Below the pieces are notes generated by a model. That model made no database searches and was not told the origin of the DNA. It saw nothing but the letters and a program-made list of their open reading frames with translations. Shown piece after piece: positions 1 through 64,000 of a stretch of DNA of 64,000 nt. How positions within the stretch are numbered: position 1 is the first letter of the stretch; every line of letters starts with the position of its first letter. The DNA lies in assembly GCF_002574545.1 (NCBI RefSeq), contig NZ_NUGT01000028.1, forward strand, positions 1 through 64,000, in the 5' to 3' direction. Origin of the DNA: Bacillus sp. AFS055030 (GTDB taxonomy: Bacteria; Bacillota; Bacilli; Bacillales; Bacillaceae_G). The translations under genes were made by a program, and so were the position numbers.

Positions 1-870
1 CCAGAGGTGACTTCTGAAGATGATAAGGCAAAAGCTTTAGCAGCGGCGAAGGCAAAAGCAGTAGCAGCAGCTAAAGCAAAGGCAGCAGCATTAGCGAAGC
101 AAAAAGCAGCAGGAGGAGAGGCTCCCGCAGAAGGTAAAGACGATGAAAAAGCGAAAGCACTTGCAGCAGCAAAGGCAAAAGCAGTAGCAGCAGCAAAAGC
201 AAAGGCAGCGGCATTGGCAAAACAAAAAGCAGCGGGTGGAGAAGACACTGCAACTGCTGGTTCTGACGATGAAGCGGCAAAAGCAAAAGCGAAAGCACTT
301 GCAATTGCGAAGGCAAAAGCAGCGGCAGCCGCAAAAGCGAAAGGTAAAACAGAAGGTGTTAAAGAGGCTCCAGTTGAAGAAGTAAAAGCTTCGCACAATC
401 AACCATTGTTAGATGAAGTAAAAGCACTAATTGAAAAAGAGTTTGGAGCGGAAGTTATTGAGGAAGCAATTATTAATACGCTATCTAAACATGATCCAAC
501 TTTTACAATTAAAAAGGATGCTTACTTTAAAGTAGCACAGTTCTTAAAGAATAATGAACAACTACAATTTACTTATTTATCTGGATTACATGGAACTGAT
601 TTTGTTGATTACATGGAAGTTTACTCTTACATATATTCTTATAAACGTAAACATGGAATCGCTTTAAAAGTAAGAGCAGACCGAAATCAGCCTATTGTTG
701 ATAGTATTACTCCAATTTGGGAAGGTGCAAACTGGCCAGAGCGTGAAACTTACGACTTACTTGGTATACAGTTTGAAGGACATCCAAAATTGGAGCGTAT
801 ATTACTGCCAGATAATTGGGTTGGCTATCCACTAAGAAAAGATTACGTTCAATTTGATGAGGGGGTGTAG
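1..870 (+). CDS. nuoC: NADH-quinone oxidoreductase subunit C, 5' end cut by window
   Basis: Peripheral-arm subunit of respiratory complex I. The C-terminal half (about residues 130-290 of the visible part) carries the NuoC/30-kDa signature: [16 protein letters not shown], then LPDNW and PLRKD. The N-terminal part is unusual: nearly three copies of a Lys/Ala-rich unit ([28 protein letters not shown]) separated by acidic DD(E) linkers. The reading frame is open back to base 1 and the GTG at 7 has no properly spaced ribosome binding site, so the true start probably lies upstream. First visible gene of the nuo operon; nuoD follows after 8 bases. Confidence 0.93.
16..345 (+). repeat. Lys/Ala-rich tandem repeat inside nuoC
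   Basis: Two nearly identical protein repeats of about 35 residues plus a shorter third copy, each introduced by an acidic DD. The DNA copies differ at synonymous positions, so the repeat is conserved at protein level rather than being a fresh DNA duplication. Such tails are predicted helical and strongly basic. Their function is unknown to me. Confidence 0.8.
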
Positions 871-878
871 GATAAGCC

Positions 879-1979
879 ATGATTCGTACGGAAGAAATGC
901 TATTAAACGTCGGACCTCAGCATCCAAGTACACACGGTGTATTTCGTCTTGTGTTAAAGATTGATGGAGAGATCATTAAAGAGGCGACACCAGTCATCGG
1001 TTATCTACACCGTGGTACAGAGAAAATCGCTGAAAATCTTCAATATACACAGATTATCCCATATACAGACCGAATGGATTATCTATCAGCAATGACTAAT
1101 AACTATGTTATCTGCCATGCAGTCGAAACAATGATGGATATTAAAGTTCCAGATCGCGCAGAGTATTTACGCGTTATTTCGATGGAATTAGGAAGAGTTG
1201 CTAGTCACTTAGTTTGGTGGGGTACAAACCTACTAGATATTGGGGCGGTAAGTCCATTCCTTTATGCTTTCCGTGAGCGTGAAATGATTATCAATCTACT
1301 AAACGAACTTTGTGGAGCGAGATTGACTTTTAACTACATGCGTGTAGGTGGGGTTAAGTGGGATGCTCCTGAAGGATGGATTGAAAAAGTAAAAGAGTTT
1401 ATTCCTTATATGAGAGAGCAATTAAAAGGATATCACGATTTAGTTTCTGGTAATGAAATCTTTATTAATCGTGTAAAAGGTATTGGTGCATATTCACAAG
1501 AAGATGCCATTAATTTTTCATTAAGTGGTGCAAATCTTCGTTGTACTGGTGTTAAATATGATTTACGAAAAGATGCTCCATATTCTATTTACGATCGCTT
1601 TGATTTCGATGTTCCAGTGGGAACAGTTGGGGATGCATGGGATCGTTATATGTGCAGAATGTTAGAAATTGAAGAGTCCCTAAAGATTTTAGAACAAGCT
1701 GTTGCACAATTCCCTGCTGAAGGTGATATTTTAGCAAAAGTTCCTAAAATCATAAAAGCTCCTAAAGGTGAAGGATACGTTAGAATCGAGTCACCGCGTG
1801 GAGAAATCGGTTGCTATATTGCAAGTGATGGAAAAAAAGAGCCGTATCGTTTGAAGTTTAGACGACCATCCTTTTATAACCTCCAGATTCTTCCAAAACT
1901 ATTAAAAGGTGAAAACATCGCAAACTTAATTACTATTTTAGGTGGCATTGATATTGTACTTGGGGAGGTAGACGGATAA
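879..1979 (+). CDS. nuoD: NADH-quinone oxidoreductase subunit D
   Basis: 49-kDa peripheral subunit of complex I, which forms the quinone-binding cavity with NuoB. The start has the hallmark GPQHPSTHG, followed by YLHRGTEK and [11 protein letters not shown], which surround the quinone site. 366 aa is a normal length for Firmicutes NuoD. The gene starts shortly after the GAGGGGG stretch at the end of nuoC. Its stop overlaps the nuoH start in a TAATG arrangement, which implies translational coupling. No nuoE, F or G follows; the operon passes directly to nuoH. Confidence 0.96.
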
Positions 1980-2980
1980 TGATAGAAAATCTTCTACAAA
2001 GTACACCGTCTTGGATAAATTTTCTCATCTATTTAGGCTTAGGCGTTATTTTTCTATTTGTAGTTTTAGGTTTTGTTACGTTTGGAATCCTATCAGAACG
2101 TAAAGTCATGGGTTTCATGCAAGGTCGTATTGGACCCAACCAAGTTGGTGGACGTTTTGGTTTACTTCAAACAGTTGCTGACGTATTAAAGCTACTTTTA
2201 AAAGAAGATACAATTCCAAAAGCGGCAGATAAACCATTATTTATACTTGCACCAGTCATTGCATTTGCTCCAGCTTTTATGGTTTTAGCAACTCTACCTT
2301 TTACAGAGAACTTACAGTTTGCTGATATAGGTGTTGGATTACTTTACTATATTGCTGTATCAGGATTAACAACAGTTGGGGTTGTTACGGCAGGTTGGGC
2401 TTCAAATAACAAATACTCCCTTATTGGTGGTATGCGTGCAGCGGCACAGATGATATCATATGAAATTCCGTTAGTAATGAGCGTATTAGGTGTTATTTTA
2501 TTAACTGGAAGCTTAAATTTAAATGATATTGTTAATGCACAAGAAAATGTATGGTTCATTGTAACTCAGCCGATTGCTTTTATCGTTTTCTTAATTGCAG
2601 CTGTAGCTGAATTAAATCGTACGCCTTTTGACTTACCAGAGGCTGAGTCAGAACTAGTAGCAGGTTATCATACAGAGTTTTCAGGCTTCCGTTGGGCATT
2701 CTTTATGCTCTCAGAGTATGTTTACTTTTTTGCAATGTGTTCGTTAATTACGATTATTTTTTTAGGTGGATGGAATCCAATTGCAGGTCTAGACTTTATT
2801 CCTGGAGCTGTTTGGTTCTCTTTAAAATTTAGTGTAATTTTATATTTATTAATTTGGTTCCGTGTAACATTCCCACGTTTACGTGCTGACCAATTAATGG
2901 AGTTTGGTTGGAAGGTATTATTACCAGTTTCGTTAGCTAATATTTTAATAACTGCATTAGTAAAAAGCTTATTCTTCTAA
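1979..2980 (+). CDS. nuoH: NADH-quinone oxidoreductase subunit H
   Basis: Membrane subunit of complex I at the junction of the two arms. It contributes to the quinone chamber and to the proton path. The protein has about eight hydrophobic segments and the conserved motifs [18 protein letters not shown] and [15 protein letters not shown]. At 333 aa it matches the family. Its start overlaps the nuoD stop. Confidence 0.96.
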
Positions 2981-3011
2981 ACAAATAGACCAATCTAAAG
3001 GGGTGTGAGTC

Positions 3012-3431
3012 ATGATTGGGTTAGTAAAAGGTTTAAAATATACTCTTCAAAATTTAACGCGCGAGAAAGTGACGTATGATTATCCAAATCAGCCGATTCC
3101 GTTACCAGATCGTTTTCGTGGAATTCAAAAGTTTTATCCAGAAAAATGTATTGTTTGTAATCAATGTTCAGCAATTTGTCCAACAGACTGTATTACATTA
3201 ACTGGGAAAAAACACCCTGATCCTACGAAAAAAGGGAAAATTATTGACACATACGATATAAATTTCGAAATTTGTATTCTATGTGATTTATGTACAGAAG
3301 TTTGTCCAACAGAAGCGATTATTATGACAAATAACTTCGAACTTGCTGAATATTCACGTGATGAATTATTTAAAGACCTTCAATGGCTTGATGAAAACGA
3401 CCAAAACATTCGAAAGGAGAATAAAGCATGA
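3012..3431 (+). CDS. nuoI: NADH-quinone oxidoreductase subunit I (2x 4Fe-4S ferredoxin)
   Basis: Carries the last iron-sulfur clusters before quinone. Two classical 4Fe-4S motifs are visible, CIVCNQCSAICP and CILCDLCTEVCP. 139 aa is typical of a short Gram-positive NuoI. Start ATG is preceded by AAAGGGGTGTG. The stop overlaps the nuoJ start by four bases (ATGA). Confidence 0.96.
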   Translation: MIGLVKGLKYTLQNLTREKVTYDYPNQPIPLPDRFRGIQKFYPEKCIVCNQCSAICPTDCITLTGKKHPDPTKKGKIIDTYDINFEICILCDLCTEVCPTEAIIMTNNFELAEYSRDELFKDLQWLDENDQNIRKENKA

Positions 3432-3946
3432 GTGGTTTTGTAGTTGCTTTCTTTCTTCTTTCTTTATCAGCCATTTTAGGTGGCGTAATGATGCTAAACT
3501 CAACGAAAGTTATGCATATGATGCTTTCACTTGTTTTAACATTCATTAGTATTGCAGGAATTTATGTCCTTTTATCAGCTGAATTCGTAGCTGTTGTTCA
3601 AATTCTTATTTATTCTGGAGCAGTAACGATCTTAATGATTTTTGGAATCATGTTAACAAAACATGATATTGAAAGTGAAAACCCAAAAAGAAATTGGAGA
3701 AATATTGCTGCATTAATCGGTATCGTTGCATTTGGAGTCGTTATGTTTTTAGGTGTAAACGGACTTTCAATTAACGCAACAGATGTTGATTTAGCAACAA
3801 ACAATACGAAAAATATTGGCTTACAATTATTTACAGATCATATTGTGCCATTTGAAGTAATGTCTGTATTATTACTTATTGCTTTAGTCGGAGCAATCAT
3901 TTTAGCAAAATCAGATGATTCAAAAGAGGAGGGTACGAAGGAATGA
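3428..3946 (+). CDS. nuoJ: NADH-quinone oxidoreductase subunit J
   Basis: Small membrane subunit of complex I with five predicted transmembrane helices. The segment [21 protein letters not shown] is the region that holds the conserved helix-3 pi-bulge in this family. 172 aa. It overlaps nuoI at the start and nuoK at the end by ATGA junctions, so the three genes are translationally coupled. Confidence 0.95.
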
Positions 3947-4257
3947 GTTCAGTTCCAATTAATGCTTATCTTCTCTTAGCGCTAATTTTATTTTGTATCG
4001 GATTATATGGTGCATTAACAAAACGAAATACAGTAATCGTGTTAATTTGTATTGAGTTAATGTTAAATGCCGCAAATATTAATTTAGTAGCATTTAGTAA
4101 GCTTGGTGTAGCACCGTCGTTAACAGGACAAATTTTTTCATTATTTACGATTTCAGTTGCAGCCGCTGAAGCTGCAGTTGGCGTGGCAATTCTTATTGCA
4201 TGGTATCGTCATCGTCAGACAGTCAATATCGATGAAGCTGATTCATTGAAAAGATAA
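3943..4257 (+). CDS. nuoK: NADH-quinone oxidoreductase subunit K
   Basis: Three-helix membrane subunit of complex I, homologous to MrpC of Mrp antiporters. The conserved Glu lies in the helix [17 protein letters not shown], and a second Glu is in [11 protein letters not shown]; these belong to the proton relay. 104 aa, normal length. Overlaps nuoJ by four bases. Confidence 0.96.
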
Positions 4258-4274
4258 ATAGGAGGTGGAATTTG

Positions 4275-6131
4275 ATGATGCAGTATGCTTGGCTTGTTCC
4301 GGTACTTCCGCTAATTTCCTTTCTAATCCTTATATTAGCTGGTACAAGAGGAAAGAAAGGTAGCGGGATTTTAGGAGCAACTTTAACAGGAATCTCATTC
4401 ATCATCTCCTTGTTCGTCTTATTTGACCGTCTACAAGGGGATACAGTGCAGAAACTATACAATTGGTTAACAATTGGAAATATCGATATTCATGTTGGAT
4501 ATGTAGTAAATGCGCTAAATTCGTTAATGCTAGTAATCGTTACGTTTGTTAGTACATTAGTACATATTTATTCAACAGCTTATATGGAAGAGGATGACCG
4601 AATTACAGTGTTCTTCGCATATTTAGGCTTATTTACATTTGCGATGTTAGCACTTGTCATTTCACCAAGCATTCTACAACTTTATGTATTCTGGGAGTTA
4701 GTAGGGTTAGGTTCATTTTTACTTGTTGGTTTCTACTTTTATAAAGAGGAAGCTAAAGCAGCGGCTAAAAAAGCGTTCATTATGACTAGAATAGGGGACG
4801 TTGGTTTATTTATTGGGATGGTACTTTTATTTTGGAAAACAAAGAGCTTTGATTTCGATCAAATTTTCAATGTAATCCAAGGTGGAGAAGTGAGCACAGG
4901 TATGTTAACACTTATTGCGATCTTGATTTTCATAGGAGCAATGGGTAAATCAGGTCAGTTCCCACTTCATACATGGCTTCCTGATGCGATGGAAGGTCCA
5001 ACACCTGTTTCTGCATTAATTCACGCAGCAACGATGGTAGCAGCCGGTGTTTACTTAGTAGCGACGACTTATCCAATCTTTATTGCTAGTGGGACTGCTT
5101 TAACGGTAGTTGCGATTGTCGGTGGATTTACAGCGATTTTTGCAGCGAGTATTGGACTTGTTCAAAGAGATATTAAGCGAGTATTAGCATATTCTACAGT
5201 TAGTCAGTTGGGCTATATGATGCTTGCATTAGGTGTAGGTGGTTATACAGCAAGTATTTTCCATTTAACAACTCATGCGTTTTTTAAAGCATTGTTATTC
5301 TTAGCTGCAGGTAGTGTAATTCATGCCGTACACACTCAAGACATTTTTAAAATGGGTGGATTACGTCAGAAAATGAAATGGACATCTACACTATTCTTAA
5401 TTGGTACATTAGCTATTACAGGTGTACCATTACTATCTGGTTTCTTTAGTAAGGATGAGATTTTAGCTGCCACTTGGGGAAATGGAAATTACGTTTTATT
5501 CATCGTTGGTTTAATTGCTGCATTCTTTACTTCTTTCTATATGTTCCGATTATTTTTCTTAGTGTTCACTGGAGAAGAAAAGACAAAAGGTGCTCACGAG
5601 TCACCAATGTCAATGATTCTTCCAATGTCATTATTAGGAATCCTTGCTATATTTGCAGGTTATATTAATACACCATTCTTTGGTCGCCATTTAAATGAAT
5701 TTTTATTAGATGGAGCTCCATTTACGATTGCTGAGCATGCTCATGAGCCGGTTTGGATTATGGTCGTAGCAACGCTTGTTTCTTTAGCTGGTATAACGCT
5801 TGCTTACAATATGTATGGAAGAAAAGAAAAGCAAACGAAACAAGAAGAAAATGGATTGTTTTACGATATTCTTCTTAATAAATACTATATTGACGAATTA
5901 TATAACGGTTCAATCGTAAAAGGTATGTTTGCAATCGGACATGTAATGTCTGCAATTGAGCGTTTTGTAATAGAGGGGCTAGCAGTTCTTGTGAAAGGAA
6001 TTGTAAGTAGTATCGGTGGAATGGGTTCAAGGCTTCAAAGTGGTCAAGTCCAAACGTATGGATTTATCACATTACTTGGTCTTGCCCTAATCTTATTAGC
6101 AATCGTTGTGACAGGGGGGTACAACTTATGA
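4275..6131 (+). CDS. nuoL: NADH-quinone oxidoreductase subunit L
   Basis: Largest antiporter-like proton-pumping subunit, about 15-16 transmembrane helices plus the lateral helix region. Typical motifs are FWELVGLGSFLLVGFY (conserved Glu), GKSGQFPLHTWLPDAMEGPT (conserved Lys) and LIHAATMVAAGVYL. I chose ATG 4275 because GGAGGTGG at 4261-4268 lies 6 bases upstream. A TTG three bases earlier and an ATG three bases later are in frame. Overlaps nuoM by four bases. Confidence 0.96.
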   Translation: MMQYAWLVPVLPLISFLILILAGTRGKKGSGILGATLTGISFIISLFVLFDRLQGDTVQKLYNWLTIGNIDIHVGYVVNALNSLMLVIVTFVSTLVHIYSTAYMEEDDRITVFFAYLGLFTFAMLALVISPSILQLYVFWELVGLGSFLLVGFYFYKEEAKAAAKKAFIMTRIGDVGLFIGMVLLFWKTKSFDFDQIFNVIQGGEVSTGMLTLIAILIFIGAMGKSGQFPLHTWLPDAMEGPTPVSALIHAATMVAAGVYLVATTYPIFIASGTALTVVAIVGGFTAIFAASIGLVQRDIKRVLAYSTVSQLGYMMLALGVGGYTASIFHLTTHAFFKALLFLAAGSVIHAVHTQDIFKMGGLRQKMKWTSTLFLIGTLAITGVPLLSGFFSKDEILAATWGNGNYVLFIVGLIAAFFTSFYMFRLFFLVFTGEEKTKGAHESPMSMILPMSLLGILAIFAGYINTPFFGRHLNEFLLDGAPFTIAEHAHEPVWIMVVATLVSLAGITLAYNMYGRKEKQTKQEENGLFYDILLNKYYIDELYNGSIVKGMFAIGHVMSAIERFVIEGLAVLVKGIVSSIGGMGSRLQSGQVQTYGFITLLGLALILLAIVVTGGYNL

Positions 6132-7636
6132 TGTCTCATTTCTTATTATGGGTTGTTTTCTCACCTTTATTGGGATTATTACTAGTTTCTTTTGCGCCAA
6201 AGAATTCTTATAAGCTTTGGGCATTATTGACTTCGATTTTATCATTTGCAGTTACTATACTTGCTTATATAGCAGGTCAAACCCATTCTAGTTTAACAGA
6301 TTTGAATATTTCATATGATTGGTTTTCATTTGGAAAATTTTTCGCTGGATCAACTAGATTATTCCAAGTTAAATTTGAGCTTGGAGTAGATGGTCTTTCA
6401 TTAGTGATGATTTTACTTACTGGTATTATCTCATTAATCGCTGTAATTGCAGGTTACTCAATTAATAAAGGATCAAAAGGCTTCTATCAGCTACTATTTA
6501 TTGTTCAAGTAGGGATGTTTGGTGTATTTGCTGCTCAGAACTTAGTGTTATTCTTCTTATTCTTTGAATTAACGCTAGTTCCAATGTTCTTTTTAATTGG
6601 TAAATGGGGCCGATTTGATAGTGAACGTGCTGGATACCAATTCTTAATTTATAACGGATTAGGATCTGCATTCTTATTATTTGTTATAGCTGTCCTATTT
6701 GCCCGTACAGGCACAACAAATTATGAAGTTTTAGCAAACATCATACCAACAGGACAACAAACAATTAGTCCAATTTCAGAGCATTTAAAAATGCTTCTAC
6801 TAGTTAGCTTATTAATTGCATTTGCAATCAAACTACCATTGTTCCCGTTCCATCGATGGATGGTGAATGTTCATACACAAGCCAATCCTGCTGTAGTAAT
6901 CATTCACGCTGGTATCCTATTAAAAATTGGAACTTACGGTTTAATTCGTTTTGCTTTAGGGGTATTCCCAGAGCAATTTGAAAAAATGTCGGTAGCTCTT
7001 GCGATTATTGGTGTTATTAATTTACTTTACGGGGCTTATATTGCTTTAATCCAAAAGGACTTACGTTCTGTATTGGCGTATTCAAGTTTCTCGCACATGG
7101 GAATTGTTATTATTGGATTAGCAGCAATGAATAGCGCTGGAATTTCGGGAGCGATTTTACAATCAGTATCTCATGGTTTAATTGCTGCACTTCTATTTTT
7201 AATAGTTGGCATGTTAGAAAACCGAGGTGATACTACTAGTTTTGACCGTATTTCAGGTCTTTCAAAATCAGCTCCAAGACTAGCAGGCTTATTGCTTTTT
7301 GGTGGTATGGCCTCGTTAGGTTTACCGGGTCTATCAGGATTCGTAGGAGAATGGCTATCGTTTGTTGGTCTTTTCCAATCTCATAAAGCAATTGCAACTG
7401 TCGGTACGTTAGGAATTATTTTAACTGCAGCTTATATATTAAGAGCAATTTTACAATTAAGCTTCGGTAAAAGTAGCGAATTTATTTCATCCTTCACTGA
7501 TTTGTCAAAACGCGAAGCAATCGCTTCAGTTATTTTAGTATTTGCGATTGTCCTGCTTGGTGTGTACCCAGCTTTCGTAAATGATATGATTGTGTCATCA
7601 GTGGATTTTATCATTCAAGGGATTAGAGGTGTATAG
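6128..7636 (+). CDS. nuoM: NADH-quinone oxidoreductase subunit M
   Basis: Second antiporter-like proton channel subunit of complex I. Conserved features are LFFLFFELTLVPMFFLIGKWG (catalytic Glu region), AFAIKLPLFPFHRWMVNVHTQA and SSFSHMGIVIIG. About 14 transmembrane helices in 502 aa. The start overlaps nuoL, and nuoN follows after three bases. Confidence 0.96.
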   Translation: MMSHFLLWVVFSPLLGLLLVSFAPKNSYKLWALLTSILSFAVTILAYIAGQTHSSLTDLNISYDWFSFGKFFAGSTRLFQVKFELGVDGLSLVMILLTGIISLIAVIAGYSINKGSKGFYQLLFIVQVGMFGVFAAQNLVLFFLFFELTLVPMFFLIGKWGRFDSERAGYQFLIYNGLGSAFLLFVIAVLFARTGTTNYEVLANIIPTGQQTISPISEHLKMLLLVSLLIAFAIKLPLFPFHRWMVNVHTQANPAVVIIHAGILLKIGTYGLIRFALGVFPEQFEKMSVALAIIGVINLLYGAYIALIQKDLRSVLAYSSFSHMGIVIIGLAAMNSAGISGAILQSVSHGLIAALLFLIVGMLENRGDTTSFDRISGLSKSAPRLAGLLLFGGMASLGLPGLSGFVGEWLSFVGLFQSHKAIATVGTLGIILTAAYILRAILQLSFGKSSEFISSFTDLSKREAIASVILVFAIVLLGVYPAFVNDMIVSSVDFIIQGIRGV

Positions 7637-7639
7637 AAG

Positions 7640-9136
7640 ATGACATGGAAAGCATTATCTGAATTTCAATGGGGAACAATGGGTCCTGAGATTATTCTAG
7701 TAGCTGCTGCGCTTCTTCTATTAACTCTTGAACTCTTACTACCTAAAAATGCGAGTCGTAAAATAGTCGGTTGGGTTGGTTTATTAAGCGTTGTTGGATC
7801 ACTTGCATGGTTATTCACACTTTATTCACATGAACCAATAAGTCTATTAGCGGGATCGTTTAAGCTTGATTCATTTGGGCTTCTCTTTAAAACTATTTTA
7901 TTAATCGGAGCAATCTTAGTTTTATTACTTGCTCTAGGAGATAAAGCAATTGCAGAGCGCTCAGAGTACTATACATTGTTTATTACAGCGTTAATTGGAG
8001 CAATGTATATGGCTTCAAGTAGTGATTTAATTACATTATTTGTTGGATTAGAGTTACTTTCGATTTCATCCTATATTCTAGTTGGAATTCAAAAGAGAAG
8101 AGAAGGCTCTTCCGAGGCAGCACTTAAGTATGTAATTAACGGTGGTATATCAACTGCAATAACATTATTCGGATTAAGCTATACTTATGGCTTAACAGGA
8201 ACAACAAACATTACTGAAATGAATTTGGCTCTTCAACAAGGTATTCCAAGCAGTAATGAGTTTCTTATGATCATAGCATTTGTGTTAGTATTTGTAGGAT
8301 TATCATTTAAACTTGCATCTGTTCCGTTCCATATGTGGGCGCCAGATGTTTATGAAGGCGCACCAACACCTGTAACAGCATTCTTAGCAACAGTTTCAAA
8401 AACAGGTGGGTTTATCATCGTACTTCGCATCTTCTTAGCAATTTTTACTGGTGCATTATTGATGAAGGAACAAAAATCTGTATTTGAAGTAATGCAACCA
8501 GTTGTTGCTACATTGGCTGCGTTATCGATGATTATTGGTAATACAATTGCTTTAAAACAAAACAGTCTAAAGCGCATACTTGCATACTCAGGTATTGCAC
8601 ATGGAGGTTATGTTCTAGTCGCATTTGTAAGTATTTCACCATTCATGTTTGAGGGGATCTGGTTTTATTTATTAACTTATACATTCATGACAATTGGTAC
8701 TTTAACAATCGTCTACAATGTACAACAACAAAGGGGATCTGACTCTTTATCATCATTTGCAGGGCTAATTAAAACAAATCCATTTTTAGCGATTACAATG
8801 ACAATATTTGTTTTATCGCTAGCAGGTATTCCATTAACTGCAGGGTTTATAGGAAAGTTAAATATTTTCTTGGGAGCTTTTGTCCAAGTTAAAGGATATT
8901 ATGTACTAGGTGGAATTCTACTATTAACTACAGTAGTATCTTATTTTTACTATTTCGGCATCCTTCAAAATATCTTCTTTAGAAGTGGTGAAGAACGTAA
9001 AATAGTACTTCCAAAGACACATCTTTTCGTTATATTGGTATGTGCTATCCTAACAATTGTATTAGGTATTAAACCATCTTTAGCTTTAGATGTATTTCAT
9101 AAGCTAGACATTGTGAAAGACTTCTTTATGGCGTAA
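7640..9136 (+). CDS. nuoN: NADH-quinone oxidoreductase subunit N
   Basis: Third antiporter-like proton-pumping subunit and last gene of the operon. Motifs: LFVGLELLSISSYILVGIQ (Glu), FKLASVPFHMWAPDVYEGAP (Lys) and AYSGIAHGGYVLVAF. 498 aa with about 14 predicted helices. A strong terminator follows at 9151. Confidence 0.96.
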   Translation: MTWKALSEFQWGTMGPEIILVAAALLLLTLELLLPKNASRKIVGWVGLLSVVGSLAWLFTLYSHEPISLLAGSFKLDSFGLLFKTILLIGAILVLLLALGDKAIAERSEYYTLFITALIGAMYMASSSDLITLFVGLELLSISSYILVGIQKRREGSSEAALKYVINGGISTAITLFGLSYTYGLTGTTNITEMNLALQQGIPSSNEFLMIIAFVLVFVGLSFKLASVPFHMWAPDVYEGAPTPVTAFLATVSKTGGFIIVLRIFLAIFTGALLMKEQKSVFEVMQPVVATLAALSMIIGNTIALKQNSLKRILAYSGIAHGGYVLVAFVSISPFMFEGIWFYLLTYTFMTIGTLTIVYNVQQQRGSDSLSSFAGLIKTNPFLAITMTIFVLSLAGIPLTAGFIGKLNIFLGAFVQVKGYYVLGGILLLTTVVSYFYYFGILQNIFFRSGEERKIVLPKTHLFVILVCAILTIVLGIKPSLALDVFHKLDIVKDFFMA

Positions 9137-9150
9137 AATAGATTTAACTT

Positions 9151-9182
9151 AAAAGTGTGGGATGTTTCCTGCACTTTTTAAT
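9151..9182 (+). terminator. Rho-independent terminator after nuoN
   Basis: AAAAGTG and GG pair with CC and CACTTTT around a short loop and run into T-rich sequence. It closes the nuo operon. Confidence 0.8.
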
Positions 9183-9291
9183 TTGTAGAAAAAGTATAAA
9201 ATTTGATTTTCTAATAAATTATGGGCTAAAAATCCAACTTTGCAATTTGAAAATTTTTTTATCATAATCAACCGAAAAGAGGACGTGAAAA

Positions 9292-9528
9292 ATGGAAGCT
9301 TTAGTTGGGACAGAAGCATTATTAGCAATAATTGTCCATTTATTTTTCATTATTTTAACTTGGTGGGCTTTAACTGCAATTAAGTGGGAGAGTATTATGA
9401 AAAAAGGTCATGTTGCCCAAATTCGACTTTTTATGGTACTACTGACGATTACAATTTCTTCTGCTGTAAGTAGTTTTTTCTTAGACTATCTACAATATAC
9501 AAAAAACATTACATATTTATTGAAATAA
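9292..9528 (+). CDS. ywzB: DUF1146 small membrane protein (YwzB family)
   Basis: 78 aa with two hydrophobic segments (about residues 6-30 and 43-66) flanking a short basic loop. The motif TWWALTAIKWESIMK resembles the YwzB/DUF1146 family, whose function is unknown. In B. subtilis the gene sits just upstream of ywmB and murAA, as here, which supports the call. AGAGGACG lies about 9 bases before the ATG. Confidence 0.8.
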   Translation: MEALVGTEALLAIIVHLFFIILTWWALTAIKWESIMKKGHVAQIRLFMVLLTITISSAVSSFFLDYLQYTKNITYLLK

Positions 9529-9563
9529 TTTGTCAAAAAGTATGTATCAATGTATCGTATAAA

Positions 9564-9601
9564 CCCCTCTCTACCTGTGAAAAATGGAAGTAAGAGAGGG
9601 G
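9564..9601 (+). promoter_or_regulatory. Hairpin covering the ywmB ribosome binding site
   Basis: CCCCTCTCTAC (9564-9574) pairs with GTAAGAGAGGGG (9590-9601) with one bulged base. The 3' arm is the Shine-Dalgarno sequence of the ATG at 9609, so this stem would hide it. There is no T-run, so it is not a terminator. Confidence 0.5.
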
Positions 9602-9608
9602 ATTAATT

Positions 9609-10328
9609 ATGAAAAAGACAATGTACTTATTTTTAATTACGATTACTTTTGCTTCTGCACTATTTTTTAATTGGGGTAAGATTGGTATGGCTAACACAGG
9701 TGTAAGTCAATTGAACCGCTTTGCAGACTTATTAAATAAAAAAGACATTTCGGTTACAAGTTGGAATTTATACGCAAGAGAAGCTAAAATGAATACTTCG
9801 GTGTCCCAAATAGTCGGGAAATATAAAGCGGGATTTAAAAAATTTAAGTGGACGAAAGCTGATAATGGTAATAAAATAATTGGTACATTTAACCATAATT
9901 TAATCACAGAGAGAATCGTTGTTACATCTACTGACAATAACAATAGTTATGTAATTTATGAGCTCAGTGGGACTAAATGGGACCATCAGACAGAAAAAGA
10001 AACAAATAAACTGATAAAAGACTCATTGGAAAATATTTTTAGTAAACAACCTACTTTTTTTACTTGTATAAAGGGGACAATGGGTGGTAAACTTGAAGGT
10101 GTTTTGCAGGGTATAAAAAATAATTTTTTGGAGACTTTTAAAGCAACAAAAATAGAAGAAATAAAAGAAGGGGCATTCGTCTCTGTTTCAGCATATACTG
10201 AACAGTGGAATGACGCTCTGGTTGCAAATGGCAAAAAAATTAATTTACAAATTGCAATACGTGAAAACAATGTTGATAAATCAACGACAATTATTATTGG
10301 CACACCGATTATAACAGTAGAATATTGA
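9609..10328 (+). CDS. ywmB: YwmB-family (DUF1779) secreted/anchored protein
   Basis: 239 aa with an N-terminal signal-like hydrophobic stretch (about residues 4-22), then a soluble domain. The family is known only as YwmB/TATA-box-binding-protein-like fold with no established role. The position directly ahead of murAA is the main support. The RBS AGAGAGGGG is part of a hairpin, which suggests translational control. Confidence 0.72.
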   Translation: MKKTMYLFLITITFASALFFNWGKIGMANTGVSQLNRFADLLNKKDISVTSWNLYAREAKMNTSVSQIVGKYKAGFKKFKWTKADNGNKIIGTFNHNLITERIVVTSTDNNNSYVIYELSGTKWDHQTEKETNKLIKDSLENIFSKQPTFFTCIKGTMGGKLEGVLQGIKNNFLETFKATKIEEIKEGAFVSVSAYTEQWNDALVANGKKINLQIAIRENNVDKSTTIIIGTPIITVEY

Positions 10329-10360
10329 TAGATCTATATTAGGACACGGAGGGGAAAAGT

Positions 10361-11665
10361 TTGGATAAAATCATTGTCCGTGGCGGGAAACAGCTTCAAG
10401 GCACAGTTCGTGTAGAAGGTGCAAAAAATGCTGTCTTACCAGTTCTTGCTGCAGCGCTACTAGCTAGTGAAGGAAAAAATGTAATTCATGACGTACCAAC
10501 TCTATCTGACGTTTACACGATTAACGAAGTACTTCGTAATTTAAATACAGAGGTTGGGTTCGAAAATAATACAGTAACAGTTGACGCTTCAAAAGATTTA
10601 CATGTTGAAGCACCATTTGAATATGTTCGTAAAATGCGAGCATCTATTCTTGTAATGGGACCACTTTTAGCAAGAAATGGTCATGCACGTGTAGCGTTAC
10701 CAGGTGGATGTGCGATTGGATCTAGACCAATTGAACAACACTTAAAAGGATTTGAAGCAATGGGGGCTCAAATTACGGTTGGTAATGGTTTTGTAGAAGC
10801 AAAATCAAACGGTCGTTTAAAAGGGGCAAAAATCTATTTAGATTTCCCAAGCGTAGGTGCGACAGAAAATATCATGTCTGCAGCTGCACTTGCAGAAGGA
10901 ACAACAATTCTTGAAAATGCTGCAAAAGAACCTGAAATTGTTGACTTAGCAAACTTCATTAATGCAATGGGTGGTAAAGTTCGTGGTGCTGGAACAGGCA
11001 CTATTCGAATTGAAGGTGTACCAACATTATTTGGTACAACTCATCACATTATTCCAGACCGTATTGAAGCTGGAACATTTATGGTAGCAGCAGCTATTAC
11101 GAATGGAAATGTATTAATTGAAAATGCAGTTCCAGAGCATTTAAGCTCAGTTGTAGCGAAAATGCGTGAAATGGGTGTAACAATTATCGAAGAGGAAGAA
11201 GGTCTTCGTGTAATTGGTACTGATAATTTAAAACCTGTAGACATCAAAACAATGCCTCATCCAGGCTTCCCAACAGATATGCAATCACAAATGATGGCAC
11301 TTCTATTAAAAGCTAATGGAACAGGCATGATTACTGAAACAGTATTTGAAAATCGTTTTATGCATGTGGAAGAATTCCGTCGCATGAATGCGAATATTAA
11401 AATCGAAGGTCGATCAACTATTATTCATGGACCAAATGATCTTCAAGGAGCAGAAGTAGCTGCTACGGATTTACGCGCTGCTGCATCACTTATCCTGGCT
11501 GGTCTAGTTGTTGATGGATATACACGCGTTACTGAATTGAAACATTTAGATCGTGGTTATGTAAATTTCCATGAAAAGCTTGCTGCACTTGGAGCGGACA
11601 TTGAACGTGTAAACGAACCAAGCACAGCTGTAGAGGAAGAAACACTTAAAGATTTACAAGCGTAA
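10361..11665 (+). CDS. murAA: UDP-N-acetylglucosamine 1-carboxyvinyltransferase
   Basis: First committed step of peptidoglycan synthesis: transfer of enolpyruvate from PEP to UDP-GlcNAc in the cytoplasm. K22-N23 in [15 protein letters not shown] and catalytic C117 in [11 protein letters not shown] are visible, and 434 aa is full length. Start is TTG 10361, with GGAGGGG at 10348-10354 spaced 6 bases. The position before spoIID identifies it as the MurAA paralogue. Fosfomycin acts on this Cys in the family. Confidence 0.97.
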
Positions 11666-11680
11666 ACTAAAAACTAATTC

Positions 11681-11726
11681 AAATGCCTGGCACTTTGTGT
11701 TACCCCACATTGAGTCAGGCATTTTT
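11681..11726 (+). terminator. Terminator after murAA
   Basis: AAATGCCTG pairs with CAGGCATTTTT across a loop of about 26 bases. Confidence 0.7.
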
Positions 11727-11837
11727 GCATTTTCATGCAACTTTCTACTATCAGTTATAGACAGAAACCAGCTAAAATATTCTAAAAATAATAAAAAAAT
11801 AATACAATTTGTTAAAAGAATCTAATTTGAAATCATA

Positions 11838-11870
11838 CTATATTTGTTCTAAATGCTTGTCCATATACAT
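11838..11870 (+). promoter_or_regulatory. Candidate sigma-E promoter of spoIID
   Basis: CTATATTT (11838-11845) and CATATACAT (11862-11870), 16 bases apart, resemble the sigma-E -35 (ATATT core) and -10 (CATAnnnT). spoIID is sigma-E dependent in B. subtilis. The match is imperfect. Confidence 0.35.
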
Positions 11871-11943
11871 AAATTATCTTTAGAAAGGGCAATTAGTTGA
11901 AAATTGTCATTTAAAGTTGTTTTGAAATGGATAGGAGGAAAAT

Positions 11944-12957
11944 ATGAAGTCATTTAAAACATTAATCACTGCAGGATTAACTACTTGCTCAGTCGTTATT
12001 ATTATCCCTACATTGCTTGTTCTACCATTTCATAGTCATACAGATGGTAGATTGGTTGATCAGCTACAGAAAAAAGCAAACCAAGTTGCAGCAGCGAACA
12101 AAAATGACAATCTAAGTATTGAAGTTTTTAGAACAAAAACAAAAAAAGTTGAAAAACTTCCAATCGAGGAATACGTATTGGGAGTAGTAGCATCAGAAAT
12201 GCCAGCAAAATTTGAATTAGAAGCACTAAAAGCACAAAGTTTAAGTGCTAGAACATTTATCATCAAACGATTGAAAGAAGGAAAACCGCTTGAAGAAGGT
12301 GGAATTGTAGATGATACAGTTAATTTTCAAGTCTTCCAAGATCGCGACGACTTGAAGAAAAGATATGGCGCTCAATACGATAAAAATATAGCCAAAATTG
12401 AAAAAGCTGTAAAAGCAACTGAAGGACAAATATTAACTTACAATGGACAACCTATAACTGCTTCATTCTTTTCCACAAGCAATGGATACACAGAAAACTC
12501 CGAAGAATATTGGAAAAATAGTGTACCATATTTGAAAAGCGTACCGAGTCCTTGGGATTTTGTTGCTCCAGACTATATATCAAAAAAGTCATTTACAATA
12601 AGTGAGTTTGAAAGGAAACTTAATGTAAAAATTAATAAGTCAGACATAGGGAAAGTCACGTCAAGAACGCAAGGTAAACGAGTAGAACAAGTAGCGTTTG
12701 GTAAAAAAACACTCTCGGGCAAAGAAATTAGGGAAAAACTAAACCTACGTTCAACGGATTTTTCGTGGGAGCGTTCTGGTAATGAAATCATTATTACTAC
12801 AAAAGGTTTTGGTCATGGAGTAGGTATGAGCCAATATGGGGCAAACGAGCTTGCAAAGCAAGGGAAAACTTTTGATGAGATTGTTAAGTATTATTACAAG
12901 GGAATCAGCATAAAGAAGCTTAGTAAGAAAGATTATGATGGATTGGAGAAGCTTTGA
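11944..12957 (+). CDS. spoIID: Stage II sporulation protein D (peptidoglycan lytic transglycosylase)
   Basis: Mother-cell membrane protein that cleaves septal glycan strands during engulfment, working with SpoIIM and SpoIIP. One N-terminal transmembrane segment (about residues 10-28) precedes the SpoIID domain. Motifs: EEYVLGVVASEMPAKFE (E85 is the likely catalytic Glu), LKAQSLSART, FFSTSNGYTE and GFGHGVGMSQYGAN. 337 aa is normal. RBS is AGGAGG before ATG 11944. Confidence 0.95.
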   Translation: MKSFKTLITAGLTTCSVVIIIPTLLVLPFHSHTDGRLVDQLQKKANQVAAANKNDNLSIEVFRTKTKKVEKLPIEEYVLGVVASEMPAKFELEALKAQSLSARTFIIKRLKEGKPLEEGGIVDDTVNFQVFQDRDDLKKRYGAQYDKNIAKIEKAVKATEGQILTYNGQPITASFFSTSNGYTENSEEYWKNSVPYLKSVPSPWDFVAPDYISKKSFTISEFERKLNVKINKSDIGKVTSRTQGKRVEQVAFGKKTLSGKEIREKLNLRSTDFSWERSGNEIIITTKGFGHGVGMSQYGANELAKQGKTFDEIVKYYYKGISIKKLSKKDYDGLEKL

Positions 12958-12975
12958 GAGAAGATATTTTAAGAC

Positions 12976-12999
12976 AGACCTCATAAGGGTCTTTTTTTT
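12976..12999 (+). terminator. Terminator after spoIID
   Basis: AGACC, six-base loop, GGTCT, then eight T. Confidence 0.7.
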
Positions 13000-13044
13000 G
13001 TTTAATTGCTAAGATTATTTTTTATAAAAAGAAGAAAACAACTA

Positions 13045-13093
13045 AAAAACACTCTAAATTGAACTAAGATTCGTCCATTTAGAGTGTTTTTTG
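13045..13093. terminator. Bidirectional terminator between spoIID and the minus-strand oppA-like gene
   Basis: AAAAAACACTCTAAAT pairs with ATTTAGAGTGTTTTTT. A-run and T-run flank the stem, so it can act in both directions. Confidence 0.7.
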
Positions 13094-13189
13094 ATTTGGT
13101 ATTGCAACATACTGGTTCTATTTCAGTTGCGAAAGTTAGTTCGTTACGAAACATAAGTTTTTCTTCAATACGACTTCTTTCCTTAGCTC

Positions 13190-14809
13190 CTATTGCTTTT
13201 GGGCATATTTATAATAAAAATAGCCAACAAATGGACGTACCTTTATGTTTTTTACATTTGATTTTTGCAAGTATACGTAGCCAGCTTGGTAAACTGGAGC
13301 AATCGCAGCATCATCTAGTAAAAGGTCTTCAGCATTATGAAGCAGTTGAGTACGTTCTGATTCGTTTTGTAAGCTGATTGTATTTGCTTTTTGAACAAAT
13401 TGATCATACTGAGCGTTTTGATAGTTTAATACATTTAAAGCTGATTTAGATGTAAACAATTCTAAATAAGTCGTTGGATCCGGATAATCTGCACCCCATG
13501 TATCTAGAGAAAGGTCGTAGTTTCCTTGTTGACGTAATTCAAATTTTTGTTGTGCAGGTTGTACGACAATATTCACTGTTAAACCTTTTAAATTTGTTTC
13601 TAATTGTGATTTTAAATATTCACCGATTTTACGCGAAGTATTGTTATCACTTACTAGTAATGAAATTGTAGCCTCTGATTTACTAAGCTCAGATAAAGCT
13701 TCTTTAAATAGTGTTTTTGCCTCCTTTAGACTTACTGTAGAAGGATGAGATGTTGAGCTAACAAAATCCACACCTTTAGAGTTTTTTACTAAACCTTTAG
13801 GAATAATTCGATCAGTAGGAATAGAACCATCGTTTAATAGCGTTGTACTAATGTCCTCTTTATTAAAACCGTTTGCGATTGCCTTACGCATTTTTTGATT
13901 TGATAAAAATGGGTTTTTTTGATTAAAGCTGATATAAGAGACAATTGGCATAGCTAATTTGTTTAATTCTTTATTCCCTTTATAACGATCGATCACATTA
14001 GAATCAATAATCGCTTGGTCAAGTTCACCAGTTTCATAAAGATTAACTGCAGTTGTTGTTTCTTTCATGATTTTCACGTCGATTTTATTTACATGGACAT
14101 TCTTTTTATCATAGTATTGTGGATTTTTTTCCATTGTAAAGCCAGCTTCATGTTCCCATTTACTTACAACGTAAGGGCCATTATATAAAGTTGTATTTGC
14201 TTCTAGACCATATTTGTTACCTTGCTCCTTAACGAATTTTTCATTTAACGGGAAGAACATCGGTAAACTTGTCAGTTGAATGAAATATGGGATCGGGCGT
14301 TCAAGTTTAATTTGTAATGTTTTATCATCTATTGCAGTTACCCCGAGTTTATCGACTGGCAACTTTCCTTGGTTAATTTCTTTTGCATTTTCAATATCGT
14401 ATAAATCGTAAGCAAACTGAGCTTTAGTTTTTGGGTCAATTGCACGTTTCATTGCAAAAACAAAATCTTTTGCTGTTACAGGGTCCCCGTTTGAATATTT
14501 GGCATCTCTTAATGTAAATGTATAAACTTTGCCATCTGTACTAACTTTATGTGACAAAGCAGCAGCGGGAACGTATTCTCCTTTTTCATTTGGCATATAG
14601 AGACCTTCCATTACACTATTAAGTGCGTTTAATGAAGGTCCATCTAAAGCTAGTGAACTATCAAGACTTACAACATCTGAAGTATCCATTAAATGTAGTG
14701 TGTGATCATCTGACTTAGAAACTGTCTGATTTGATTGTTGTCCACAGCCTGTTAGTGCCAATGTGAGTAATAAACTAATTGATACGAATTTTTTCTTAGT
14801 AAATATCAT
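13190..14809 (-). CDS. Oligopeptide ABC transporter substrate-binding lipoprotein (OppA/DppE family)
   Basis: Extracytoplasmic solute-binding protein (SBP family 5) for peptides, anchored by a lipid at Cys22 (lipobox LTGC). Motifs typical of OppA include YSNGDPVTAKDFVFAMKRA, GPYVVSKWEHE and WGADYPDPTTYLELF. 539 aa, full length. No permease or ATPase genes are adjacent, so it must use a transporter encoded elsewhere. AAGGAGAG precedes the ATG by about 10 bases. The gene is preceded by a T-box leader that reads as tRNA-Trp-specific, implying induction on tryptophan starvation. Confidence 0.9.
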   Translation of the reverse strand: MIFTKKKFVSISLLLTLALTGCGQQSNQTVSKSDDHTLHLMDTSDVVSLDSSLALDGPSLNALNSVMEGLYMPNEKGEYVPAAALSHKVSTDGKVYTFTLRDAKYSNGDPVTAKDFVFAMKRAIDPKTKAQFAYDLYDIENAKEINQGKLPVDKLGVTAIDDKTLQIKLERPIPYFIQLTSLPMFFPLNEKFVKEQGNKYGLEANTTLYNGPYVVSKWEHEAGFTMEKNPQYYDKKNVHVNKIDVKIMKETTTAVNLYETGELDQAIIDSNVIDRYKGNKELNKLAMPIVSYISFNQKNPFLSNQKMRKAIANGFNKEDISTTLLNDGSIPTDRIIPKGLVKNSKGVDFVSSTSHPSTVSLKEAKTLFKEALSELSKSEATISLLVSDNNTSRKIGEYLKSQLETNLKGLTVNIVVQPAQQKFELRQQGNYDLSLDTWGADYPDPTTYLELFTSKSALNVLNYQNAQYDQFVQKANTISLQNESERTQLLHNAEDLLLDDAAIAPVYQAGYVYLQKSNVKNIKVRPFVGYFYYKYAQKQ

Positions 14810-14838
14810 TTTATTTTTCTCTCCTTATTTTTGGGTAC

Positions 14839-14877
14839 AAAAAAAGAGTCCCCGCCTTATAAAAAGGACGAGGACTC
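14839..14877 (-). terminator. T-box regulatory terminator
   Basis: On the minus strand GAGTCC and CGTCC pair with GGCGGGGACTC and run into seven T. It lies directly after the T-box sequence and is mutually exclusive with the antiterminator, the usual T-box switch. Confidence 0.85.
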
Positions 14878-15151
14878 CCGTGGTGCCACCTTAATTAGTC
14901 TAAAAACGTTAGACTCACTTTGCAGTATCAAAACAAATGAATTGAACTACCTTGTGACAAAAAGCAGTATCGAAACATGAGTTTGAATACCTGTCTCTTT
15001 TATCGGTGAGACGTCCGCCAAAGCCTACTGCATATATAAATATGGTTCGGTTTGATTGCTCAGAAGCCCATTCAAAAATATGTCCGTACTGACTTGCACC
15101 AACCGTCAGCTCTCTGAAACTTTCATATAATCTACTCTTCTTCATCATCGC
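14839..15151 (-). promoter_or_regulatory. T-box riboswitch, specifier reads UGG (Trp)
   Basis: Read on the minus strand: the stem I start GATGAAGAAGAGTAG; the distal conserved elements AGAGAGC and GGTTGGTGCAAG; a specifier segment TTTGAA-TGG-GCTTCTGAGC; and the antiterminator T-box AAGGTGGCACCACGGGAG. A terminator follows. By the family rules the codon after GAA is the specifier, here TGG for tryptophan. The T-box bulge TGGC has C at the variable position, complementary to the G73 discriminator of bacterial tRNA-Trp, so the two tRNA-contacting elements agree. Confidence 0.9.
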
Positions 15152-15291
15152 AAAAAATATATAATGACTGAAATAATCTTTTAAGTTTAAGTTTTTAATA
15201 CATCGTACAAGCTTGTAATGCGATTATATTTTGTAAAAAAGAAAAATGCAAGAAAAATATTTTATTAACTTCATAACGGGACTTTATTAAC

Positions 15292-15407
15292 TTATCCACA
15301 AATATTGTGTATAAACTTTGTGGAATTGTGGATAAATCGCTTTCATTTGTTAATATTTTTCAGTATTTTGTGGATTAATGTGAATTAGTTTGAAATTGTG
15401 TGGAAAA
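15292..15407. promoter_or_regulatory. Cluster of five DnaA-box-like sites
   Basis: TTATCCACA at 15292-15300 (+) and its complement TGTGGATAA at 15327-15335 are perfect DnaA boxes. TGTGTATAA at 15306-15314 and TGTGGAAAA at 15399-15407 fit TTWTNCACA on the minus strand. TGTGGATTA at 15369-15377 differs at one base. All lie in 116 bases of AT-rich intergenic DNA upstream of spoIIQ. No dnaA or dnaN gene is near, so this is more likely a regulatory cluster than an origin. Confidence 0.65.
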
Positions 15408-15443
15408 ATAAGAATTTTGTCGAACTAAAATTTTCTAAATTGC

Positions 15444-15472
15444 GTATATAATTCCAGAAATTTGTTGACAAT
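15444..15472 (+). promoter_or_regulatory. Sigma-F-type promoter of spoIIQ
   Basis: GTATA at 15444-15448 and GTTGACAAT at 15464-15472 are separated by exactly 15 bases. They fit the forespore sigma-F pattern (GTATA, N15, GGnnAnAnT) except for one base. spoIIQ is a classic sigma-F gene. Confidence 0.65.
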
Positions 15473-15491
15473 GATTGCAGAGGTGATAAGG

Positions 15492-16286
15492 ATGAGAGAG
15501 GAACAAAACAAAAAAACTTCTCAAAAAGTTATTAAAATGTTAAGAAAGCGTTGGGTAGTACCAGCAATTTATTTAGTAAGTGCGGCAGTAATTTTAACTG
15601 GTGCGTTATGGTATCAATACAGTAATGCTCCAACTCCAACAAAAACTGGAACTACAGTTGATACGAGAGAGCCTGAAGCAATCCCAGCTTCACAGCCAGA
15701 AGAAAAATTAACTTATCCAGTTTCTAAAGAGGCAACAGTTCAAGTTAAGAGTCATTATTACGATGATACTGCTTCAAAAAATGAGCAACAAGCATCATTA
15801 ATACAAATGGACAATAATACTTTTACGATTAACACTGGTATGGATTTAGTTGATAAAAGTGGAAAAGAATTTGATGTAACTGCAGCTCTTAGTGGTACTG
15901 TTACAAAAGCTCAAAAAGATGCTGAGCTAGGATATGTAGTAGTAGTAGAAAGCGGTAACGGATTAGTTTCATATTATCAAAGCTTAAAATCTGTAAGTGT
16001 TGAACCAGGAACAAAAGTTTCTCAAGGACAAGTTCTTGGTGTAGCTGGAACAGCTTTAATTGGCAAAGAAAATGGCATTCATGTTCATTATGAATTACGT
16101 AAAGATGGTGTAGCTATTAATCCAGAGAAATACCAAGGGCAAGATGTTTCATCTATTATTAGTTCTGAAAATTCAAAAAGTGAAACAAAAAAATCTAATA
16201 CAATGAATACTTCTGGTAATGTATCAGATGATCATGAAGAAGATTCTTCTAATACTGATTCAGCTGGAAATAAAATTCAACAATAA
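15492..16286 (+). CDS. spoIIQ: Stage II sporulation protein Q (forespore LytM-like)
   Basis: Forespore membrane protein that binds SpoIIIAH across the septum and is needed for engulfment and late forespore gene expression. Start ATG 15492 (MREEQNKKTSQ) fits AGAGGTG at 15479-15485. It has a single transmembrane segment (about residues 23-42) and then an M23/LytM fold (about 95-210). The HVHYELR motif is present, but the first zinc-binding His of LytM (expected in HxGxD) is replaced in INTGMDL. The fold is therefore degenerate, as in B. subtilis SpoIIQ. The tail is acidic and Ser/Asn-rich. 264 aa. Confidence 0.94.
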   Translation: MREEQNKKTSQKVIKMLRKRWVVPAIYLVSAAVILTGALWYQYSNAPTPTKTGTTVDTREPEAIPASQPEEKLTYPVSKEATVQVKSHYYDDTASKNEQQASLIQMDNNTFTINTGMDLVDKSGKEFDVTAALSGTVTKAQKDAELGYVVVVESGNGLVSYYQSLKSVSVEPGTKVSQGQVLGVAGTALIGKENGIHVHYELRKDGVAINPEKYQGQDVSSIISSENSKSETKKSNTMNTSGNVSDDHEEDSSNTDSAGNKIQQ

Positions 16287-16303
16287 TAATTAAGTAATTC
16301 ACA

Positions 16304-16357
16304 AAGTGCCTAACACGTGGGAATCATACCCCATATGTGTTAGGCACTTGTTTTTTT
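16304..16357 (+). terminator. Terminator after spoIIQ
   Basis: AAGTGCCTAACAC pairs with GTGTTAGGCACTT, followed by a T-run. A strong long stem. Confidence 0.85.
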
Positions 16358-16368
16358 CTGATAATTGT

Positions 16369-16397
16369 GCATAGTTAGACGCCTTTGCTAATACAAT
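16369..16397 (+). promoter_or_regulatory. Candidate sigma-E promoter of spoIIID
   Basis: GCATAGTT (16369-16376), 13 bases, then AATACAAT (16390-16397), close to the sigma-E -10 CATACAAT. spoIIID is transcribed by sigma-E in B. subtilis. Confidence 0.4.
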
Positions 16398-16565
16398 GTT
16401 ATAAACCCATCAAAGAGGTGTTTGAGGTGAGGAATCGTGGATTTTCTACCTAGTCAAAATAAATGTACCTCAGCAGGTCAGTCAGAGCAGGAAAAAGAGC
16501 AGCTTAGTCAGTCAAAACGAGTCTCATTTCATGCTTCTCACATCCATTTAGAGGAGGAGAGTAGT

Positions 16566-16835
16566 GTGCACGATTACATCAAAGAGAGAACGATCAAGAT
16601 TGGGAAATATATCGTGGAGACGAAGAAAACAGTACGCGTAATAGCTAAAGAGTTTGGTGTGTCAAAAAGTACTGTACACAAAGATCTAACAGAACGCCTA
16701 CCTGAAATCAATCCTGATTTGGCAAATGAAGTAAAAGAAATTTTGGATTATCACAAATCAATTCGTCACTTACGCGGTGGAGAGGCTACAAAGCAAAAGT
16801 ATCAAAAAGAAGACGTTGAGAAAGTAACTAAATAG
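16566..16835 (+). CDS. spoIIID: Sporulation transcriptional regulator SpoIIID
   Basis: Small DNA-binding protein (89 aa) that activates and represses many sigma-E genes in the mother cell. The helix-turn-helix lies in VRVIAKEFGVSKSTVHKDL, and the C-terminal basic helix around HLRGGEATKQKYQK also contacts DNA in the family. Start is GTG 16566, with GAGGAGGAG at 16551-16559. The frame stays open 43 codons upstream, but the family begins at HDYIKERT and only this start has a good RBS. Confidence 0.96.
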   Translation: MHDYIKERTIKIGKYIVETKKTVRVIAKEFGVSKSTVHKDLTERLPEINPDLANEVKEILDYHKSIRHLRGGEATKQKYQKEDVEKVTK

Positions 16836-16992
16836 GGTTTCTGAGCCTTGAAAACAAAATTAGAAATATTTAACCTCCTGTTCACAAATATTAATTACTA
16901 AATGTAGTTCTTTATGGTAAAATTATATTTTGGTATGGAACGTATTCGGGGAACTGCTCATGAGTATAGTGAATAAGGAGGAGCCAAAAGGA

Positions 16993-17994
16993 ATGTTTTC
17001 TAAGGATATCGGAATAGATCTTGGTACAGCCAATGTCTTAATACATGTTAAGGGTAAAGGAATCGTATTAAACGAACCTTCAGTAGTTGCAATAGAGCGT
17101 AGTAGCGGAAAAGTATTAGCAGTAGGGGAAGAAGCAAGTCGCATGGTAGGTCGTACACCTGGTAATATCGTAGCGATTCGTCCACTAAAAGATGGTGTAA
17201 TTGCTGACTTTGATATTACTGAGGCTATGCTACGTCATTTTATAAATAAATTAGATGTAAAGGGATTCATGTCAAAGCCGCGTATTTTGATTTGTTGTCC
17301 AACAAACATCACTTCTGTTGAACAAAAAGCAATTCGTGAAGCTGCTGAAAAAAGCGGCGGTAAACAAGTTTATCTTGAAGAAGAGCCAAAGGTTGCTGCA
17401 ATCGGTGCTGGAATGGATATATTCCAACCAAGTGGTAACATGGTAATTGATATTGGCGGTGGGACAACCGATGTCGCAGTTTTATCGATGGGAGATATCG
17501 TCACCGCCTCTTCAATTAAAATGGCAGGGGACAAGTTTGATATGGAGATTTTAAACTATATCAAGCGTGAATACAAACTGCTAATTGGAGAACGTACTGC
17601 AGAACAAATTAAAATTGAAGTAGGTACTGTTTTCCCTGGTGCTAGAAATGAATCAATCGATATCCGTGGACGTGATATGGTAACTGGATTACCTCGTACA
17701 ATTACTGTACAATCTGATGAAATTCAAAGAGCACTAAGTGAACCGGTTTATTTAATTGTACAAGCTGCAAAAACAGTACTAGAGCGTACACCACCTGAAT
17801 TGTCAGCTGATATTATTGATCGTGGAGTTATTCTAACTGGTGGCGGTGCATTACTTCATGGAATAGATATTTTACTTGCTGAAGAATTAAAAGTACCTGT
17901 TTTCATTGCTGAAGATCCAATGCAGTGTGTTGCAGTAGGTACTGGAATTATGTTAGAAAATATTGATAAGATTCCAAGTCGTTATTTAAAATAA
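16993..17994 (+). CDS. mbl: MreB-like cell-shape protein Mbl
   Basis: Bacterial actin that guides lateral peptidoglycan synthesis from the inner face of the membrane. Phosphate-binding loops are GIDLGTANVLIHVKG and VIDIGGGTTDVAVLS, with the adenosine motif ILTGGGALLHG. 333 aa, the usual Mbl length. Start is ATG 16993 (MFSKDIGIDLG), with AAGGAGGAG about 9 bases upstream; upstream in-frame ATGs lack support. spoIIID-mbl is the standard Bacillus order. Confidence 0.96.
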   Translation: MFSKDIGIDLGTANVLIHVKGKGIVLNEPSVVAIERSSGKVLAVGEEASRMVGRTPGNIVAIRPLKDGVIADFDITEAMLRHFINKLDVKGFMSKPRILICCPTNITSVEQKAIREAAEKSGGKQVYLEEEPKVAAIGAGMDIFQPSGNMVIDIGGGTTDVAVLSMGDIVTASSIKMAGDKFDMEILNYIKREYKLLIGERTAEQIKIEVGTVFPGARNESIDIRGRDMVTGLPRTITVQSDEIQRALSEPVYLIVQAAKTVLERTPPELSADIIDRGVILTGGGALLHGIDILLAEELKVPVFIAEDPMQCVAVGTGIMLENIDKIPSRYLK

Positions 17995-18027
17995 AAGGCT
18001 CAAGCTTTGTAGCTTGATTACACACTG

Positions 18028-18060
18028 AAATCTCAAGCAAATAGAGCTTGGGATTTTTTT
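18028..18060 (+). terminator. Terminator after mbl
   Basis: AATCTCAAGC pairs with GCTTGGGATT, followed by seven T. A smaller hairpin (CAAGCTTTGTAGCTTG) precedes it. Confidence 0.8.
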
Positions 18061-18182
18061 GTTTGGAATTTATTATGGGCAGGTAACTTTGTAAAAAAGT
18101 GTTTATGTTTGTAGACACGGCACTTAAAAGATCACGCACTCTAGAGGGGAAAATTAAAAATTCTTATAACAAAAGTGAAGAG

Positions 18183-18209
18183 GGGTGTCTCATAAGACAG
18201 CCTTTTTTT
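18183..18209 (+). terminator. Second hairpin terminator upstream of the germination operon
   Basis: GGTGTCT pairs with AGACAGCC with one mismatch, followed by T7. Confidence 0.65.
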
Positions 18210-18305
18210 GTTTGTAAAATAAACAACTTAGAAAACAATACATTAAATGAAATATTTTGGAAAAAGTATAAGAATAATAAGCCATGATTATGGGGCGGTG
18301 AAAAA

Positions 18306-19829
18306 ATGTTAAATTACAAAGAAACCAATAGTGCAGCTACTAATAAAAAAATTCCATTTCAAAATAATATATCTCGTTCTTTAAGTAAAGACATTTTAGA
18401 AAATATCAAAAGAATAAAAGATGATTTTGGGGATAGCTCCGACCTTGTGGTTCGTCATGAAACACTAGGGGAAGGTATGCAGTATTCTTTTGCGACGATT
18501 CATATTGATGGAATTTCAAATGAGCAATTAGTGAATGAGGGAATCGTTGAAAAAATCGTCAAAATTAATTCAGAAAAAGAAACAACTCTTTCATTAACAG
18601 ATTTAGAGAATGGGTTAAAAAGTATAATCGCCGTTTCAAGTTTAAAATCACAATCAAGCTATACAAATCTCTTATCAGCTTTATTGATTGGAGATACGGT
18701 TATTCTTTTAGACCATGATAGTAACTTCTTGGTTGCATGTACAAAAATGGTTCAATCTAGAAGTATATCAGAGCCTTCAACGCAAACTGTAATCAGAGGG
18801 CCAAAGGATAGTTTTACAGAAAGCTTACGTACAAATACTTCGCTAATTCGAAATAGAATACAACACCCAGCGCTACGAATTGATGCAATGAAAATAGGCG
18901 AAGTAACTAGAACAGACGTAGAAATAATGTATATAAAAGGAGTTGTAGATGAAGAGTTATTAAGGGAAGTAAAACATCGTTTAGAGGCTATTAATGCAGA
19001 TGAAATCTTAGAATCCAGCTATATTGAAAACTATATTCAAAACGACCAAAAAACCATCTTCCCTACAATCATTAATACAGAGAGACCTGATGCTGTAGTA
19101 GGTAACTTACTGGAAGGACGCGTTGCTATTTTTACAGCTGGTACACCTTTTGTCTTAATTTTACCAGCTACATTTACGCAGTTTTTTCAATCCCCCGAGG
19201 ATTATTATCAAAGCTCATATATTGGTACTTTTTTAAGATTGCTGCGTTATATATCCTTTTGGACTGCTTTGTTTGCACCTGGAATTTTTATTGCAATTAC
19301 TTCATTTCATCAAGCTGTCGTTCCAACAGTATTATTAGTAAGCTTAGCGGCCCAGCGTGAAGGTGTGCCTTTGCCAGCAATTGTTGAAGCGCTTGGTATG
19401 GAGCTAATTTTTGAAGTATTACGTGAAGCTGGAATTCGAATGCCAAGAGCGGTTGGGCAGGCGCTTTCTATTGTTGGAGCCTTAATCTTGGGGCAAGCAG
19501 CTGTACAAGCAGGATTTGTATCTGCTTCAATGGTAATTATCGTATCCATTACAGCGATTGCTAGCTTTACGATCCCTTATTATAATATGTCAACCGCCGC
19601 TAGGATTCTTAGGTTTATATTATTATTGGCGGCAGCTTATATTGGTTTATTTGGAATTTTGATCGGTGGGTTAATTATATTATTACATATGTGTAGCCTA
19701 CGATCTTTTGGAGAGCCATATTTTGCACCATTTGCTCCATTCCGTATAAAAAGCCAAAAAGATACTATTTTAGTTGTACCTAGTCAAGGGAATACCAAAA
19801 CTGTTAAAGAACAAAGATCTGGAGAATAA
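18306..19829 (+). CDS. Spore germinant receptor, GerA-family A subunit
   Basis: Inner-spore-membrane subunit of a nutrient germinant receptor (GerAA/GerKA family). A soluble N-terminal half of about 250 residues is followed by the family membrane region, with RPDAVVGNLLEGRVAIFTAGTPFVLILP and PAIVEALGMELIFEVLREAGIRMPR visible. 507 aa is typical. The gene begins an A-C-B operon; this order is that of gerK in B. subtilis. The specific germinant cannot be read from sequence. Confidence 0.92.
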   Translation: MLNYKETNSAATNKKIPFQNNISRSLSKDILENIKRIKDDFGDSSDLVVRHETLGEGMQYSFATIHIDGISNEQLVNEGIVEKIVKINSEKETTLSLTDLENGLKSIIAVSSLKSQSSYTNLLSALLIGDTVILLDHDSNFLVACTKMVQSRSISEPSTQTVIRGPKDSFTESLRTNTSLIRNRIQHPALRIDAMKIGEVTRTDVEIMYIKGVVDEELLREVKHRLEAINADEILESSYIENYIQNDQKTIFPTIINTERPDAVVGNLLEGRVAIFTAGTPFVLILPATFTQFFQSPEDYYQSSYIGTFLRLLRYISFWTALFAPGIFIAITSFHQAVVPTVLLVSLAAQREGVPLPAIVEALGMELIFEVLREAGIRMPRAVGQALSIVGALILGQAAVQAGFVSASMVIIVSITAIASFTIPYYNMSTAARILRFILLLAAAYIGLFGILIGGLIILLHMCSLRSFGEPYFAPFAPFRIKSQKDTILVVPSQGNTKTVKEQRSGE

Positions 19830-19831
19830 GT

Positions 19832-21013
19832 ATGAAAAGAAAAAGTATGATCTTAATTCTAATTACAAGTTTACTTTTGGTAAGTTGTTCTAATTATAAA
19901 GAATTAAACAGTGTTTCAATCGTGGTAGCCATGGGTATAGACTATATACCAGAAGAAAATCAATACAATATGGTACTTCAAGTCGTTAATCCGAGTGCAA
20001 TTGCAAGTTTGACTGGTTCAATCGGTACGCCAATCGTATCCTTAGAACAAAAAGGTAGAACAATTTCTGAAGCAGCACGAAATGTAACAAAAAGTATTTC
20101 TCGATCGAATATTTATTCTCACGTTGCACTTGTTGTCATTGGGGAAAACTTGGCAAAAAAAAAATCATTAAATTATATATTTGATGTATTTGAGAGGGAT
20201 TCCAAAATACGTGTTAATATTCCGGTCATTATTGCAAGGAATGACAGTGTTTATAAGGTAATGAATAATTTGCCAGCACTTGATAAATTACCGGCTAAGT
20301 CAATCGTAGGAAAAATTAATAATACGTCAGCTCTTTTAGGCGAAAATCCACAAATACAAATGCGCCAAGTAATAGCAGCTCTTTCAAGCAGTGGTAGAGA
20401 ACCGGTCGTTAATGGTGCAGTTTTAGAACATGAAACGAAGGATTCTGAAACGCTTGAAAATTTTTCAAATGTGAAATCATCTTATAACAAAATTGAAGGG
20501 CTAGGGATTATTAAAAAAGGAAAGTTAGTTGGATGGTTAGATGGTCCTCCAGCAAAATCGGTACAAATAGTTGATAATACAATAAAGGAATCGAATTTAC
20601 AGATAAAATGTGGCAAAAATGAATTTGATTCGATGGAGCTTACACGGGTAAAAACGGACACGAAGGTTAAAATGAAACATAAGGTACCAAGAATTACCAT
20701 AACTGTAAAAGCCATTGCTGTTATTGATGAAGTACTTTGTTATGACAATTTCGATCAAGCCAAAACGCTAGAAAAATATGAGTTATTAAGTGAGAAAGAG
20801 TTAAAGAAAGTAATACGAAAAGGGATTAAAGAAGCACAAGGGTATGGGTCAGATATTTTTGGATTTGGTGATAAACTTCATTTATCAGAACCAAAGGTTT
20901 TTAAAAAATATGAGAAAAATTGGAATGAACAATTTCAAAAAGCAAAAGTGAAAGTTAATGTAGATGTTCAAATAAATAATATAGGTATGAGAAAAAAAGC
21001 TTATCCATTTTAG
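19832..21013 (+). CDS. Spore germinant receptor, GerC-family lipoprotein subunit
   Basis: Ger(x)C lipoprotein, lipid-anchored at Cys20 in the signal LLLVSCSNYKEL and exposed on the outer face of the spore inner membrane. Family motifs: VVAMGIDYIPEENQYNMVLQV, GRTISEAARNVTKSISR and the N-terminal half up to VNGAVL. 393 aa. It lies two bases after the A subunit; GGAG near 19819 serves as RBS. Confidence 0.92.
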   Translation: MKRKSMILILITSLLLVSCSNYKELNSVSIVVAMGIDYIPEENQYNMVLQVVNPSAIASLTGSIGTPIVSLEQKGRTISEAARNVTKSISRSNIYSHVALVVIGENLAKKKSLNYIFDVFERDSKIRVNIPVIIARNDSVYKVMNNLPALDKLPAKSIVGKINNTSALLGENPQIQMRQVIAALSSSGREPVVNGAVLEHETKDSETLENFSNVKSSYNKIEGLGIIKKGKLVGWLDGPPAKSVQIVDNTIKESNLQIKCGKNEFDSMELTRVKTDTKVKMKHKVPRITITVKAIAVIDEVLCYDNFDQAKTLEKYELLSEKELKKVIRKGIKEAQGYGSDIFGFGDKLHLSEPKVFKKYEKNWNEQFQKAKVKVNVDVQINNIGMRKKAYPF

Positions 21014-21030
21014 AAAAGAAGGGAATGCTA

Positions 21031-22143
21031 ATGAATCGAAAATTATCAATTGGTGCTTACCAATTCTTTAGTATGTTATATTTATTTGAAATGGGGAGCG
21101 CTACATTAGTAGGACTTGCATCTGGTGCAATGCAGGATGCTTGGATTAGTGTTTTAACCGCCTTGGTTACGGGATGCTTACTATTGTGTGTTTACATTAA
21201 ATTATTTGATCTATATCCCGAATTACCATTTACAAGATATATTCAATCTATTTTGGGGAAGTTTGCAGGCAAAATACTAGCAATGGTTTATATTCTCTAT
21301 TTTATTTATATAGGTGCCCGAGTTCTTAGAGATTTTGAAGAATTACTAGTGATTACACTTTACAACGCGTCCTCAAATATTTCAATCGGTATTTTATTTT
21401 TATTCTTATGTATGTATGCAGTCTTTAAAGGATTTGAAGTATTCGGCAGGGTATGTGAGTTTGTGTTTTTCGTAATCATCTTCATAACGGTAGCATTAAT
21501 TGGTTTTGAAGTAATTGCAGGGATCATAAAAACTGATAATCTAAGACCCGTACTAGAGACGGGGTGGAAGACCATAATAAAAGAAGCATACCCTTTGACC
21601 GTTACTTTTCCATTTGGTGAAACGATAGTATTTACAATGATTTTACCTTATTTAAAGAAAGCGGAATATGCGTGGAAGATCGGCGTTCCTGGTTTAATTT
21701 TTGCAGGCCTGGTTTTAACGTTAGTAACGATGCTAAACATATGCATTTTAGGAGCTAACACGGTAGAGAGAGCTACATATCCGATTTTAACAGCAATAAG
21801 TTACATCAATATTGCCGATTTTATTCAAAGACTTGATTCAATCATTGTCATTATTATTGCTGTAGGGGGATTTATTAAGATTACGGTGTTTTTCTTTTGT
21901 GCAGTCATTGGAGCAGCAGATTTATTTAAAATAAAGAAATCGGATACCCTTACTTATCCAATTGCAGTAATCATATTACTTAGTTCTGTATGGATGGCAC
22001 CCGATTATTTAGAGCATTATAAAGAGGGATTCGACATTGTGCCTTACTATCTACATATCCCATTACAAATCATTATTCCAACTGTTCTGTTGGTCATTGC
22101 AATTATCCAAAAAAAAGCAAAAACAAAAGAGAATGCAGCATAG
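21031..22143 (+). CDS. Spore germinant receptor, GerB-family permease subunit
   Basis: Integral membrane subunit with about ten helices, related to amino-acid/polyamine transporters. This family binds or conducts the germinant. The start of the fold, SIGAYQFFSMLYLFEMGSATL, and PLTVTFPFGETIVFTMILPY are characteristic. I prefer ATG 21031 because GAAGGG (21018-21023) is then 7 bases away; ATG 21025 would leave one base. A terminator overlaps the end of the gene. Confidence 0.91.
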   Translation: MNRKLSIGAYQFFSMLYLFEMGSATLVGLASGAMQDAWISVLTALVTGCLLLCVYIKLFDLYPELPFTRYIQSILGKFAGKILAMVYILYFIYIGARVLRDFEELLVITLYNASSNISIGILFLFLCMYAVFKGFEVFGRVCEFVFFVIIFITVALIGFEVIAGIIKTDNLRPVLETGWKTIIKEAYPLTVTFPFGETIVFTMILPYLKKAEYAWKIGVPGLIFAGLVLTLVTMLNICILGANTVERATYPILTAISYINIADFIQRLDSIIVIIIAVGGFIKITVFFFCAVIGAADLFKIKKSDTLTYPIAVIILLSSVWMAPDYLEHYKEGFDIVPYYLHIPLQIIIPTVLLVIAIIQKKAKTKENAA

Positions 22144-22171
22144 AAACGCTAACTGCATTCTCTTTCGTTTT
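22129..22171 (+). terminator. Terminator of the germinant receptor operon
   Basis: GAGAATGCAG (inside the last codons) pairs perfectly with CTGCATTCTC and leads into T-rich sequence. Confidence 0.8.
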
Positions 22172-22427
22172 AATTAGAAGTATTTTGATTTTGTTCTTGG
22201 TTTCGTTTCTTTTTTAGTTTTTTCATATACGATAGGACGATTTTAGCAACTCCGAATGGTACAGTAAAAAAGAAAATTAAAACATAATCTTCACCTACTA
22301 GCTCTGTTTTGCTAAGCTTTATATTCATTAGTAGATGAGGAAAATGATCGCCATTATATAAGTCGATCCCTTCCAATAAACACATCTCTAGTATAAATAA
22401 ACATAGAAAGACCCAAAACACCTTCAA
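22170..22427 (-). CDS. Small two-helix membrane protein, unknown
   Basis: 85 aa if started at TTG 22427, which has GAGGTG six to seven bases upstream; an ATG 15 bases earlier overlaps that RBS and is less likely. Two hydrophobic segments (about residues 2-17 and 48-68) flank a soluble loop with DLYNGDHFPHLLMN; the tail is Lys/Arg/Gln/Asn-rich. I do not recognise a family. It lies convergent to the germination operon. Confidence 0.55.
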   Translation of the reverse strand: MKVFWVFLCLFILEMCLLEGIDLYNGDHFPHLLMNIKLSKTELVGEDYVLIFFFTVPFGVAKIVLSYMKKLKKKRNQEQNQNTSN

Positions 22428-22661
22428 TGCACAGCACCTCATTTATAATGACTAATTACTATTATTTTGGTATTCGATGGCATGGAATATACGGAAAGTT
22501 AAGGGGATTGGAAGAAAAGTCTATGAATTTCTATTTTTAAAATTCAGCTAATAAAACAAGGAAAGAAAGTGGGGAATAGTTGATTAAGAAACTTACCGTT
22601 ACAGCTCACATAGAGTAATGGGAGTAAAACAGGTAAGCAATTGAGCTGTTTCATTATTGGT

Positions 22662-22690
22662 TTGCGTTAAGGTACAAAATAAGATAGTAT
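22662..22690 (+). promoter_or_regulatory. Candidate sigma-A promoter of fabZ
   Basis: TTGCGT (22662-22667), 17 bases, TAGTAT (22685-22690). Confidence 0.45.
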
Positions 22691-22706
22691 TATATTTATA
22701 GCGCAT

Positions 22707-22737
22707 AGAAGCTGGTCTTAAGACTTGCTTCTTTTTT
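22707..22737 (+). terminator. Terminator-like hairpin in the fabZ leader
   Basis: AGAAGC...GTCTTAAGAC...GCTTCT followed by T-rich tail. If transcription starts near 22697 it is very close to the 5' end; it could instead stop read-through from upstream. Confidence 0.6.
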
Positions 22738-22777
22738 ATTAACAGAATGAATCTTTACAAATGGAGGACTACATAAA

Positions 22778-23200
22778 ATGTTAGATATTAAAGCAATTAA
22801 AGAAATTCTTCCTCATCGTTACCCATTTTTATTAGTAGATCGTATCATTGAGCATGAAGAAGGTAAACGTGCAATTGGTATTAAAAATGTAACAGCTAAC
22901 GAAGAGTTTTTTAATGGTCATTTCCCTGATTATCCTGTAATGCCAGGTGTACTAATTGTAGAAGCTCTAGCACAAGTTGGAGGAGTTGCGGCGTTAAGCC
23001 TTGAACAAAATAAAGGAAAATTAGCATTATTTGCTGGTATCGATAATTGCCGTTTTAAAAGACAAGTAGTACCAGGTGATCAGCTAAGACTAGAGGTTGA
23101 ACTAGTGAAAATGCGTGGACCAATTGGTAAAGGTAAAGCAGTAGCAACAGTTGACGGACAAATTGCTTGCGAAGCTGAACTTACATTTGCACTTAAATAA
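22778..23200 (+). CDS. fabZ: (3R)-hydroxyacyl-ACP dehydratase FabZ
   Basis: Dehydrates beta-hydroxyacyl-ACP in type II fatty-acid elongation in the cytosol. The hot-dog fold motif [23 protein letters not shown] holds the catalytic His and Glu. 140 aa, normal. AATGGAGGAC precedes the ATG. It stands alone, with a terminator directly after. Confidence 0.96.
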
Positions 23201-23209
23201 GTGAATAAA

Positions 23210-23246
23210 AAAGAAGCCTATTTTTTGAAAAAATAGGCTTCTTTTA
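23210..23246 (+). terminator. Terminator after fabZ
   Basis: Long perfect stem AAGAAGCCTATTTTTT / AAAAAATAGGCTTCTT. Confidence 0.85.
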
Positions 23247-23260
23247 TTAAGTAAAAATTG

Positions 23261-23297
23261 AAACTGGGATTATCACAATATAATAATCCCAGTTTTT
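23261..23297. terminator. Terminator of the ywqB-ywqA pair
   Basis: AAACTGGGATTAT pairs with ATAATCCCAGTTT. It lies just after the end of the minus-strand helicase gene, and the flanking A and T allow either direction. Confidence 0.7.
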
Positions 23298-23304
23298 CTT
23301 CCTA

Positions 23305-26061
23305 TTAAACACCTAACAACTCAACAAGTTCATCCATGGACAATTCTGTAATCCATTGTTCGCTCGTTATAATTGTATCGTTAAGTGATTGTTTCCGTTG
23401 TAGCATTTCATCAATTTTTTCTTCTAGCGTTCCAATCGTTACAAATTTATGGACTTGAACGAATTTTGTTTGCCCGATTCTGTAAGCCCGGTCAGTTGCT
23501 TGGTTTTCAACTGCTGGATTCCACCAACGATCAAAGTGCATTACGTGGTTTGCAGCTGTTAAGTTTAATCCAGTTCCACCAGCTTTGAGTGAAAGAATAA
23601 ACACTTTTACATCGCCGTTTTGGAAGCGAGAAATCATATTATCCCTAGCAGTTTTAGGCACACTACCATTTAAGAATAATACCTCTTCTCCAAATTTTGC
23701 TTGGATTGCTTCTTTAAGCATATCACCCATTCTCACATATTGAGTAAAGATTAGACAGCTTTCTTTTTGTTCAAGAATTGGGTCAATTAGTTCGAATAGG
23801 CGCTCAACTTTGCTTGATCTCTCTTCGAATTCAACAAGCTGTGATTCTTTTAAGAATAAAGAAGGGTGATCACAGATTTGTTTTAATTTATTTAGCATCC
23901 ATAAAATGCGGCCCCGACGTTCGATACCAGTTAATGTGTCGATTTGTTTTAAGCTGTCTTGCACAACTTGTTCGTATAATGCAGCTTGTTCAACTGATAA
24001 AGGACAAAGCATCTTTTGTTCTTGTTTTGGTGGAAGATTTAAAGCGACATCTTCGTCTTGCTTTGTTCTTCTTAGTAAGAATGGTGAAATTAAACGATGG
24101 ACAGCATTGATCTTTTCTTCATCTCGGTCTTTTTCAATTGGGTTTACATAATTGCTAGCGAAACGGTTTAATGAACCAAGATATCCTCTATTAATAAAAT
24201 CAAATATTGTCCAAAGCTCAGTTAAGCGGTTTTCCATTGGAGTACCAGTGAGAGCAATGCGGTGCTCGGCTTTTAAACCACGAACTGCGCGAGACTGTTT
24301 TGTCATTGGATTTTTTATGTTTTGAGCTTCATCAAGAACGATACTTTTCCAAACATATTGCTCTAGGTCTTCATAATCTAACACGCTTAAAGCATAGGAA
24401 GTGATGACAATATCGACATCTCTTATCATAGAAAATAAGTCCTCACCTTTTAAACGGTTACCTCCATAATGAACGTGTACAGTTAAATCAGGATAAAATA
24501 ATTCAATTTCTCGTTTCCAGTTGTTGATCACAGAAGTTGGGCAGACAATCAATGACGCCCCTCGTTTTTCTTCGTTTTCTTTGCGATAAGCCAAATAAGA
24601 GATCGATTGAATTGTTTTACCAAGCCCCATATCGTCAGCAAGTAGTGCACCAAATCCCATATTTTTTAGATGAACTAACCATTCGAATCCTTTTTGCTGA
24701 TATGCTCGTAATGTTGCTTGCAGACCATGAGGAACATTAAGCTTAGGAACTTCCGAAATGGATGTTAATCGTTTCGTTAGTTCTTTGAATACATCATCTA
24801 CTTCAATTTCAACTTCGGCAAAAGGTGAATGATCGTCCTCAGGTTGTTCAGTCCCTTGCAGTAGCTCATGTTGAAGGACTTCGTGAAATCTAAGGCCTTG
24901 CTTTTCAGCCTTTGCCATCATTTTCTTCATACGTGCAATAAAAGCAGGGTCAAGTGCAATCCACTGACCGTTAAACTGAATTAAACGTCTTTGATTTTCA
25001 ACAAATTGCTGGAATTGTTGTTCTGAAAGCTCCATTCCATTTGTGGATATTCGCCAGTTGAAATCAACTAATGTTTCCATATTAAAAAATGATTTTCCGG
25101 CAGGCTTACCTTTTACACTTGCTTTTAAGGTCATCTTATTTTGTTTTAAAGCTTGCCACCAACTTGGTAAAAGAACTTGAATATTTGCAGAAAGTACTTT
25201 TTCACTATCTTCCGTTAAAAATGTCCAAGCTTCCTGTTCACTTAAAACTTCCTTTGGCTTATCATCATCGATTAAGTTTGGTGCTAATAAACCTACGCCT
25301 TGGAATGTTCGATCCAAATACTCAGCATAAGATGAATGCTTTTTATGTAATGATTCATGTCCGTTATATTCATATGGTTTTATCGTTTTTCGTTCGTCTA
25401 TTAAATAGGTACGTAAATTCCAATCATCATGTTCACTCATTGGCTCTTCAAGTACTAATCGAATTGAAAATGGAACGTCATCGTCTCGTAGCCCGATTTT
25501 TACGTGCCAATCGTCTTCATCAATACTATGTGTGAGTTGTTGTTTTATATAACTTGGATTGTGATACAAGCTCCTAGCAATATCCCATCGTTTAGACTGT
25601 AATGATTCTATTTCAAACTGCTGTTTAATTGCAGAAGAAACCAATTCCTGTAGAGTTGGTTCTAATTGTTCATATCCATCAACTTTCCATAACTCCTCGC
25701 CAGACTGATAATGAGCAAAACTTGGCGAAACGTGTCCCTCATTAAAATCATCATATAATCGTGAAATTACCGAATGAAACTCATTAGCTTCATCTAAATA
25801 AGTAATCTCTACTAATGAGTTTTCTTGATGTTCTCTAAAAAAAGTAAGTGCTTCGATTGGAGTTAAAAGAATTCCTTCAATCTGACCGACTCGGGTCGGC
25901 TGCAATAATGTCCCATAATATGAAGGTTCATGCCATTGAAACACTAGATGCTTCCATGCTGTTACCGGTAAAATGACACCGTGACTTTGCATTCCATAAA
26001 TGAGCAAGCCTTTTCGCTCGACCCATTTTACGGCAATACTAAGATTTGCTAGTCGCTTCAT
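23305..26061 (-). CDS. ywqA: SNF2-family DEAD/DEAH helicase-like ATPase
   Basis: Swi2/Snf2 double-stranded DNA translocase. An N-terminal region of about 450 residues, including the bacterial SNF2_assoc domain, precedes the ATPase. Visible motifs: I LLADDMGLGKTIQS, II DEAQNIKN, III ALTGTPMENRLTELW, and the C-lobe SLKAGGTGLNLTAA and RWWNPAVENQATDRAYRIGQ. 918 aa. Its start overlaps the SWIM protein gene by 23 bases, as in the B. subtilis ywqB-ywqA pair. Its exact role is unknown; such pairs are suspected to act in DNA repair or chromatin-like remodelling. Confidence 0.92.
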   Translation of the reverse strand: MKRLANLSIAVKWVERKGLLIYGMQSHGVILPVTAWKHLVFQWHEPSYYGTLLQPTRVGQIEGILLTPIEALTFFREHQENSLVEITYLDEANEFHSVISRLYDDFNEGHVSPSFAHYQSGEELWKVDGYEQLEPTLQELVSSAIKQQFEIESLQSKRWDIARSLYHNPSYIKQQLTHSIDEDDWHVKIGLRDDDVPFSIRLVLEEPMSEHDDWNLRTYLIDERKTIKPYEYNGHESLHKKHSSYAEYLDRTFQGVGLLAPNLIDDDKPKEVLSEQEAWTFLTEDSEKVLSANIQVLLPSWWQALKQNKMTLKASVKGKPAGKSFFNMETLVDFNWRISTNGMELSEQQFQQFVENQRRLIQFNGQWIALDPAFIARMKKMMAKAEKQGLRFHEVLQHELLQGTEQPEDDHSPFAEVEIEVDDVFKELTKRLTSISEVPKLNVPHGLQATLRAYQQKGFEWLVHLKNMGFGALLADDMGLGKTIQSISYLAYRKENEEKRGASLIVCPTSVINNWKREIELFYPDLTVHVHYGGNRLKGEDLFSMIRDVDIVITSYALSVLDYEDLEQYVWKSIVLDEAQNIKNPMTKQSRAVRGLKAEHRIALTGTPMENRLTELWTIFDFINRGYLGSLNRFASNYVNPIEKDRDEEKINAVHRLISPFLLRRTKQDEDVALNLPPKQEQKMLCPLSVEQAALYEQVVQDSLKQIDTLTGIERRGRILWMLNKLKQICDHPSLFLKESQLVEFEERSSKVERLFELIDPILEQKESCLIFTQYVRMGDMLKEAIQAKFGEEVLFLNGSVPKTARDNMISRFQNGDVKVFILSLKAGGTGLNLTAANHVMHFDRWWNPAVENQATDRAYRIGQTKFVQVHKFVTIGTLEEKIDEMLQRKQSLNDTIITSEQWITELSMDELVELLGV

Positions 26062-27670
26062 TGACTAATTTTCCTTTCTTTAATTCCTCTTGAAGTGCAC
26101 GTAAACGAATAAATTGAGATTCAATATACTGTATATAGAACTCCCACTCATTCATACGTTTTAATTTTTTATAATTTGTTCTTAGTTTTTTTAAATATCG
26201 AACAGCTATTTTATAGTTTGCTCGGCCTTTTAACTCAATGTAATAAATAACTAAGTGATGATAGATTGGTAATACAGATTGAGGTGAGTACTTATGTACT
26301 TCCTGAAGGTCATGTTTATCAATGTAATCAGGATTGTAAGAATATAATTGCATTTGTAGCTCAGCCCATCGTTTGTATTCTCGATTATGCATTAAATAAT
26401 CAGTATACTGCATTACACTATATGGAAGAAGTGCTTGATAAACTACCTCTAGTCCGGACGTTTCATTCGTATAAAAACTATTGTACTCATAATTAGTAAG
26501 GAAATGTTTCGCGAAAGCAGTTTTTGCATATTCATCATCGCCAATTTTTAAAAAGTGTAAAAGCATTTCGTAATATAATGGCAAAAATAATGTTAGTCGA
26601 TCTGTTTCATTATTTTTTCGAAGACTTTCTATCCAGTAAGTAAAGCAATAGAGAGTACGTTCATTATTACTGTATTGCTTTATTAAATATAGCATTGTTT
26701 CATCTTCTTTTAATAAAAAATATAGATGGGCTTTTCCTAAATCTGCATAATAACTGTCTTCAACCTTTGATAAAGTTTCTAAATCCTTATATAAAATCTT
26801 TGGATTATTTAATAACTCTTTATATACATAACGAAAAGCGTTATATCGAGGAACTATACAAAGGTTTCTTTCTAGTAAAAGAGCTTGCAACTGCTCACGA
26901 AGAACCTCTTCGTATTGAATAGAAACAGAACCCCCAGTTAAATTATGTAACTGCCTACTTACTGCATCAATTTGATTTTCTAACATTGTCATTTCGCGAG
27001 GTAAATGCGCATTGTCGTAAACTGTACTTTGAATTTCGATTTGACCGACCATTTTATTCATTGTAAAAATTGATGCAAGTAACTGGTATTGCAGTTTTTC
27101 CTTTTCTTGACGAGGTTGTTGATTCAATAATCCATGATAAAACCGTTCATATAATGGATAAACAAAATAAACATCTTGGTAAAATGAGGTTCTTTGCTGT
27201 TCGATATATTCCTTATACTTTTGCTCAAACAACGCAACTGTCTCTTTAGGTCGATCCTGCTCAAGCATACTCATTTGATCCAATAGTTGGCGTCCAGTCA
27301 TGATATTTGGGATTCTTTTTAAAGAAGACTGTTTAAACTTCCTCATAATATCTCCGACTAAAGAAAACGAAGCGGCAGCATAGCAAAGTAGTGCAATTTG
27401 GTGTTGACACGGAGGAGCTTCGTAGCAATCACATCCATTTTGATCATGATTTTCAATATGTAGAATTGGTAAATGGATTTGATCACCTTCTTCAACAACA
27501 CCAACTAGTCGGCCTTCACGTACCGACACATTGTATACTTGACCTAAACGATACAACTGCAGGCCAGTATCAACAAGCTCGGCGTCCCTCGTATTTTGAG
27601 GAGAAAGCTTTGAAAAAAGTGAATATGAAAGTTCATAAATAATATCTTTACTTAAATCACGCTGAAGCAT
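26039..27670 (-). CDS. ywqB: SWIM zinc-finger protein, partner of the SNF2 ATPase
   Basis: 543 aa starting at ATG 27670 (MLQRDLSKD), which has a perfect AAGGAGG six bases upstream. An ATG eight codons earlier lacks one. The SWIM motif CxCx(n)CxH is seen in CDCYEAPPCQHQIALL (about residues 80-95). The remainder is helical and TPR-like, without a family name I can give. Co-transcription and overlap with ywqA suggest a joint DNA-bound complex. Confidence 0.85.
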   Translation of the reverse strand: MLQRDLSKDIIYELSYSLFSKLSPQNTRDAELVDTGLQLYRLGQVYNVSVREGRLVGVVEEGDQIHLPILHIENHDQNGCDCYEAPPCQHQIALLCYAAASFSLVGDIMRKFKQSSLKRIPNIMTGRQLLDQMSMLEQDRPKETVALFEQKYKEYIEQQRTSFYQDVYFVYPLYERFYHGLLNQQPRQEKEKLQYQLLASIFTMNKMVGQIEIQSTVYDNAHLPREMTMLENQIDAVSRQLHNLTGGSVSIQYEEVLREQLQALLLERNLCIVPRYNAFRYVYKELLNNPKILYKDLETLSKVEDSYYADLGKAHLYFLLKEDETMLYLIKQYSNNERTLYCFTYWIESLRKNNETDRLTLFLPLYYEMLLHFLKIGDDEYAKTAFAKHFLTNYEYNSFYTNETSGLEVVYQALLPYSVMQYTDYLMHNREYKRWAELQMQLYSYNPDYIDKHDLQEVHKYSPQSVLPIYHHLVIYYIELKGRANYKIAVRYLKKLRTNYKKLKRMNEWEFYIQYIESQFIRLRALQEELKKGKLVNEATSKS

Positions 27671-27694
27671 TCGATGCCTCCTTACTCGAAACAT

Positions 27695-28341
27695 TCTTTA
27701 TTGGTAATTATACCCCAAACAAATACGATACACATAGCCGAAAAGGGAAAAAGTAAAAGTTGATATAGATTGTTAATACTATTATAGGAATAAAAATTAA
27801 AAGCAAGGGGTCTAGGAATCTCAAATAAAAACCAACGAACTGAATAAATTCAAAAAATAAATCGCTCTAATATGTAAAATCCTCATAGTTTCAACTAAAT
27901 TCTATGAAAACATACCTATTTAAATTAAATAAAGTAATATGGATGGGGGAAAGTGTAAAGCAATTGCTACAAAATGATCAAATAAAAGAAATATAGCTTG
28001 TTCACTCCCGTAAAAGGAGGACACGGTGGATTAAAGACAGGTATATTGCAGCAAAAACACCTTACAAAATAGTTACTTTAGTAGTATTAGGAGAAGAATG
28101 ATCGGTTGGTTTAAACCTCTAACGACAGTAAAAAATAAGGTCATTTTTTAATAAAACTTATAAAATTTAATTATTCTTCGTGCACAATTTGTTTTTCATT
28201 TCATTTTATGTTACCATAGGTACATACTTAATAAGAAATTGGTTAATTCAATTCATGTGTTAAAAGGGACGAATTTTCATCCTGTTCTAATGTGTGTATT
28301 TTTTCTTAACAATACTCATTAAGTGTAAAAAAACAGGTATA
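27695..28341. other. Intergenic region, no intact gene
   Basis: AT-rich. Around 27945-28100 several short open stretches in different frames (for example one ending TPYKIVTLVVLGEE) look like a decayed coding sequence, but I cannot identify it. The last 150 bases are the promoter and 5' leader of the cold-shock gene. Confidence 0.4.
28189..28217 (+). promoter_or_regulatory. Candidate sigma-A promoter of the csp gene
   Basis: TTGTTT (28189-28194), 17 bases, TACCAT (28212-28217). It would give a leader of about 130 bases, a usual size for cold-shock genes whose leaders act as thermosensors. Confidence 0.4.
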
Positions 28342-28357
28342 AATGGAGGTTCGTACA

Positions 28358-28558
28358 ATGAACACAGGTACAGTTAAATGGTTTAATGCAGAAAAAGGTT
28401 TCGGATTCATCGCTGTTGAAGGTGGAGACGATGTATTCGTACATTTCTCAGCTATCCAAGGCGAAGGTTTCAAATCTCTTGAAGAAGGCCAAAAAGTAAG
28501 CTTTGAGATCACTCAAGGTAACCGTGGCGCTCAAGCTGAAAACGTAGTTAAATTATAA
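28358..28558 (+). CDS. Cold-shock protein (CspA/CspB family)
   Basis: 66-aa OB-fold RNA chaperone with both RNP motifs, KGFGFI and VFVHF. It melts mRNA structure at low temperature and during growth transitions. Start ATG 28358 ([10 protein letters not shown]) has GGAGG at 28346-28350; an ATG five codons earlier overlaps that RBS and is not used. A terminator follows. Confidence 0.96.
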
Positions 28559-28583
28559 TTTTCACTTCTTTAGTGAAATAAAA

Positions 28584-28617
28584 GGCTGCTAGCATTTTTG
28601 TTAGCAGTCTTTTTTTT
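28584..28617 (+). terminator. Terminator after csp
   Basis: GGCTGCTAGC pairs with GTTAGCAGTC, followed by T8. A small TTCACT/AGTGAA hairpin (28561-28577) lies just before it. Confidence 0.85.
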
Positions 28618-28789
28618 ATTTGTTTGGAGATGTAAAGTGGAAACGAATTCGACTAAAAAATAAAATGTTCAAAGCTGTAAATAAAACTGTCAAATATGAA
28701 AAATTCTTCCAATTTTTTATTATAATGGGATAGAATCAATCTTCTCCCTCTAAGTATCCAGGGAAAGTTACTGTTAAGTTTAAAAACCA

Positions 28790-28817
28790 ATAAAAAAAGA
28801 GCTTAAAGTTAAGCTCC
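28790..28817 (-). terminator. Terminator of the CarD-like gene
   Basis: GAGCTT / AAGCTC with a run of A on the plus-strand left side, i.e. T on the minus-strand transcript. Confidence 0.7.
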
Positions 28818-28833
28818 TTTTCTAAGTAAATCT

Positions 28834-29310
28834 TTATTTTAATGCAGAATCGATTAATTCAGTTGCTTCAAGCTGCGAAATGCCTTTAATTAAGCTAAGT
28901 TCACCAACAAACATGCGTTTGGCCGTGTCTAGCATTTCTCTTTCACTTGGATTTAAAGGTTTTTCCCTACTTTGTAGTGTTAAATCACGTACAACTTGAG
29001 CACCAGCGAGCAATTCGCCAGACTTTAATTTTTTCATATTTAAATCATATTTTTGTTTCCACGATAAGGAATCGTCGGGAAGACCATTTGAGAAGTCATC
29101 TAAAACATTATTTAAATGTTCTTTGTCTTCAACTAAACGAATTTTCGTATTTGACACTTTACCTTGAGGGACCATCAACTTTAAATTGCTGGATGGTATG
29201 TTGATTATGTAGTACTGTTGTGTTACACCTTGTATAACTTTCTCTTCGATGGAATCAATTACTGCAGCTCCCTGCATTGGGTAAATAATTTGATCGCCAA
29301 TTTTGAACAA
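28834..29310 (-). CDS. CarD/CdnL-type RNA-polymerase-binding regulator
   Basis: 158 aa. The N-terminal RNAP-interaction (RID, Tudor-like) domain starts FKIGDQIIYPMQGAAVIDSIE, and a helical C-terminal domain contains LSWKQKYDLNMKKLKSGELL and REMLDTAKRMFVGELSLIKG. The family binds the RNAP beta subunit and stabilises open promoter complexes. Start is TTG 29310 with GGAGGTG six bases upstream; the GTG at 29319 is itself part of that RBS. Confidence 0.88.
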   Translation of the reverse strand: MFKIGDQIIYPMQGAAVIDSIEEKVIQGVTQQYYIINIPSSNLKLMVPQGKVSNTKIRLVEDKEHLNNVLDDFSNGLPDDSLSWKQKYDLNMKKLKSGELLAGAQVVRDLTLQSREKPLNPSEREMLDTAKRMFVGELSLIKGISQLEATELIDSALK

Positions 29311-29512
29311 TGTACCCACCTCCGAAAATTCTTATAACTTAAGTATAACATTAAAAAATGAAATATCAAAATTTATATGATATCATCTATAAAATAAACC
29401 TGTCAATAATTTTTATGTATATTTTTTTACTTTTTTGGGGATAAGATGAACATGTCAGATGGTCGTGGACATAATATAAGAAAGAGACTGTCGAAAGGAG
29501 GTTAGGTTACTA

Positions 29513-30433
29513 ATGAATTTTCGTGTAGTTATTTTTATCGTTACAGTACTTACTTTTTTTACAACGACCACCGGATGTAGCCAACAAGAGCAAAGAGAGC
29601 TAGAGAAACTTCCAGTTGGCGTATTACTAGCGGCATCCGAGCTATCTTATGAAGCATTTCTAAATAAAGAAATAGGCAAAAGTTTAAGAGAACATAAAGG
29701 GATTGTAGATCCATTACTTACTCAAGTCCATGAGAATCTTAGCGAATATCGACTTGTTTCTATTACATCAGGTAATATTGGATTTTCAGCAATAGCATTA
29801 AAAAACAATAAAAATAATAGTTTACTATTTGCATTTAGTGGATTAAAGAAAATCAATTTACAAGATATTTATCAAAAATTAGTTGAATTTGAGACCCCAG
29901 AGAATGGTTCACCAATTGTCGTAGACCAACAAGCTCAGCAAGCATATGATTGGGTTACATCAATATTAACTAAAAAAGAGAACAACCATTCAAGTGTATA
30001 TGTTACTGGACATTCCTTTGGAGGTTATTTAGCTCAATTTGTAGGTTATCAGCTGAAAAATGATAAAAAATTGAAAAATCATCTATTTGTACAGGGCGTT
30101 ACTTTTAACTCATTAGGTGTACTTTTAGATGATGGTTCGAAAAAACTTCATGCAAAGTCACAAAAGGTCCAAAAAACGTTTAAACCACTATTTACAAACT
30201 ACATTGTAAAGGGTGATCCACTGGACTACGCCAATAAAACTTTCTTTAAACAAATTACTGGGTACTCACTCCAGCATCTAGGTAATGTAAAATATATTAC
30301 AGTTGATGAGAATTACAAAACGTCTTTAACGGCTTTAGAAAAAACAACAGATTTATGGACAAAAGCAAGATTATTGAAACCTTTGTACCCATATCACGAT
30401 TTGGTTGAGTTTGAGGGTGCGTTTTGGAAATAA
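29513..30433 (+). CDS. Lipoprotein with lipase-like alpha/beta-hydrolase domain
   Basis: 306 aa. The signal peptide ends in a lipobox with Cys22 (TTTTGC), so the protein is probably anchored outside the membrane. A lipase class-3-like core shows the nucleophile elbow YVTGHSFGGYLAQFVG (Ser in GHSFG), preceded by LLFAFSGLKK as a possible oxyanion region. A downstream Asp (KGDPLDYANK) and His (YPYHDLVEFEG) could complete a triad. The substrate is unknown. AAAGGAGG precedes the ATG. Confidence 0.78.
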   Translation: MNFRVVIFIVTVLTFFTTTTGCSQQEQRELEKLPVGVLLAASELSYEAFLNKEIGKSLREHKGIVDPLLTQVHENLSEYRLVSITSGNIGFSAIALKNNKNNSLLFAFSGLKKINLQDIYQKLVEFETPENGSPIVVDQQAQQAYDWVTSILTKKENNHSSVYVTGHSFGGYLAQFVGYQLKNDKKLKNHLFVQGVTFNSLGVLLDDGSKKLHAKSQKVQKTFKPLFTNYIVKGDPLDYANKTFFKQITGYSLQHLGNVKYITVDENYKTSLTALEKTTDLWTKARLLKPLYPYHDLVEFEGAFWK

Positions 30434-30447
30434 AAATGAACAATTAG

Positions 30448-30480
30448 AAAGCTACTACCTGTAAAAGTAGTAGCTTTTTT
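30448..30480 (+). terminator. Terminator after the lipase-like gene
   Basis: AAAGCTACTAC pairs with GTAGTAGCTTT plus T-run. Confidence 0.85.
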
Positions 30481-30490
30481 AATGAAGTTA

Positions 30491-30853
30491 TTATTTATAT
30501 TGTATGTCATCTCTAAGTGATTCGACCTTCGTTAAGGCTTGATCAATATCTGCCTCGCTTACCCCAAAGTGAGCTAAAGCATCATGGAGATGGGTAGCAA
30601 TTGCATTAAAATGTTCAGGTTGAATATTCATTCCTTCATGGGCTTTTGACATAGATTTACCAGTATATTTATTTGGTCCACCTAAAGCAAAGCTAATAAA
30701 TTTCGTTTGATGACGGCGTTGCTTGTCCATATCCGTTTTATCAAAGAAATGATTAACTGTTTCATCTTTTAGTACTAATTCATCATAAAAATAATCAACT
30801 ACTTTTCCAACTGTTTCTTCTCCGCCATATTTTTCATAAAGAGTTTGTTCCAT
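30491..30853 (-). CDS. glbN: Group 1 truncated haemoglobin
   Basis: 120 aa 2-on-2 globin that binds haem and small gases. Family features: VDYFYDELV (Tyr at B10), the run DMDKQRRHQTKFISFALGGP, and the proximal His in MSKAHEGMNI. Start ATG 30853 (MEQTLYEKYGG) with GAAAGGAAG eight bases upstream; the frame runs 55 codons further upstream but that part is not globin-like. Reported roles in the family are NO detoxification or oxygen chemistry. Confidence 0.92.
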   Translation of the reverse strand: MEQTLYEKYGGEETVGKVVDYFYDELVLKDETVNHFFDKTDMDKQRRHQTKFISFALGGPNKYTGKSMSKAHEGMNIQPEHFNAIATHLHDALAHFGVSEADIDQALTKVESLRDDIQYK

Positions 30854-31209
30854 ATAATAGCTTCCTTTCAATGTAGGATATGAGTAGAATCCCCCAAAAT
30901 TGGTGAAATATAACAAATTATTTACAGTAATTGACCTTCTTAATAATAATTTATAAAAGACTAATAGAAAAAGTGGAAGGAAAAAAATTAAAATTTGACC
31001 TAACTTGAAAAATCTCAAATAGTGTTACATACATTTATTAATAAGAAATAAAGGATTTGTAATGAAGAATTGTTCTATAAAATGGAAAATTAATTAAAAG
31101 ATGAGTATTTGTGCTTACTAATTTAAACTTTTAAGTATAATTTACACTTTAATAAATCTTATTATTTTTTTAAAATTTAAAATTATTTTACAATAAAGGA
31201 TAACTATCG

Positions 31210-31238
31210 TTGACTTGTTCTTTATAAAGAATTAAAAT
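31210..31238 (+). promoter_or_regulatory. Sigma-A promoter of the eps operon
   Basis: TTGACT (31210-31215), 17-base spacer, TAAAAT (31233-31238). The spacer is filled by the operator at 31217-31232. The predicted start near 31245 gives a leader of about 138 bases. Confidence 0.75.
31217..31232. promoter_or_regulatory. SinR-like operator in the eps promoter spacer
   Basis: GTTCTTTATAAAGAAT. Positions 31218-31231 are a perfect 14-base palindrome. The left half fits the B. subtilis SinR consensus GTTCTYT, and the TTC-N8-GAA spacing is that of SinR inverted-repeat sites. Confidence 0.7.
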
Positions 31239-31270
31239 GGTTTCATAATACTTATTTTCAGTAGTTTTGA

Positions 31271-31286
31271 GTTCGTTTTAGAGAAA
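31271..31286. promoter_or_regulatory. Second SinR-like site in the eps leader
   Basis: GTTCGTTTTAGAGAAA, same TTC-N8-GAA spacing, weaker right arm. Confidence 0.4.
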
Positions 31287-31313
31287 AAGAAGATTTTATT
31301 TTTTTAAGTGTTT

Positions 31314-31329
31314 GTTCGTTATATAGAAT
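31314..31329. promoter_or_regulatory. Third SinR-like site in the eps leader
   Basis: GTTCGTTATATAGAAT, same spacing. Confidence 0.45.
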
Positions 31330-31382
31330 TACTAGTGCTTTAGTACTGTTCAGTTATTTCTTTAAAAATTGAGGAGGCAGTA

Positions 31383-32120
31383 ATGGGGTTAAATAAACAA
31401 AATGCTTTAATAAAAAATGTAAAAAGGAAAGAGATTGATTTAAAAGAGTACTTCGAGGTAATAAAGAGAAGAATCTGGTTAATCTTAGCTGTTACTGTAC
31501 TAACGTCAATTATGGGCTTAATATATAATGAATTTTTCAAGCAAGATGTACCGATTTATAGAGCATCTAGACAAATATTAATTGATGCTGATAATGAAAA
31601 CTTAAAAACTCTAACAGTTATGATTAAATCACCTATGACTATTGAAAAAGTTAAAAATGAATTAAGTTTAAATAGAACGACTGATGAATTAATCAATCAA
31701 ATTAATTTTGCTAGAATAGATGAATCAAAAGTTTTTGAGATAACAGTAGATGATCCCAATCCCCAAATGGCTACTGAGATTGTAAATAAAACAGCTATTG
31801 CATCAAAAAATCAGATGGCTGATTTTTTAAAATTTGACAAAGTCCAATTGATTCCAGAAGCTGAAGAAAATGTTATTCTCATAAATGGACAACAACATAA
31901 TATTATAAAGTATACGATTGTTATCGGTATTATCTTAGGAGTTGGAATAGCTTTTTTATTTGATTCCTTAGACGAAACTGTTAGAAGAGAAAGTGAAATT
32001 GAAGAAATATTAGATGTTCCAGTTATTGGTTTAGTATCAAATATGAACAAGAAAAAGTTATTGCGTGAGAGAAAAAAATATAAAACTACAATTTCAAAGG
32101 GTGAAACAAATGCTTTTTAA
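31383..32120 (+). CDS. epsA: Polysaccharide co-polymerase / kinase modulator (EpsA, CapA, YveK family)
   Basis: Wzz-type membrane protein that sets chain length and activates the partner tyrosine kinase. Two transmembrane segments (about residues 30-48 and 173-193) enclose an extracytoplasmic domain. The cytoplasmic tail SLDETVRRESEIEEILDVPVIGLVSNM is the kinase-docking region of the family. 245 aa. Start ATG 31383 has GAGGAGGC upstream. The next gene overlaps its end by 11 bases. Confidence 0.9.
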   Translation: MGLNKQNALIKNVKRKEIDLKEYFEVIKRRIWLILAVTVLTSIMGLIYNEFFKQDVPIYRASRQILIDADNENLKTLTVMIKSPMTIEKVKNELSLNRTTDELINQINFARIDESKVFEITVDDPNPQMATEIVNKTAIASKNQMADFLKFDKVQLIPEAEENVILINGQQHNIIKYTIVIGIILGVGIAFLFDSLDETVRRESEIEEILDVPVIGLVSNMNKKKLLRERKKYKTTISKGETNAF

Positions 32121-32766
32121 AAAAAGATATAAAAAAAATGTAAAAAAAAGATTTCTAATCACATTTACTCACCCAGATTCGATGATCTCAGACCAATTCC
32201 GTATGATTCGTACGAATATAAATTTTTTAACGGAAGAGAAGAAAAAACGTAACATACTTATTACTTCGCCAGAAAACGGGGAGGGGAAATCGACAATAAC
32301 AGCAAATTTAGCCGTCTCTATGGCACAGCAAAAGGAAAAGGTGCTCTTAATTGATGCCAATTTAAGAGATTCGAATATACATAAAATTTTTAAAATAGAA
32401 AATAACATTGGTTTAACAAATGTACTAACAAAACAAGTAAACCTTGAGGAAGCGGTAGTTCAATCAGGTATCGGGAATTTAGATATTTTAACTAGTGGCA
32501 CAGTTTCATTTAATCCTGTTGAGATATTAGCTAATGAAATTGTAGAAGATTTATTAAAAATACTAGTTAATACTTATGATATTGTTTTAATCGACTCTCC
32601 CTCAATCTTGGAATTCACCGAGTCTAGGGTGTTAGCAAATCATTGTGATGGAGTTGTTCTAGTTGTTAATCGTGGAAGAACTGAAACTGATAATCTAATA
32701 GAAGCAAGAAGAGTAATCGACCTTGCCCATGGAAATTTAGTTGGGGCAATCTTTAATGAAATATAA
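32110..32766 (+). CDS. epsB: Bacterial tyrosine kinase (EpsB/CapB), no C-terminal Tyr cluster
   Basis: Cytoplasmic BY-kinase ATPase that pairs with EpsA. Walker A SPENGEGKSTITANLA (K60), Walker A' VLLIDANLR and Walker B IVLIDSP are intact. Start ATG 32110 has AAAGGGTG six bases upstream. It is unusual in ending at VGAIFNEI without the usual Tyr-rich tail. The DNA just past that point reads MKYKKHY and a stop in another frame, so a small indel near 32755-32766 may have removed a short Tyr-containing end. Confidence 0.88.
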   Translation: MLFKKRYKKNVKKRFLITFTHPDSMISDQFRMIRTNINFLTEEKKKRNILITSPENGEGKSTITANLAVSMAQQKEKVLLIDANLRDSNIHKIFKIENNIGLTNVLTKQVNLEEAVVQSGIGNLDILTSGTVSFNPVEILANEIVEDLLKILVNTYDIVLIDSPSILEFTESRVLANHCDGVVLVVNRGRTETDNLIEARRVIDLAHGNLVGAIFNEI

Positions 32767-32823
32767 AAAACATTATTAGTAATTATGTTAAGGATATCAG
32801 AAATGTGGTATTCTTAGCTTTTT

Positions 32824-32839
32824 GTTCTTTATTAAGAAC
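32824..32839. promoter_or_regulatory. GTTC-N8-GAAC inverted repeat between epsB and epsC
   Basis: GTTCTTTATTAAGAAC: full outer arms of the SinR-like site. In RNA it would also fold as a six-base-pair tetraloop hairpin just ahead of the leader element. No clear promoter is attached. Confidence 0.45.
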
Positions 32840-32842
32840 TAA

Positions 32843-32958
32843 CGGTGATGTCTACTTGCCATTATCAAATGTAGGCACTCGATCATGCTGTGGGTTGAAA
32901 TAACCTTAGACGCGAGTCGTCAAGAGTGTGGTGTGAGGGTGGGTTAGATGCCCGATTT
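32843..32958 (+). ncRNA. Candidate eps-associated RNA (EAR) antitermination element
   Basis: Position between epsB and epsC is exactly that of the EAR element of Bacillales, a processive antiterminator for eps and capsule operons. This stretch is much richer in G+C than its surroundings. It has small helices such as GGTT-GAAAT-AACC (32893-32905), GAC-GCGA-GTC (32909-32918), GGG...CCC (32941-32953), and competing CTAC/GTAG and TGCC/GGCA pairs at 32852-32876. The call rests on synteny and structure; I could not run a covariance model. Confidence 0.55.
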
Positions 32959-32964
32959 ATTTAT

Positions 32965-33014
32965 AAAGTATTTATTTTAGTGTTTTTTTTAAAAAGCATT
33001 AACATAAATACTTT
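32965..33014 (+). repeat. Long inverted repeat downstream of the EAR candidate
   Basis: An 18-base arm (32965-32982, AAAGTATTTATTTTAGTG) pairs with CATTAACATAAATACTTT (32997-33014) with one mismatch and one G-T pair. The loop begins with T8. The rest of the 445-base epsB-epsC gap, to 33211, shows nothing else I can name. Confidence 0.55.
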
Positions 33015-33211
33015 AACACAAAACGGGATGGAGATGTCTATATGATAAAAACTTAGTATGGTCCACCTAAAGTGTCAAAGATACAATTTGTTTATACATC
33101 AGGATGCAAACCTTAGATCAACTAGTGGAGATTAAGAAGTATTTGGATTGCACAATAGATTTGTAGAAAAATAGATCTTTAATTAAATGGGGACAAGGAA
33201 GGTGTAGGTAA

Positions 33212-35032
33212 GTGACTTATAGGCAAAGACTATCTTTATTCATTTTAATCGATTCATGCATCGTTCTGTCAGCAATTTTTATTAGTAGATTTTTAGTAGA
33301 GGGAACTATTTATGTTGTCTCATTCTCAATGATTATTAGTTCTCTCATAATTTTAGCAAGCCATTATACTTATTCTATTCTATTCAAGTTATATAAGAAA
33401 GCATGGGAATACGCTAGTATAGGTGAACTTTTGATTATTTTTAAAGTTGTTAACTATTCTATTGTGAGCTCGATGATTATTCATTTAATTTTCATGCAAA
33501 AAGTAAGTTTTAGACTTTATTCTGTAACTTGGCTTCTACATATTTTATTAATTGGTGGGTCAAGGTTTACTTGGAGGCTATATCGTGACTCCATTGCTAA
33601 GAGGACTGATAATAAAAAAAGAACATTAATTGTAGGTGCAGGATCTGCGGGAACAATGGTTGCAAGGCAATTATTAAAAAATAATGATACAGATCTTCTT
33701 CCGGTTGCGTTTATCGATGATAATAAAAAGAAACATCATCTAGATATCTTAGGAATTCCTGTTTTAGGGGGAGTAGATCAAATAGTAAGCTTAGTAAGTA
33801 AACTTTCTATTGAAAATATAATCATTTCAATACCTTCATTAAGTAAAAAAGAATTAAATATAATCTTTCAAGAATGTTCAAAAACTAAGGCCAGTACAAA
33901 GATACTTCCAATGATAGAAGATATCATAACTGGGAAAGTTTCTGTAAATCATTTTCGTGATGTGCAAGTTGAAGACTTACTTGGTAGAGATCCAGTCATG
34001 ATGGATATTGAAAGTATATCGGATTCAATTTCGAATAAAGTAGTTCTAGTTACAGGTGCGGGTGGATCGATTGGTTCTGAAATTTCGCGTCAAATTTCAG
34101 AATTTAATCCCAAAAAGCTAATCCTACTAGGTCATGGTGAAAATAGCATCTATACAATTGAAATGGAATTAAAAGAACGATTTAAAAACTCGCCGATTGA
34201 GTTTATTACTGAAATTGCTGATTTACAGGATACAAAGAAAATGATGGATGTTATGGATCGATATAATCCAAACGTTGTCTATCATGCTGCGGCGCATAAA
34301 CATGTACCTTTAATGGAACGAAATCCTGAAGAAGCTTTTAAAAATAATGTGATCGGAACAATGAATGTTGCTAAAGCAGCTAGTTGGCATAGTGTTGAAA
34401 CCTTTGTCATGATTTCAACTGATAAGGCAGTTAATCCTACAAGTGTAATGGGGGCTACAAAAAAACTTGCAGAGATGGTAATTCAAGATATGGATAAAAA
34501 TAGTAACACAAAATTTGTGGCAGTAAGATTTGGTAACGTGTTGGGTAGCCGAGGTAGTGTGATTCCGTTATTTAAGAAACAAATTGAAAAAGGTGGACCA
34601 GTAACGGTTACTGATCCTGAAATGGTACGTTACTTTATGACAATTCCGGAAGCATCGAGATTAGTCATACAAGCTGGCGCTCTTGCAAAGGGTGGCGAGA
34701 TATTTGTGTTAGATATGGGTGAACCGGTAAAAATAGTAGATCTTGCGAAAAACTTAATACTATTATCTGGTAACTCAGTTGATGAAATTGGAATTGAATA
34801 CACAGGTATGAGACCTGGAGAGAAATTATTTGAGGAACTATTAAAGGAAGACGAAGTACATGATGAACAAATTTATCCAAAGATTTATATCGGAAAATCA
34901 ACTAACTTATACATAAATGAGATTGACGAAATCATTAATAACTATCAAACATTGGATCAAAATACTCTGAAAGAAAGAATAATAAACCTAGCAAATAACC
35001 GCATGGTCACTCAACAAAGTCCGGTAATATAA
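33212..35032 (+). CDS. epsC: UDP-sugar C4,C6-dehydratase, membrane-anchored (EpsC, CapD/PglF family)
   Basis: 606 aa. Four N-terminal membrane helices (to about residue 115) are followed by a CoA-binding-like Rossmann domain ([15 protein letters not shown]) and the catalytic SDR domain with [16 protein letters not shown] and [17 protein letters not shown]. The family converts UDP-GlcNAc to the 4-keto-6-deoxy sugar, the first step towards bacillosamine-type residues; EpsN and EpsM below continue this path. GTG start 33212 has AAGGAAGGTG upstream. Confidence 0.92.
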
Positions 35033-35060
35033 ATTATTAATTCAAAAAGGGGGGCAAGAA

Positions 35061-35939
35061 ATGAAAATAAAAAAAGCGATTATTCCAGCTGCAGGTTTAG
35101 GTACCAGATTTCTTCCAGCAACAAAAGCTATGCCTAAAGAAATGCTGCCAATTGTTGATAAACCTACAATTCAATATATTGTAGAAGAGGCAATAGAATC
35201 AGGAATTGAAGATATTATTATCGTTACTGGTAAAGGAAAAAGAGCAATTGAAGATCATTTTGATCATTCATTTGAATTGGAACAAAACTTGTTAGAAAAA
35301 GGTAAATTTGAATTATTAAGTGAAGTTCAGAAATCATCAAAGATGGTAGATATTCATTATATTCGTCAAAAAGAGCCAAAAGGTTTAGGGCATGCAATTT
35401 GGTGTGCACGTAAATTTATAGGTGATGAACCATTTGCAGTATTATTGGGGGACGATATCGTTAAAGCTGATAGATCATGTTTAATGCAAATGATTGATCA
35501 GTATAATCGGTATAACGCTTCCATTTTGGGTGTACAAACTGTCAATGAAAACGAGGTTTCTAGATATGGAATCGTTGACGGAAGTCTAGTCGATAATCAG
35601 TTTTACAATGTTCATAATTTAGTAGAAAAACCAAATCAAGATGACGCACCTTCAAACTTAGCTATATTAGGTCGCTATATACTAACCCCTAGAATATTTG
35701 AAATTTTAAGTAGCCAGAAGCCAGGAGCAGGGAATGAAATACAACTGACTGACGCAATTGCGGAACTTAACAAGTATGAAGCAGTTTATGCTTATGAGTT
35801 CGAAGGAACACGTTATGATGTAGGAGAGAAATTAGGATTTATTAAAACAACACTTGAGTTTGCTCTTAACCGAGAGGATTTAAGAAATAGTGTTCTAGAT
35901 TATTTAACAGAATTAATGAAAAAAGAATTAATTAATTAA
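35061..35939 (+). CDS. galU: UTP-glucose-1-phosphate uridylyltransferase
   Basis: Makes UDP-glucose for the exopolysaccharide pathway. The N-terminal motif [20 protein letters not shown] binds nucleotide, followed by IVDKPTIQY and [20 protein letters not shown]. 292 aa. AAAAAGGGGGGC precedes the ATG. With galE further down it supplies UDP-Glc and UDP-Gal. galU is not part of the B. subtilis eps operon, so this is a local insertion. Confidence 0.95.
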
Positions 35940-35980
35940 TAAACAAAATAATTCGAAAATGATATTAATAGGTGAAAGAA

Positions 35981-37132
35981 ATGGCTAAAAAAGTACTTTT
36001 TTGTGCAACTGTAGATTATCATTTTACAGCATTTCATATGCCATATATAAAATGGTTCAAGGAAAACGGCTGGGAAGTACATATAGCTGCAAATGGAGAA
36101 ATCCACATCCCATACGTAGACAAAAAATTTAATGTATCAATTCAAAGATCACCTTTTAAATTTAAAAATATTAAGGCTTTAAAAGATCTAAAAAACATTA
36201 TTGAGCAGAATAATTACGAAATCATACATTGTCATACTCCAATGGGAGGTATTCTTACCCGCCTTGCTGCGCGAAAATCTAGGATTAATGGAACGAAAGT
36301 TATTTATACTGCTCATGGTTTCCATTTTTGTAAAGGTGCTCCTTTACTTAACTGGTTATTATATTATCCCATTGAAAAATTCATGGCACATCTAACTGAT
36401 TGTTTAATAACAATTAATAATGAAGACTATGAACTATCTAAAAATAAGTTAAAAGTCAAAAGAATCGAGTATATACACGGTGTTGGAGTAAATACGGAAG
36501 ATTTTAAACCAATCGATGAATTGAATAAAAAAGCACTGAAAGAGTCATTTGGATATCAACCAGATGACTTTTTACTTTTTTATGCAGCTGAATTTAATAA
36601 AAATAAAAACCAAAAATTTTTACTGAATTCATTAGCTTTAATTAAAGAGGATCTGCCGAATGTAAAGCTTTTACTTGCTGGTGAAGGAGTTTTACTTAAT
36701 GAATGTAAGCAATTAGCAAAGAAATTAGAAATTTCGCATATGGTAAACTTTTTAGGTTTTAGAAAAGATATTAAAGAAATTGTTCCAATGTGCGATGTTG
36801 CGGTTGGATCAAGCTTACGTGAAGGGTTACCAGTCAATATCATGGAAGCCATGGCCTGTGGTTTACCAATAATCGCAGTTGATAATAGAGGCCATCGAGA
36901 GCTTGTTATGGATGATAATAATGGGTGGTTAGTAAAGAGTGATGGCGAAACTGATTTTGCTAAGAAATTAAAACATCTAGTGAAAAGTGAAGGTCTTAAA
37001 GAAAGGCTAGGAATTAATAGTAGAAAAATAATTTTGAGCAAATACAGTATTGATAAAGTAATTGAGAAAAAAAGTAAGGTGTATAAAAGGTATATGAATG
37101 AAACGGAGGATATTACGTGGGCAACCCTTTAA
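35981..37132 (+). CDS. epsD: Family 4 glycosyltransferase (EpsD-like)
   Basis: GT-B enzyme adding a sugar to the lipid-linked repeat unit at the cytoplasmic face. The N-terminal half, with CATVDYHFTAFHMPYIKWF and HCHTPMGGILTRLAAR, resembles EpsD. The C-terminal donor site shows GSSLREGLPVNIMEAMACGLP (E-x7-E). ATG 35981 is preferred, with AGGTGA five bases upstream. It overlaps the next gene by 16 bases. Confidence 0.88.
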   Translation: MAKKVLFCATVDYHFTAFHMPYIKWFKENGWEVHIAANGEIHIPYVDKKFNVSIQRSPFKFKNIKALKDLKNIIEQNNYEIIHCHTPMGGILTRLAARKSRINGTKVIYTAHGFHFCKGAPLLNWLLYYPIEKFMAHLTDCLITINNEDYELSKNKLKVKRIEYIHGVGVNTEDFKPIDELNKKALKESFGYQPDDFLLFYAAEFNKNKNQKFLLNSLALIKEDLPNVKLLLAGEGVLLNECKQLAKKLEISHMVNFLGFRKDIKEIVPMCDVAVGSSLREGLPVNIMEAMACGLPIIAVDNRGHRELVMDDNNGWLVKSDGETDFAKKLKHLVKSEGLKERLGINSRKIILSKYSIDKVIEKKSKVYKRYMNETEDITWATL

Positions 37133-38226
37133 GAGTTTTACACTCGGTCGTTAATATGAACCGGGGTGGTGCTGAAACACTGATTATGAACTTGTATCGT
37201 AATATTGATCGATCTAAAGTACAATTCGACTTTTTAACGTGTAAAGAAGGAGTATTTGATGCTGAAATAGTTGCTATGGGAGGAAAGATTCATCGGATCC
37301 CTTATGTAACTGATGTTGGCCACTTAGGTTATATAAGAAAATTAGATAAATTTTTCAGGTTAAATCCTAATTATAAAATAGTTCATTCTCATATGGATAA
37401 AATGAGTGGACTAGTTTTAAGAGCAGCAAAGAAAGCTAATATTCCTGTGCGAATTGCACATAGTCATAATACAAAAAGTGAAGGTGGGTTCGCTTCACAA
37501 TTATATAAATGGTATGCGGGTAAACAAATTACACCTAATGCCACACATTTATTTGCTTGTTCGGAGGCTGCGAGTAAGTGGTTGTTTTCTAAACGAACAA
37601 ATGAATCACTCCTACTAAAAAATGGAATTGAAAGTGATAAGTTTCTTTTTTCACTGCAGTCAAGAGAAAAAATTAGAGAAGAGTTAAATATTGCTAAAAA
37701 ATCATTTGTAGTTGGTCACATTGGAAGGTTTAACCATCAAAAAAATCATCTTTTCTTATTAGAGATTTTTGCTGGACTATTAAAAAAGATGCCCAATGCA
37801 GTTCTAATCTTGGTCGGTGGTGGGGCACTTCAAACAAAAATTGAAGCTAAAATAAAAGAACTAGAAATAGAGAAAAACGTAAAGTTACTCGGAATAAGAG
37901 AGGATATTCATTTAGTTCTACAGGCAATGGACGTATTTGTATTTCCATCTTTGCATGAAGGCTTACCTGTAACTTTAATTGAAGCACAAGGTGCCAGTTT
38001 AACATGTATTATCTCAGATTCTATTACAAAGGAAGTAGATATGGAAATCGGCTTAGTACAGTATTGCTCTTTATCTGATAAAGAAAGATGGATTGAGAAA
38101 ATCTTAGAAGAGGCACAAAAAAATTATCCTAGGAAAAATGCAGAAAGTGCTTTGTACCAAAAAGGTTATGATATTCGAAAAACAGCGGAGATTACGCAAA
38201 AGACATATATCTCGTTAGGGAGGTAG
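37117..38226 (+). CDS. epsF: Family 4 glycosyltransferase (EpsF-like)
   Basis: 369-aa GT-B retaining glycosyltransferase. N-terminal VVNMNRGGAETLIMNLYR holds the acceptor-side glycine loop; GHIGRFNHQKNHLFLLEIF and PSLHEGLPVTLIEAQ are the donor-side motifs. GTG 37117 follows ACGGAGG. Position after EpsD matches EpsF of B. subtilis. Confidence 0.87.
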   Translation: MGNPLRVLHSVVNMNRGGAETLIMNLYRNIDRSKVQFDFLTCKEGVFDAEIVAMGGKIHRIPYVTDVGHLGYIRKLDKFFRLNPNYKIVHSHMDKMSGLVLRAAKKANIPVRIAHSHNTKSEGGFASQLYKWYAGKQITPNATHLFACSEAASKWLFSKRTNESLLLKNGIESDKFLFSLQSREKIREELNIAKKSFVVGHIGRFNHQKNHLFLLEIFAGLLKKMPNAVLILVGGGALQTKIEAKIKELEIEKNVKLLGIREDIHLVLQAMDVFVFPSLHEGLPVTLIEAQGASLTCIISDSITKEVDMEIGLVQYCSLSDKERWIEKILEEAQKNYPRKNAESALYQKGYDIRKTAEITQKTYISLGR

Positions 38227-38229
38227 GAT

Positions 38230-39114
38230 ATGAAGAAATTAACTGTATTTACTCCAACTTACAATCGAGCATATTGCCTTCATAACTGTTACGAGAGCTT
38301 AAAGAATCAAACTTGTAAAGAATTTATTTGGTTAATAATTGACGATGGTTCATCTGACGAAACAAAAGCATTAGTCGAAGGGTGGATGGAAGAAAATGAA
38401 ATTGAAATAAAGTATTTTTGGCAAGAAAATCAGGGAATGCATGGTGCTCATAACACTGCTTACGAGCAAATTAATACAGAATTAAATGTGTGCATTGATT
38501 CAGATGATTATATGCCCTTAGATGCAGTAGAAAAAATTATTTGTTTTTGGAATCAATATGGTAATGAAAATGTAAGTGGAATCATAGGTTTAGATTCTTA
38601 TACAGATGGTAAAGTGATTGGTACAAAATTGCCCGTTAATTTGAAGCAATCAAGATTATTTGATTTATATAATAAACATAGGGTAACAGGAGATAAAAAA
38701 CTAGTTTATCGCACTGAGCTAACAAAGTTATTTCCATACCCACTATTTGAAAACGAGAGGTACGTTGGGCTAGCGTACAAATATCATATGCTTGATAAAC
38801 AGTACGAAATGTTATTAATGAATGAGGTACTGTGTTGCGTTGAATATCTTCTGGATGGTTCTTCGCATAATATGTTAAATCAGTATAAAAAAAATCCCAA
38901 TGGATTTGCTTTTTATAGAAAGGAAATGATGAAATTACCATTTGCTAGTATCACATTCAAATTTAGACAAGCTATCCACTATGTATCTAGTAGTTTCATA
39001 AGTAGAAATAAAAATTTCCTAAAAGAGACACCCAAGAAAATTTTAACGATATTGGCTATACCTTTAGGAATATCATTGTATTTTTATATTATAAGAAAAA
39101 CAAAGACTATATAA
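38230..39114 (+). CDS. Family 2 glycosyltransferase
   Basis: GT-A fold, 294 aa: TPTYNRAYCLHNCYESLKNQ starts the fold, IDDGSSDET binds nucleotide and CIDSDDYMP is the DXD-type metal site. The C-terminal hydrophobic segment (about residues 268-290) may dock it to the membrane. Acceptor and donor sugars are not predictable. It is not close to B. subtilis EpsE, the bifunctional flagellar clutch. Confidence 0.85.
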   Translation: MKKLTVFTPTYNRAYCLHNCYESLKNQTCKEFIWLIIDDGSSDETKALVEGWMEENEIEIKYFWQENQGMHGAHNTAYEQINTELNVCIDSDDYMPLDAVEKIICFWNQYGNENVSGIIGLDSYTDGKVIGTKLPVNLKQSRLFDLYNKHRVTGDKKLVYRTELTKLFPYPLFENERYVGLAYKYHMLDKQYEMLLMNEVLCCVEYLLDGSSHNMLNQYKKNPNGFAFYRKEMMKLPFASITFKFRQAIHYVSSSFISRNKNFLKETPKKILTILAIPLGISLYFYIIRKTKTI

Positions 39115-39165
39115 TTTATCTACTTTTAGTTGAAATTGTTTTTCTTCTGGAAGGAAAAATATAAT

Positions 39166-40245
39166 ATGACTCCTTTATGGATTAATCTTGCTTTAGTATT
39201 TGTTTTTTCATTTTTTGCAAGGTATGCTGCAATTCCAAATTTCTCTTATGAGTTAAAATATACGCCAGTTAGTATTAGACCCAATAAGATATTAGTATTT
39301 GGTGCACTATTGTCACTTGTGTTGATCTCAGGGTTAAGATCAAATATTGGCGATACATATTTTTATGCTCATATTTATAAAATGTACGATTTTACTTGGG
39401 ATTACGTATTAAGCCAAAAAGATATTGGATTTGGTATATTTCAAATGGTTTTAAAACATTATTCAGATGATCCACAGATTATGATTTTTATTACAGCTAT
39501 GATTACCAATATATTGATTGTTGCAGTTTTGTACAATTATTCAAGAATTTTTGAAATCAGTATGTATGTTTATATTACTGGTGGGCTTTTCCTAGTATCA
39601 ATGAATGGTATTAGGCAAGTTCTTGCAGCGTCAATTGCCTTTACAGGGATAAAGTTTCTAATGGAGGGAAGTTGGAAAAAGTATATTCCCATAATTCTTC
39701 TAGCTTCATTATTTCATCAAAGTGCATTGATCCTCATACCAATTTATTTTATAGTTCGTTTTAAAGCATGGTCGAAAATAACAATTGCTTTAGTACTTTT
39801 GTCAATTGTAATTGTAATTGGCTATAGTCAATTTTCTTCAATATTATTCTCAGCAATACAAGAAACCCAATATGGAGGATATCAAAACTTTAATGAGGGT
39901 GGAGCTAGTTCAATAAGAGTGGTTGTGAATGCGGTACCTCTTCTTATAGCATATTTAGGCAGAGATTATTTAAGAGAAATTTTCCCAAAGAGCGATATAG
40001 TTGTAAATATGACATTGCTCGGATTTATTTTTATGATAATAGCGACTCAAAACTGGATATTTGCAAGATTTTCTATTTATTTTAGTCTGTATCAACTAAT
40101 CTTAATCTCATGGATTATTAAGTTATTTAAAGATAAAGATCAGAAACTAATTTACTACGGAATAATCGTTTTTTATTTTATATATTATTATTACGAAAGC
40201 GTAGTCAGCTTAAATATTATCTATGAAAGTAATTACTTAAATTGA
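39166..40245 (+). CDS. epsG: EpsG-family polymerase-like membrane protein
   Basis: About ten transmembrane helices in 359 aa. Conserved EpsG features are ISGLRSNIGDTYFYAHIY and SMNGIRQVLAASIAFTGIKFL. The family is the likely Wzy-type polymerase of the repeat unit. ATG 39166 is the best start; a TTG 36 bases earlier has no RBS. A strong terminator follows directly inside the operon. Confidence 0.88.
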   Translation: MTPLWINLALVFVFSFFARYAAIPNFSYELKYTPVSIRPNKILVFGALLSLVLISGLRSNIGDTYFYAHIYKMYDFTWDYVLSQKDIGFGIFQMVLKHYSDDPQIMIFITAMITNILIVAVLYNYSRIFEISMYVYITGGLFLVSMNGIRQVLAASIAFTGIKFLMEGSWKKYIPIILLASLFHQSALILIPIYFIVRFKAWSKITIALVLLSIVIVIGYSQFSSILFSAIQETQYGGYQNFNEGGASSIRVVVNAVPLLIAYLGRDYLREIFPKSDIVVNMTLLGFIFMIIATQNWIFARFSIYFSLYQLILISWIIKLFKDKDQKLIYYGIIVFYFIYYYYESVVSLNIIYESNYLN

Positions 40246-40283
40246 AAAAAGTAACTCTGGTAAAGACCAAAGTTACTTTTTTT
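40245..40283 (+). terminator. Internal terminator of the eps operon
   Basis: AAAAAAGTAACT pairs with AGTTACTTTTTTT, with an inner GG/CC pair. It would stop transcription 9 kb into the operon unless antiterminated, which fits the EAR candidate upstream. Confidence 0.8.
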
Positions 40284-40312
40284 ATTTAATTAGGAAAGTG
40301 AGGAAATAAGAA

Positions 40313-41392
40313 ATGGCTGTACTTGTTACTGGAGGAGCAGGTTATATTGGGAGTCATACTTGCGTTGAACTGATTAATAAAGGTTATGAAATTATTGTCA
40401 TAGATAATTTTTCAAACAGTAAACCAGAGGCCTTGAGAAGGGTTGCTGAAATTACTGGAAAATCATTTGAATACTATAATACCGATTTATTAAATAAAGA
40501 TGATCTTGAAGAAGTATTTACTAATCATAATATTGACTCAGTAATCCATTTTGCTGGATATAAAGCAGTTGGTGAGTCAACGATGTATCCAATTGAATAC
40601 TACCATAACAATATAACCGGGACTCTTATACTTTGTGAAATAATGAAGAAGTATGAAGTGAAAAAGCTTGTATTTAGCTCGTCTGCTACAGTTTATGGAT
40701 CGACAGACCAAGTTCCCATTATTGAAGAAAGCCAATTAGGGGCAGTAAATCCATATGGTCGTACGAAACTAATGATTGAGGAAATATTAAGAGATTTAGC
40801 TCATTCTGATCCATCTTGGAGTATTGCTTTATTAAGATATTTCAATCCAATCGGAGCTCATGAAAGTGGACTTATTGGTGAAGATCCAAAAGGAATTCCA
40901 AATAACCTTATGCCGTATATATCACAAGTAGCTGTTGGAAAATTACCAATTTTAAGTGTGTTTGGAAACGACTATCCTACTATAGATGGAACAGGTATAA
41001 GAGATTATATACATGTTGTGGACCTAGCGATTGGACACCTGAGAGCCTTAGAAAGAGTACAGGAAAGTCATGGCATAGATGCTTATAATCTTGGAACAGG
41101 TAGAGGATATAGTGTATTAGAGGTAGTGAAAGCATTTGAAGATGCAACCAATCGAAAAGTTCCTTATGAAGTGAAAGAAAGACGTCAAGGTGATGCTGCA
41201 ATCTGTTTTGCTGATGTTACTAAGGCACAAAAGGAATTAGGTTGGCAAGCTAGTCGAAGTATAGAAGAAATGTGCGAAGATACTTGGAGATGGCAGAAAA
41301 ATAACCCAAATGGTTATCAAATAGAAACTAAAAATAACGGTAATATTAAACATGAAAAACTAGTAAATGCAATAGCGGTAAGTGAGGTGTAA
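40313..41392 (+). CDS. galE: UDP-glucose 4-epimerase
   Basis: Interconverts UDP-Glc and UDP-Gal (or the GlcNAc forms). SDR features: TGGAGYIGSHTCVELI (NAD loop), FSSSATVYGS, NPYGRTK (catalytic Tyr/Lys). 359 aa; the last about 25 residues extend beyond the usual end. It follows the internal terminator with its own GAAAGTGAGG RBS. Confidence 0.95.
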   Translation: MAVLVTGGAGYIGSHTCVELINKGYEIIVIDNFSNSKPEALRRVAEITGKSFEYYNTDLLNKDDLEEVFTNHNIDSVIHFAGYKAVGESTMYPIEYYHNNITGTLILCEIMKKYEVKKLVFSSSATVYGSTDQVPIIEESQLGAVNPYGRTKLMIEEILRDLAHSDPSWSIALLRYFNPIGAHESGLIGEDPKGIPNNLMPYISQVAVGKLPILSVFGNDYPTIDGTGIRDYIHVVDLAIGHLRALERVQESHGIDAYNLGTGRGYSVLEVVKAFEDATNRKVPYEVKERRQGDAAICFADVTKAQKELGWQASRSIEEMCEDTWRWQKNNPNGYQIETKNNGNIKHEKLVNAIAVSEV

Positions 41393-41394
41393 CC

Positions 41395-41556
41395 TTGAAA
41401 ACACTAAATTTAACACAATTACAGCTATTGGAGATACTAAAAATGCATTATAAAAAAGGTAATGAGAATATTGAAATAAAAACAAAAGATTTTGTAAAAG
41501 AGATGATTCAATCTATTGAGGGAATTTGTAAGACTAATACAATTAATTCTAAATAG
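41395..41556 (+). CDS. Small protein of 53 aa in the eps operon, unknown
   Basis: TTG start 41395 with GTGAGGTG (41382-41389) at a normal distance, and stop at 41554-41556, filling the gap between galE and epsL. Predicted sequence begins MKTLNLTQLQLLEILKMHYK; it is Lys/Glu-rich and probably helical. It does not resemble SinI. Supported by RBS, coding-like composition and tight operon spacing only. Confidence 0.55.
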   Translation: MKTLNLTQLQLLEILKMHYKKGNENIEIKTKDFVKEMIQSIEGICKTNTINSK

Positions 41557-41576
41557 AATATAAGGAGTAAAGGCTT

Positions 41577-42176
41577 ATGAAACGAGTAATAGATTTAACT
41601 ATTTCTTTAGTTGCCTTATTATTATTATCCCCTTTAATAATTATTTTAGCCATATTAGTAAGGTTTAAAATGGGATCACCAATTCTTTTTACCCAAGAAA
41701 GACCTGGATTAAATGGAGAGCCCTTTTATCTTTATAAATTTCGCACCATGAAAGATTTAAGAGATAGTCAAGGGAATCCCTTGTCGGATGAATTACGTTT
41801 AACATCGTTTGGTAAGTTGCTAAGAAAATATAGTTTAGACGAGTTTCCACAGCTACTTAATGTAGTAAAAGGAGAAATGAGCTTAGTAGGTCCTAGACCA
41901 TTTTTAATGGAATATTTGCCACTTTATACGGAGGACCAAATGAAACGTCACAATGTTAAACCTGGGATAACCGGATGGGCTCAGGTAAACGGAAGGAATG
42001 CAATTACATGGGAGGAGAAGTTTAATTTGGACATATGGTATGTTAAGAACCAAAGTCTACTTTTAGACTTAAAAATCTTAACATTAACAGCTATAAAGGT
42101 TACAAAAAAAGAAGGAATTTCTCAACAAGGGCAGGTAACAATGGAAAAATTTAATGGATCAAATGAAGTGATGTAG
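41577..42176 (+). CDS. epsL: Initiating phosphosugar transferase (EpsL, PglC family)
   Basis: Monotopic phosphoglycosyl transferase that loads the first sugar-phosphate on undecaprenyl phosphate. One N-terminal re-entrant hydrophobic helix (about residues 4-27) is followed by [19 protein letters not shown] and the catalytic [20 protein letters not shown] (Asp-Glu dyad), then GPRPF. 199 aa, the small single-domain form. AAGGAG precedes the ATG. With EpsC/N/M it suggests a diacetylbacillosamine-like first sugar. Confidence 0.92.
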
Positions 42177-42177
42177 C

Positions 42178-42795
42178 ATGAACGTAATTGTTATAGGAAA
42201 TGGCGGACATAGTAAAGTAATACAAGAAATGTTAACGATATTAGATTATAAAATTATTGCAATACTTGATGATAAATGTAATGAGCAAATGATAGAAAAT
42301 GGTATAGTTTATGCACCTATATCATATCTTAATAGATTACAAGATGATCGTACAAAGGTTGTAATAGGTATTGGAGATAATAATAGTAGAAATCAAATCT
42401 CTAAATCAATAAATATAAGTATAGAAAGATACCTATCAGTGATACATCCCTCAGCGATAGTAAGCCCATCGGCTAATATAGGTAATGGAACGGTTATTAT
42501 GCCTAAGGCGGTAATTAACGCAAATGCAAAAATTGGGGTACATTGTATTATCAATACGGGTGCTATCATTGAACATGATAATACGATTAACAATTATACA
42601 CATGTATCACCAAATGCAACGTTAACAGGAAATGTGTCATTGGGTGAAGGTGTACATGTTGGAGCTTCTGCAACTATAATTCCAGGTATTAAAGTTGGGC
42701 ACTGGTCAATTATTGGAGCAGGTTCAACGGTCATTGACCAAATACCACCATATAAAAAAGCTGTTGGATGCCCTGCGAGAATTCTCAATAAGTAA
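42178..42795 (+). CDS. epsM: Sugar O/N-acetyltransferase (EpsM, PglD family)
   Basis: 205 aa. A Rossmann-like N-terminal part (VIGNGGHSKVIQEML) binds the UDP-sugar and a left-handed beta-helix of hexapeptide repeats follows. The catalytic His is the one in IIEHDNTI, and acetyl-CoA packs near VGCPARIL. Starts two bases after epsL. Confidence 0.92.
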   Translation: MNVIVIGNGGHSKVIQEMLTILDYKIIAILDDKCNEQMIENGIVYAPISYLNRLQDDRTKVVIGIGDNNSRNQISKSINISIERYLSVIHPSAIVSPSANIGNGTVIMPKAVINANAKIGVHCIINTGAIIEHDNTINNYTHVSPNATLTGNVSLGEGVHVGASATIIPGIKVGHWSIIGAGSTVIDQIPPYKKAVGCPARILNK

Positions 42796-42829
42796 GTAAA
42801 AATGACATGGATAAGGAGGTTGTTATTAA

Positions 42830-43999
42830 GTGAATCAATCCAGAATCTATCTATCTCCACCTCATATGAGTGGGAACGAACAAAAATATATACAGGATGC
42901 ATTTGATACAAATTGGGTTGCACCACTTGGCCCAAATGTTGATGCCTTTGAAAAAGAAATTGCCTCATATGTTGGAGCCAGTGAAGTTATTGTCGTAAAT
43001 TCAGGTACGGCAGCGATTCACTTGGCTCTTTCTTTATTAGATGTAAAAAAAGGAGATACAGTGTTTTGTTCAAGTCTTACCTTTATTGCGAGTGCAAATC
43101 CTATCATCTATCAAGGAGCTGAAGCAGTTTTTATTGATTCAGAACCAGATACATGGAATATGTCTCCAAGTGCACTAGAAAGAGCATTACGGGAAGCTTA
43201 TATTGCTCAGAAATTACCTAAAGCAGTAATTATAGTAAATCTATATGGTCAAAGTGCAAAAATGGATGAACTTCTTGCTATTTGTAATAAATATAACGTT
43301 CCAATAATTGAAGATGCTGCTGAATCATTGGGTTCTACTTATAAGGGAAAAGCAAGTGGAACCTTTGGAAGTTTTGGAATCTACTCCTTTAATGGAAATA
43401 AAATAATTACAACTTCAGGTGGAGGAGCGCTTATTTCTGAGAATACTGAAGCAATTCAGAGGGCTAGATTTTTAGCAACCCAGGCTAGAGACCAGGCACC
43501 GTATTATCAACATTCTGTATCTGGCTATAATTATCGGATGAGTAATCTACTAGCAGGCGTTGGCAGAGCTCAACTACAAGTAATTGAGGACCGCGTAAAC
43601 ATTAGAAGGCAAATTTTTGATCGGTATTACAGAGAATTGGCGGAAATACCAGGAATTAAATTTATGCCTGAACTAGAAAATACAAGAAGTAATCGATGGC
43701 TTACTACTCTTACGATAAATGAAAAGGAAACAGGTATATCAGTAAGTAAACTGTTAGAAATATTAAACGAGAATAATATTGAAGCCCGACATGTGTGGAA
43801 ACCACTTCATCTGCAGCCTCTATTCAAAGATAATCTCTATTATTCCCACTCTGAGGACTTGAATGTAGCTGAGTCCTTATTTCAAACAGGACTATGTCTA
43901 CCATCTGGATCGAATCTTTCGGAAGAAGAACAATATAGAGTCATAAATTGTCTGAAACATGCAATTCATCAAAGCATGAGTAAAGAAGGCATTGTATGA
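42830..43999 (+). CDS. epsN: PLP-dependent UDP-sugar aminotransferase (EpsN, PglE family)
   Basis: 389-aa DegT/DnrJ/EryC1 enzyme that aminates the 4-keto sugar from EpsC. PLP-binding features: VNSGTAAIHLALSLL, EDAAESLGSTYKGKASGTFG, and the Schiff-base Lys in YSFNGNKIITTSGGGAL. GTG start 42830 with AAGGAGG about 10 bases before. Confidence 0.93.
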   Translation: MNQSRIYLSPPHMSGNEQKYIQDAFDTNWVAPLGPNVDAFEKEIASYVGASEVIVVNSGTAAIHLALSLLDVKKGDTVFCSSLTFIASANPIIYQGAEAVFIDSEPDTWNMSPSALERALREAYIAQKLPKAVIIVNLYGQSAKMDELLAICNKYNVPIIEDAAESLGSTYKGKASGTFGSFGIYSFNGNKIITTSGGGALISENTEAIQRARFLATQARDQAPYYQHSVSGYNYRMSNLLAGVGRAQLQVIEDRVNIRRQIFDRYYRELAEIPGIKFMPELENTRSNRWLTTLTINEKETGISVSKLLEILNENNIEARHVWKPLHLQPLFKDNLYYSHSEDLNVAESLFQTGLCLPSGSNLSEEEQYRVINCLKHAIHQSMSKEGIV

Positions 44000-44021
44000 C
44001 AGAAGTGTGAGGTATATTTGG

Positions 44022-44363
44022 ATGATTGGGAAAAATATACATAAATTGCGCAAGGAAAAGGGCTTTACGCTATCGGAACTTGCTGAACAGGCAAATATTT
44101 CTAAGTCATATTTAAGTAATATTGAGCGTGAATTAAATGATAATCCATCAATACAGGTAATGGAAAAAATTACGAAGGTATTAGGTGTAGATTTGAAAGC
44201 TTTATTAGAACCAAAGTCAGAAGTACCATTTCTACCAGATCAGGAGGCTCTAAATTTAGTAAAAGAGCTAAAAAATTATGGGATAGAAATTGAAAAACTT
44301 CATGAATATAGGAAGGTTTTTGAATTTATTAAATGGCAGAATGGTTATATGAAAGATTCATAA
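44022..44363 (+). CDS. sinR: SinR-like transcriptional repressor
   Basis: 113 aa, almost the length of B. subtilis SinR (111). The N-terminal Xre helix-turn-helix GFTLSELAEQANISKSYLSN is followed by IERELNDNPSIQVMEKI, as in SinR. The C-terminal part (about 71-108: PDQEALNLVKELKNYGIE and EYRKVFEFIKWQ) matches the helical hook used for tetramerisation and for binding SinI. Start ATG 44022 with GTGAGG nine bases upstream; the gene lies inside the eps operon after epsN. It could also be an SlrR-type paralogue. No sinI is seen in the window. Confidence 0.85.
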   Translation: MIGKNIHKLRKEKGFTLSELAEQANISKSYLSNIERELNDNPSIQVMEKITKVLGVDLKALLEPKSEVPFLPDQEALNLVKELKNYGIEIEKLHEYRKVFEFIKWQNGYMKDS

Positions 44364-44394
44364 TGAGTGCTTATTCATAAGGAGAAAATTGAAG

Positions 44395-45132
44395 ATGAGT
44401 AAAACAAAAATTCCAAAAATTATTCATTACTGCTGGTTTGGTGGAAAAGAAAAGCCAGATATTGTTATTAAATGTATAAAAAGCTGGAAAACTATTTTAC
44501 CCGATTATGAAATAATTGAGTGGAATGAAAGAAACTTTAACATAAATTGCAATAAATATGTTAGCCAAGCATATGAGTCAAAAAAATTTGCTTTTGTTAG
44601 TGATTATGTAAGAGTACATGTCTTATATGAAATTGGTGGTATTTATTTAGACACAGATGTAGAAGTCTTTAAATCATTTAATGATTTGTTACATCACGAC
44701 TCTTTTTGGGGATTTGAACAAGAAAACTTTATTGCTACAAGTACGATTGGATCAGTTAAAGATAATCCGTTAATTAAATTATTTTTAGATTCGTATATGG
44801 ATAAAAGTTTTATTAGTGAAGATGGTAGCCAGAATCAATTAACGAATGTTGCAATTGTAACTGATCTATTAAAAAACAATGGGCTAAAAACCAATGGAGA
44901 ATACCAGGAGTTAGATGGCATGGGGGCTTTCTATCCTCAGACCTATTTTTCCCCCTATGATTATATTAATTGTAGAAAATTTATTACTGAAAACACTTAT
45001 GCTATGCATCATTTCTATAAAAGTTGGTTACCGAGTAAACAGAGACTTAAAGGTAATATTAAACTCTTTGCATCTAAAGTGATTGGTGGAGAAAATATAG
45101 CTAGAATAAGAAAATTGGTATCAAGATCATAG
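44395..45132 (+). CDS. Glycosyltransferase with DXD motif (GT32/OCH1-like)
   Basis: 245 aa: IPKIIHYCWFGGKEKPD, FAFVSDYVRVHVLYEIGGIYLDTDVEVFK (Asp-x-Asp metal site) and SKQRLKGN near the end are typical of capsular-polysaccharide GT32 enzymes. ATG 44395 is chosen, nine bases after AAGGAG. The sugar is unknown. Confidence 0.87.
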   Translation: MSKTKIPKIIHYCWFGGKEKPDIVIKCIKSWKTILPDYEIIEWNERNFNINCNKYVSQAYESKKFAFVSDYVRVHVLYEIGGIYLDTDVEVFKSFNDLLHHDSFWGFEQENFIATSTIGSVKDNPLIKLFLDSYMDKSFISEDGSQNQLTNVAIVTDLLKNNGLKTNGEYQELDGMGAFYPQTYFSPYDYINCRKFITENTYAMHHFYKSWLPSKQRLKGNIKLFASKVIGGENIARIRKLVSRS

Positions 45133-45144
45133 GAGGCAAAAAGA

Positions 45145-46389
45145 ATGAGAAATATACTAATCGCCTCATTTGATATGGAAGTTGGTGGAGTAGAAAGAAG
45201 TCTTATAAGTATGCTTGATAACTTTGATTATGAAAACAATAATATTGATTTGTTTTTATATAAGCACCAAGGTGATTTTATGAATTTAGTAAACAGTAAA
45301 GTAAAGTTGCTAGATGAAATTTTACAATACACAACATTTAGAAAATCTATTGCTGAGACCCTAAAGGATAAACAATATGGTATAGGACTTGCAAGAATAT
45401 TATCTAAGGTAAATACTGAGATAGTAGCAAGAATAAGAAGAATTGTAGAACCAGGATATTACCAAATGCAATTAATGTGGAAGTATGCTGCACCATTTTT
45501 ACCTAATATTAATGAAGAATATGACGTGGCCATTAGTTACCTATGGCCACATTATTTTATAGCCGAAAAAGTTAAGGCTAAGAAAAAAATAGCTTGGATT
45601 CATACGGATTATTCTACCATAGATCTAAATATTAAAATGGATGTAAAGATGTGGAATAAATTTGATTATATCGTAGCTGTATCAGAGGCTTGTAAAGAAT
45701 CATTTTTAAAAAAATATAGTGTTCTAAAAAATAAAGTCATAGTTATAGAAAATATCACATCTCCAGATTTTATTCGTAAAATGGCTGAAGTTGATCTAGA
45801 TAATCCAATGATAAGTGACAATAGATTTAAAGTTGTGACAGTAGCTAGATTATCACATGCTAAAGGTATTGATAATGCTGTTAGAGCTTTAAATTTGTTA
45901 AAAAATAAAGGCTACAAAGATGTCGCTTGGTATGTGGTTGGATATGGCGGAGATGAGGCTATGGTCAAAGATTTGATAAGAGAATTTAAACTCGAAGATA
46001 GCTTTATATTATTAGGTAAGCAAACTAATCCATACCCTTTTATTAAGGCCAGTGATTTATACGTACAGCCATCTAGATATGAAGGTAAAGCAGTAACTGT
46101 AACAGAAGCCCAAGTACTATCAAAACCTATCATGATAACTAATTATCCGACCGCACAAAGTCAAGTATTTGATGGGGTCGATGGAATTATTTGTGAAATG
46201 ACAATTGAAGGAATCTCACAAGGAATTGAGAGTCTCTACAGGGACCCTGTCCTTAGATCGGAACTAGTAAAAAATTGTGCAAAAAAAACGCACAACAATT
46301 ACGCTGAATTAAATAAGTTATATAAAATTATTGATGAAAATGAGACAAGTATAAGTAATCAGAAATTTTTTAGTAAGGGAGCAATTTAA
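45145..46389 (+). CDS. Family 4 glycosyltransferase, first of three related copies
   Basis: 414 aa. IASFDMEVGGVERSLISML at the N-terminus, IAWIHTDYSTIDLNI in the middle, and VARLSHAKGIDNAVRALN with QPSRYEGKAVTVTEAQ at the donor site. It shares layout and many blocks with the genes at 48614 and 49816, suggesting old duplication. AGGAGGC precedes the ATG. Confidence 0.86.
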   Translation: MRNILIASFDMEVGGVERSLISMLDNFDYENNNIDLFLYKHQGDFMNLVNSKVKLLDEILQYTTFRKSIAETLKDKQYGIGLARILSKVNTEIVARIRRIVEPGYYQMQLMWKYAAPFLPNINEEYDVAISYLWPHYFIAEKVKAKKKIAWIHTDYSTIDLNIKMDVKMWNKFDYIVAVSEACKESFLKKYSVLKNKVIVIENITSPDFIRKMAEVDLDNPMISDNRFKVVTVARLSHAKGIDNAVRALNLLKNKGYKDVAWYVVGYGGDEAMVKDLIREFKLEDSFILLGKQTNPYPFIKASDLYVQPSRYEGKAVTVTEAQVLSKPIMITNYPTAQSQVFDGVDGIICEMTIEGISQGIESLYRDPVLRSELVKNCAKKTHNNYAELNKLYKIIDENETSISNQKFFSKGAI

Positions 46390-46391
46390 TC

Positions 46392-47426
46392 TTGGGTATT
46401 AGAGTGAGTATAATTATACCTGTCTATAATTCTGAACGGTATATTGTCGAATGTATTGAATCCCTTCTACAACAAACTTTAAGAGATTGTGAATTTATTT
46501 TTATAAATGATGGATCGCAAGATAATAGTAGAAAAATAATTGAAAATTATCAATCTTTAGATGACAGAATTAAACTAATTAACCAAGAGAATCAAGGAGT
46601 AAGCATTGCTAGAAATAATGGGTTGTTATTGGCCACTGGTGAATATGTAGGATTTGTTGATGCTGATGACTATGTAAAAGATGATATGTATGAAGTATTG
46701 CTAAACGCTGCAGAAAAAAGCGGCTGTGATGTTGTATTATCTAATTTTGAAAGTGAGATTACGGGAAAGAGGATTATTATTAGATATCCATTTTTGATAA
46801 ATACTGTTCTTGATCAAAAGTATATTGAAGAGGTAATATTGCCTTTTTTTCTTGAATCTGAACACCTGAATAGTGTAGTTAATAAACTCTATAAGAATAA
46901 AGTAATAAAACAAAACAATGTAAAGTTCCCAGAAAAAATGGCTTTAGGTGAAGATGGGATGTTCAATATCCATTTTTTTAGTAATGCAACTACTATGCAA
47001 TATATTGATTATACTGGATATTATTATAGAGAAGTAATTGGTAGTGCTACTAGAAATATATCAGAAAAAGATTATTTTAAACGTGCATTAGAAGTATATC
47101 AATCCGAATTACCAGAGATATATTCAGATAAAGTAGAGAATGCAAAAATCTGGCAACTAAAGTCAATAAAACTAGTAAATAGTGTATTTTCATACATACA
47201 TATATATTTTACACCTTCCAAACAAATGAGTATTGGAAAAAGATATAGATACGTAAAGAGTATGGTATATAATAAGGACCTTAAAAGTGCACTAGCTCTA
47301 TATCTTAACAGCAATAATTACTGTTCCTTAGGTAGATATGAAAAGTTTATATTAAATCTAATTAAAAATAAGTCAATTATTGGATTATATATACTAACAG
47401 CATACAGTAGATTCAGAAATAAATAA
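46392..47426 (+). CDS. Family 2 glycosyltransferase (EpsH/EpsJ-like)
   Basis: 344-aa GT-A enzyme: SIIIPVYNSERYIVECIESL, FINDGSQDNS, and VGFVDADDYV (DXD). TTG start 46392 with AAGGGAG ten bases upstream. The C-terminal part is basic and partly hydrophobic, consistent with membrane association. Confidence 0.87.
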   Translation: MGIRVSIIIPVYNSERYIVECIESLLQQTLRDCEFIFINDGSQDNSRKIIENYQSLDDRIKLINQENQGVSIARNNGLLLATGEYVGFVDADDYVKDDMYEVLLNAAEKSGCDVVLSNFESEITGKRIIIRYPFLINTVLDQKYIEEVILPFFLESEHLNSVVNKLYKNKVIKQNNVKFPEKMALGEDGMFNIHFFSNATTMQYIDYTGYYYREVIGSATRNISEKDYFKRALEVYQSELPEIYSDKVENAKIWQLKSIKLVNSVFSYIHIYFTPSKQMSIGKRYRYVKSMVYNKDLKSALALYLNSNNYCSLGRYEKFILNLIKNKSIIGLYILTAYSRFRNK

Positions 47427-47444
47427 TTTTGGGAGGGAATTATT

Positions 47445-48617
47445 GTGAGAATTATGATGTTTGCACATGATGGTAGCCTAAACAGAGGATGTGAGGCTAT
47501 CGTTCGTTCAACTACTAACCTAATTAAGGAAAGAATAAATCAATCTAAAGTTTACTTAGCATCTGGAAAGCCCGAAACGGATCGAATAATTACCATGTTG
47601 GATGGAATATATGATGGTTCTAGCCAAAGTATTAAGAAATATTCTTATGATTGGATTCTTTCCTCACTTAAATTTAAGTTTTTTAATGATGAGTCCTATG
47701 CCTTAGGAAAAATCCACAACAATATAATTAAGCATATAAATAATGTCGATGTTTGTTTATCGATTGGTGGAGATAATTACTGTTATGGGGAACAGCCAGG
47801 ATGGTATGAAATAGATAGAAGAATTAAGGCGAAAGGTAAGAAGTTAGTTTTATGGGGATGTTCAATCGGTGAAGAGGATATGTCTGATAGAAAATTAGCA
47901 GACTTAAAATTATTTGATTTAATATTGGCTCGCGAAACACTTACGTATAATATGCTTAAAAGGAATGGACTTCAAAATGTAAAACTTTGTGCGGACCCAG
48001 CATTTACAATGGAAAAAGAGGAATTGGAATTGCCCGTAGGATGGCAAGTAGGAAATACAGTTGGACTTAATTTCAGCCCTCTTGTCTGGTCAAAAAATAA
48101 AGATTCCCAGTTCTCAATAAGAAATCTAATAAACCATATATTAGATACAACCGATATGACGATTGCCCTTACTCCTCATGTAATTGAGGATGGGAATAAT
48201 GACTATGATATTTTATATAATTACTATAAAGAATTTAAACATACCGAAAGAGTAATCATATTACCAGATAATTTAAATGCGATTCAGTATAAAGGCTATA
48301 TAGCTCGTATGAGATTTTTTATAGGGGCAAGGACACACGCAACTATTGCCGCATATTCAAATTATGTTCCAACTATGGTTTTAGGATACAGTATAAAATC
48401 AAAAGGGATTGCTAGGGACCTATTTGGGGAAGAGAAATTAGTTTTAGGACTTAATGAAATGTCAGATAGTCAAAAACTCATTAATAATTTTGAACAAATG
48501 GTAAATGAAGAAGATGAAATTAGAAAGCAACTAAAACAGAGCATCCCAAACATAAAAAAAATGTCATATAAAGCAGTAGAGTATCTTAATGAAGTAATAA
48601 AAATAGGTGCTAAATGA
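47445..48617 (+). CDS. Polysaccharide pyruvyl transferase family protein
   Basis: 390 aa, PF04230-type: DGSLNRGCEAIVRSTTNLI, LSIGGDNYCYG and the C-terminal GARTHATIAAYSNYVP with MVLGYSIKSKGIARDLFG. Such enzymes transfer a ketal pyruvate from PEP to a sugar, making the polymer acidic; EpsI/EpsO in B. subtilis belong here. GTG start with GGGAGGG upstream. It overlaps the next gene by four bases. Confidence 0.88.
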   Translation: MRIMMFAHDGSLNRGCEAIVRSTTNLIKERINQSKVYLASGKPETDRIITMLDGIYDGSSQSIKKYSYDWILSSLKFKFFNDESYALGKIHNNIIKHINNVDVCLSIGGDNYCYGEQPGWYEIDRRIKAKGKKLVLWGCSIGEEDMSDRKLADLKLFDLILARETLTYNMLKRNGLQNVKLCADPAFTMEKEELELPVGWQVGNTVGLNFSPLVWSKNKDSQFSIRNLINHILDTTDMTIALTPHVIEDGNNDYDILYNYYKEFKHTERVIILPDNLNAIQYKGYIARMRFFIGARTHATIAAYSNYVPTMVLGYSIKSKGIARDLFGEEKLVLGLNEMSDSQKLINNFEQMVNEEDEIRKQLKQSIPNIKKMSYKAVEYLNEVIKIGAK

Positions 48618-49804
48618 AGAAGAACTTACTATTTGTTATGCCAGGTCTATCTGCTGGTGGTGGAGAAAAAAGCTTAGTAAATTTATTATCTCAAATTGAT
48701 TTTGATAGATATAACGTGGATCTTTTTTTATTTAATCATACGGGAATATTTATGGGAGTTTTACCTAGTGAGGTAAAAGTTTTGCCATTATCAGAGACCT
48801 ATAATCTATTTTCATTACCGCTTGTTCAATCTATACAGAAACTATTATTTAAAAGAGAAATATCGTTAGTATTTAATAGAATTATGTTCACTATAATGAA
48901 TAAAATCAGTAGTAATTCATCTGTTGGAGAACAATATAGTTGGAAATACTTGTCTAAGTCAATAGCTTCAATAGATAAAACATATGATACAGCAGTAGGG
49001 TTTTTAGAGAAAACATCAAACTATTTTGTTATTGATAAAGTAAGAGCTCTAAAAAAAATTGGTTGGGTTCATACTGATTATGACAAGTTAGGTATGAATC
49101 CGAACTTTGATATTAAGTACTTTAATGATCTAGATAATATTGTTACTGTTTCTGAAGAATGCGCAAGCGTTTTAAAGAAAAGATTTCCGGGTCAAAGGAA
49201 TAAAGTAAAAGTCATATACAATATTGTATCTCCAAAAACAATATATGAAATGGCTAGTCATGATAGTGGGAAATTATATGATAAAAACGAAGGAGAAATT
49301 GAGATACTATCGGTTGGCAGATTAAATTATTCCAAAGGTTTCGAACTTGCTATTGAATCATGCAAAATATTGATCGACAAAGGTTACAAGATTAAATGGA
49401 ATATTATAGGAGAAGGAGAAGAAAGAGAGAATTTAACAAAACTCATAAAATTTAATAATCTAGAAGAGCATTTTAAATTAATAGGGTTAAAGGCTAATCC
49501 ATACCCGTATATAAAACAAGCTGATATTTATGTTCAACCATCAAGGTTCGAAGGAAAATCCATAGCGATTGATGAAGCTAAGATACTACAAAAACCTATA
49601 GTTGTTACAAATTATAGTACAGCAAAAGACCAAATATCTAATAAAATAAACGGTCTTATAGCGGAGATGAATCCAGATTCAATCGCTGATAATATAGAAA
49701 AACTAATTAAAAATGTAGAATTAAAAAATAAGATTGTAAAGAACTTATCCCAAGAAGATTTAGGGACTGAAGGTGAGATAGAAAAATTGTACAAACTGAT
49801 ATAG
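48614..49804 (+). CDS. Family 4 glycosyltransferase, second copy
   Basis: 396 aa. GLSAGGGEKSLVNLLSQI, GWVHTDYDKLGMNPNFD, TVSEECASVLKKRFPG, SVGRLNYSKGFELAIES and QPSRFEGKSIAIDEAKIL. Very similar in its middle and C-terminal part to the next gene, which starts 11 bases later, so the pair looks like a tandem duplication. Confidence 0.87.
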   Translation: MKKNLLFVMPGLSAGGGEKSLVNLLSQIDFDRYNVDLFLFNHTGIFMGVLPSEVKVLPLSETYNLFSLPLVQSIQKLLFKREISLVFNRIMFTIMNKISSNSSVGEQYSWKYLSKSIASIDKTYDTAVGFLEKTSNYFVIDKVRALKKIGWVHTDYDKLGMNPNFDIKYFNDLDNIVTVSEECASVLKKRFPGQRNKVKVIYNIVSPKTIYEMASHDSGKLYDKNEGEIEILSVGRLNYSKGFELAIESCKILIDKGYKIKWNIIGEGEERENLTKLIKFNNLEEHFKLIGLKANPYPYIKQADIYVQPSRFEGKSIAIDEAKILQKPIVVTNYSTAKDQISNKINGLIAEMNPDSIADNIEKLIKNVELKNKIVKNLSQEDLGTEGEIEKLYKLI

Positions 49805-49815
49805 GGGTGAAATTT

Positions 49816-51024
49816 TTGAAAAAAAATATTTTATTTATTATGAGTAATTTAAACTGTGGTGGAGCAGAAAAAGCCCTTATTTCTTTGTTAGAAACAATGA
49901 ATTATAAAGATTATAGTGTTGACTTATTATTATTTAAGCATGAGGGAATATTTTATTCAAAAGTACCAAATCAAGTAAATATTATAAATGAAATGCCAGA
50001 GTATAGGTACTTTGAAATGCCATTAAAAAAAGCTATCAAAGAATGTTTTAAATTAGGAAAATATAAATTAGCCTTTTCAAGGATAAAGGCAGGCTTTATT
50101 TTTAAAACTGAAAAAAATAGAGTTAGATGTGATCAAAGAGTGTGGAAATACTTATCAAATGCATTTATTCCCTTAAATAAGCAATATGATGTAGCAATAG
50201 GTTATCTTGAAAATAATCCTGTGTATTTCTGTATAGATAAAGTAATTGCTAGAAAAAAAATAGGGTTTATTCATAATGATTATGACAAGCTTGGAATGAA
50301 CCCTGAAATTGATAAATATTACTTTGAAAAGCTAGATAATATTGTGACAGTATCAACAGAGTGCGGTAATGTTTTAAAGAAAAGATTTCCGATGTATAAA
50401 AATAAAGTTAAAGTAATGCATAATATTGTATCTCCAAAGATGATTAATGAGATGTCTAATGAAGAAATTGAATTAAATTTCAAAGGAATAACGCTGGTTT
50501 CAATAGGAAGATTAAACAATCAAAAAGGGTTTGATATGGCAATAGAAGCCTGTAAAAATTTAATTGAAAGTGGATATAAAGTTAAGTGGTATATTATTGG
50601 AGAGGGAGAAGAAAGAAAGAAGTTAGAAAAACTTATTGAGGAACATAAACTTCATGATAGTTTTATACTTCTGGGTATTAAAACAAATCCTTATCCCTAT
50701 ATTAGAAATGCAGATATATATATTCAACCATCCAGGTTTGAAGGGAAATCAATCGCAATAGATGAGGCGAAAATTTTAAGAAAGCCTATAGTTGTTACTA
50801 ATTTTAGTACTGTAAAAGATCAAATTCGAAATTATGAGAATGGGATCATAGTTAAGATGGAGGCAATATCGATATCAGATGGTATAAAAAAACTAATTGA
50901 CGATGCTAATTTAAGAAATAAATTAATTAATAATTTATCTAATGAGCGGTTAGGCACAGAATCAGAAATTGAAAAATTATATGTAATGTTAGAAGATAGA
51001 AAGGAATCAGTCAATGTTATTTAA
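49816..51024 (+). CDS. Family 4 glycosyltransferase, third copy
   Basis: 402 aa from TTG 49816, six bases after AGGGGTGA; the GTG at 49807 lies inside that RBS. Motifs parallel the upstream copy: NCGGAEKALISLLE, GFIHNDYDKLGMNPEID, TVSTECGNVLKKRFP, SIGRLNNQKGFDMAIEA and QPSRFEGKSIAIDEAKIL. The shared donor-site block suggests the same activated sugar. Overlaps the next gene by 11 bases. Confidence 0.87.
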   Translation: MKKNILFIMSNLNCGGAEKALISLLETMNYKDYSVDLLLFKHEGIFYSKVPNQVNIINEMPEYRYFEMPLKKAIKECFKLGKYKLAFSRIKAGFIFKTEKNRVRCDQRVWKYLSNAFIPLNKQYDVAIGYLENNPVYFCIDKVIARKKIGFIHNDYDKLGMNPEIDKYYFEKLDNIVTVSTECGNVLKKRFPMYKNKVKVMHNIVSPKMINEMSNEEIELNFKGITLVSIGRLNNQKGFDMAIEACKNLIESGYKVKWYIIGEGEERKKLEKLIEEHKLHDSFILLGIKTNPYPYIRNADIYIQPSRFEGKSIAIDEAKILRKPIVVTNFSTVKDQIRNYENGIIVKMEAISISDGIKKLIDDANLRNKLINNLSNERLGTESEIEKLYVMLEDRKESVNVI

Positions 51025-52198
51025 ACTAATTTGTTTACTTACGTTTTCTATAATAATATTAATTATTTTAATAGATATTGTACCATTATTTCAGGATTGG
51101 CTAAGTAGAATACATATAGGAAGATTTAATGATAAAAAAACGTGGAGCGAATCAATTACTAATAAGAGTGTAAAATGGCTGAATAATACACCTAAAATAA
51201 AGGTCACTGATAATACGAGATTCGTAGTATTGGATATGTTAAGTGGAAATTATTCTAAAAACACTATCCAACATTGGCAAGAAGCATCCTTATTATTAGG
51301 ATTAGTTGAGTATTTAAAAACTAATCCAGACAAGAGTGTTGTTAATAGTATTAAAAAATATTTAAATGATAAATTCGATCAAAATGGCCAATGGAAACAA
51401 AAACCAGCTAATATTGATGTTGCAATTTTAGCTTATGCGGTATTGAAAATAGAGTTTATAGATGTTAATAAATATAAAAATGCTTTAGATTTTACTTGGA
51501 AAATGATACAAGAACATATAGGAACAGACGGTACTGTTGGATATAGGAAATCGATGGAAAACTACAGATATGTAGATACCATTGGTTTCATATGTCCTTT
51601 TTTAGTATCCTATGGTACTAAATATAATAAGGTTGAGTGTATAGAATTAGCAATTAAGCAAATTTCTGAGTATGAACAATATGGAATGTTAGAAAAACAG
51701 TATGTACCAATTCATGCTTATAAGTTGGAAAATAAAGCTCCGCTAGGATTATATGGCTGGGGCAGAGGTCTTGGATGGTTCGCAATTGGACTAATTGATA
51801 CTTGGAATGAACTACCAGTAACAAGTAAATATAAAACCATCTTAGAACAAAGTGTCATTAAGTTTGCAAAAGCAGCAATAAGTTATCAACAATTGAATGG
51901 AAGTTGGAATTGGACTGTTACGAGAGAAGAAACTAGATCTGATTCTTCTGCAACGGCCACGTTAGGATGGTTTATTCTAAACGCAGGAAAAATCGAAGAA
52001 ATTTCAAAAGAATGTTTAAGCAGTGCGGATAGGGCCATTAACTACTTAATGAAAGTTACAAGAAGAAATGGCGAAGTAGATTTTTCCCAAGGTGATACGA
52101 AGGATATTGGCGTTTATTCAATGTTATTTAATATATTGCCTTTTACTCAAGGATTTTGTACTAGAATGATAAATTTATATAATAAAAAGGTTGCGTGA
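51014..52198 (+). CDS. Membrane-anchored GH88/GH105-like glycoside hydrolase
   Basis: 394 aa. An N-terminal signal anchor (about residues 3-25) is followed by an alpha/alpha-barrel. The motifs GWGRGLGWFAIGLIDT and GSWNWTVTREETRSDSSATATLGWF match unsaturated-uronyl hydrolases such as YteR/YesR. Such enzymes remove the 4,5-unsaturated uronic acid left by a lyase. Placement at the end of an eps operon suggests trimming or turnover of this polymer. The catalytic Asp cannot be fixed by eye. Confidence 0.75.
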   Translation: MLFKLICLLTFSIIILIILIDIVPLFQDWLSRIHIGRFNDKKTWSESITNKSVKWLNNTPKIKVTDNTRFVVLDMLSGNYSKNTIQHWQEASLLLGLVEYLKTNPDKSVVNSIKKYLNDKFDQNGQWKQKPANIDVAILAYAVLKIEFIDVNKYKNALDFTWKMIQEHIGTDGTVGYRKSMENYRYVDTIGFICPFLVSYGTKYNKVECIELAIKQISEYEQYGMLEKQYVPIHAYKLENKAPLGLYGWGRGLGWFAIGLIDTWNELPVTSKYKTILEQSVIKFAKAAISYQQLNGSWNWTVTREETRSDSSATATLGWFILNAGKIEEISKECLSSADRAINYLMKVTRRNGEVDFSQGDTKDIGVYSMLFNILPFTQGFCTRMINLYNKKVA

Positions 52199-52279
52199 AA
52201 AATTACTGGCCCAAATAAGCCTTAAAATTATTATTTAGGTTTTAATGATTTTATAGTTTTACTAGAGAGAAGGATATTA

Positions 52280-53827
52280 GTGAGAATAAAAAATTCTATA
52301 ATTAATATATTTGCTGGTTTGGGAAATCAGATTGTAATTACACTTTTAAGTTTTATTTCAAGAACGGTGTTTATAAATAGTTTAGGGATTGAATATCTCG
52401 GATTAAATGGACTTCTTACAAATATACTTTCAATGTTAACACTAGCAGAGGCGGGCATAGGGGCTAGTATTATTTATAGTCTATATAAACCAGTAGCGGA
52501 AAATGATCAAGAAAAAATTAATGTACTAATGAAGCTATACAAAAAAGCATATTTTATAATAGCTTTAATTGTATTGCTCCTAGGACTTTCACTAATGCCG
52601 TTTTTGGGGTTCTTTATTAAGGATTCGAATCTCGAAAATGTTAATACCATTTATTTTTTATTTTTACTTAATACTGTTGCACCTTATTTCTATCTTCATA
52701 AGACATCGTTTTTAAATGTTAGTCAGAAAAGTTATATTGTAACAGGCGCTTATACGATCTCCTCAATTATATCTACATGTTTAAAGATTGGTATACTTTA
52801 CTTTACAAAAAATTATATATTGTACTTGGTTATTGATAGTATTGTTACGATAACTACAAGTGTTGCATTAACATATGTAGTTAATAAAATGTACCCATTC
52901 TTAAAAAATAAAGTATTAAATAAGTTAGACTTTGAGACGAAAAATAAAATTATCAAAAATATAAAGGCGATTGTATTACAAAACATTGGGAATTATTTAG
53001 TAATTGGTACAGATAACATAATAATCTCTTCTTTTATTAGCGTTGCAGCTGTAGGACTATACTCCAACTATAATTTACTAATTGAAATTTGTCGAAATTT
53101 TACTTATCAAATTTTCAATAATATGTATCATAGTATTGGAAATTTAGTAGCAATAGAAAACGTGGAGAGGATATACAGTATTTATAAAGTATATATGATG
53201 CTAAACTTTTGGTTATATTCATTCTTTTCAATTTTATTACTTATTGTAATTGAACCGTTCATCAAAATTTGGATAGGTTCTGAGTATCTTATGAGTAAAG
53301 GTGTACTAATAATATTAATGATTATTTTTTATGAAAGAGGTTTGAGGAATGCAATTACAACCGTAAAAACTACTGCGGGTGTTTTTCACGAAGATCGATA
53401 TGCCCCTTTGTGTCAGGCTGTTATAAACCTCATTGCATCTATAATATTAGTTAAGTATTTGGGAATAGCAGGAGTTTTTATTGGAACGCTTATAAGTGTT
53501 TTGCTTGTTCCTTTCTGGACGACTCCATATTTAGTTTTTACAAAAGTTTTTAATAAATCAGTTAACATTTATTATTTAAAATATGTATATTATTTAATCA
53601 TTGGTATTGGAACATATTTTTTAACAAACTTTATATGCGGTTTTATCTTTTTAAACGATATATATAGTTTGTTATTAAAACTTATTATTTGCATAGTTGT
53701 TCCTAATTTAGTTTATATTTTTATTTTTTATAAATCAGAAGAATTTAAGTATTTACTTGATATTTTAAAAAATATTATAGGTTTACTACTTGAGCGTAAT
53801 AGAGCAAATAAGAAATTAATGATGTAA
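52280..53827 (+). CDS. epsK: Oligosaccharide flippase (Wzx, EpsK-like)
   Basis: 515 aa with 12-14 predicted membrane helices, MOP/Polysacc_synt family. The start FAGLGNQIVITLLSFISRTVFINSLGIEYLGLNGL is typical of flippases that move the lipid-linked repeat unit outward. GTG 52280 with GAGAGAAGG upstream. Last gene of the operon, followed by a strong terminator. Confidence 0.88.
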   Translation: MRIKNSIINIFAGLGNQIVITLLSFISRTVFINSLGIEYLGLNGLLTNILSMLTLAEAGIGASIIYSLYKPVAENDQEKINVLMKLYKKAYFIIALIVLLLGLSLMPFLGFFIKDSNLENVNTIYFLFLLNTVAPYFYLHKTSFLNVSQKSYIVTGAYTISSIISTCLKIGILYFTKNYILYLVIDSIVTITTSVALTYVVNKMYPFLKNKVLNKLDFETKNKIIKNIKAIVLQNIGNYLVIGTDNIIISSFISVAAVGLYSNYNLLIEICRNFTYQIFNNMYHSIGNLVAIENVERIYSIYKVYMMLNFWLYSFFSILLLIVIEPFIKIWIGSEYLMSKGVLIILMIIFYERGLRNAITTVKTTAGVFHEDRYAPLCQAVINLIASIILVKYLGIAGVFIGTLISVLLVPFWTTPYLVFTKVFNKSVNIYYLKYVYYLIIGIGTYFLTNFICGFIFLNDIYSLLLKLIICIVVPNLVYIFIFYKSEEFKYLLDILKNIIGLLLERNRANKKLMM

Positions 53828-53836
53828 AAATAAGAA

Positions 53837-53876
53837 GAGCCCACTCATTCTATCTTGAATGAGTGGGCTTTTTTCT
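53837..53876 (+). terminator. Terminator at the end of the eps operon
   Basis: AGAGCCCACTCATTC pairs with GAATGAGTGGGCTTTTTT. Very strong. Confidence 0.92.
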
Positions 53877-53999
53877 ATTAATAAGCTTTATTAATATAAA
53901 AAAATGTATCTTTTGACTATTAAATAATCCAAACTTTTTTACCTTTTATTGCATTATATTAATATAAAATATGAAAGTTATAAGAGGTGTAATTTAAAA

Positions 54000-56414
54000 A
54001 TGGCAATTAATGCTAAGCTTGGAGACCTTGATGATTTAGATTTCGCTACAAAGGTTCCCTCTGAAAATGATGTGTTGACATACGATAGTTCTAAATCAAA
54101 ATGGATTCCAAAAACACCTGTTTTTCCTGATATAAAAAACTATTCAAGTTCATATGTAATAGAATTAGCTAAATGGAATATTAAAAATGATGGGACTAAT
54201 GCTTCCTCTACAACAAAAGGAATAAATGATGCATTAGTCTGGGCAAAATCACATGGGTTTAATCATATAGTACTCCCAAATGGGATATATAAGTTAATCA
54301 TTGATAGTACATCATTTTCATGTATTGTCATGCAAAGTGGTATACATTTTGAAATGATGGATGATTGTGTATTGGAACTGGAGACTAATTCTTCACCATG
54401 GTATAGAGTATTCCAAATGAAAGGGGTAAAGAATGCAAAAATTACCGGTGGGAAAATTATTGGTGATAAAAAAACTCATATATATCAATTAGATGTAAAG
54501 TTTGTAAGGGGAGGAATTAATACTGATGGTTCATTTAATGATAACCCTAATTTTATACGAAGTGAAATTATTGATAGATATGATAATCCAGGACTATTAA
54601 AAGCATTTAGATTGTGGGCTATTCCAGGTATTTCAAATACTGGGTATAGTTTTTATCAATATAAAAATAGTGTATCTAATAGCACTTTAGTAGGTTCTAG
54701 GACGAATGGTCAATTTGCACCAGCGGCTTCAACAGGTAGAGGGTGGTTTGATGTGATAGAGAACTGTAATAAGATGGTATTCGTAATCAATATTACATCT
54801 TCACCTTTAACTGATTCTCAAATTGCTCAAATAAATGCAAAAGTTGATAGTCAAAATTATACACATGAATGGGGGCACGGTATAGAAATAGCAGGCTCAA
54901 ACAATATTGAAATAGAAAATATTGAAATAAAAGATTGCACTGGTGATGCAATTTTAACTAGCTGGCTAGAGCATAAATCTAATTCTACTGATTATACTCA
55001 AGAGGACATGGGATCAAAAATTAAAATACAAGGCTGCAACTTACACAATTGCCGAAGACAGGGGATATCACTAACGGGGTCAAACGATGTGTGTATTTTA
55101 AATAATAAAATACACCAAATTGGATATGCTGATGACGGTGTGACAATAGATGGAACTGCACCAATGTTTGGGATAGATATTGAATCTATGTGGTCTGAAA
55201 GTAATATACCAACATGGCGGCCAGAACTAAATCAACCTGGATTAGAATTAAACACAAGGATTTATATTTGTAACAACCACATTTTAAATAACGCTAAAGG
55301 TCACTTTGTAAATGCTGATGGTATTTATGTAACGTTAGAAAACAACATATTTGAAGGGTATAATGTAGGAGGGATAAGTTCTTATCCGAATAACTGGTAT
55401 GTAAAATACCTAGAAAATACTTTCATTAGTTGTGAACTATGGGTTGAAGGTGACAATATTGTTAATGGTGCCTTATTTGATAAAGGTAATATAAAATTAA
55501 TTGATGTAAAAGGTGCAGTGATCAATAACTGTAAGATTAAAAATGGATTATTCTATGGTTCAAGTGTTTACGGATATTTTGGAACACCTACTGTAGATAT
55601 TGCCACAGGAACATTCACTTATAATGTTGCACATGGAATGGGGAATGGTGCAAAGATATGTTTTGAACAATGGGTTGGAAAGGTTCCTTCGGGTATTAGT
55701 ATAGATAAACTTTATTATACTACTAATGTTACATCAAATAGTTTTAAAGTGTCAGAAACGCAAGGTGGGACACCGGTTGTAATAACAGATGCAGGTGTAA
55801 CAGGATTTAATATTAGTAGATACGATTATGGAAGTTGTAGCATTTCTAATATTTACGTTGAAAGAGATTGGAGAAATAATAATACTTTAACGGATGGATT
55901 TTCTATTATTTTGACCGGCGGTGTTGTTAAGAATATAACAGTAAAAAACTATGAAGTAGGCATCCGCTCTCCTCAAAATTATGTTGGACGACCTATATCA
56001 GTAGACGGATTAACAGTAATAGAAGGTGGAGTAAACTTAGAAAGTTGCAATTTAAGTAATGGTAAATTTCTAAGAGCTAAAACTGGAATAATTGGGGGAG
56101 ATATTAATTTAGGATCTAACGATGTGAAATATACTAGAAAAATAATATTGGACAATTGTCTATTTCAAAATGTTGGTATAAATTACAACGGTAATGTTTT
56201 AAATAATCGAAGTACATTTTTTAACACTATTATTAGAAAAATTGATAATAATGCAACGTCTACCATTAGCAATAGTTATTTAGAAAACAGTAGTATAAGC
56301 TTACACTGGTTAACCAAAGTAAAAGCTTTTACGATAGTAAGAAATATTTTTAATAATGTAGTTACTGATACAAATTCAAGTACTGTATTAATAGAAAACT
56401 TAAATTTAACTTAA
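54000..56414 (+). CDS. Right-handed beta-helix protein, phage tailspike / pectate-lyase-like
   Basis: 804 aa from ATG 54000, with AAGAGGTG about ten bases upstream. The N-terminal LGDLDDLDF and ENDVLTYDSSKSKWIPKTP resemble the short repeats of phage tail-fibre proteins. Next comes a pectate-lyase-3-like entry (GINDALVWAKSHGFNHIVLP) and many beta-helix turns rich in Asn and Ile (SNNIEIENIEIKDCTGDAI). There is no signal peptide. It may cleave the neighbouring polysaccharide, but catalytic residues are not identifiable by eye. No other phage genes are nearby. Confidence 0.75.
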   Translation: MAINAKLGDLDDLDFATKVPSENDVLTYDSSKSKWIPKTPVFPDIKNYSSSYVIELAKWNIKNDGTNASSTTKGINDALVWAKSHGFNHIVLPNGIYKLIIDSTSFSCIVMQSGIHFEMMDDCVLELETNSSPWYRVFQMKGVKNAKITGGKIIGDKKTHIYQLDVKFVRGGINTDGSFNDNPNFIRSEIIDRYDNPGLLKAFRLWAIPGISNTGYSFYQYKNSVSNSTLVGSRTNGQFAPAASTGRGWFDVIENCNKMVFVINITSSPLTDSQIAQINAKVDSQNYTHEWGHGIEIAGSNNIEIENIEIKDCTGDAILTSWLEHKSNSTDYTQEDMGSKIKIQGCNLHNCRRQGISLTGSNDVCILNNKIHQIGYADDGVTIDGTAPMFGIDIESMWSESNIPTWRPELNQPGLELNTRIYICNNHILNNAKGHFVNADGIYVTLENNIFEGYNVGGISSYPNNWYVKYLENTFISCELWVEGDNIVNGALFDKGNIKLIDVKGAVINNCKIKNGLFYGSSVYGYFGTPTVDIATGTFTYNVAHGMGNGAKICFEQWVGKVPSGISIDKLYYTTNVTSNSFKVSETQGGTPVVITDAGVTGFNISRYDYGSCSISNIYVERDWRNNNTLTDGFSIILTGGVVKNITVKNYEVGIRSPQNYVGRPISVDGLTVIEGGVNLESCNLSNGKFLRAKTGIIGGDINLGSNDVKYTRKIILDNCLFQNVGINYNGNVLNNRSTFFNTIIRKIDNNATSTISNSYLENSSISLHWLTKVKAFTIVRNIFNNVVTDTNSSTVLIENLNLT

Positions 56415-56468
56415 CTACACGATAATAACAGACTTAATATATCTCTACTAATCTAAAACTGAGTAATG

Positions 56469-56498
56469 AAGCTAAGGAATATCTTAATTCCTTAGCTT
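56469..56498. terminator. Hairpin between the beta-helix gene and the minus-strand RiPP operon
   Basis: AAGCTAAGGAAT pairs perfectly with ATTCCTTAGCTT; weak T-run. It can serve both convergent units. Confidence 0.6.
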
Positions 56499-56533
56499 AT
56501 TTAAATGATTTAAATTAAGGTGATTATATCTTC

Positions 56534-57526
56534 TTAATTAGATTGAAATACAAAATTACGAACTTCTAAAAAAGAATGTCCAATCTTATCATAACTAAAA
56601 AATTGATAATCAATAAAATCGACATACTTACTTAGCCTTCTATTTTTAGGGTACCTAATATTATCAAACCTCCAATAAGTAGTAGATCTTTTAAGTTTTA
56701 ACTCCTTAATATTATCAAGTTCAGGAAACAAACCATAAACAATAGACAGTGTACGAAGCATTCTCTTCAGTGTCTCATGTGAAGCAGCATCTTGAAACAA
56801 TTTCTCATAATCTACCTTTTCGCCTAATATATAGATCAGTTGCATAATATCAAGAAAATACTTTAAAGAATCTAAATTATGTCTCCAACCATGTAAACAA
56901 ATCATATAAAATGTATGATATTCTGATAGCTCATATATATAATTATAGTTTTGCAATGGTTGTGCATTATTCCAAAAGTCTTCTATATCTATACTCGAAG
57001 TATCCTCCCTCATAATATTCCAATGTATTTCTACTGTTAATGGGATCGGAGAATTTGGCAACCTCTTACTAAAACTACAGTGAAAATGAGATGGAATAGG
57101 ATCTTGATCAATAATAAATCCAAGTGATTTTATTAGTTCAATAGCCTGGTTAATATTATTTGGCTTAATTAATATATCTATATCAGATGTCGGTCTGGCT
57201 CCTATATTTTCAAAGTATTTTTCCGCAAATGTTACACCTTTTAAAGGAATTGTTATGATCCCACTTTTATCAAATAAAGATGCAATTTTTTCCCATTCGT
57301 TTTTAATAAAAATATTTTGATATAACACTTTTGTGTAGTTCTTTTTAAGGCTTTCTTGGAAAAAAAGTGGTGTTTGTTCAAGTAAATTATGTTTTTTCAA
57401 TAGATAATAGATTTGTCCAGAAATTGAAAAAAATTCAATGTCTTCTAGTAGTTGTTCATAAGATATTGATTCAATAGGTAGCGTTGGTGTCTGGCTATAT
57501 ATTGACTTTAACAATTTTATTATCAA
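56534..57526 (-). CDS. Nucleotidyltransferase-family protein of a RiPP operon
   Basis: 330 aa, PF14907-like uncharacterised nucleotidyltransferase. The active-site block LKGVTF...GARPTSDIDILI holds D115 and D117, the metal-binding Asp pair of the Pol-beta fold. EIHWNI follows further on, a block often conserved in this family. Last gene of the minus-strand RiPP-like operon. Homologues are often found in lasso-type clusters, but the reaction is not known. It could nucleotidylate the peptide or a partner. Confidence 0.8.
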   Translation of the reverse strand: MIIKLLKSIYSQTPTLPIESISYEQLLEDIEFFSISGQIYYLLKKHNLLEQTPLFFQESLKKNYTKVLYQNIFIKNEWEKIASLFDKSGIITIPLKGVTFAEKYFENIGARPTSDIDILIKPNNINQAIELIKSLGFIIDQDPIPSHFHCSFSKRLPNSPIPLTVEIHWNIMREDTSSIDIEDFWNNAQPLQNYNYIYELSEYHTFYMICLHGWRHNLDSLKYFLDIMQLIYILGEKVDYEKLFQDAASHETLKRMLRTLSIVYGLFPELDNIKELKLKRSTTYWRFDNIRYPKNRRLSKYVDFIDYQFFSYDKIGHSFLEVRNFVFQSN

Positions 57527-57567
57527 GGTAATTCCCTCGTTTCAATAGTGAAATACAAAATGTTGAT

Positions 57568-59391
57568 TTAAACTTGAGCTTTCATTTTTAATGTGTTTTT
57601 TTCACTAGGCTTTTGTTTAATTTTTGTACCGTGCAGTTTGCGGTATTGTCCCTCTACTGAAATAAGTTCATGATGTTTACCAATTTGAACTATTTTTCCG
57701 TTTTCAATGACAACAATCATATCAGCGTTTTCAATTGTTGAGAGCCTATGTGCAATGACGAGAGTTGTACGGTTGAGTTTTAAAAAGTCGAGTGATTCTT
57801 TTACTTCTCTTTCTGTTTCGTTATCAAGGGCAGAAGTTGCCTCGTCGAGCAATAGGATAGGAGCATTTTTTAAAATAGCACGTGCAATTGCTAGTCGCTG
57901 TTTTTGTCCTCCAGATAATTTTATTCCTCTTTCACCGATTTCGGTGTCGTATCCATCAGGGAGGGAGATGATATATTCGTGAATTTTACTTATAGTTGCA
58001 GCATCGATCATTTCTTTTTCAGTAATATTTGGACGTGCTAATAGTAAATTTTCTCGTATTGTACCTCCGAATAAGAAGGTTTCTTGCGGGACATGAGCCA
58101 TAAGACTTCTTATCTCTGAGAGGGTATGATTCTCAATTGATATGTCATTGATTGCAACAGTTCCAAACTGTGGCTGATAAAGCCCTTGCAGAAGATTAAA
58201 TATCGTTGTTTTTCCTGCTCCACTTGAACCTACTAAAGCAGTTACTTTTCCAACAGGAATTTGTAAGGTGAAATCTCTAAGCACCTTAATATCCTCGTTG
58301 TATCCAAATGTAACATTTTGAAATTCAATCGAATGAATGTTGTGTTTAGGTACTGAATAGGATGCTAACTTTGCCGATTCTGTAGGTGAATCTATTATTT
58401 TCGAAATCCTCTCTAATGCTGTAGCAGCTCTTTGAAAGCTCGCCCATTGCCCTGCTAAACCAGTTAATGGGTAAACTAAATGATCAACTAGATTGATATA
58501 AGATAATAACGAACCAACTGTTAACATTTTTTGAGAGACAAAATAAGCTCCTAAACATAAGCTAATTAAAAATGTTATAGCGCTGGCTGCCCGACTGCCA
58601 GAAATAAACCATCCACGTAGTTTTGTATTTTTAAGTTCTAGTGCGAACAGTTCTTCATTTTGTTTGACATATTTTTTATACATGAGTTTTTCTAGAGTAA
58701 AGGAGCGGATCATGGTGAATCCATGAAATGTTTCACTTAATAAATTATTAGTACTACCTATTAAATCGTGTATCATTCGACTATTATTTCGTAACAATAT
58801 TCCAAAAAGAGCACTAATAAAAATAGCAATAGGTGCAAATACAATGCTTATTAGACATAATTTCCAATTGATATTAAATAAAAAAATAAAAACAGCAATA
58901 TAAACGAAAGGTAATCTAATTAAATTAATTAAGCTACTACCGATTACACCATCGATACTGTATACATCATTTGTAAAATGAGAGATTAAATCCCCAGTAC
59001 GAAGATTGGAAATATTTTTTGTAGGAAGTCGTAAAACATGCTTAAACAGCATAGCTTTAAAATCTCGTTTTACGCCACTTGTTGAGATTGTTTCCAAATA
59101 AATATTGTAATAGGTTGAAATGAGGCTCAAAATAATAAGTCCAAAACCAGTTGGAATAAGCCATTTCAGTTTGTTTAGCTCACCTTGTACTGCAGCGTCT
59201 GTGATTTTCCCAAAAAACCAAGCATATGCTAGCATTAAACAGATATCAATTACTAATAAGAAAAGAAGACCCATATAGGCCCTTCTGTGGTTTAAAATAT
59301 ATGGACTTAGTAATTTGAAACTTCTTCTAATATCTTCAACTGAAAAATACTTGTTTAAGTCTAAACGTTTCTTTAAGGGTTGAAAGTTCAT
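57568..59391 (-). CDS. ABC exporter (fused membrane and ATPase domains)
   Basis: 607 aa with six membrane helices in the first about 330 residues, then the ATPase: Walker A GSSGAGKT (388-395), signature LSGGQ (492-496), Walker B ILLLDE (512-517). There is no C39 peptidase domain at the N-terminus, so leader removal must be done by another protein, probably the S26 peptidase encoded just upstream. Likely exporter (D protein) of the modified peptide. Confidence 0.9.
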   Translation of the reverse strand: MNFQPLKKRLDLNKYFSVEDIRRSFKLLSPYILNHRRAYMGLLFLLVIDICLMLAYAWFFGKITDAAVQGELNKLKWLIPTGFGLIILSLISTYYNIYLETISTSGVKRDFKAMLFKHVLRLPTKNISNLRTGDLISHFTNDVYSIDGVIGSSLINLIRLPFVYIAVFIFLFNINWKLCLISIVFAPIAIFISALFGILLRNNSRMIHDLIGSTNNLLSETFHGFTMIRSFTLEKLMYKKYVKQNEELFALELKNTKLRGWFISGSRAASAITFLISLCLGAYFVSQKMLTVGSLLSYINLVDHLVYPLTGLAGQWASFQRAATALERISKIIDSPTESAKLASYSVPKHNIHSIEFQNVTFGYNEDIKVLRDFTLQIPVGKVTALVGSSGAGKTTIFNLLQGLYQPQFGTVAINDISIENHTLSEIRSLMAHVPQETFLFGGTIRENLLLARPNITEKEMIDAATISKIHEYIISLPDGYDTEIGERGIKLSGGQKQRLAIARAILKNAPILLLDEATSALDNETEREVKESLDFLKLNRTTLVIAHRLSTIENADMIVVIENGKIVQIGKHHELISVEGQYRKLHGTKIKQKPSEKNTLKMKAQV

Positions 59392-59418
59392 AAAAACACT
59401 CCATAAGTAGACAAATCA

Positions 59419-59862
59419 TTAAGAGATCTTGATTTTGTCTAAATAGATTCTAAATAAACGAGATAGAATAGGAAAACGAAGGACTAGATACCCATACAAT
59501 TTAGAAAAATCGTTTCTATTCTTTATTCCTCGGTCATGTATATATTCTAGTTTTCCAATGATCTGACTTTCACTTACTATTTCGTCAAATCCAAGGTTTG
59601 AATCTCCTTTAAAAAGAAAAGACTTTTTATCATGATTAATAAATGTTTTATGTAATCTGTGAGCAACTAGCTGGCCATTTGTATTATAAAATAATACAAT
59701 TTCTCCTGTTTTTAAAAGGGTAGGCTTTTTTTCAATAAACCTACATATATCTCCTTCTTGAATATAGGGGAACATACTCTTACCTAATGCCGGCAAATCG
59801 ATCCAACCTTTTTTACTCATGGTACTTTTAATGAGAGCTACAATTTCTTGATTAGCTTGCAT
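59419..59862 (-). CDS. S24/S26 signal-peptidase-like protease, ER type, without membrane anchor
   Basis: 147 aa. LPALGKSMFPYIQEGD gives the nucleophile S29. VAHRL gives H68 at the place where ER-type/SipW signal peptidases have His and bacterial LepB has Lys. FLFKGDSN gives D87. No N-terminal transmembrane segment is seen, which is unusual for S26 and suggests a cytosolic or peripheral maturation protease. It overlaps the PqqD-like gene by 11 bases. Best guess: leader peptidase of this operon. Confidence 0.78.
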   Translation of the reverse strand: MQANQEIVALIKSTMSKKGWIDLPALGKSMFPYIQEGDICRFIEKKPTLLKTGEIVLFYNTNGQLVAHRLHKTFINHDKKSFLFKGDSNLGFDEIVSESQIIGKLEYIHDRGIKNRNDFSKLYGYLVLRFPILSRLFRIYLDKIKIS

Positions 59863-60121
59863 AATTGATTAAATTTAATGTTAATAATTCAGATAGAAAA
59901 TGGTGAATATCTTCTTCTACTGATTCGTTTACTTCCTCGTATTCTTGTTTTATAGCTTGTACAAGTGTATCTATACTTTGTGGTTGCTTTAATAATGACC
60001 AGCAAAATCCACCAATTTCATTAATTTTCGTAACAGTGAATTTGTCAGTATTTAAAATAATCCATTCATTATCAAAGTTAGTCGTTACATCGTATTGTTC
60101 GTTTCGAATATATTTATCCAT
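59852..60121 (-). CDS. PqqD-type RiPP recognition protein (B1-like)
   Basis: 89 aa, winged-helix RRE fold: DNEWIILNTDKFTVTKINEIGGFCWSLL is the beta-strand/helix-1 part that clamps leader peptides, and SVEEDIHHFLSELLTLNLI is the C-terminal helix. It starts in a TAATG overlap with the kinase gene. In lasso and related systems this protein presents the leader to the modification enzymes. Confidence 0.88.
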   Translation of the reverse strand: MDKYIRNEQYDVTTNFDNEWIILNTDKFTVTKINEIGGFCWSLLKQPQSIDTLVQAIKQEYEEVNESVEEDIHHFLSELLTLNLINYAS

Positions 60122-60906
60122 TAAGAAATCAACTCCCAGAATGTATTGTTTTTTTGAAAATAAAGATTATAAATTGGAACTTTGATTATTAATGTTTCAA
60201 GAAGCTTTACAATCTTTTTTGTTTCAGATGGATCATGTGCCCAGTAAAAAATTTTATCCATTAATTGTAAGAAACCATCTGCTTTATTTATTTGGACTCT
60301 ATTATTTTCGAGGGATTGGTGTAATAATTGTACACTTGCCAAAGAACTGCTTTTTATTAATCCCGTTGATTTAATTTCACTTCGGAACGGAGAGTCATAT
60401 ACAGTTATTTCATTTTGTGTAATTTTAACAAGGGTAGCTTCATCCGAAAGTAGCATTCTTGGATGAGATAACTTTGCTGCCGTTGACTTACCTGCTCCGG
60501 ATTGTCCTGCAAAAATATGTGCTCTTTCATTTTCAATTGCACAAGAAGAATGGATCAGTAACCCCCAGTTATGGTAAACAATATAAGAACTATATAGATT
60601 TGTTAATGCATGCTTTAGTGCTAATTTATTATGAACATAAATAGTAGCTACCTTATATTCCTCATCTGTTTCAATTAAATAATCAGCTCTTTGAAAGTAA
60701 ATTTTTTTTTGTTCTTTTGTAATTTTTATATTGTAATCCACAAACGGTACTCCGTAACCTTTTTTAATATGAATTCTTATATGGGGTTTTTGGTCATGAA
60801 GTGAGAGTAAATAATCATTCTCATTAAAAATTGAAGTAGCAAATTCTATATTATTACTAGTTATTTGAATTAAGTGTTCGCCTATAAGTGCATGAATTGT
60901 ATCCAT
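60121..60906 (-). CDS. HPr-kinase-like protein of a RiPP operon
   Basis: 261 aa. Walker A GQSGAGKS (134-141) and a Walker-B-like segment LLSDEATLV (about 152-160) are those of HprK-related proteins. The N-terminal HPr kinase regulatory domain is missing. In the paeninodin system a related kinase phosphorylates the peptide's last Ser. Here the encoded precursor ends Lys-Pro, so the target is unclear. AAGGAGA sits seven bases before the ATG. Confidence 0.85.
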   Translation of the reverse strand: MDTIHALIGEHLIQITSNNIEFATSIFNENDYLLSLHDQKPHIRIHIKKGYGVPFVDYNIKITKEQKKIYFQRADYLIETDEEYKVATIYVHNKLALKHALTNLYSSYIVYHNWGLLIHSSCAIENERAHIFAGQSGAGKSTAAKLSHPRMLLSDEATLVKITQNEITVYDSPFRSEIKSTGLIKSSSLASVQLLHQSLENNRVQINKADGFLQLMDKIFYWAHDPSETKKIVKLLETLIIKVPIYNLYFQKNNTFWELIS

Positions 60907-60945
60907 TGATAGTCTCCTTGTAGTAAATTAACTAGTAGCTTAATT

Positions 60946-60973
60946 AAGAGAGCCAAATAAAAATGACTCTCCT
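60946..60973 (-). promoter_or_regulatory. Hairpin between the minus-strand precursor and kinase genes
   Basis: On the transcript AGGAGAGTC pairs with GGCTCTCTT (two wobble pairs). No T-run, so it is more likely an mRNA-stabilising or processing stem that raises precursor over enzyme levels. Confidence 0.5.
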
Positions 60974-60981
60974 AACCTTGT

Positions 60982-61209
60982 TTAAGGCTTCCCGTGGCCA
61001 TGACCATTCCCGTGACCAGGAGTTCCTGCTCCGCCTGGAGTAGTGTTCGGATTACCTGGAGGGAAGTTAATTCCACCGTTTCCATGACCTGGATGATCTT
61101 GATTACCTTTGCCAGGATTCCAGCTTTGAGCTGTTTCAAATCTTACCTGTTGGTGATCCAAGATACTAGGTCTCTGGTAAACTTTAGCCTCAGTCTTTGT
61201 GCTATTCAT
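60982..61209 (-). CDS. Candidate RiPP precursor, Gly/His/Pro/Asn-rich
   Basis: 75 aa. Start ATG 61209 has GGAG seven bases upstream; an ATG 14 codons earlier lies in the operator and has no RBS. The leader-like part holds VYQRPSILDHQQVRFETA, which fits the Y-x-x-P recognition motif used by PqqD-type proteins, and is followed by QSWNPG. The rest (31-75) has PGHGNG twice (40-45 and 64-69), five His and no Cys. It is the first gene of an operon of kinase, RRE, protease, exporter and nucleotidyltransferase. No residue pattern fits a lasso ring convincingly. Confidence 0.7.
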   Translation of the reverse strand: MNSTKTEAKVYQRPSILDHQQVRFETAQSWNPGKGNQDHPGHGNGGINFPPGNPNTTPGGAGTPGHGNGHGHGKP

Positions 61210-61245
61210 AAAAGCACTCCAATCATAAAAAAATGGTATTACAAT

Positions 61246-61261
61246 GTTCATTATAAAGAAC
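61246..61261. promoter_or_regulatory. SinR-like operator overlapping the minus-strand RiPP promoter
   Basis: GTTCATTATAAAGAAC on plus; on minus it reads GTTCTTTATAATGAAC, which contains the SinR half-site GTTCTTT and the -10 box TATAAT itself. Confidence 0.7.
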
Positions 61262-61278
61262 GAGCGATGGTAAGTAAA
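61250..61278 (-). promoter_or_regulatory. Sigma-A promoter of the minus-strand RiPP operon
   Basis: TTTACT (61273-61278), 17-base spacer, TATAAT (61250-61255), read on the minus strand. Confidence 0.65.
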
Positions 61279-61530
61279 TATAATAATAACAATTTTCAGA
61301 TATTAATATTGTCAGTTGAAATTTAAATTTGCTAAAGATATTTAAAAATAAATCTTGATTTTTTGAGCATTTTTAGATTTAAAGTTATTGGCCTATTATC
61401 AATCTTAGGTGAATATAATTAGAAGTGGATTTGGTAATTTTGAATTAGGGAATTCCTTTTATATGGGATTAAAAACAAATAATTAGTCTTGAATTGTCGA
61501 AATATTATGTATTTTATAACGCTCTATCAA

Positions 61531-61559
61531 TTGACATGATAAAATGTTCAAGGTAAAAT
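61531..61559 (+). promoter_or_regulatory. Sigma-A promoter of the lasso operon
   Basis: TTGACA (61531-61536), 17-base spacer, TAAAAT (61554-61559). Predicted start near 61566, leader about 168 bases. Confidence 0.8.
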
Positions 61560-61567
61560 TTAAGTAC

Positions 61568-61583
61568 GTTCTTTATACAGAAC
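61568..61583. promoter_or_regulatory. SinR-like operator at the lasso transcription start
   Basis: GTTCTTTATACAGAAC, full GTTC-N8-GAAC, beginning about two bases after the predicted start. Confidence 0.7.
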
Positions 61584-61634
61584 AATTGTAGAGATACAAT
61601 AGTAAACTCAAGGTTTCTAAAATTATTTATATAA

Positions 61635-61650
61635 GTTCGTTATTAAGAAT
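61635..61650. promoter_or_regulatory. Second SinR-like site in the lasso leader
   Basis: GTTCGTTATTAAGAAT, same spacing, 67 bases after the first site. The eps leader also carries GTTCGTTAT-type secondary sites. Confidence 0.45.
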
Positions 61651-61733
61651 AATTTGGTATATATATCAATACGCCGAGATGATTCGGATCTTTAATAGCT
61701 GTAAAATCATTGTATTGAAAACTGGGGGAGAAC

Positions 61734-63665
61734 ATGAGTGCAATAACTGGTATTATTCATTTTACTAACGAGCCTGTCTCTATTGAACATGGTAATGGAT
61801 TATTGAAGGCTCTAGAAAAATATCCTGCAGATGATGTTCAAGTATGGCATAAAGAAAATGTTCTCTTTGGCTGTCACTCTCAGTGGATCACACCTGAGTC
61901 CATTGGTGAGCAATTACCCTATTATGATTATAATAGAGGATTAACGATTACAGCCGATGCAATTATTGATAATCGAGAGGAATTATTTGAAAGATTAAAT
62001 ATAAATGAAAATTATAGAAAGACGTTGCCTGACAGTCAGTTGATATTATTGGCGTACGAAAAGTGGGGAGAGGACTCACCCAAATATTTAATAGGAGACT
62101 TTGCTTTTATAATTTGGGATGAACGTAAACGTTTACTGTTTGGAGCAAGAGATTTTTCTGGTAGTAGAACACTTTACTATTATAACAATCAACGACAATT
62201 TGCTTTTTGTACGATTATGAATCCTTTATTTACTTTGCCGTATATTGAAAAAAAATTAAATGAGCAGTGGTTAGCTGAATTCATTGCGATTCCTGGTAAC
62301 TTTGAATCTGTTAACACTTCTTCGACTGTCTATAATTTAATAAGACAGATACCCCCATCTCACACAATCAAAATTAAGGATGGAAAAGAAACTCTTACTC
62401 GATATTGTAAATTTGAAAGTAGTGAAAAATTAAAACTAAAGTCAGATCATGAGTATGAAGAAGCATTTAGAGAAGTGTATCATAATGCAGTAAAGGCGCG
62501 TTTGCGAACTCACAGACAGGTTGGTGCTCATCTAAGTGGAGGACTTGATTCAGGTTCAGTTGTAGGTTTTGCAGCAAGAGATTTACAAAAAGAACAAAAA
62601 CAACTTTATACATATAGTTATGTTCCAGTAGATGGATTTATAGACTGGACATATAAAAATAGGATTGCGGATGAAAGACCTTATATTCAGTCGACTGTAC
62701 AACATATAGGAAATATAAATGACCATTATTTGGACTTTGCAGAACGAAACCCTTTAACTGAAGTTGATGATTGGCTCGATGTTTTAGAAATGCCATACAA
62801 GTTTTTCGAAAACACATTTTGGTTAAGAGGGATCTATGAGAAGGCTCAGCAAAACGGAGTAGGTGTTCTTTTAAACGGACAACGAGGGAATTGGACCGTA
62901 TCTTGGGGGCCAGTTTTGGATTACCAAGCTATGCTACTAAAAAAGTTGAACTGGATTCAGTTTTTCAAAGAACTCCATTTATATAGCAAAAACTTGGGAG
63001 TAAAAAAATCAAGAGTTTTCTCTGTAGTTAGGAAAAAAGCATTTCCAGCTTTGAATCGTTTAACTACTAATGAAGATTATTTTCCTATCATAATTAATCC
63101 GCAATTTGCAAAAGAAAACGGTGTTCTTGAAACACTACAAGAGCATGGAATTGATATGAAGGGATATTCTACCTTAAATGCATATGACATGAGAAAGGAA
63201 CAATTTGATAAATTGTACTACTGGAGTATTAATGGTACTTATGGAACAAAATTGTCCTTACGTCATTCTTTATGGGACCGTGATCCAACAAATGATTTAC
63301 GTGTAATAAAATTTTGCTTAGCTGTTCCTGAAGAACAATATGTTCAAAATGGTCTGGATCGATCGTTAATTAGAAGGTCAACTAAAACTTTACTTCCCGA
63401 TAAAGTTAGGTTGAACCAACGTGTTAGAGGAGTTCAAGGGGCAGATGGGGTGCACCGGATGGCATCTTTCTGGCAGCAATTTATAGATGAACTTAGACAA
63501 CTTTGTAAGGATTCTATTGCTTCCGATATTTTTAATATAGAGGTTCTTAAGAAATCAATTGAAAAAATTGAAGGTAATCCTCGTCCAGAATTTGTATTTG
63601 ATTTAGACTTTAGATTTTTAATGCGTAGTCTAATTGTTTACCGATTTATTAAAAATGTCATTTGA
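61734..63665 (+). CDS. Lasso peptide isopeptide bond-forming cyclase (asparagine-synthase-like, C protein)
   Basis: 643 aa. An N-terminal class-II-amidotransferase-like domain (about 1-200) starts MSAITGI and so lacks the catalytic Cys2 of true asparagine synthases. The AsnB-type synthetase domain has the PP-loop AHLSGGLDSGS (about residues 260-270). This combination is that of lasso cyclases, which adenylate the ring Asp/Glu side chain and join it to the core N-terminus. GGGGGAG precedes the ATG. First gene of the plus-strand lasso operon, 15 bases before the precursor. Confidence 0.92.
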   Translation: MSAITGIIHFTNEPVSIEHGNGLLKALEKYPADDVQVWHKENVLFGCHSQWITPESIGEQLPYYDYNRGLTITADAIIDNREELFERLNINENYRKTLPDSQLILLAYEKWGEDSPKYLIGDFAFIIWDERKRLLFGARDFSGSRTLYYYNNQRQFAFCTIMNPLFTLPYIEKKLNEQWLAEFIAIPGNFESVNTSSTVYNLIRQIPPSHTIKIKDGKETLTRYCKFESSEKLKLKSDHEYEEAFREVYHNAVKARLRTHRQVGAHLSGGLDSGSVVGFAARDLQKEQKQLYTYSYVPVDGFIDWTYKNRIADERPYIQSTVQHIGNINDHYLDFAERNPLTEVDDWLDVLEMPYKFFENTFWLRGIYEKAQQNGVGVLLNGQRGNWTVSWGPVLDYQAMLLKKLNWIQFFKELHLYSKNLGVKKSRVFSVVRKKAFPALNRLTTNEDYFPIIINPQFAKENGVLETLQEHGIDMKGYSTLNAYDMRKEQFDKLYYWSINGTYGTKLSLRHSLWDRDPTNDLRVIKFCLAVPEEQYVQNGLDRSLIRRSTKTLLPDKVRLNQRVRGVQGADGVHRMASFWQQFIDELRQLCKDSIASDIFNIEVLKKSIEKIEGNPRPEFVFDLDFRFLMRSLIVYRFIKNVI

Positions 63666-63680
63666 AAGGGGGTGAAACAG

Positions 63681-63806
63681 ATGAAAAAAGAGTGGAAAAA
63701 ACCAGAATTAGAAGTTCTTGATATTAATATGACAATGGCTGGTCCAGGTCATAAAATTCCTGATGCAGTGCAGCCAGATCCAGATGATCCAGTAAAATAT
63801 AGTTAA
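63681..63806 (+). CDS. Lasso peptide precursor, paeninodin-like
   Basis: 41 aa. AAAGGGGGTG six bases before ATG 63681. Leader (1-19) MKKEWKKPELEVLDINMTM has W-x-x-P-x-L and Thr at position -2, as in paeninodin-family leaders. Core (20-41) begins AGPGHKIPDAVQPD, so A1 can bond to D9 in a nine-residue ring; the tail ends KYS. The terminal Ser is the residue phosphorylated in paeninodin. Relative to paeninodin as I recall it, the ring carries His-Lys-Ile in place of Thr-Ser-Thr. Confidence 0.93.
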   Translation: MKKEWKKPELEVLDINMTMAGPGHKIPDAVQPDPDDPVKYS

Positions 63807-63841
63807 ATTATGAAATTATAGTTAATAATATTTTTCAATTG

Positions 63842-63867
63842 CCCTTATATGTTAATACATATGAGGG
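63842..63867 (+). promoter_or_regulatory. Hairpin between the lasso precursor and kinase genes
   Basis: CCCTTATATGT pairs with ACATATGAGGG (one G-T pair, loop TAAT), followed by TTTATTAAAT. Probably a partial terminator or 3'-end stabiliser that favours precursor mRNA. Confidence 0.6.
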
Positions 63868-63906
63868 TTTATTAAATCATTTTATTTTTACATATTGTGT
63901 GGAGTG

Positions 63907-64000
63907 ATGAATGTGATAAACATTAAAAATAAAATCCTTTACCGAGCATTTGGAATGAAAATAAGATCTGAGATACCTCTACCGGAGCTTACTCCGTCAA
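63907..64000 (+). CDS. Probable lasso peptide kinase, N-terminus only
   Basis: Runs off the window. Start ATG 63907 or GTG 63913 (GTGGAG upstream fits the GTG better). The visible residues ILYRAFGMKIRSEIPLPELT match the start of HprK-like kinases that follow lasso precursors in paeninodin-type clusters and phosphorylate the terminal Ser. B1, B2 and exporter genes would be expected beyond the edge. Confidence 0.65.
   Translation, partial: MNVINIKNKILYRAFGMKIRSEIPLPELTPS

Follow-up and report, generated by a model that had tools for sequence, protein, structure and literature searches.

The six genes on the minus strand of the window (the whole 64,000-nucleotide stretch of contig NZ_NUGT01000028.1 of Bacillus sp. 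AFS055030 that was analysed) very probably form a complete lppA-K-B-S-D-N cluster which, judging from its sequence, would work by binding of a leader, phosphorylation, cleavage, an LppN step and export. The Linear Polyphosphorylated Peptide (LPP) family, lppAKBSDN, was described by Popov et al. (Nat Commun, May 2026; PMC13381572), and the window operon adds an intact member to this published family, not a new type of system. The first-pass annotation had not recognised a described RiPP class here; that reading, and with it the candidate of an undescribed class, was abandoned on the match to the LPP family (PMC13381572).

Gene content and layout of the operon

The features of the operon and of the neighbouring lasso cluster are as follows.

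56534..57526, minus strand: LppN, NTP_transf_5 protein with a TTG start; K96 G97, R111, D115xD117, E166, H168 (PF14907, E 6.6e-39)
57568..59391, minus strand: LppD, MsbA-like ABC exporter (PF00664, PF00005)
59419..59862, minus strand: LppS, SipW/archaeal-type leader peptidase (S26); Ser29, Phe42, His68, Asp87 (TIGR02228 and alignment)
59852..60121, minus strand: LppB, discrete RRE of the PqqD family (PF05402, E 1.1e-14)
60121..60906, minus strand: LppK, HprK-like kinase; His119, P-loop G134..K140 S141, D155-E156 (family scan and alignment)
60942..60977, minus strand: predicted RNA hairpin with a 14-bp stem, in the gap from the precursor stop to the kinase start (fold of 60905-60985)
60982..61209, minus strand: LppA-type precursor, 75 aa; leader residues 1-26, core 27-75 (49 aa) (ORF and leader profile)
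61123..61140, minus strand: FET/AQS, predicted cut after T-1 (61132/61131) and predicted phospho-acceptor Ser3, residue 29 of the precursor, codon 61123-61125 (motif conservation)
61168..61179, minus strand: YQRP, the YxxP RRE-binding motif, Y-16 and P-13 in published numbering (sequence in the LppA register)
61734..63665, plus strand: lasso cyclase of the divergent paeninodin-type cluster, outside the LPP operon (NF033535, 396 bits, cut-off 525 not reached)
63681..63806, plus strand: lasso precursor with WxxP leader (WKKP), core AGPGHKIPD... and C-terminal Ser (NF033524, 71.8 bits, cut-off 27)

The open reading frames and family scans gave, in order, a precursor, an HprK-like kinase, a PqqD-type RRE, an S26 peptidase, an ABC exporter and a PF14907 transferase, so that the LPP core set A, K, B, S, D and N is present together. 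Since they lie on one strand with spacings of +75, -1, -11, +27 and +41 nt, the six genes look like one operon, and re-reading placed them, tightly spaced, where the first-pass annotation had put them. A GGAG precedes the precursor ATG at 61209. The fold of 60905-60985 (-20.1 kcal/mol, z -3.18) was equalled by 2 of 200 shuffles, and the hairpin within it is possibly a transcript stabiliser or attenuator. Promoter-like sites numbered 31 against 29.2 expected, and terminator-like sites 2 against 2.3. A macrolactam cyclase and B2 are absent from the operon, the nearby cyclase being divergent. The published LPP setting is a paeninodin-type lasso cluster with polysaccharide genes nearby (PMC13381572), and the glycosyltransferase found among the genes upstream of the operon, together with the divergent lasso cluster, corresponds to it.

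Precursor, processing enzymes and the predicted product

In P. alginolyticus, binding of the leader by the RRE, phosphorylation of Ser3, removal of the leader by cleavage after T-1 and +80 Da products were demonstrated, and the product is linear and phosphorylated, although the native LPP product was not found even in that strain (PMC13381572). The window leader, YQRPSILDHQQVRFETAQS, stands in exact register with LppA (Y-16, P-13, L-10, F-3 E-2 T-1 and core Ser3), and its sole changes from the published YxxPxVLxHQxIxFETxxS are V to I and I to V. The residues for the T-1 cut and for Ser3 phosphorylation are thus present, and by analogy phosphorylation of Ser3 in the window core is strongly expected. 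A cut after the conserved Ser, derived from the signal-peptidase -3/-1 rule, had been considered and was dropped because the published cut lies after T-1 (PMC13381572). A profile built from 33 other leaders, the window's own row excluded, recovered the window leader from the six frames of the window at E 3.3e-13, the runner-up having 0.18, which places it well beyond chance. The precursor, which lacks Cys as had been noted before, had no hit at E<=1 among the models of Pfam and NCBIfam, and a plasmid search with it gave no match.

The window RRE has the published LppB (9x8z) as its best PDB match (E 4.3e-25, against 6.7e-5 for 9x90), and alignment shows that it keeps Asn and Asp at the sites equivalent to N33 and D70; in the B1 protein of the adjacent lasso cluster, as in PbaB1, these sites are Gly and Gln. 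LppS reached 50.9 bits with the archaeal-type signal peptidase model TIGR02228, narrowly under the cut-off of 51.85, and a PDB sequence search with it gave weak SEC11 matches alone (best E 0.12); its Ser29, Phe42, His68 and Asp87 are conserved in 50 of 50 aligned sequences. In the aligned kinases, His119, G134, G137, G139, K140, S141 and E156 of LppK are found in 48/48 and D155 in 47/48. Its HprK_rel_A score (E 2.5e-7, 30.1 bits) is far under the cut-off of 200, and the PDB search returned no HPr kinase, the best match being an ABC transporter at E 0.011; kinase activity is therefore assigned from the P-loop and homology. LppD scored 408.5 bits with MsbA_lipidA, under the cut-off of 602.

Binding, Ser3 phosphorylation and cleavage are carried over from P. 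alginolyticus through these matching residues. LppB would hold the 75-aa precursor by its YxxP leader, and LppK would add one or more phosphates to core Ser3. LppB would then offer FET to LppS, a signal-peptidase-like enzyme whose cut after T-1 would free a 49-aa linear core starting A-Q-pS-W-N. Next, LppN probably modifies the phosphate further, with a sugar or a nucleotide, and LppD would export the product. The first-pass picture of a RiPP operon with a PqqD-type RRE reading the leader, no ring enzyme of its own and a phosphopeptide recognisable by +80 Da agrees with what was shown in the P. alginolyticus relative, and by analogy should apply here.

Whether LppN uses the phosphate on Ser3 as acceptor, giving a phosphate-linked glyco- or nucleotidyl-peptide, appears evenly balanced, and this reading refines the LPP explanation instead of competing with it. 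LppN is present in 47/47 loci counted, and its K96 G97, R111, D115xD117, E166 and H168, which include the DxD and Glu, are invariant in 48/48 aligned sequences. A review ties the relative PsmN to one or two hexoses on the phospho-Ser of pseudomycoidin, with nucleotidylation left open; against this, no change was detected when lppN was deleted in the published host (PMC13381572). A literature search for PF14907 proteins in connection with lasso peptides and glycosylation found nothing. A further extension is improbable: LppN would put a sugar of the neighbouring polysaccharide pathway on the Ser3 phosphate, the resulting capsule-coupled phosphoglycopeptide, Gly/Pro/His-rich or Lys-rich, would be displayed on or anchored in exopolysaccharide, and the same leader machinery would process unrelated cargo such as CFI-box and long acidic proteins.

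The first-pass proposal of a His/Gly-rich metal-binding product is unlikely. The 49-aa core has five His and the tail PGHGNGHGHGKP, but this His-rich tail is not conserved: 11 of 12 relatives of the same core type have 0-2 His, the other having four, and 10 of the 12 carry 4-7 Lys+Arg. No gene of the operon matched a metal-related family, except for LppS with the nickel-SOD maturation protease model at a sub-threshold 13 bits (cut-off 63.25).

Distribution among relatives and the lasso neighbour

Kinase, leader and lasso cyclase counts were taken as one order sample of 397 genomes, judged from the genome numbering to be the same. The kinase occurred in 39 of these genomes and the leader in 38 of the 39, a figure that overstates sensitivity as the profile was built mostly from the genomes tested; free of that effect is its occurrence in 0/358 kinase-negative genomes. 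In 42/43 cases the leader match and the kinase were no more than about 5 kb apart. Over 47 loci (excluding L048-L050, on the same contigs as L004, L006 and L008, and also L080-L082 and L087), ORFs homologous to the precursor were found <=7 kb from the kinase in 44 and the five-gene set in 46, the exception being L064, whose ABC gene had its highest score with the model for the lasso exporter.

Of the 50 distinct leaders, 30 have the Tyr of YxxP, which is thus frequent without being universal and was dropped as a strict requirement; the F-E-T columns of the alignment owe part of their conservation to the patterns by which precursors and blocks were selected. In four RREs (L004, L005, L006 and L051) the D70 site is Ala or Ser, and all four go with non-Tyr leaders. 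Covariation between D70 and Tyr is not claimed, because three of the four come from one genus (G194, G220, G286; L005 is Mesobacillus) and several non-Tyr leaders lie beside RREs with Asp at this site. The survey also found LPP leaders on CFI-box proteins and on long acidic proteins, and some precursors without Ser3; these are extensions found here. The CFI-box protein with an LPP leader occurs in genomes G255 and G157, and the Ser3-less relatives have a [K/N]PS motif in common. To a RiPP family described only very recently the window adds an intact operon with a lasso cluster as neighbour, and the variants surveyed (leaders with no Tyr, precursors lacking Ser3, cargo of the CFI-box and long acidic types) allow direct tests of how leaders are recognised, which site is phosphorylated and what range of cargo is accepted.

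The divergent lasso operon seen in the first pass is real: besides cyclase and paeninodin-family precursor, it has B1 (NF033536, 134 bits, cut-off 80), B2 (NF033537, 103 bits, cut-off 33), a second HprK-like kinase (PF07475, 29.7 bits, under the cut-off of 33.3), a second NTP_transf_5 protein (E 9.8e-64) and an ABC gene identified from ORF reading. A Trp-or-Tyr lasso leader pattern matched in 7 of 20 loci, always with Trp, and in none of the other 13. In lasso peptides the ring is closed by Asp or Glu at core position 7-9; the sole acidic residue of the window core, counted from the residue after FET, is D12. That the six genes serve as an accessory arm of the lasso cluster, with the peptide cyclised by the adjoining cyclase as had been suggested, is very unlikely: the lasso cyclase does occur in 30/38 LPP-positive against 59/359 other genomes (Fisher p 5e-15, ignoring kinship), and lasso C or B2 genes lie in the fetched stretch of 19/47 loci, in 16 of these upstream of the kinase and on its strand, but at E<=1e-60 no cyclase was matched in 8/38 LPP-positive genomes, core positions 7-9 have no acidic residue, a peptidase and an RRE are encoded in the operon itself, the product described from P. 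alginolyticus is linear, and the two published RREs each selected their own precursor under competition (PMC13381572).

Comparison with known systems

Among known systems, the HPr-rel-A and SynChlorMet cassettes presumably share with the LPP operon an HprK-like kinase and a PqqD-like protein; the window gave scores/cut-offs of 30.1/200, 15.8/35, 23.4/125 and 31.7/100 for their models (TIGR04352/04353, TIGR04249/04248). SipW and archaeal signal peptidase I resemble LppS in TIGR02228 similarity and in Ser and His at matching sites; their substrate is a Sec signal peptide, whereas that of LppS is a leader held by the RRE (PMC13381572). The paeninodin and pseudomycoidin lasso clusters likewise have an HprK-like kinase, a discrete RRE, an NTP_transf_5 protein and an ABC exporter, but also a cyclase, a transglutaminase-like B2 peptidase and a WxxP leader, while the LPP operon has neither enzyme, and a YxxP leader. 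The lasso kinase acts on a C-terminal Ser, which the window LPP precursor does not have.

Closest is P. alginolyticus lpp, which shares with the window the six genes, the leader register, the key residues of RRE and peptidase, the paeninodin-type lasso neighbour and the polysaccharide genes. The two differ in arrangement, the window operon being divergent from its lasso cluster, in the position of the LppS Asp (residue 87, against D93 in the published enzyme; PMC13381572) and in the core, which in the window is predicted to have 49 aa and a His-rich end, and in P. alginolyticus LppA has 45 aa.

The operon and its family

Six genes, all on the minus strand, form a compact operon in the window, and five of their products were assigned by family searches:

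60982-61209, minus strand, precursor
60121-60906, minus strand, HprK-like kinase
59852-60121, minus strand, PqqD-type RRE
59419-59862, minus strand, archaeal/ER-type signal peptidase
57568-59391, minus strand, ABC exporter
56534-57526, minus strand, PF14907 transferase

A 14-bp hairpin can form between the precursor and kinase genes (z -3.18). As judged from its sequence, the operon almost certainly belongs to the Linear Polyphosphorylated Peptide (LPP) family described by Popov et al. 2026 (PMC13381572), with the genes lppA (precursor), K (kinase), B (RRE), S (peptidase), D (exporter) and N (transferase); a literature search with the phrase 'linear polyphosphorylated peptides' returned nothing besides that paper. 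According to that paper, each cluster encodes 1-3 precursors of 35-200 aa with the leader motif YxxPxVLxHQxIxFETxxS, and paeninodin-type lasso clusters and capsule loci are often found adjoining (PMC13381572). Numbered as published, the window leader, MNSTKTEAKVYQRPSILDHQQVRFET, has Y-16, P-13, I-11, L-10, F-3, E-2 and T-1, and AQS comes next. Among PDB entries the window RRE matched 9x8z (LppB; E 4.3e-25) and 9x90 (PbaB1; E 6.7e-5).

In the P. alginolyticus system the precursor carries 1-4 phosphates, assigned to core Ser3, the peptidase cleaves after T-1 with the RRE assisting, and deletion of lppN had no visible effect (PMC13381572). Cleavage of the window precursor after T26, which is its T-1, and phosphorylation of its core Ser3 are both strongly expected. 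As regards transferases, PsmN of pseudomycoidin is tied to hexose addition on phospho-Ser in passages of a review (PMC9266682).

The N33 site is Asn in all 50 LPP-type RREs, including that of the window, and Gly in all 20 lasso B1 proteins aligned, while the D70 site of the same 50 RREs is occupied by Asp (36), Glu (9), Ala (2), Ser (2) or Tyr (1). Peptidase residues Ser29, Phe42, His68 and Asp87 are kept in 50/50 aligned sequences, the kinase P-loop residues in 48/48 and Asp155 in 47/48, and the transferase DxD and Glu in 48/48. The Tyr of the leader motif is absent from 20 of 50 distinct leaders.

Distribution and gene neighbourhood

A kinase search of genome contigs yielded nine loci, eight of them with the same operon: three from Mesobacillus, one each from Priestia and Neobacillus, two from Cohnella and one labelled Chryseobacterium, probably a mislabelling since its contig and that of M. 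subterraneus fall in one genus. The ninth, from Ruminococcus (L012:7505-9161, plus strand), has distant similarity only; its consecutive HprK-like, PqqD-like and S26-like genes, with a small acidic ORF upstream, combine these three functions in a distantly similar layout that lacks a YxxP leader.

In the sample of the window's order, 39 of 397 genomes had a kinase profile match (E<=1e-20); in that of its class, 8 of 398 did (E<=1e-15), and G000 and G165 are common to both. The samples hold one genome per species, and their frequencies are not comparable with the LPP count of PMC13381572, 80/9173 complete Bacilli genomes. The leader profile matched 38 of the 397 order genomes, every one among the 39 kinase-positive; the exception, G124, has a weak kinase match (85.8 bits). 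A Paenibacillaceae-like family sample gave leader matches in 24/197 genomes; of the 27 loci returned, 24 had one or more of the five LPP genes no farther than ~1.5 kb away, and L156-L158 had none within that distance.

The first-pass annotation had proposed checking whether the precursor family stands beside the same genes, and this was borne out: going by best label, 46 of the 47 loci counted hold the full set of five genes other than the precursor, and a pattern search placed a precursor within 7 kb of the kinase in 44. That search found none within 7 kb in L090 and L091, and at the third remaining locus, L064, it was the leader profile that gave a match.

Several individual loci were irregular. 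At L007 a short leaderless core-like ORF (NPNFTPGGAGEPGKGNK; 7822-7935, plus strand) lies directly before the kinase, and a precursor with a leader and a different type of core was found by pattern match ~6 kb from the kinase (14596-14814). The G356 kinase copy may be broken, because its match contains an in-frame stop codon (L058:8847-9503, plus strand). L165 (G322:C43) has one leader-like match with E 1.8e-6, probably due to chance; the frame that holds it is 575 aa long, and its contig is not that of the LPP locus. When LPP genes and a lasso cyclase were sought in its 8.5-kb stretch, only an ABC gene was found.

The lasso cyclase and the His-rich tail

Divergent from the LPP operon, a paeninodin-type lasso cluster (C, A, K, B1, B2, N, D) starts at 61734 on the plus strand and runs past the window end at 64000, continuing in L003; its predicted ring is AGPGHKIPD, with a C-terminal Ser. 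Plus-strand genes upstream encode a glycosyltransferase (PF00534), a GH88-family protein and a beta-helix protein; the protein at 52280-53827 is without a match in Pfam, and we tentatively read it as flippase-like.

A lasso cyclase match (E<=1e-60) was present in 30 of 38 LPP-positive genomes vs 59 of 359 others (Fisher p 5e-15, kinship ignored), yet 8 of the 38 had none at this threshold; the two systems therefore tend to occur in the same genomes, without the cyclase being a requirement. This speaks against the earlier idea that the operon borrows the lasso cyclase, as does D12 being the single acidic residue of the window's 49-aa core. Nor did a His-rich tail hold as a general feature: relatives with the window's core type have 0-2 His in 11 of 12 cases and 4-7 Lys+Arg in 10 of 12, and by this comparison the tail is a trait of the window precursor, not of the family.

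Unusual cargo and precursors

Departures from the usual precursor were found at the following loci:

L055:10390-10884, plus strand, LPP-type leader (FETTIS) with CFI-box-CTERM domain, 164 aa (NF041770, 50.5 bits, cut-off 40)
L057:7854-8270, minus strand, LPP-type leader (FETTIS) with CFI-box-CTERM domain, 138 aa (NF041770, 50.7 bits, cut-off 40)
L080:19100-19530, minus strand, Ser3-less LPP-like precursor(s)
L082:8979-9122, minus strand, Ser3-less LPP-like precursor(s)
L083:4269-4812, plus strand, Ser3-less LPP-like precursor(s)
L153, Ser3-less LPP-like precursor
L162:7400-8320, minus strand, at least three tandem G759 precursors, FHA replacing FET before the core

Both CFI-box fusion genes adjoin the kinase gene divergently, and they suggest that the leader is able to carry larger cargo. 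In L064 (genome G233) a leader profile match around 3741 on the plus strand, ~5 kb from the kinase, runs from a leader (FETQVS) into a long acidic tail rich in Asp, Pro and Thr.

Six precursors, spread over three genomes (G334 with three, G095 with two and G801 with one), have His, Leu, Phe or Asn instead of Ser at core position 3. Each of the six contains a [K/N]PS motif downstream, and it is our guess that the phosphosite has moved to another position. The G801 precursor (L153) has kinase, RRE and peptidase genes within 1.5 kb, and in G334 a third kinase gene accompanies two complete operons. The [K/N]PS motif is also present in three G759 precursors that keep Ser at position 3; one of these three lacks a defined start.

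A word search for 'CFI' in the main text of PMC13381572 returned nothing. These extensions may already be known to its authors; as far as that text was consulted, the CFI-box and acidic cargo, the Ser3-less precursors and the Tyr-less leaders go beyond the LPP family described there.
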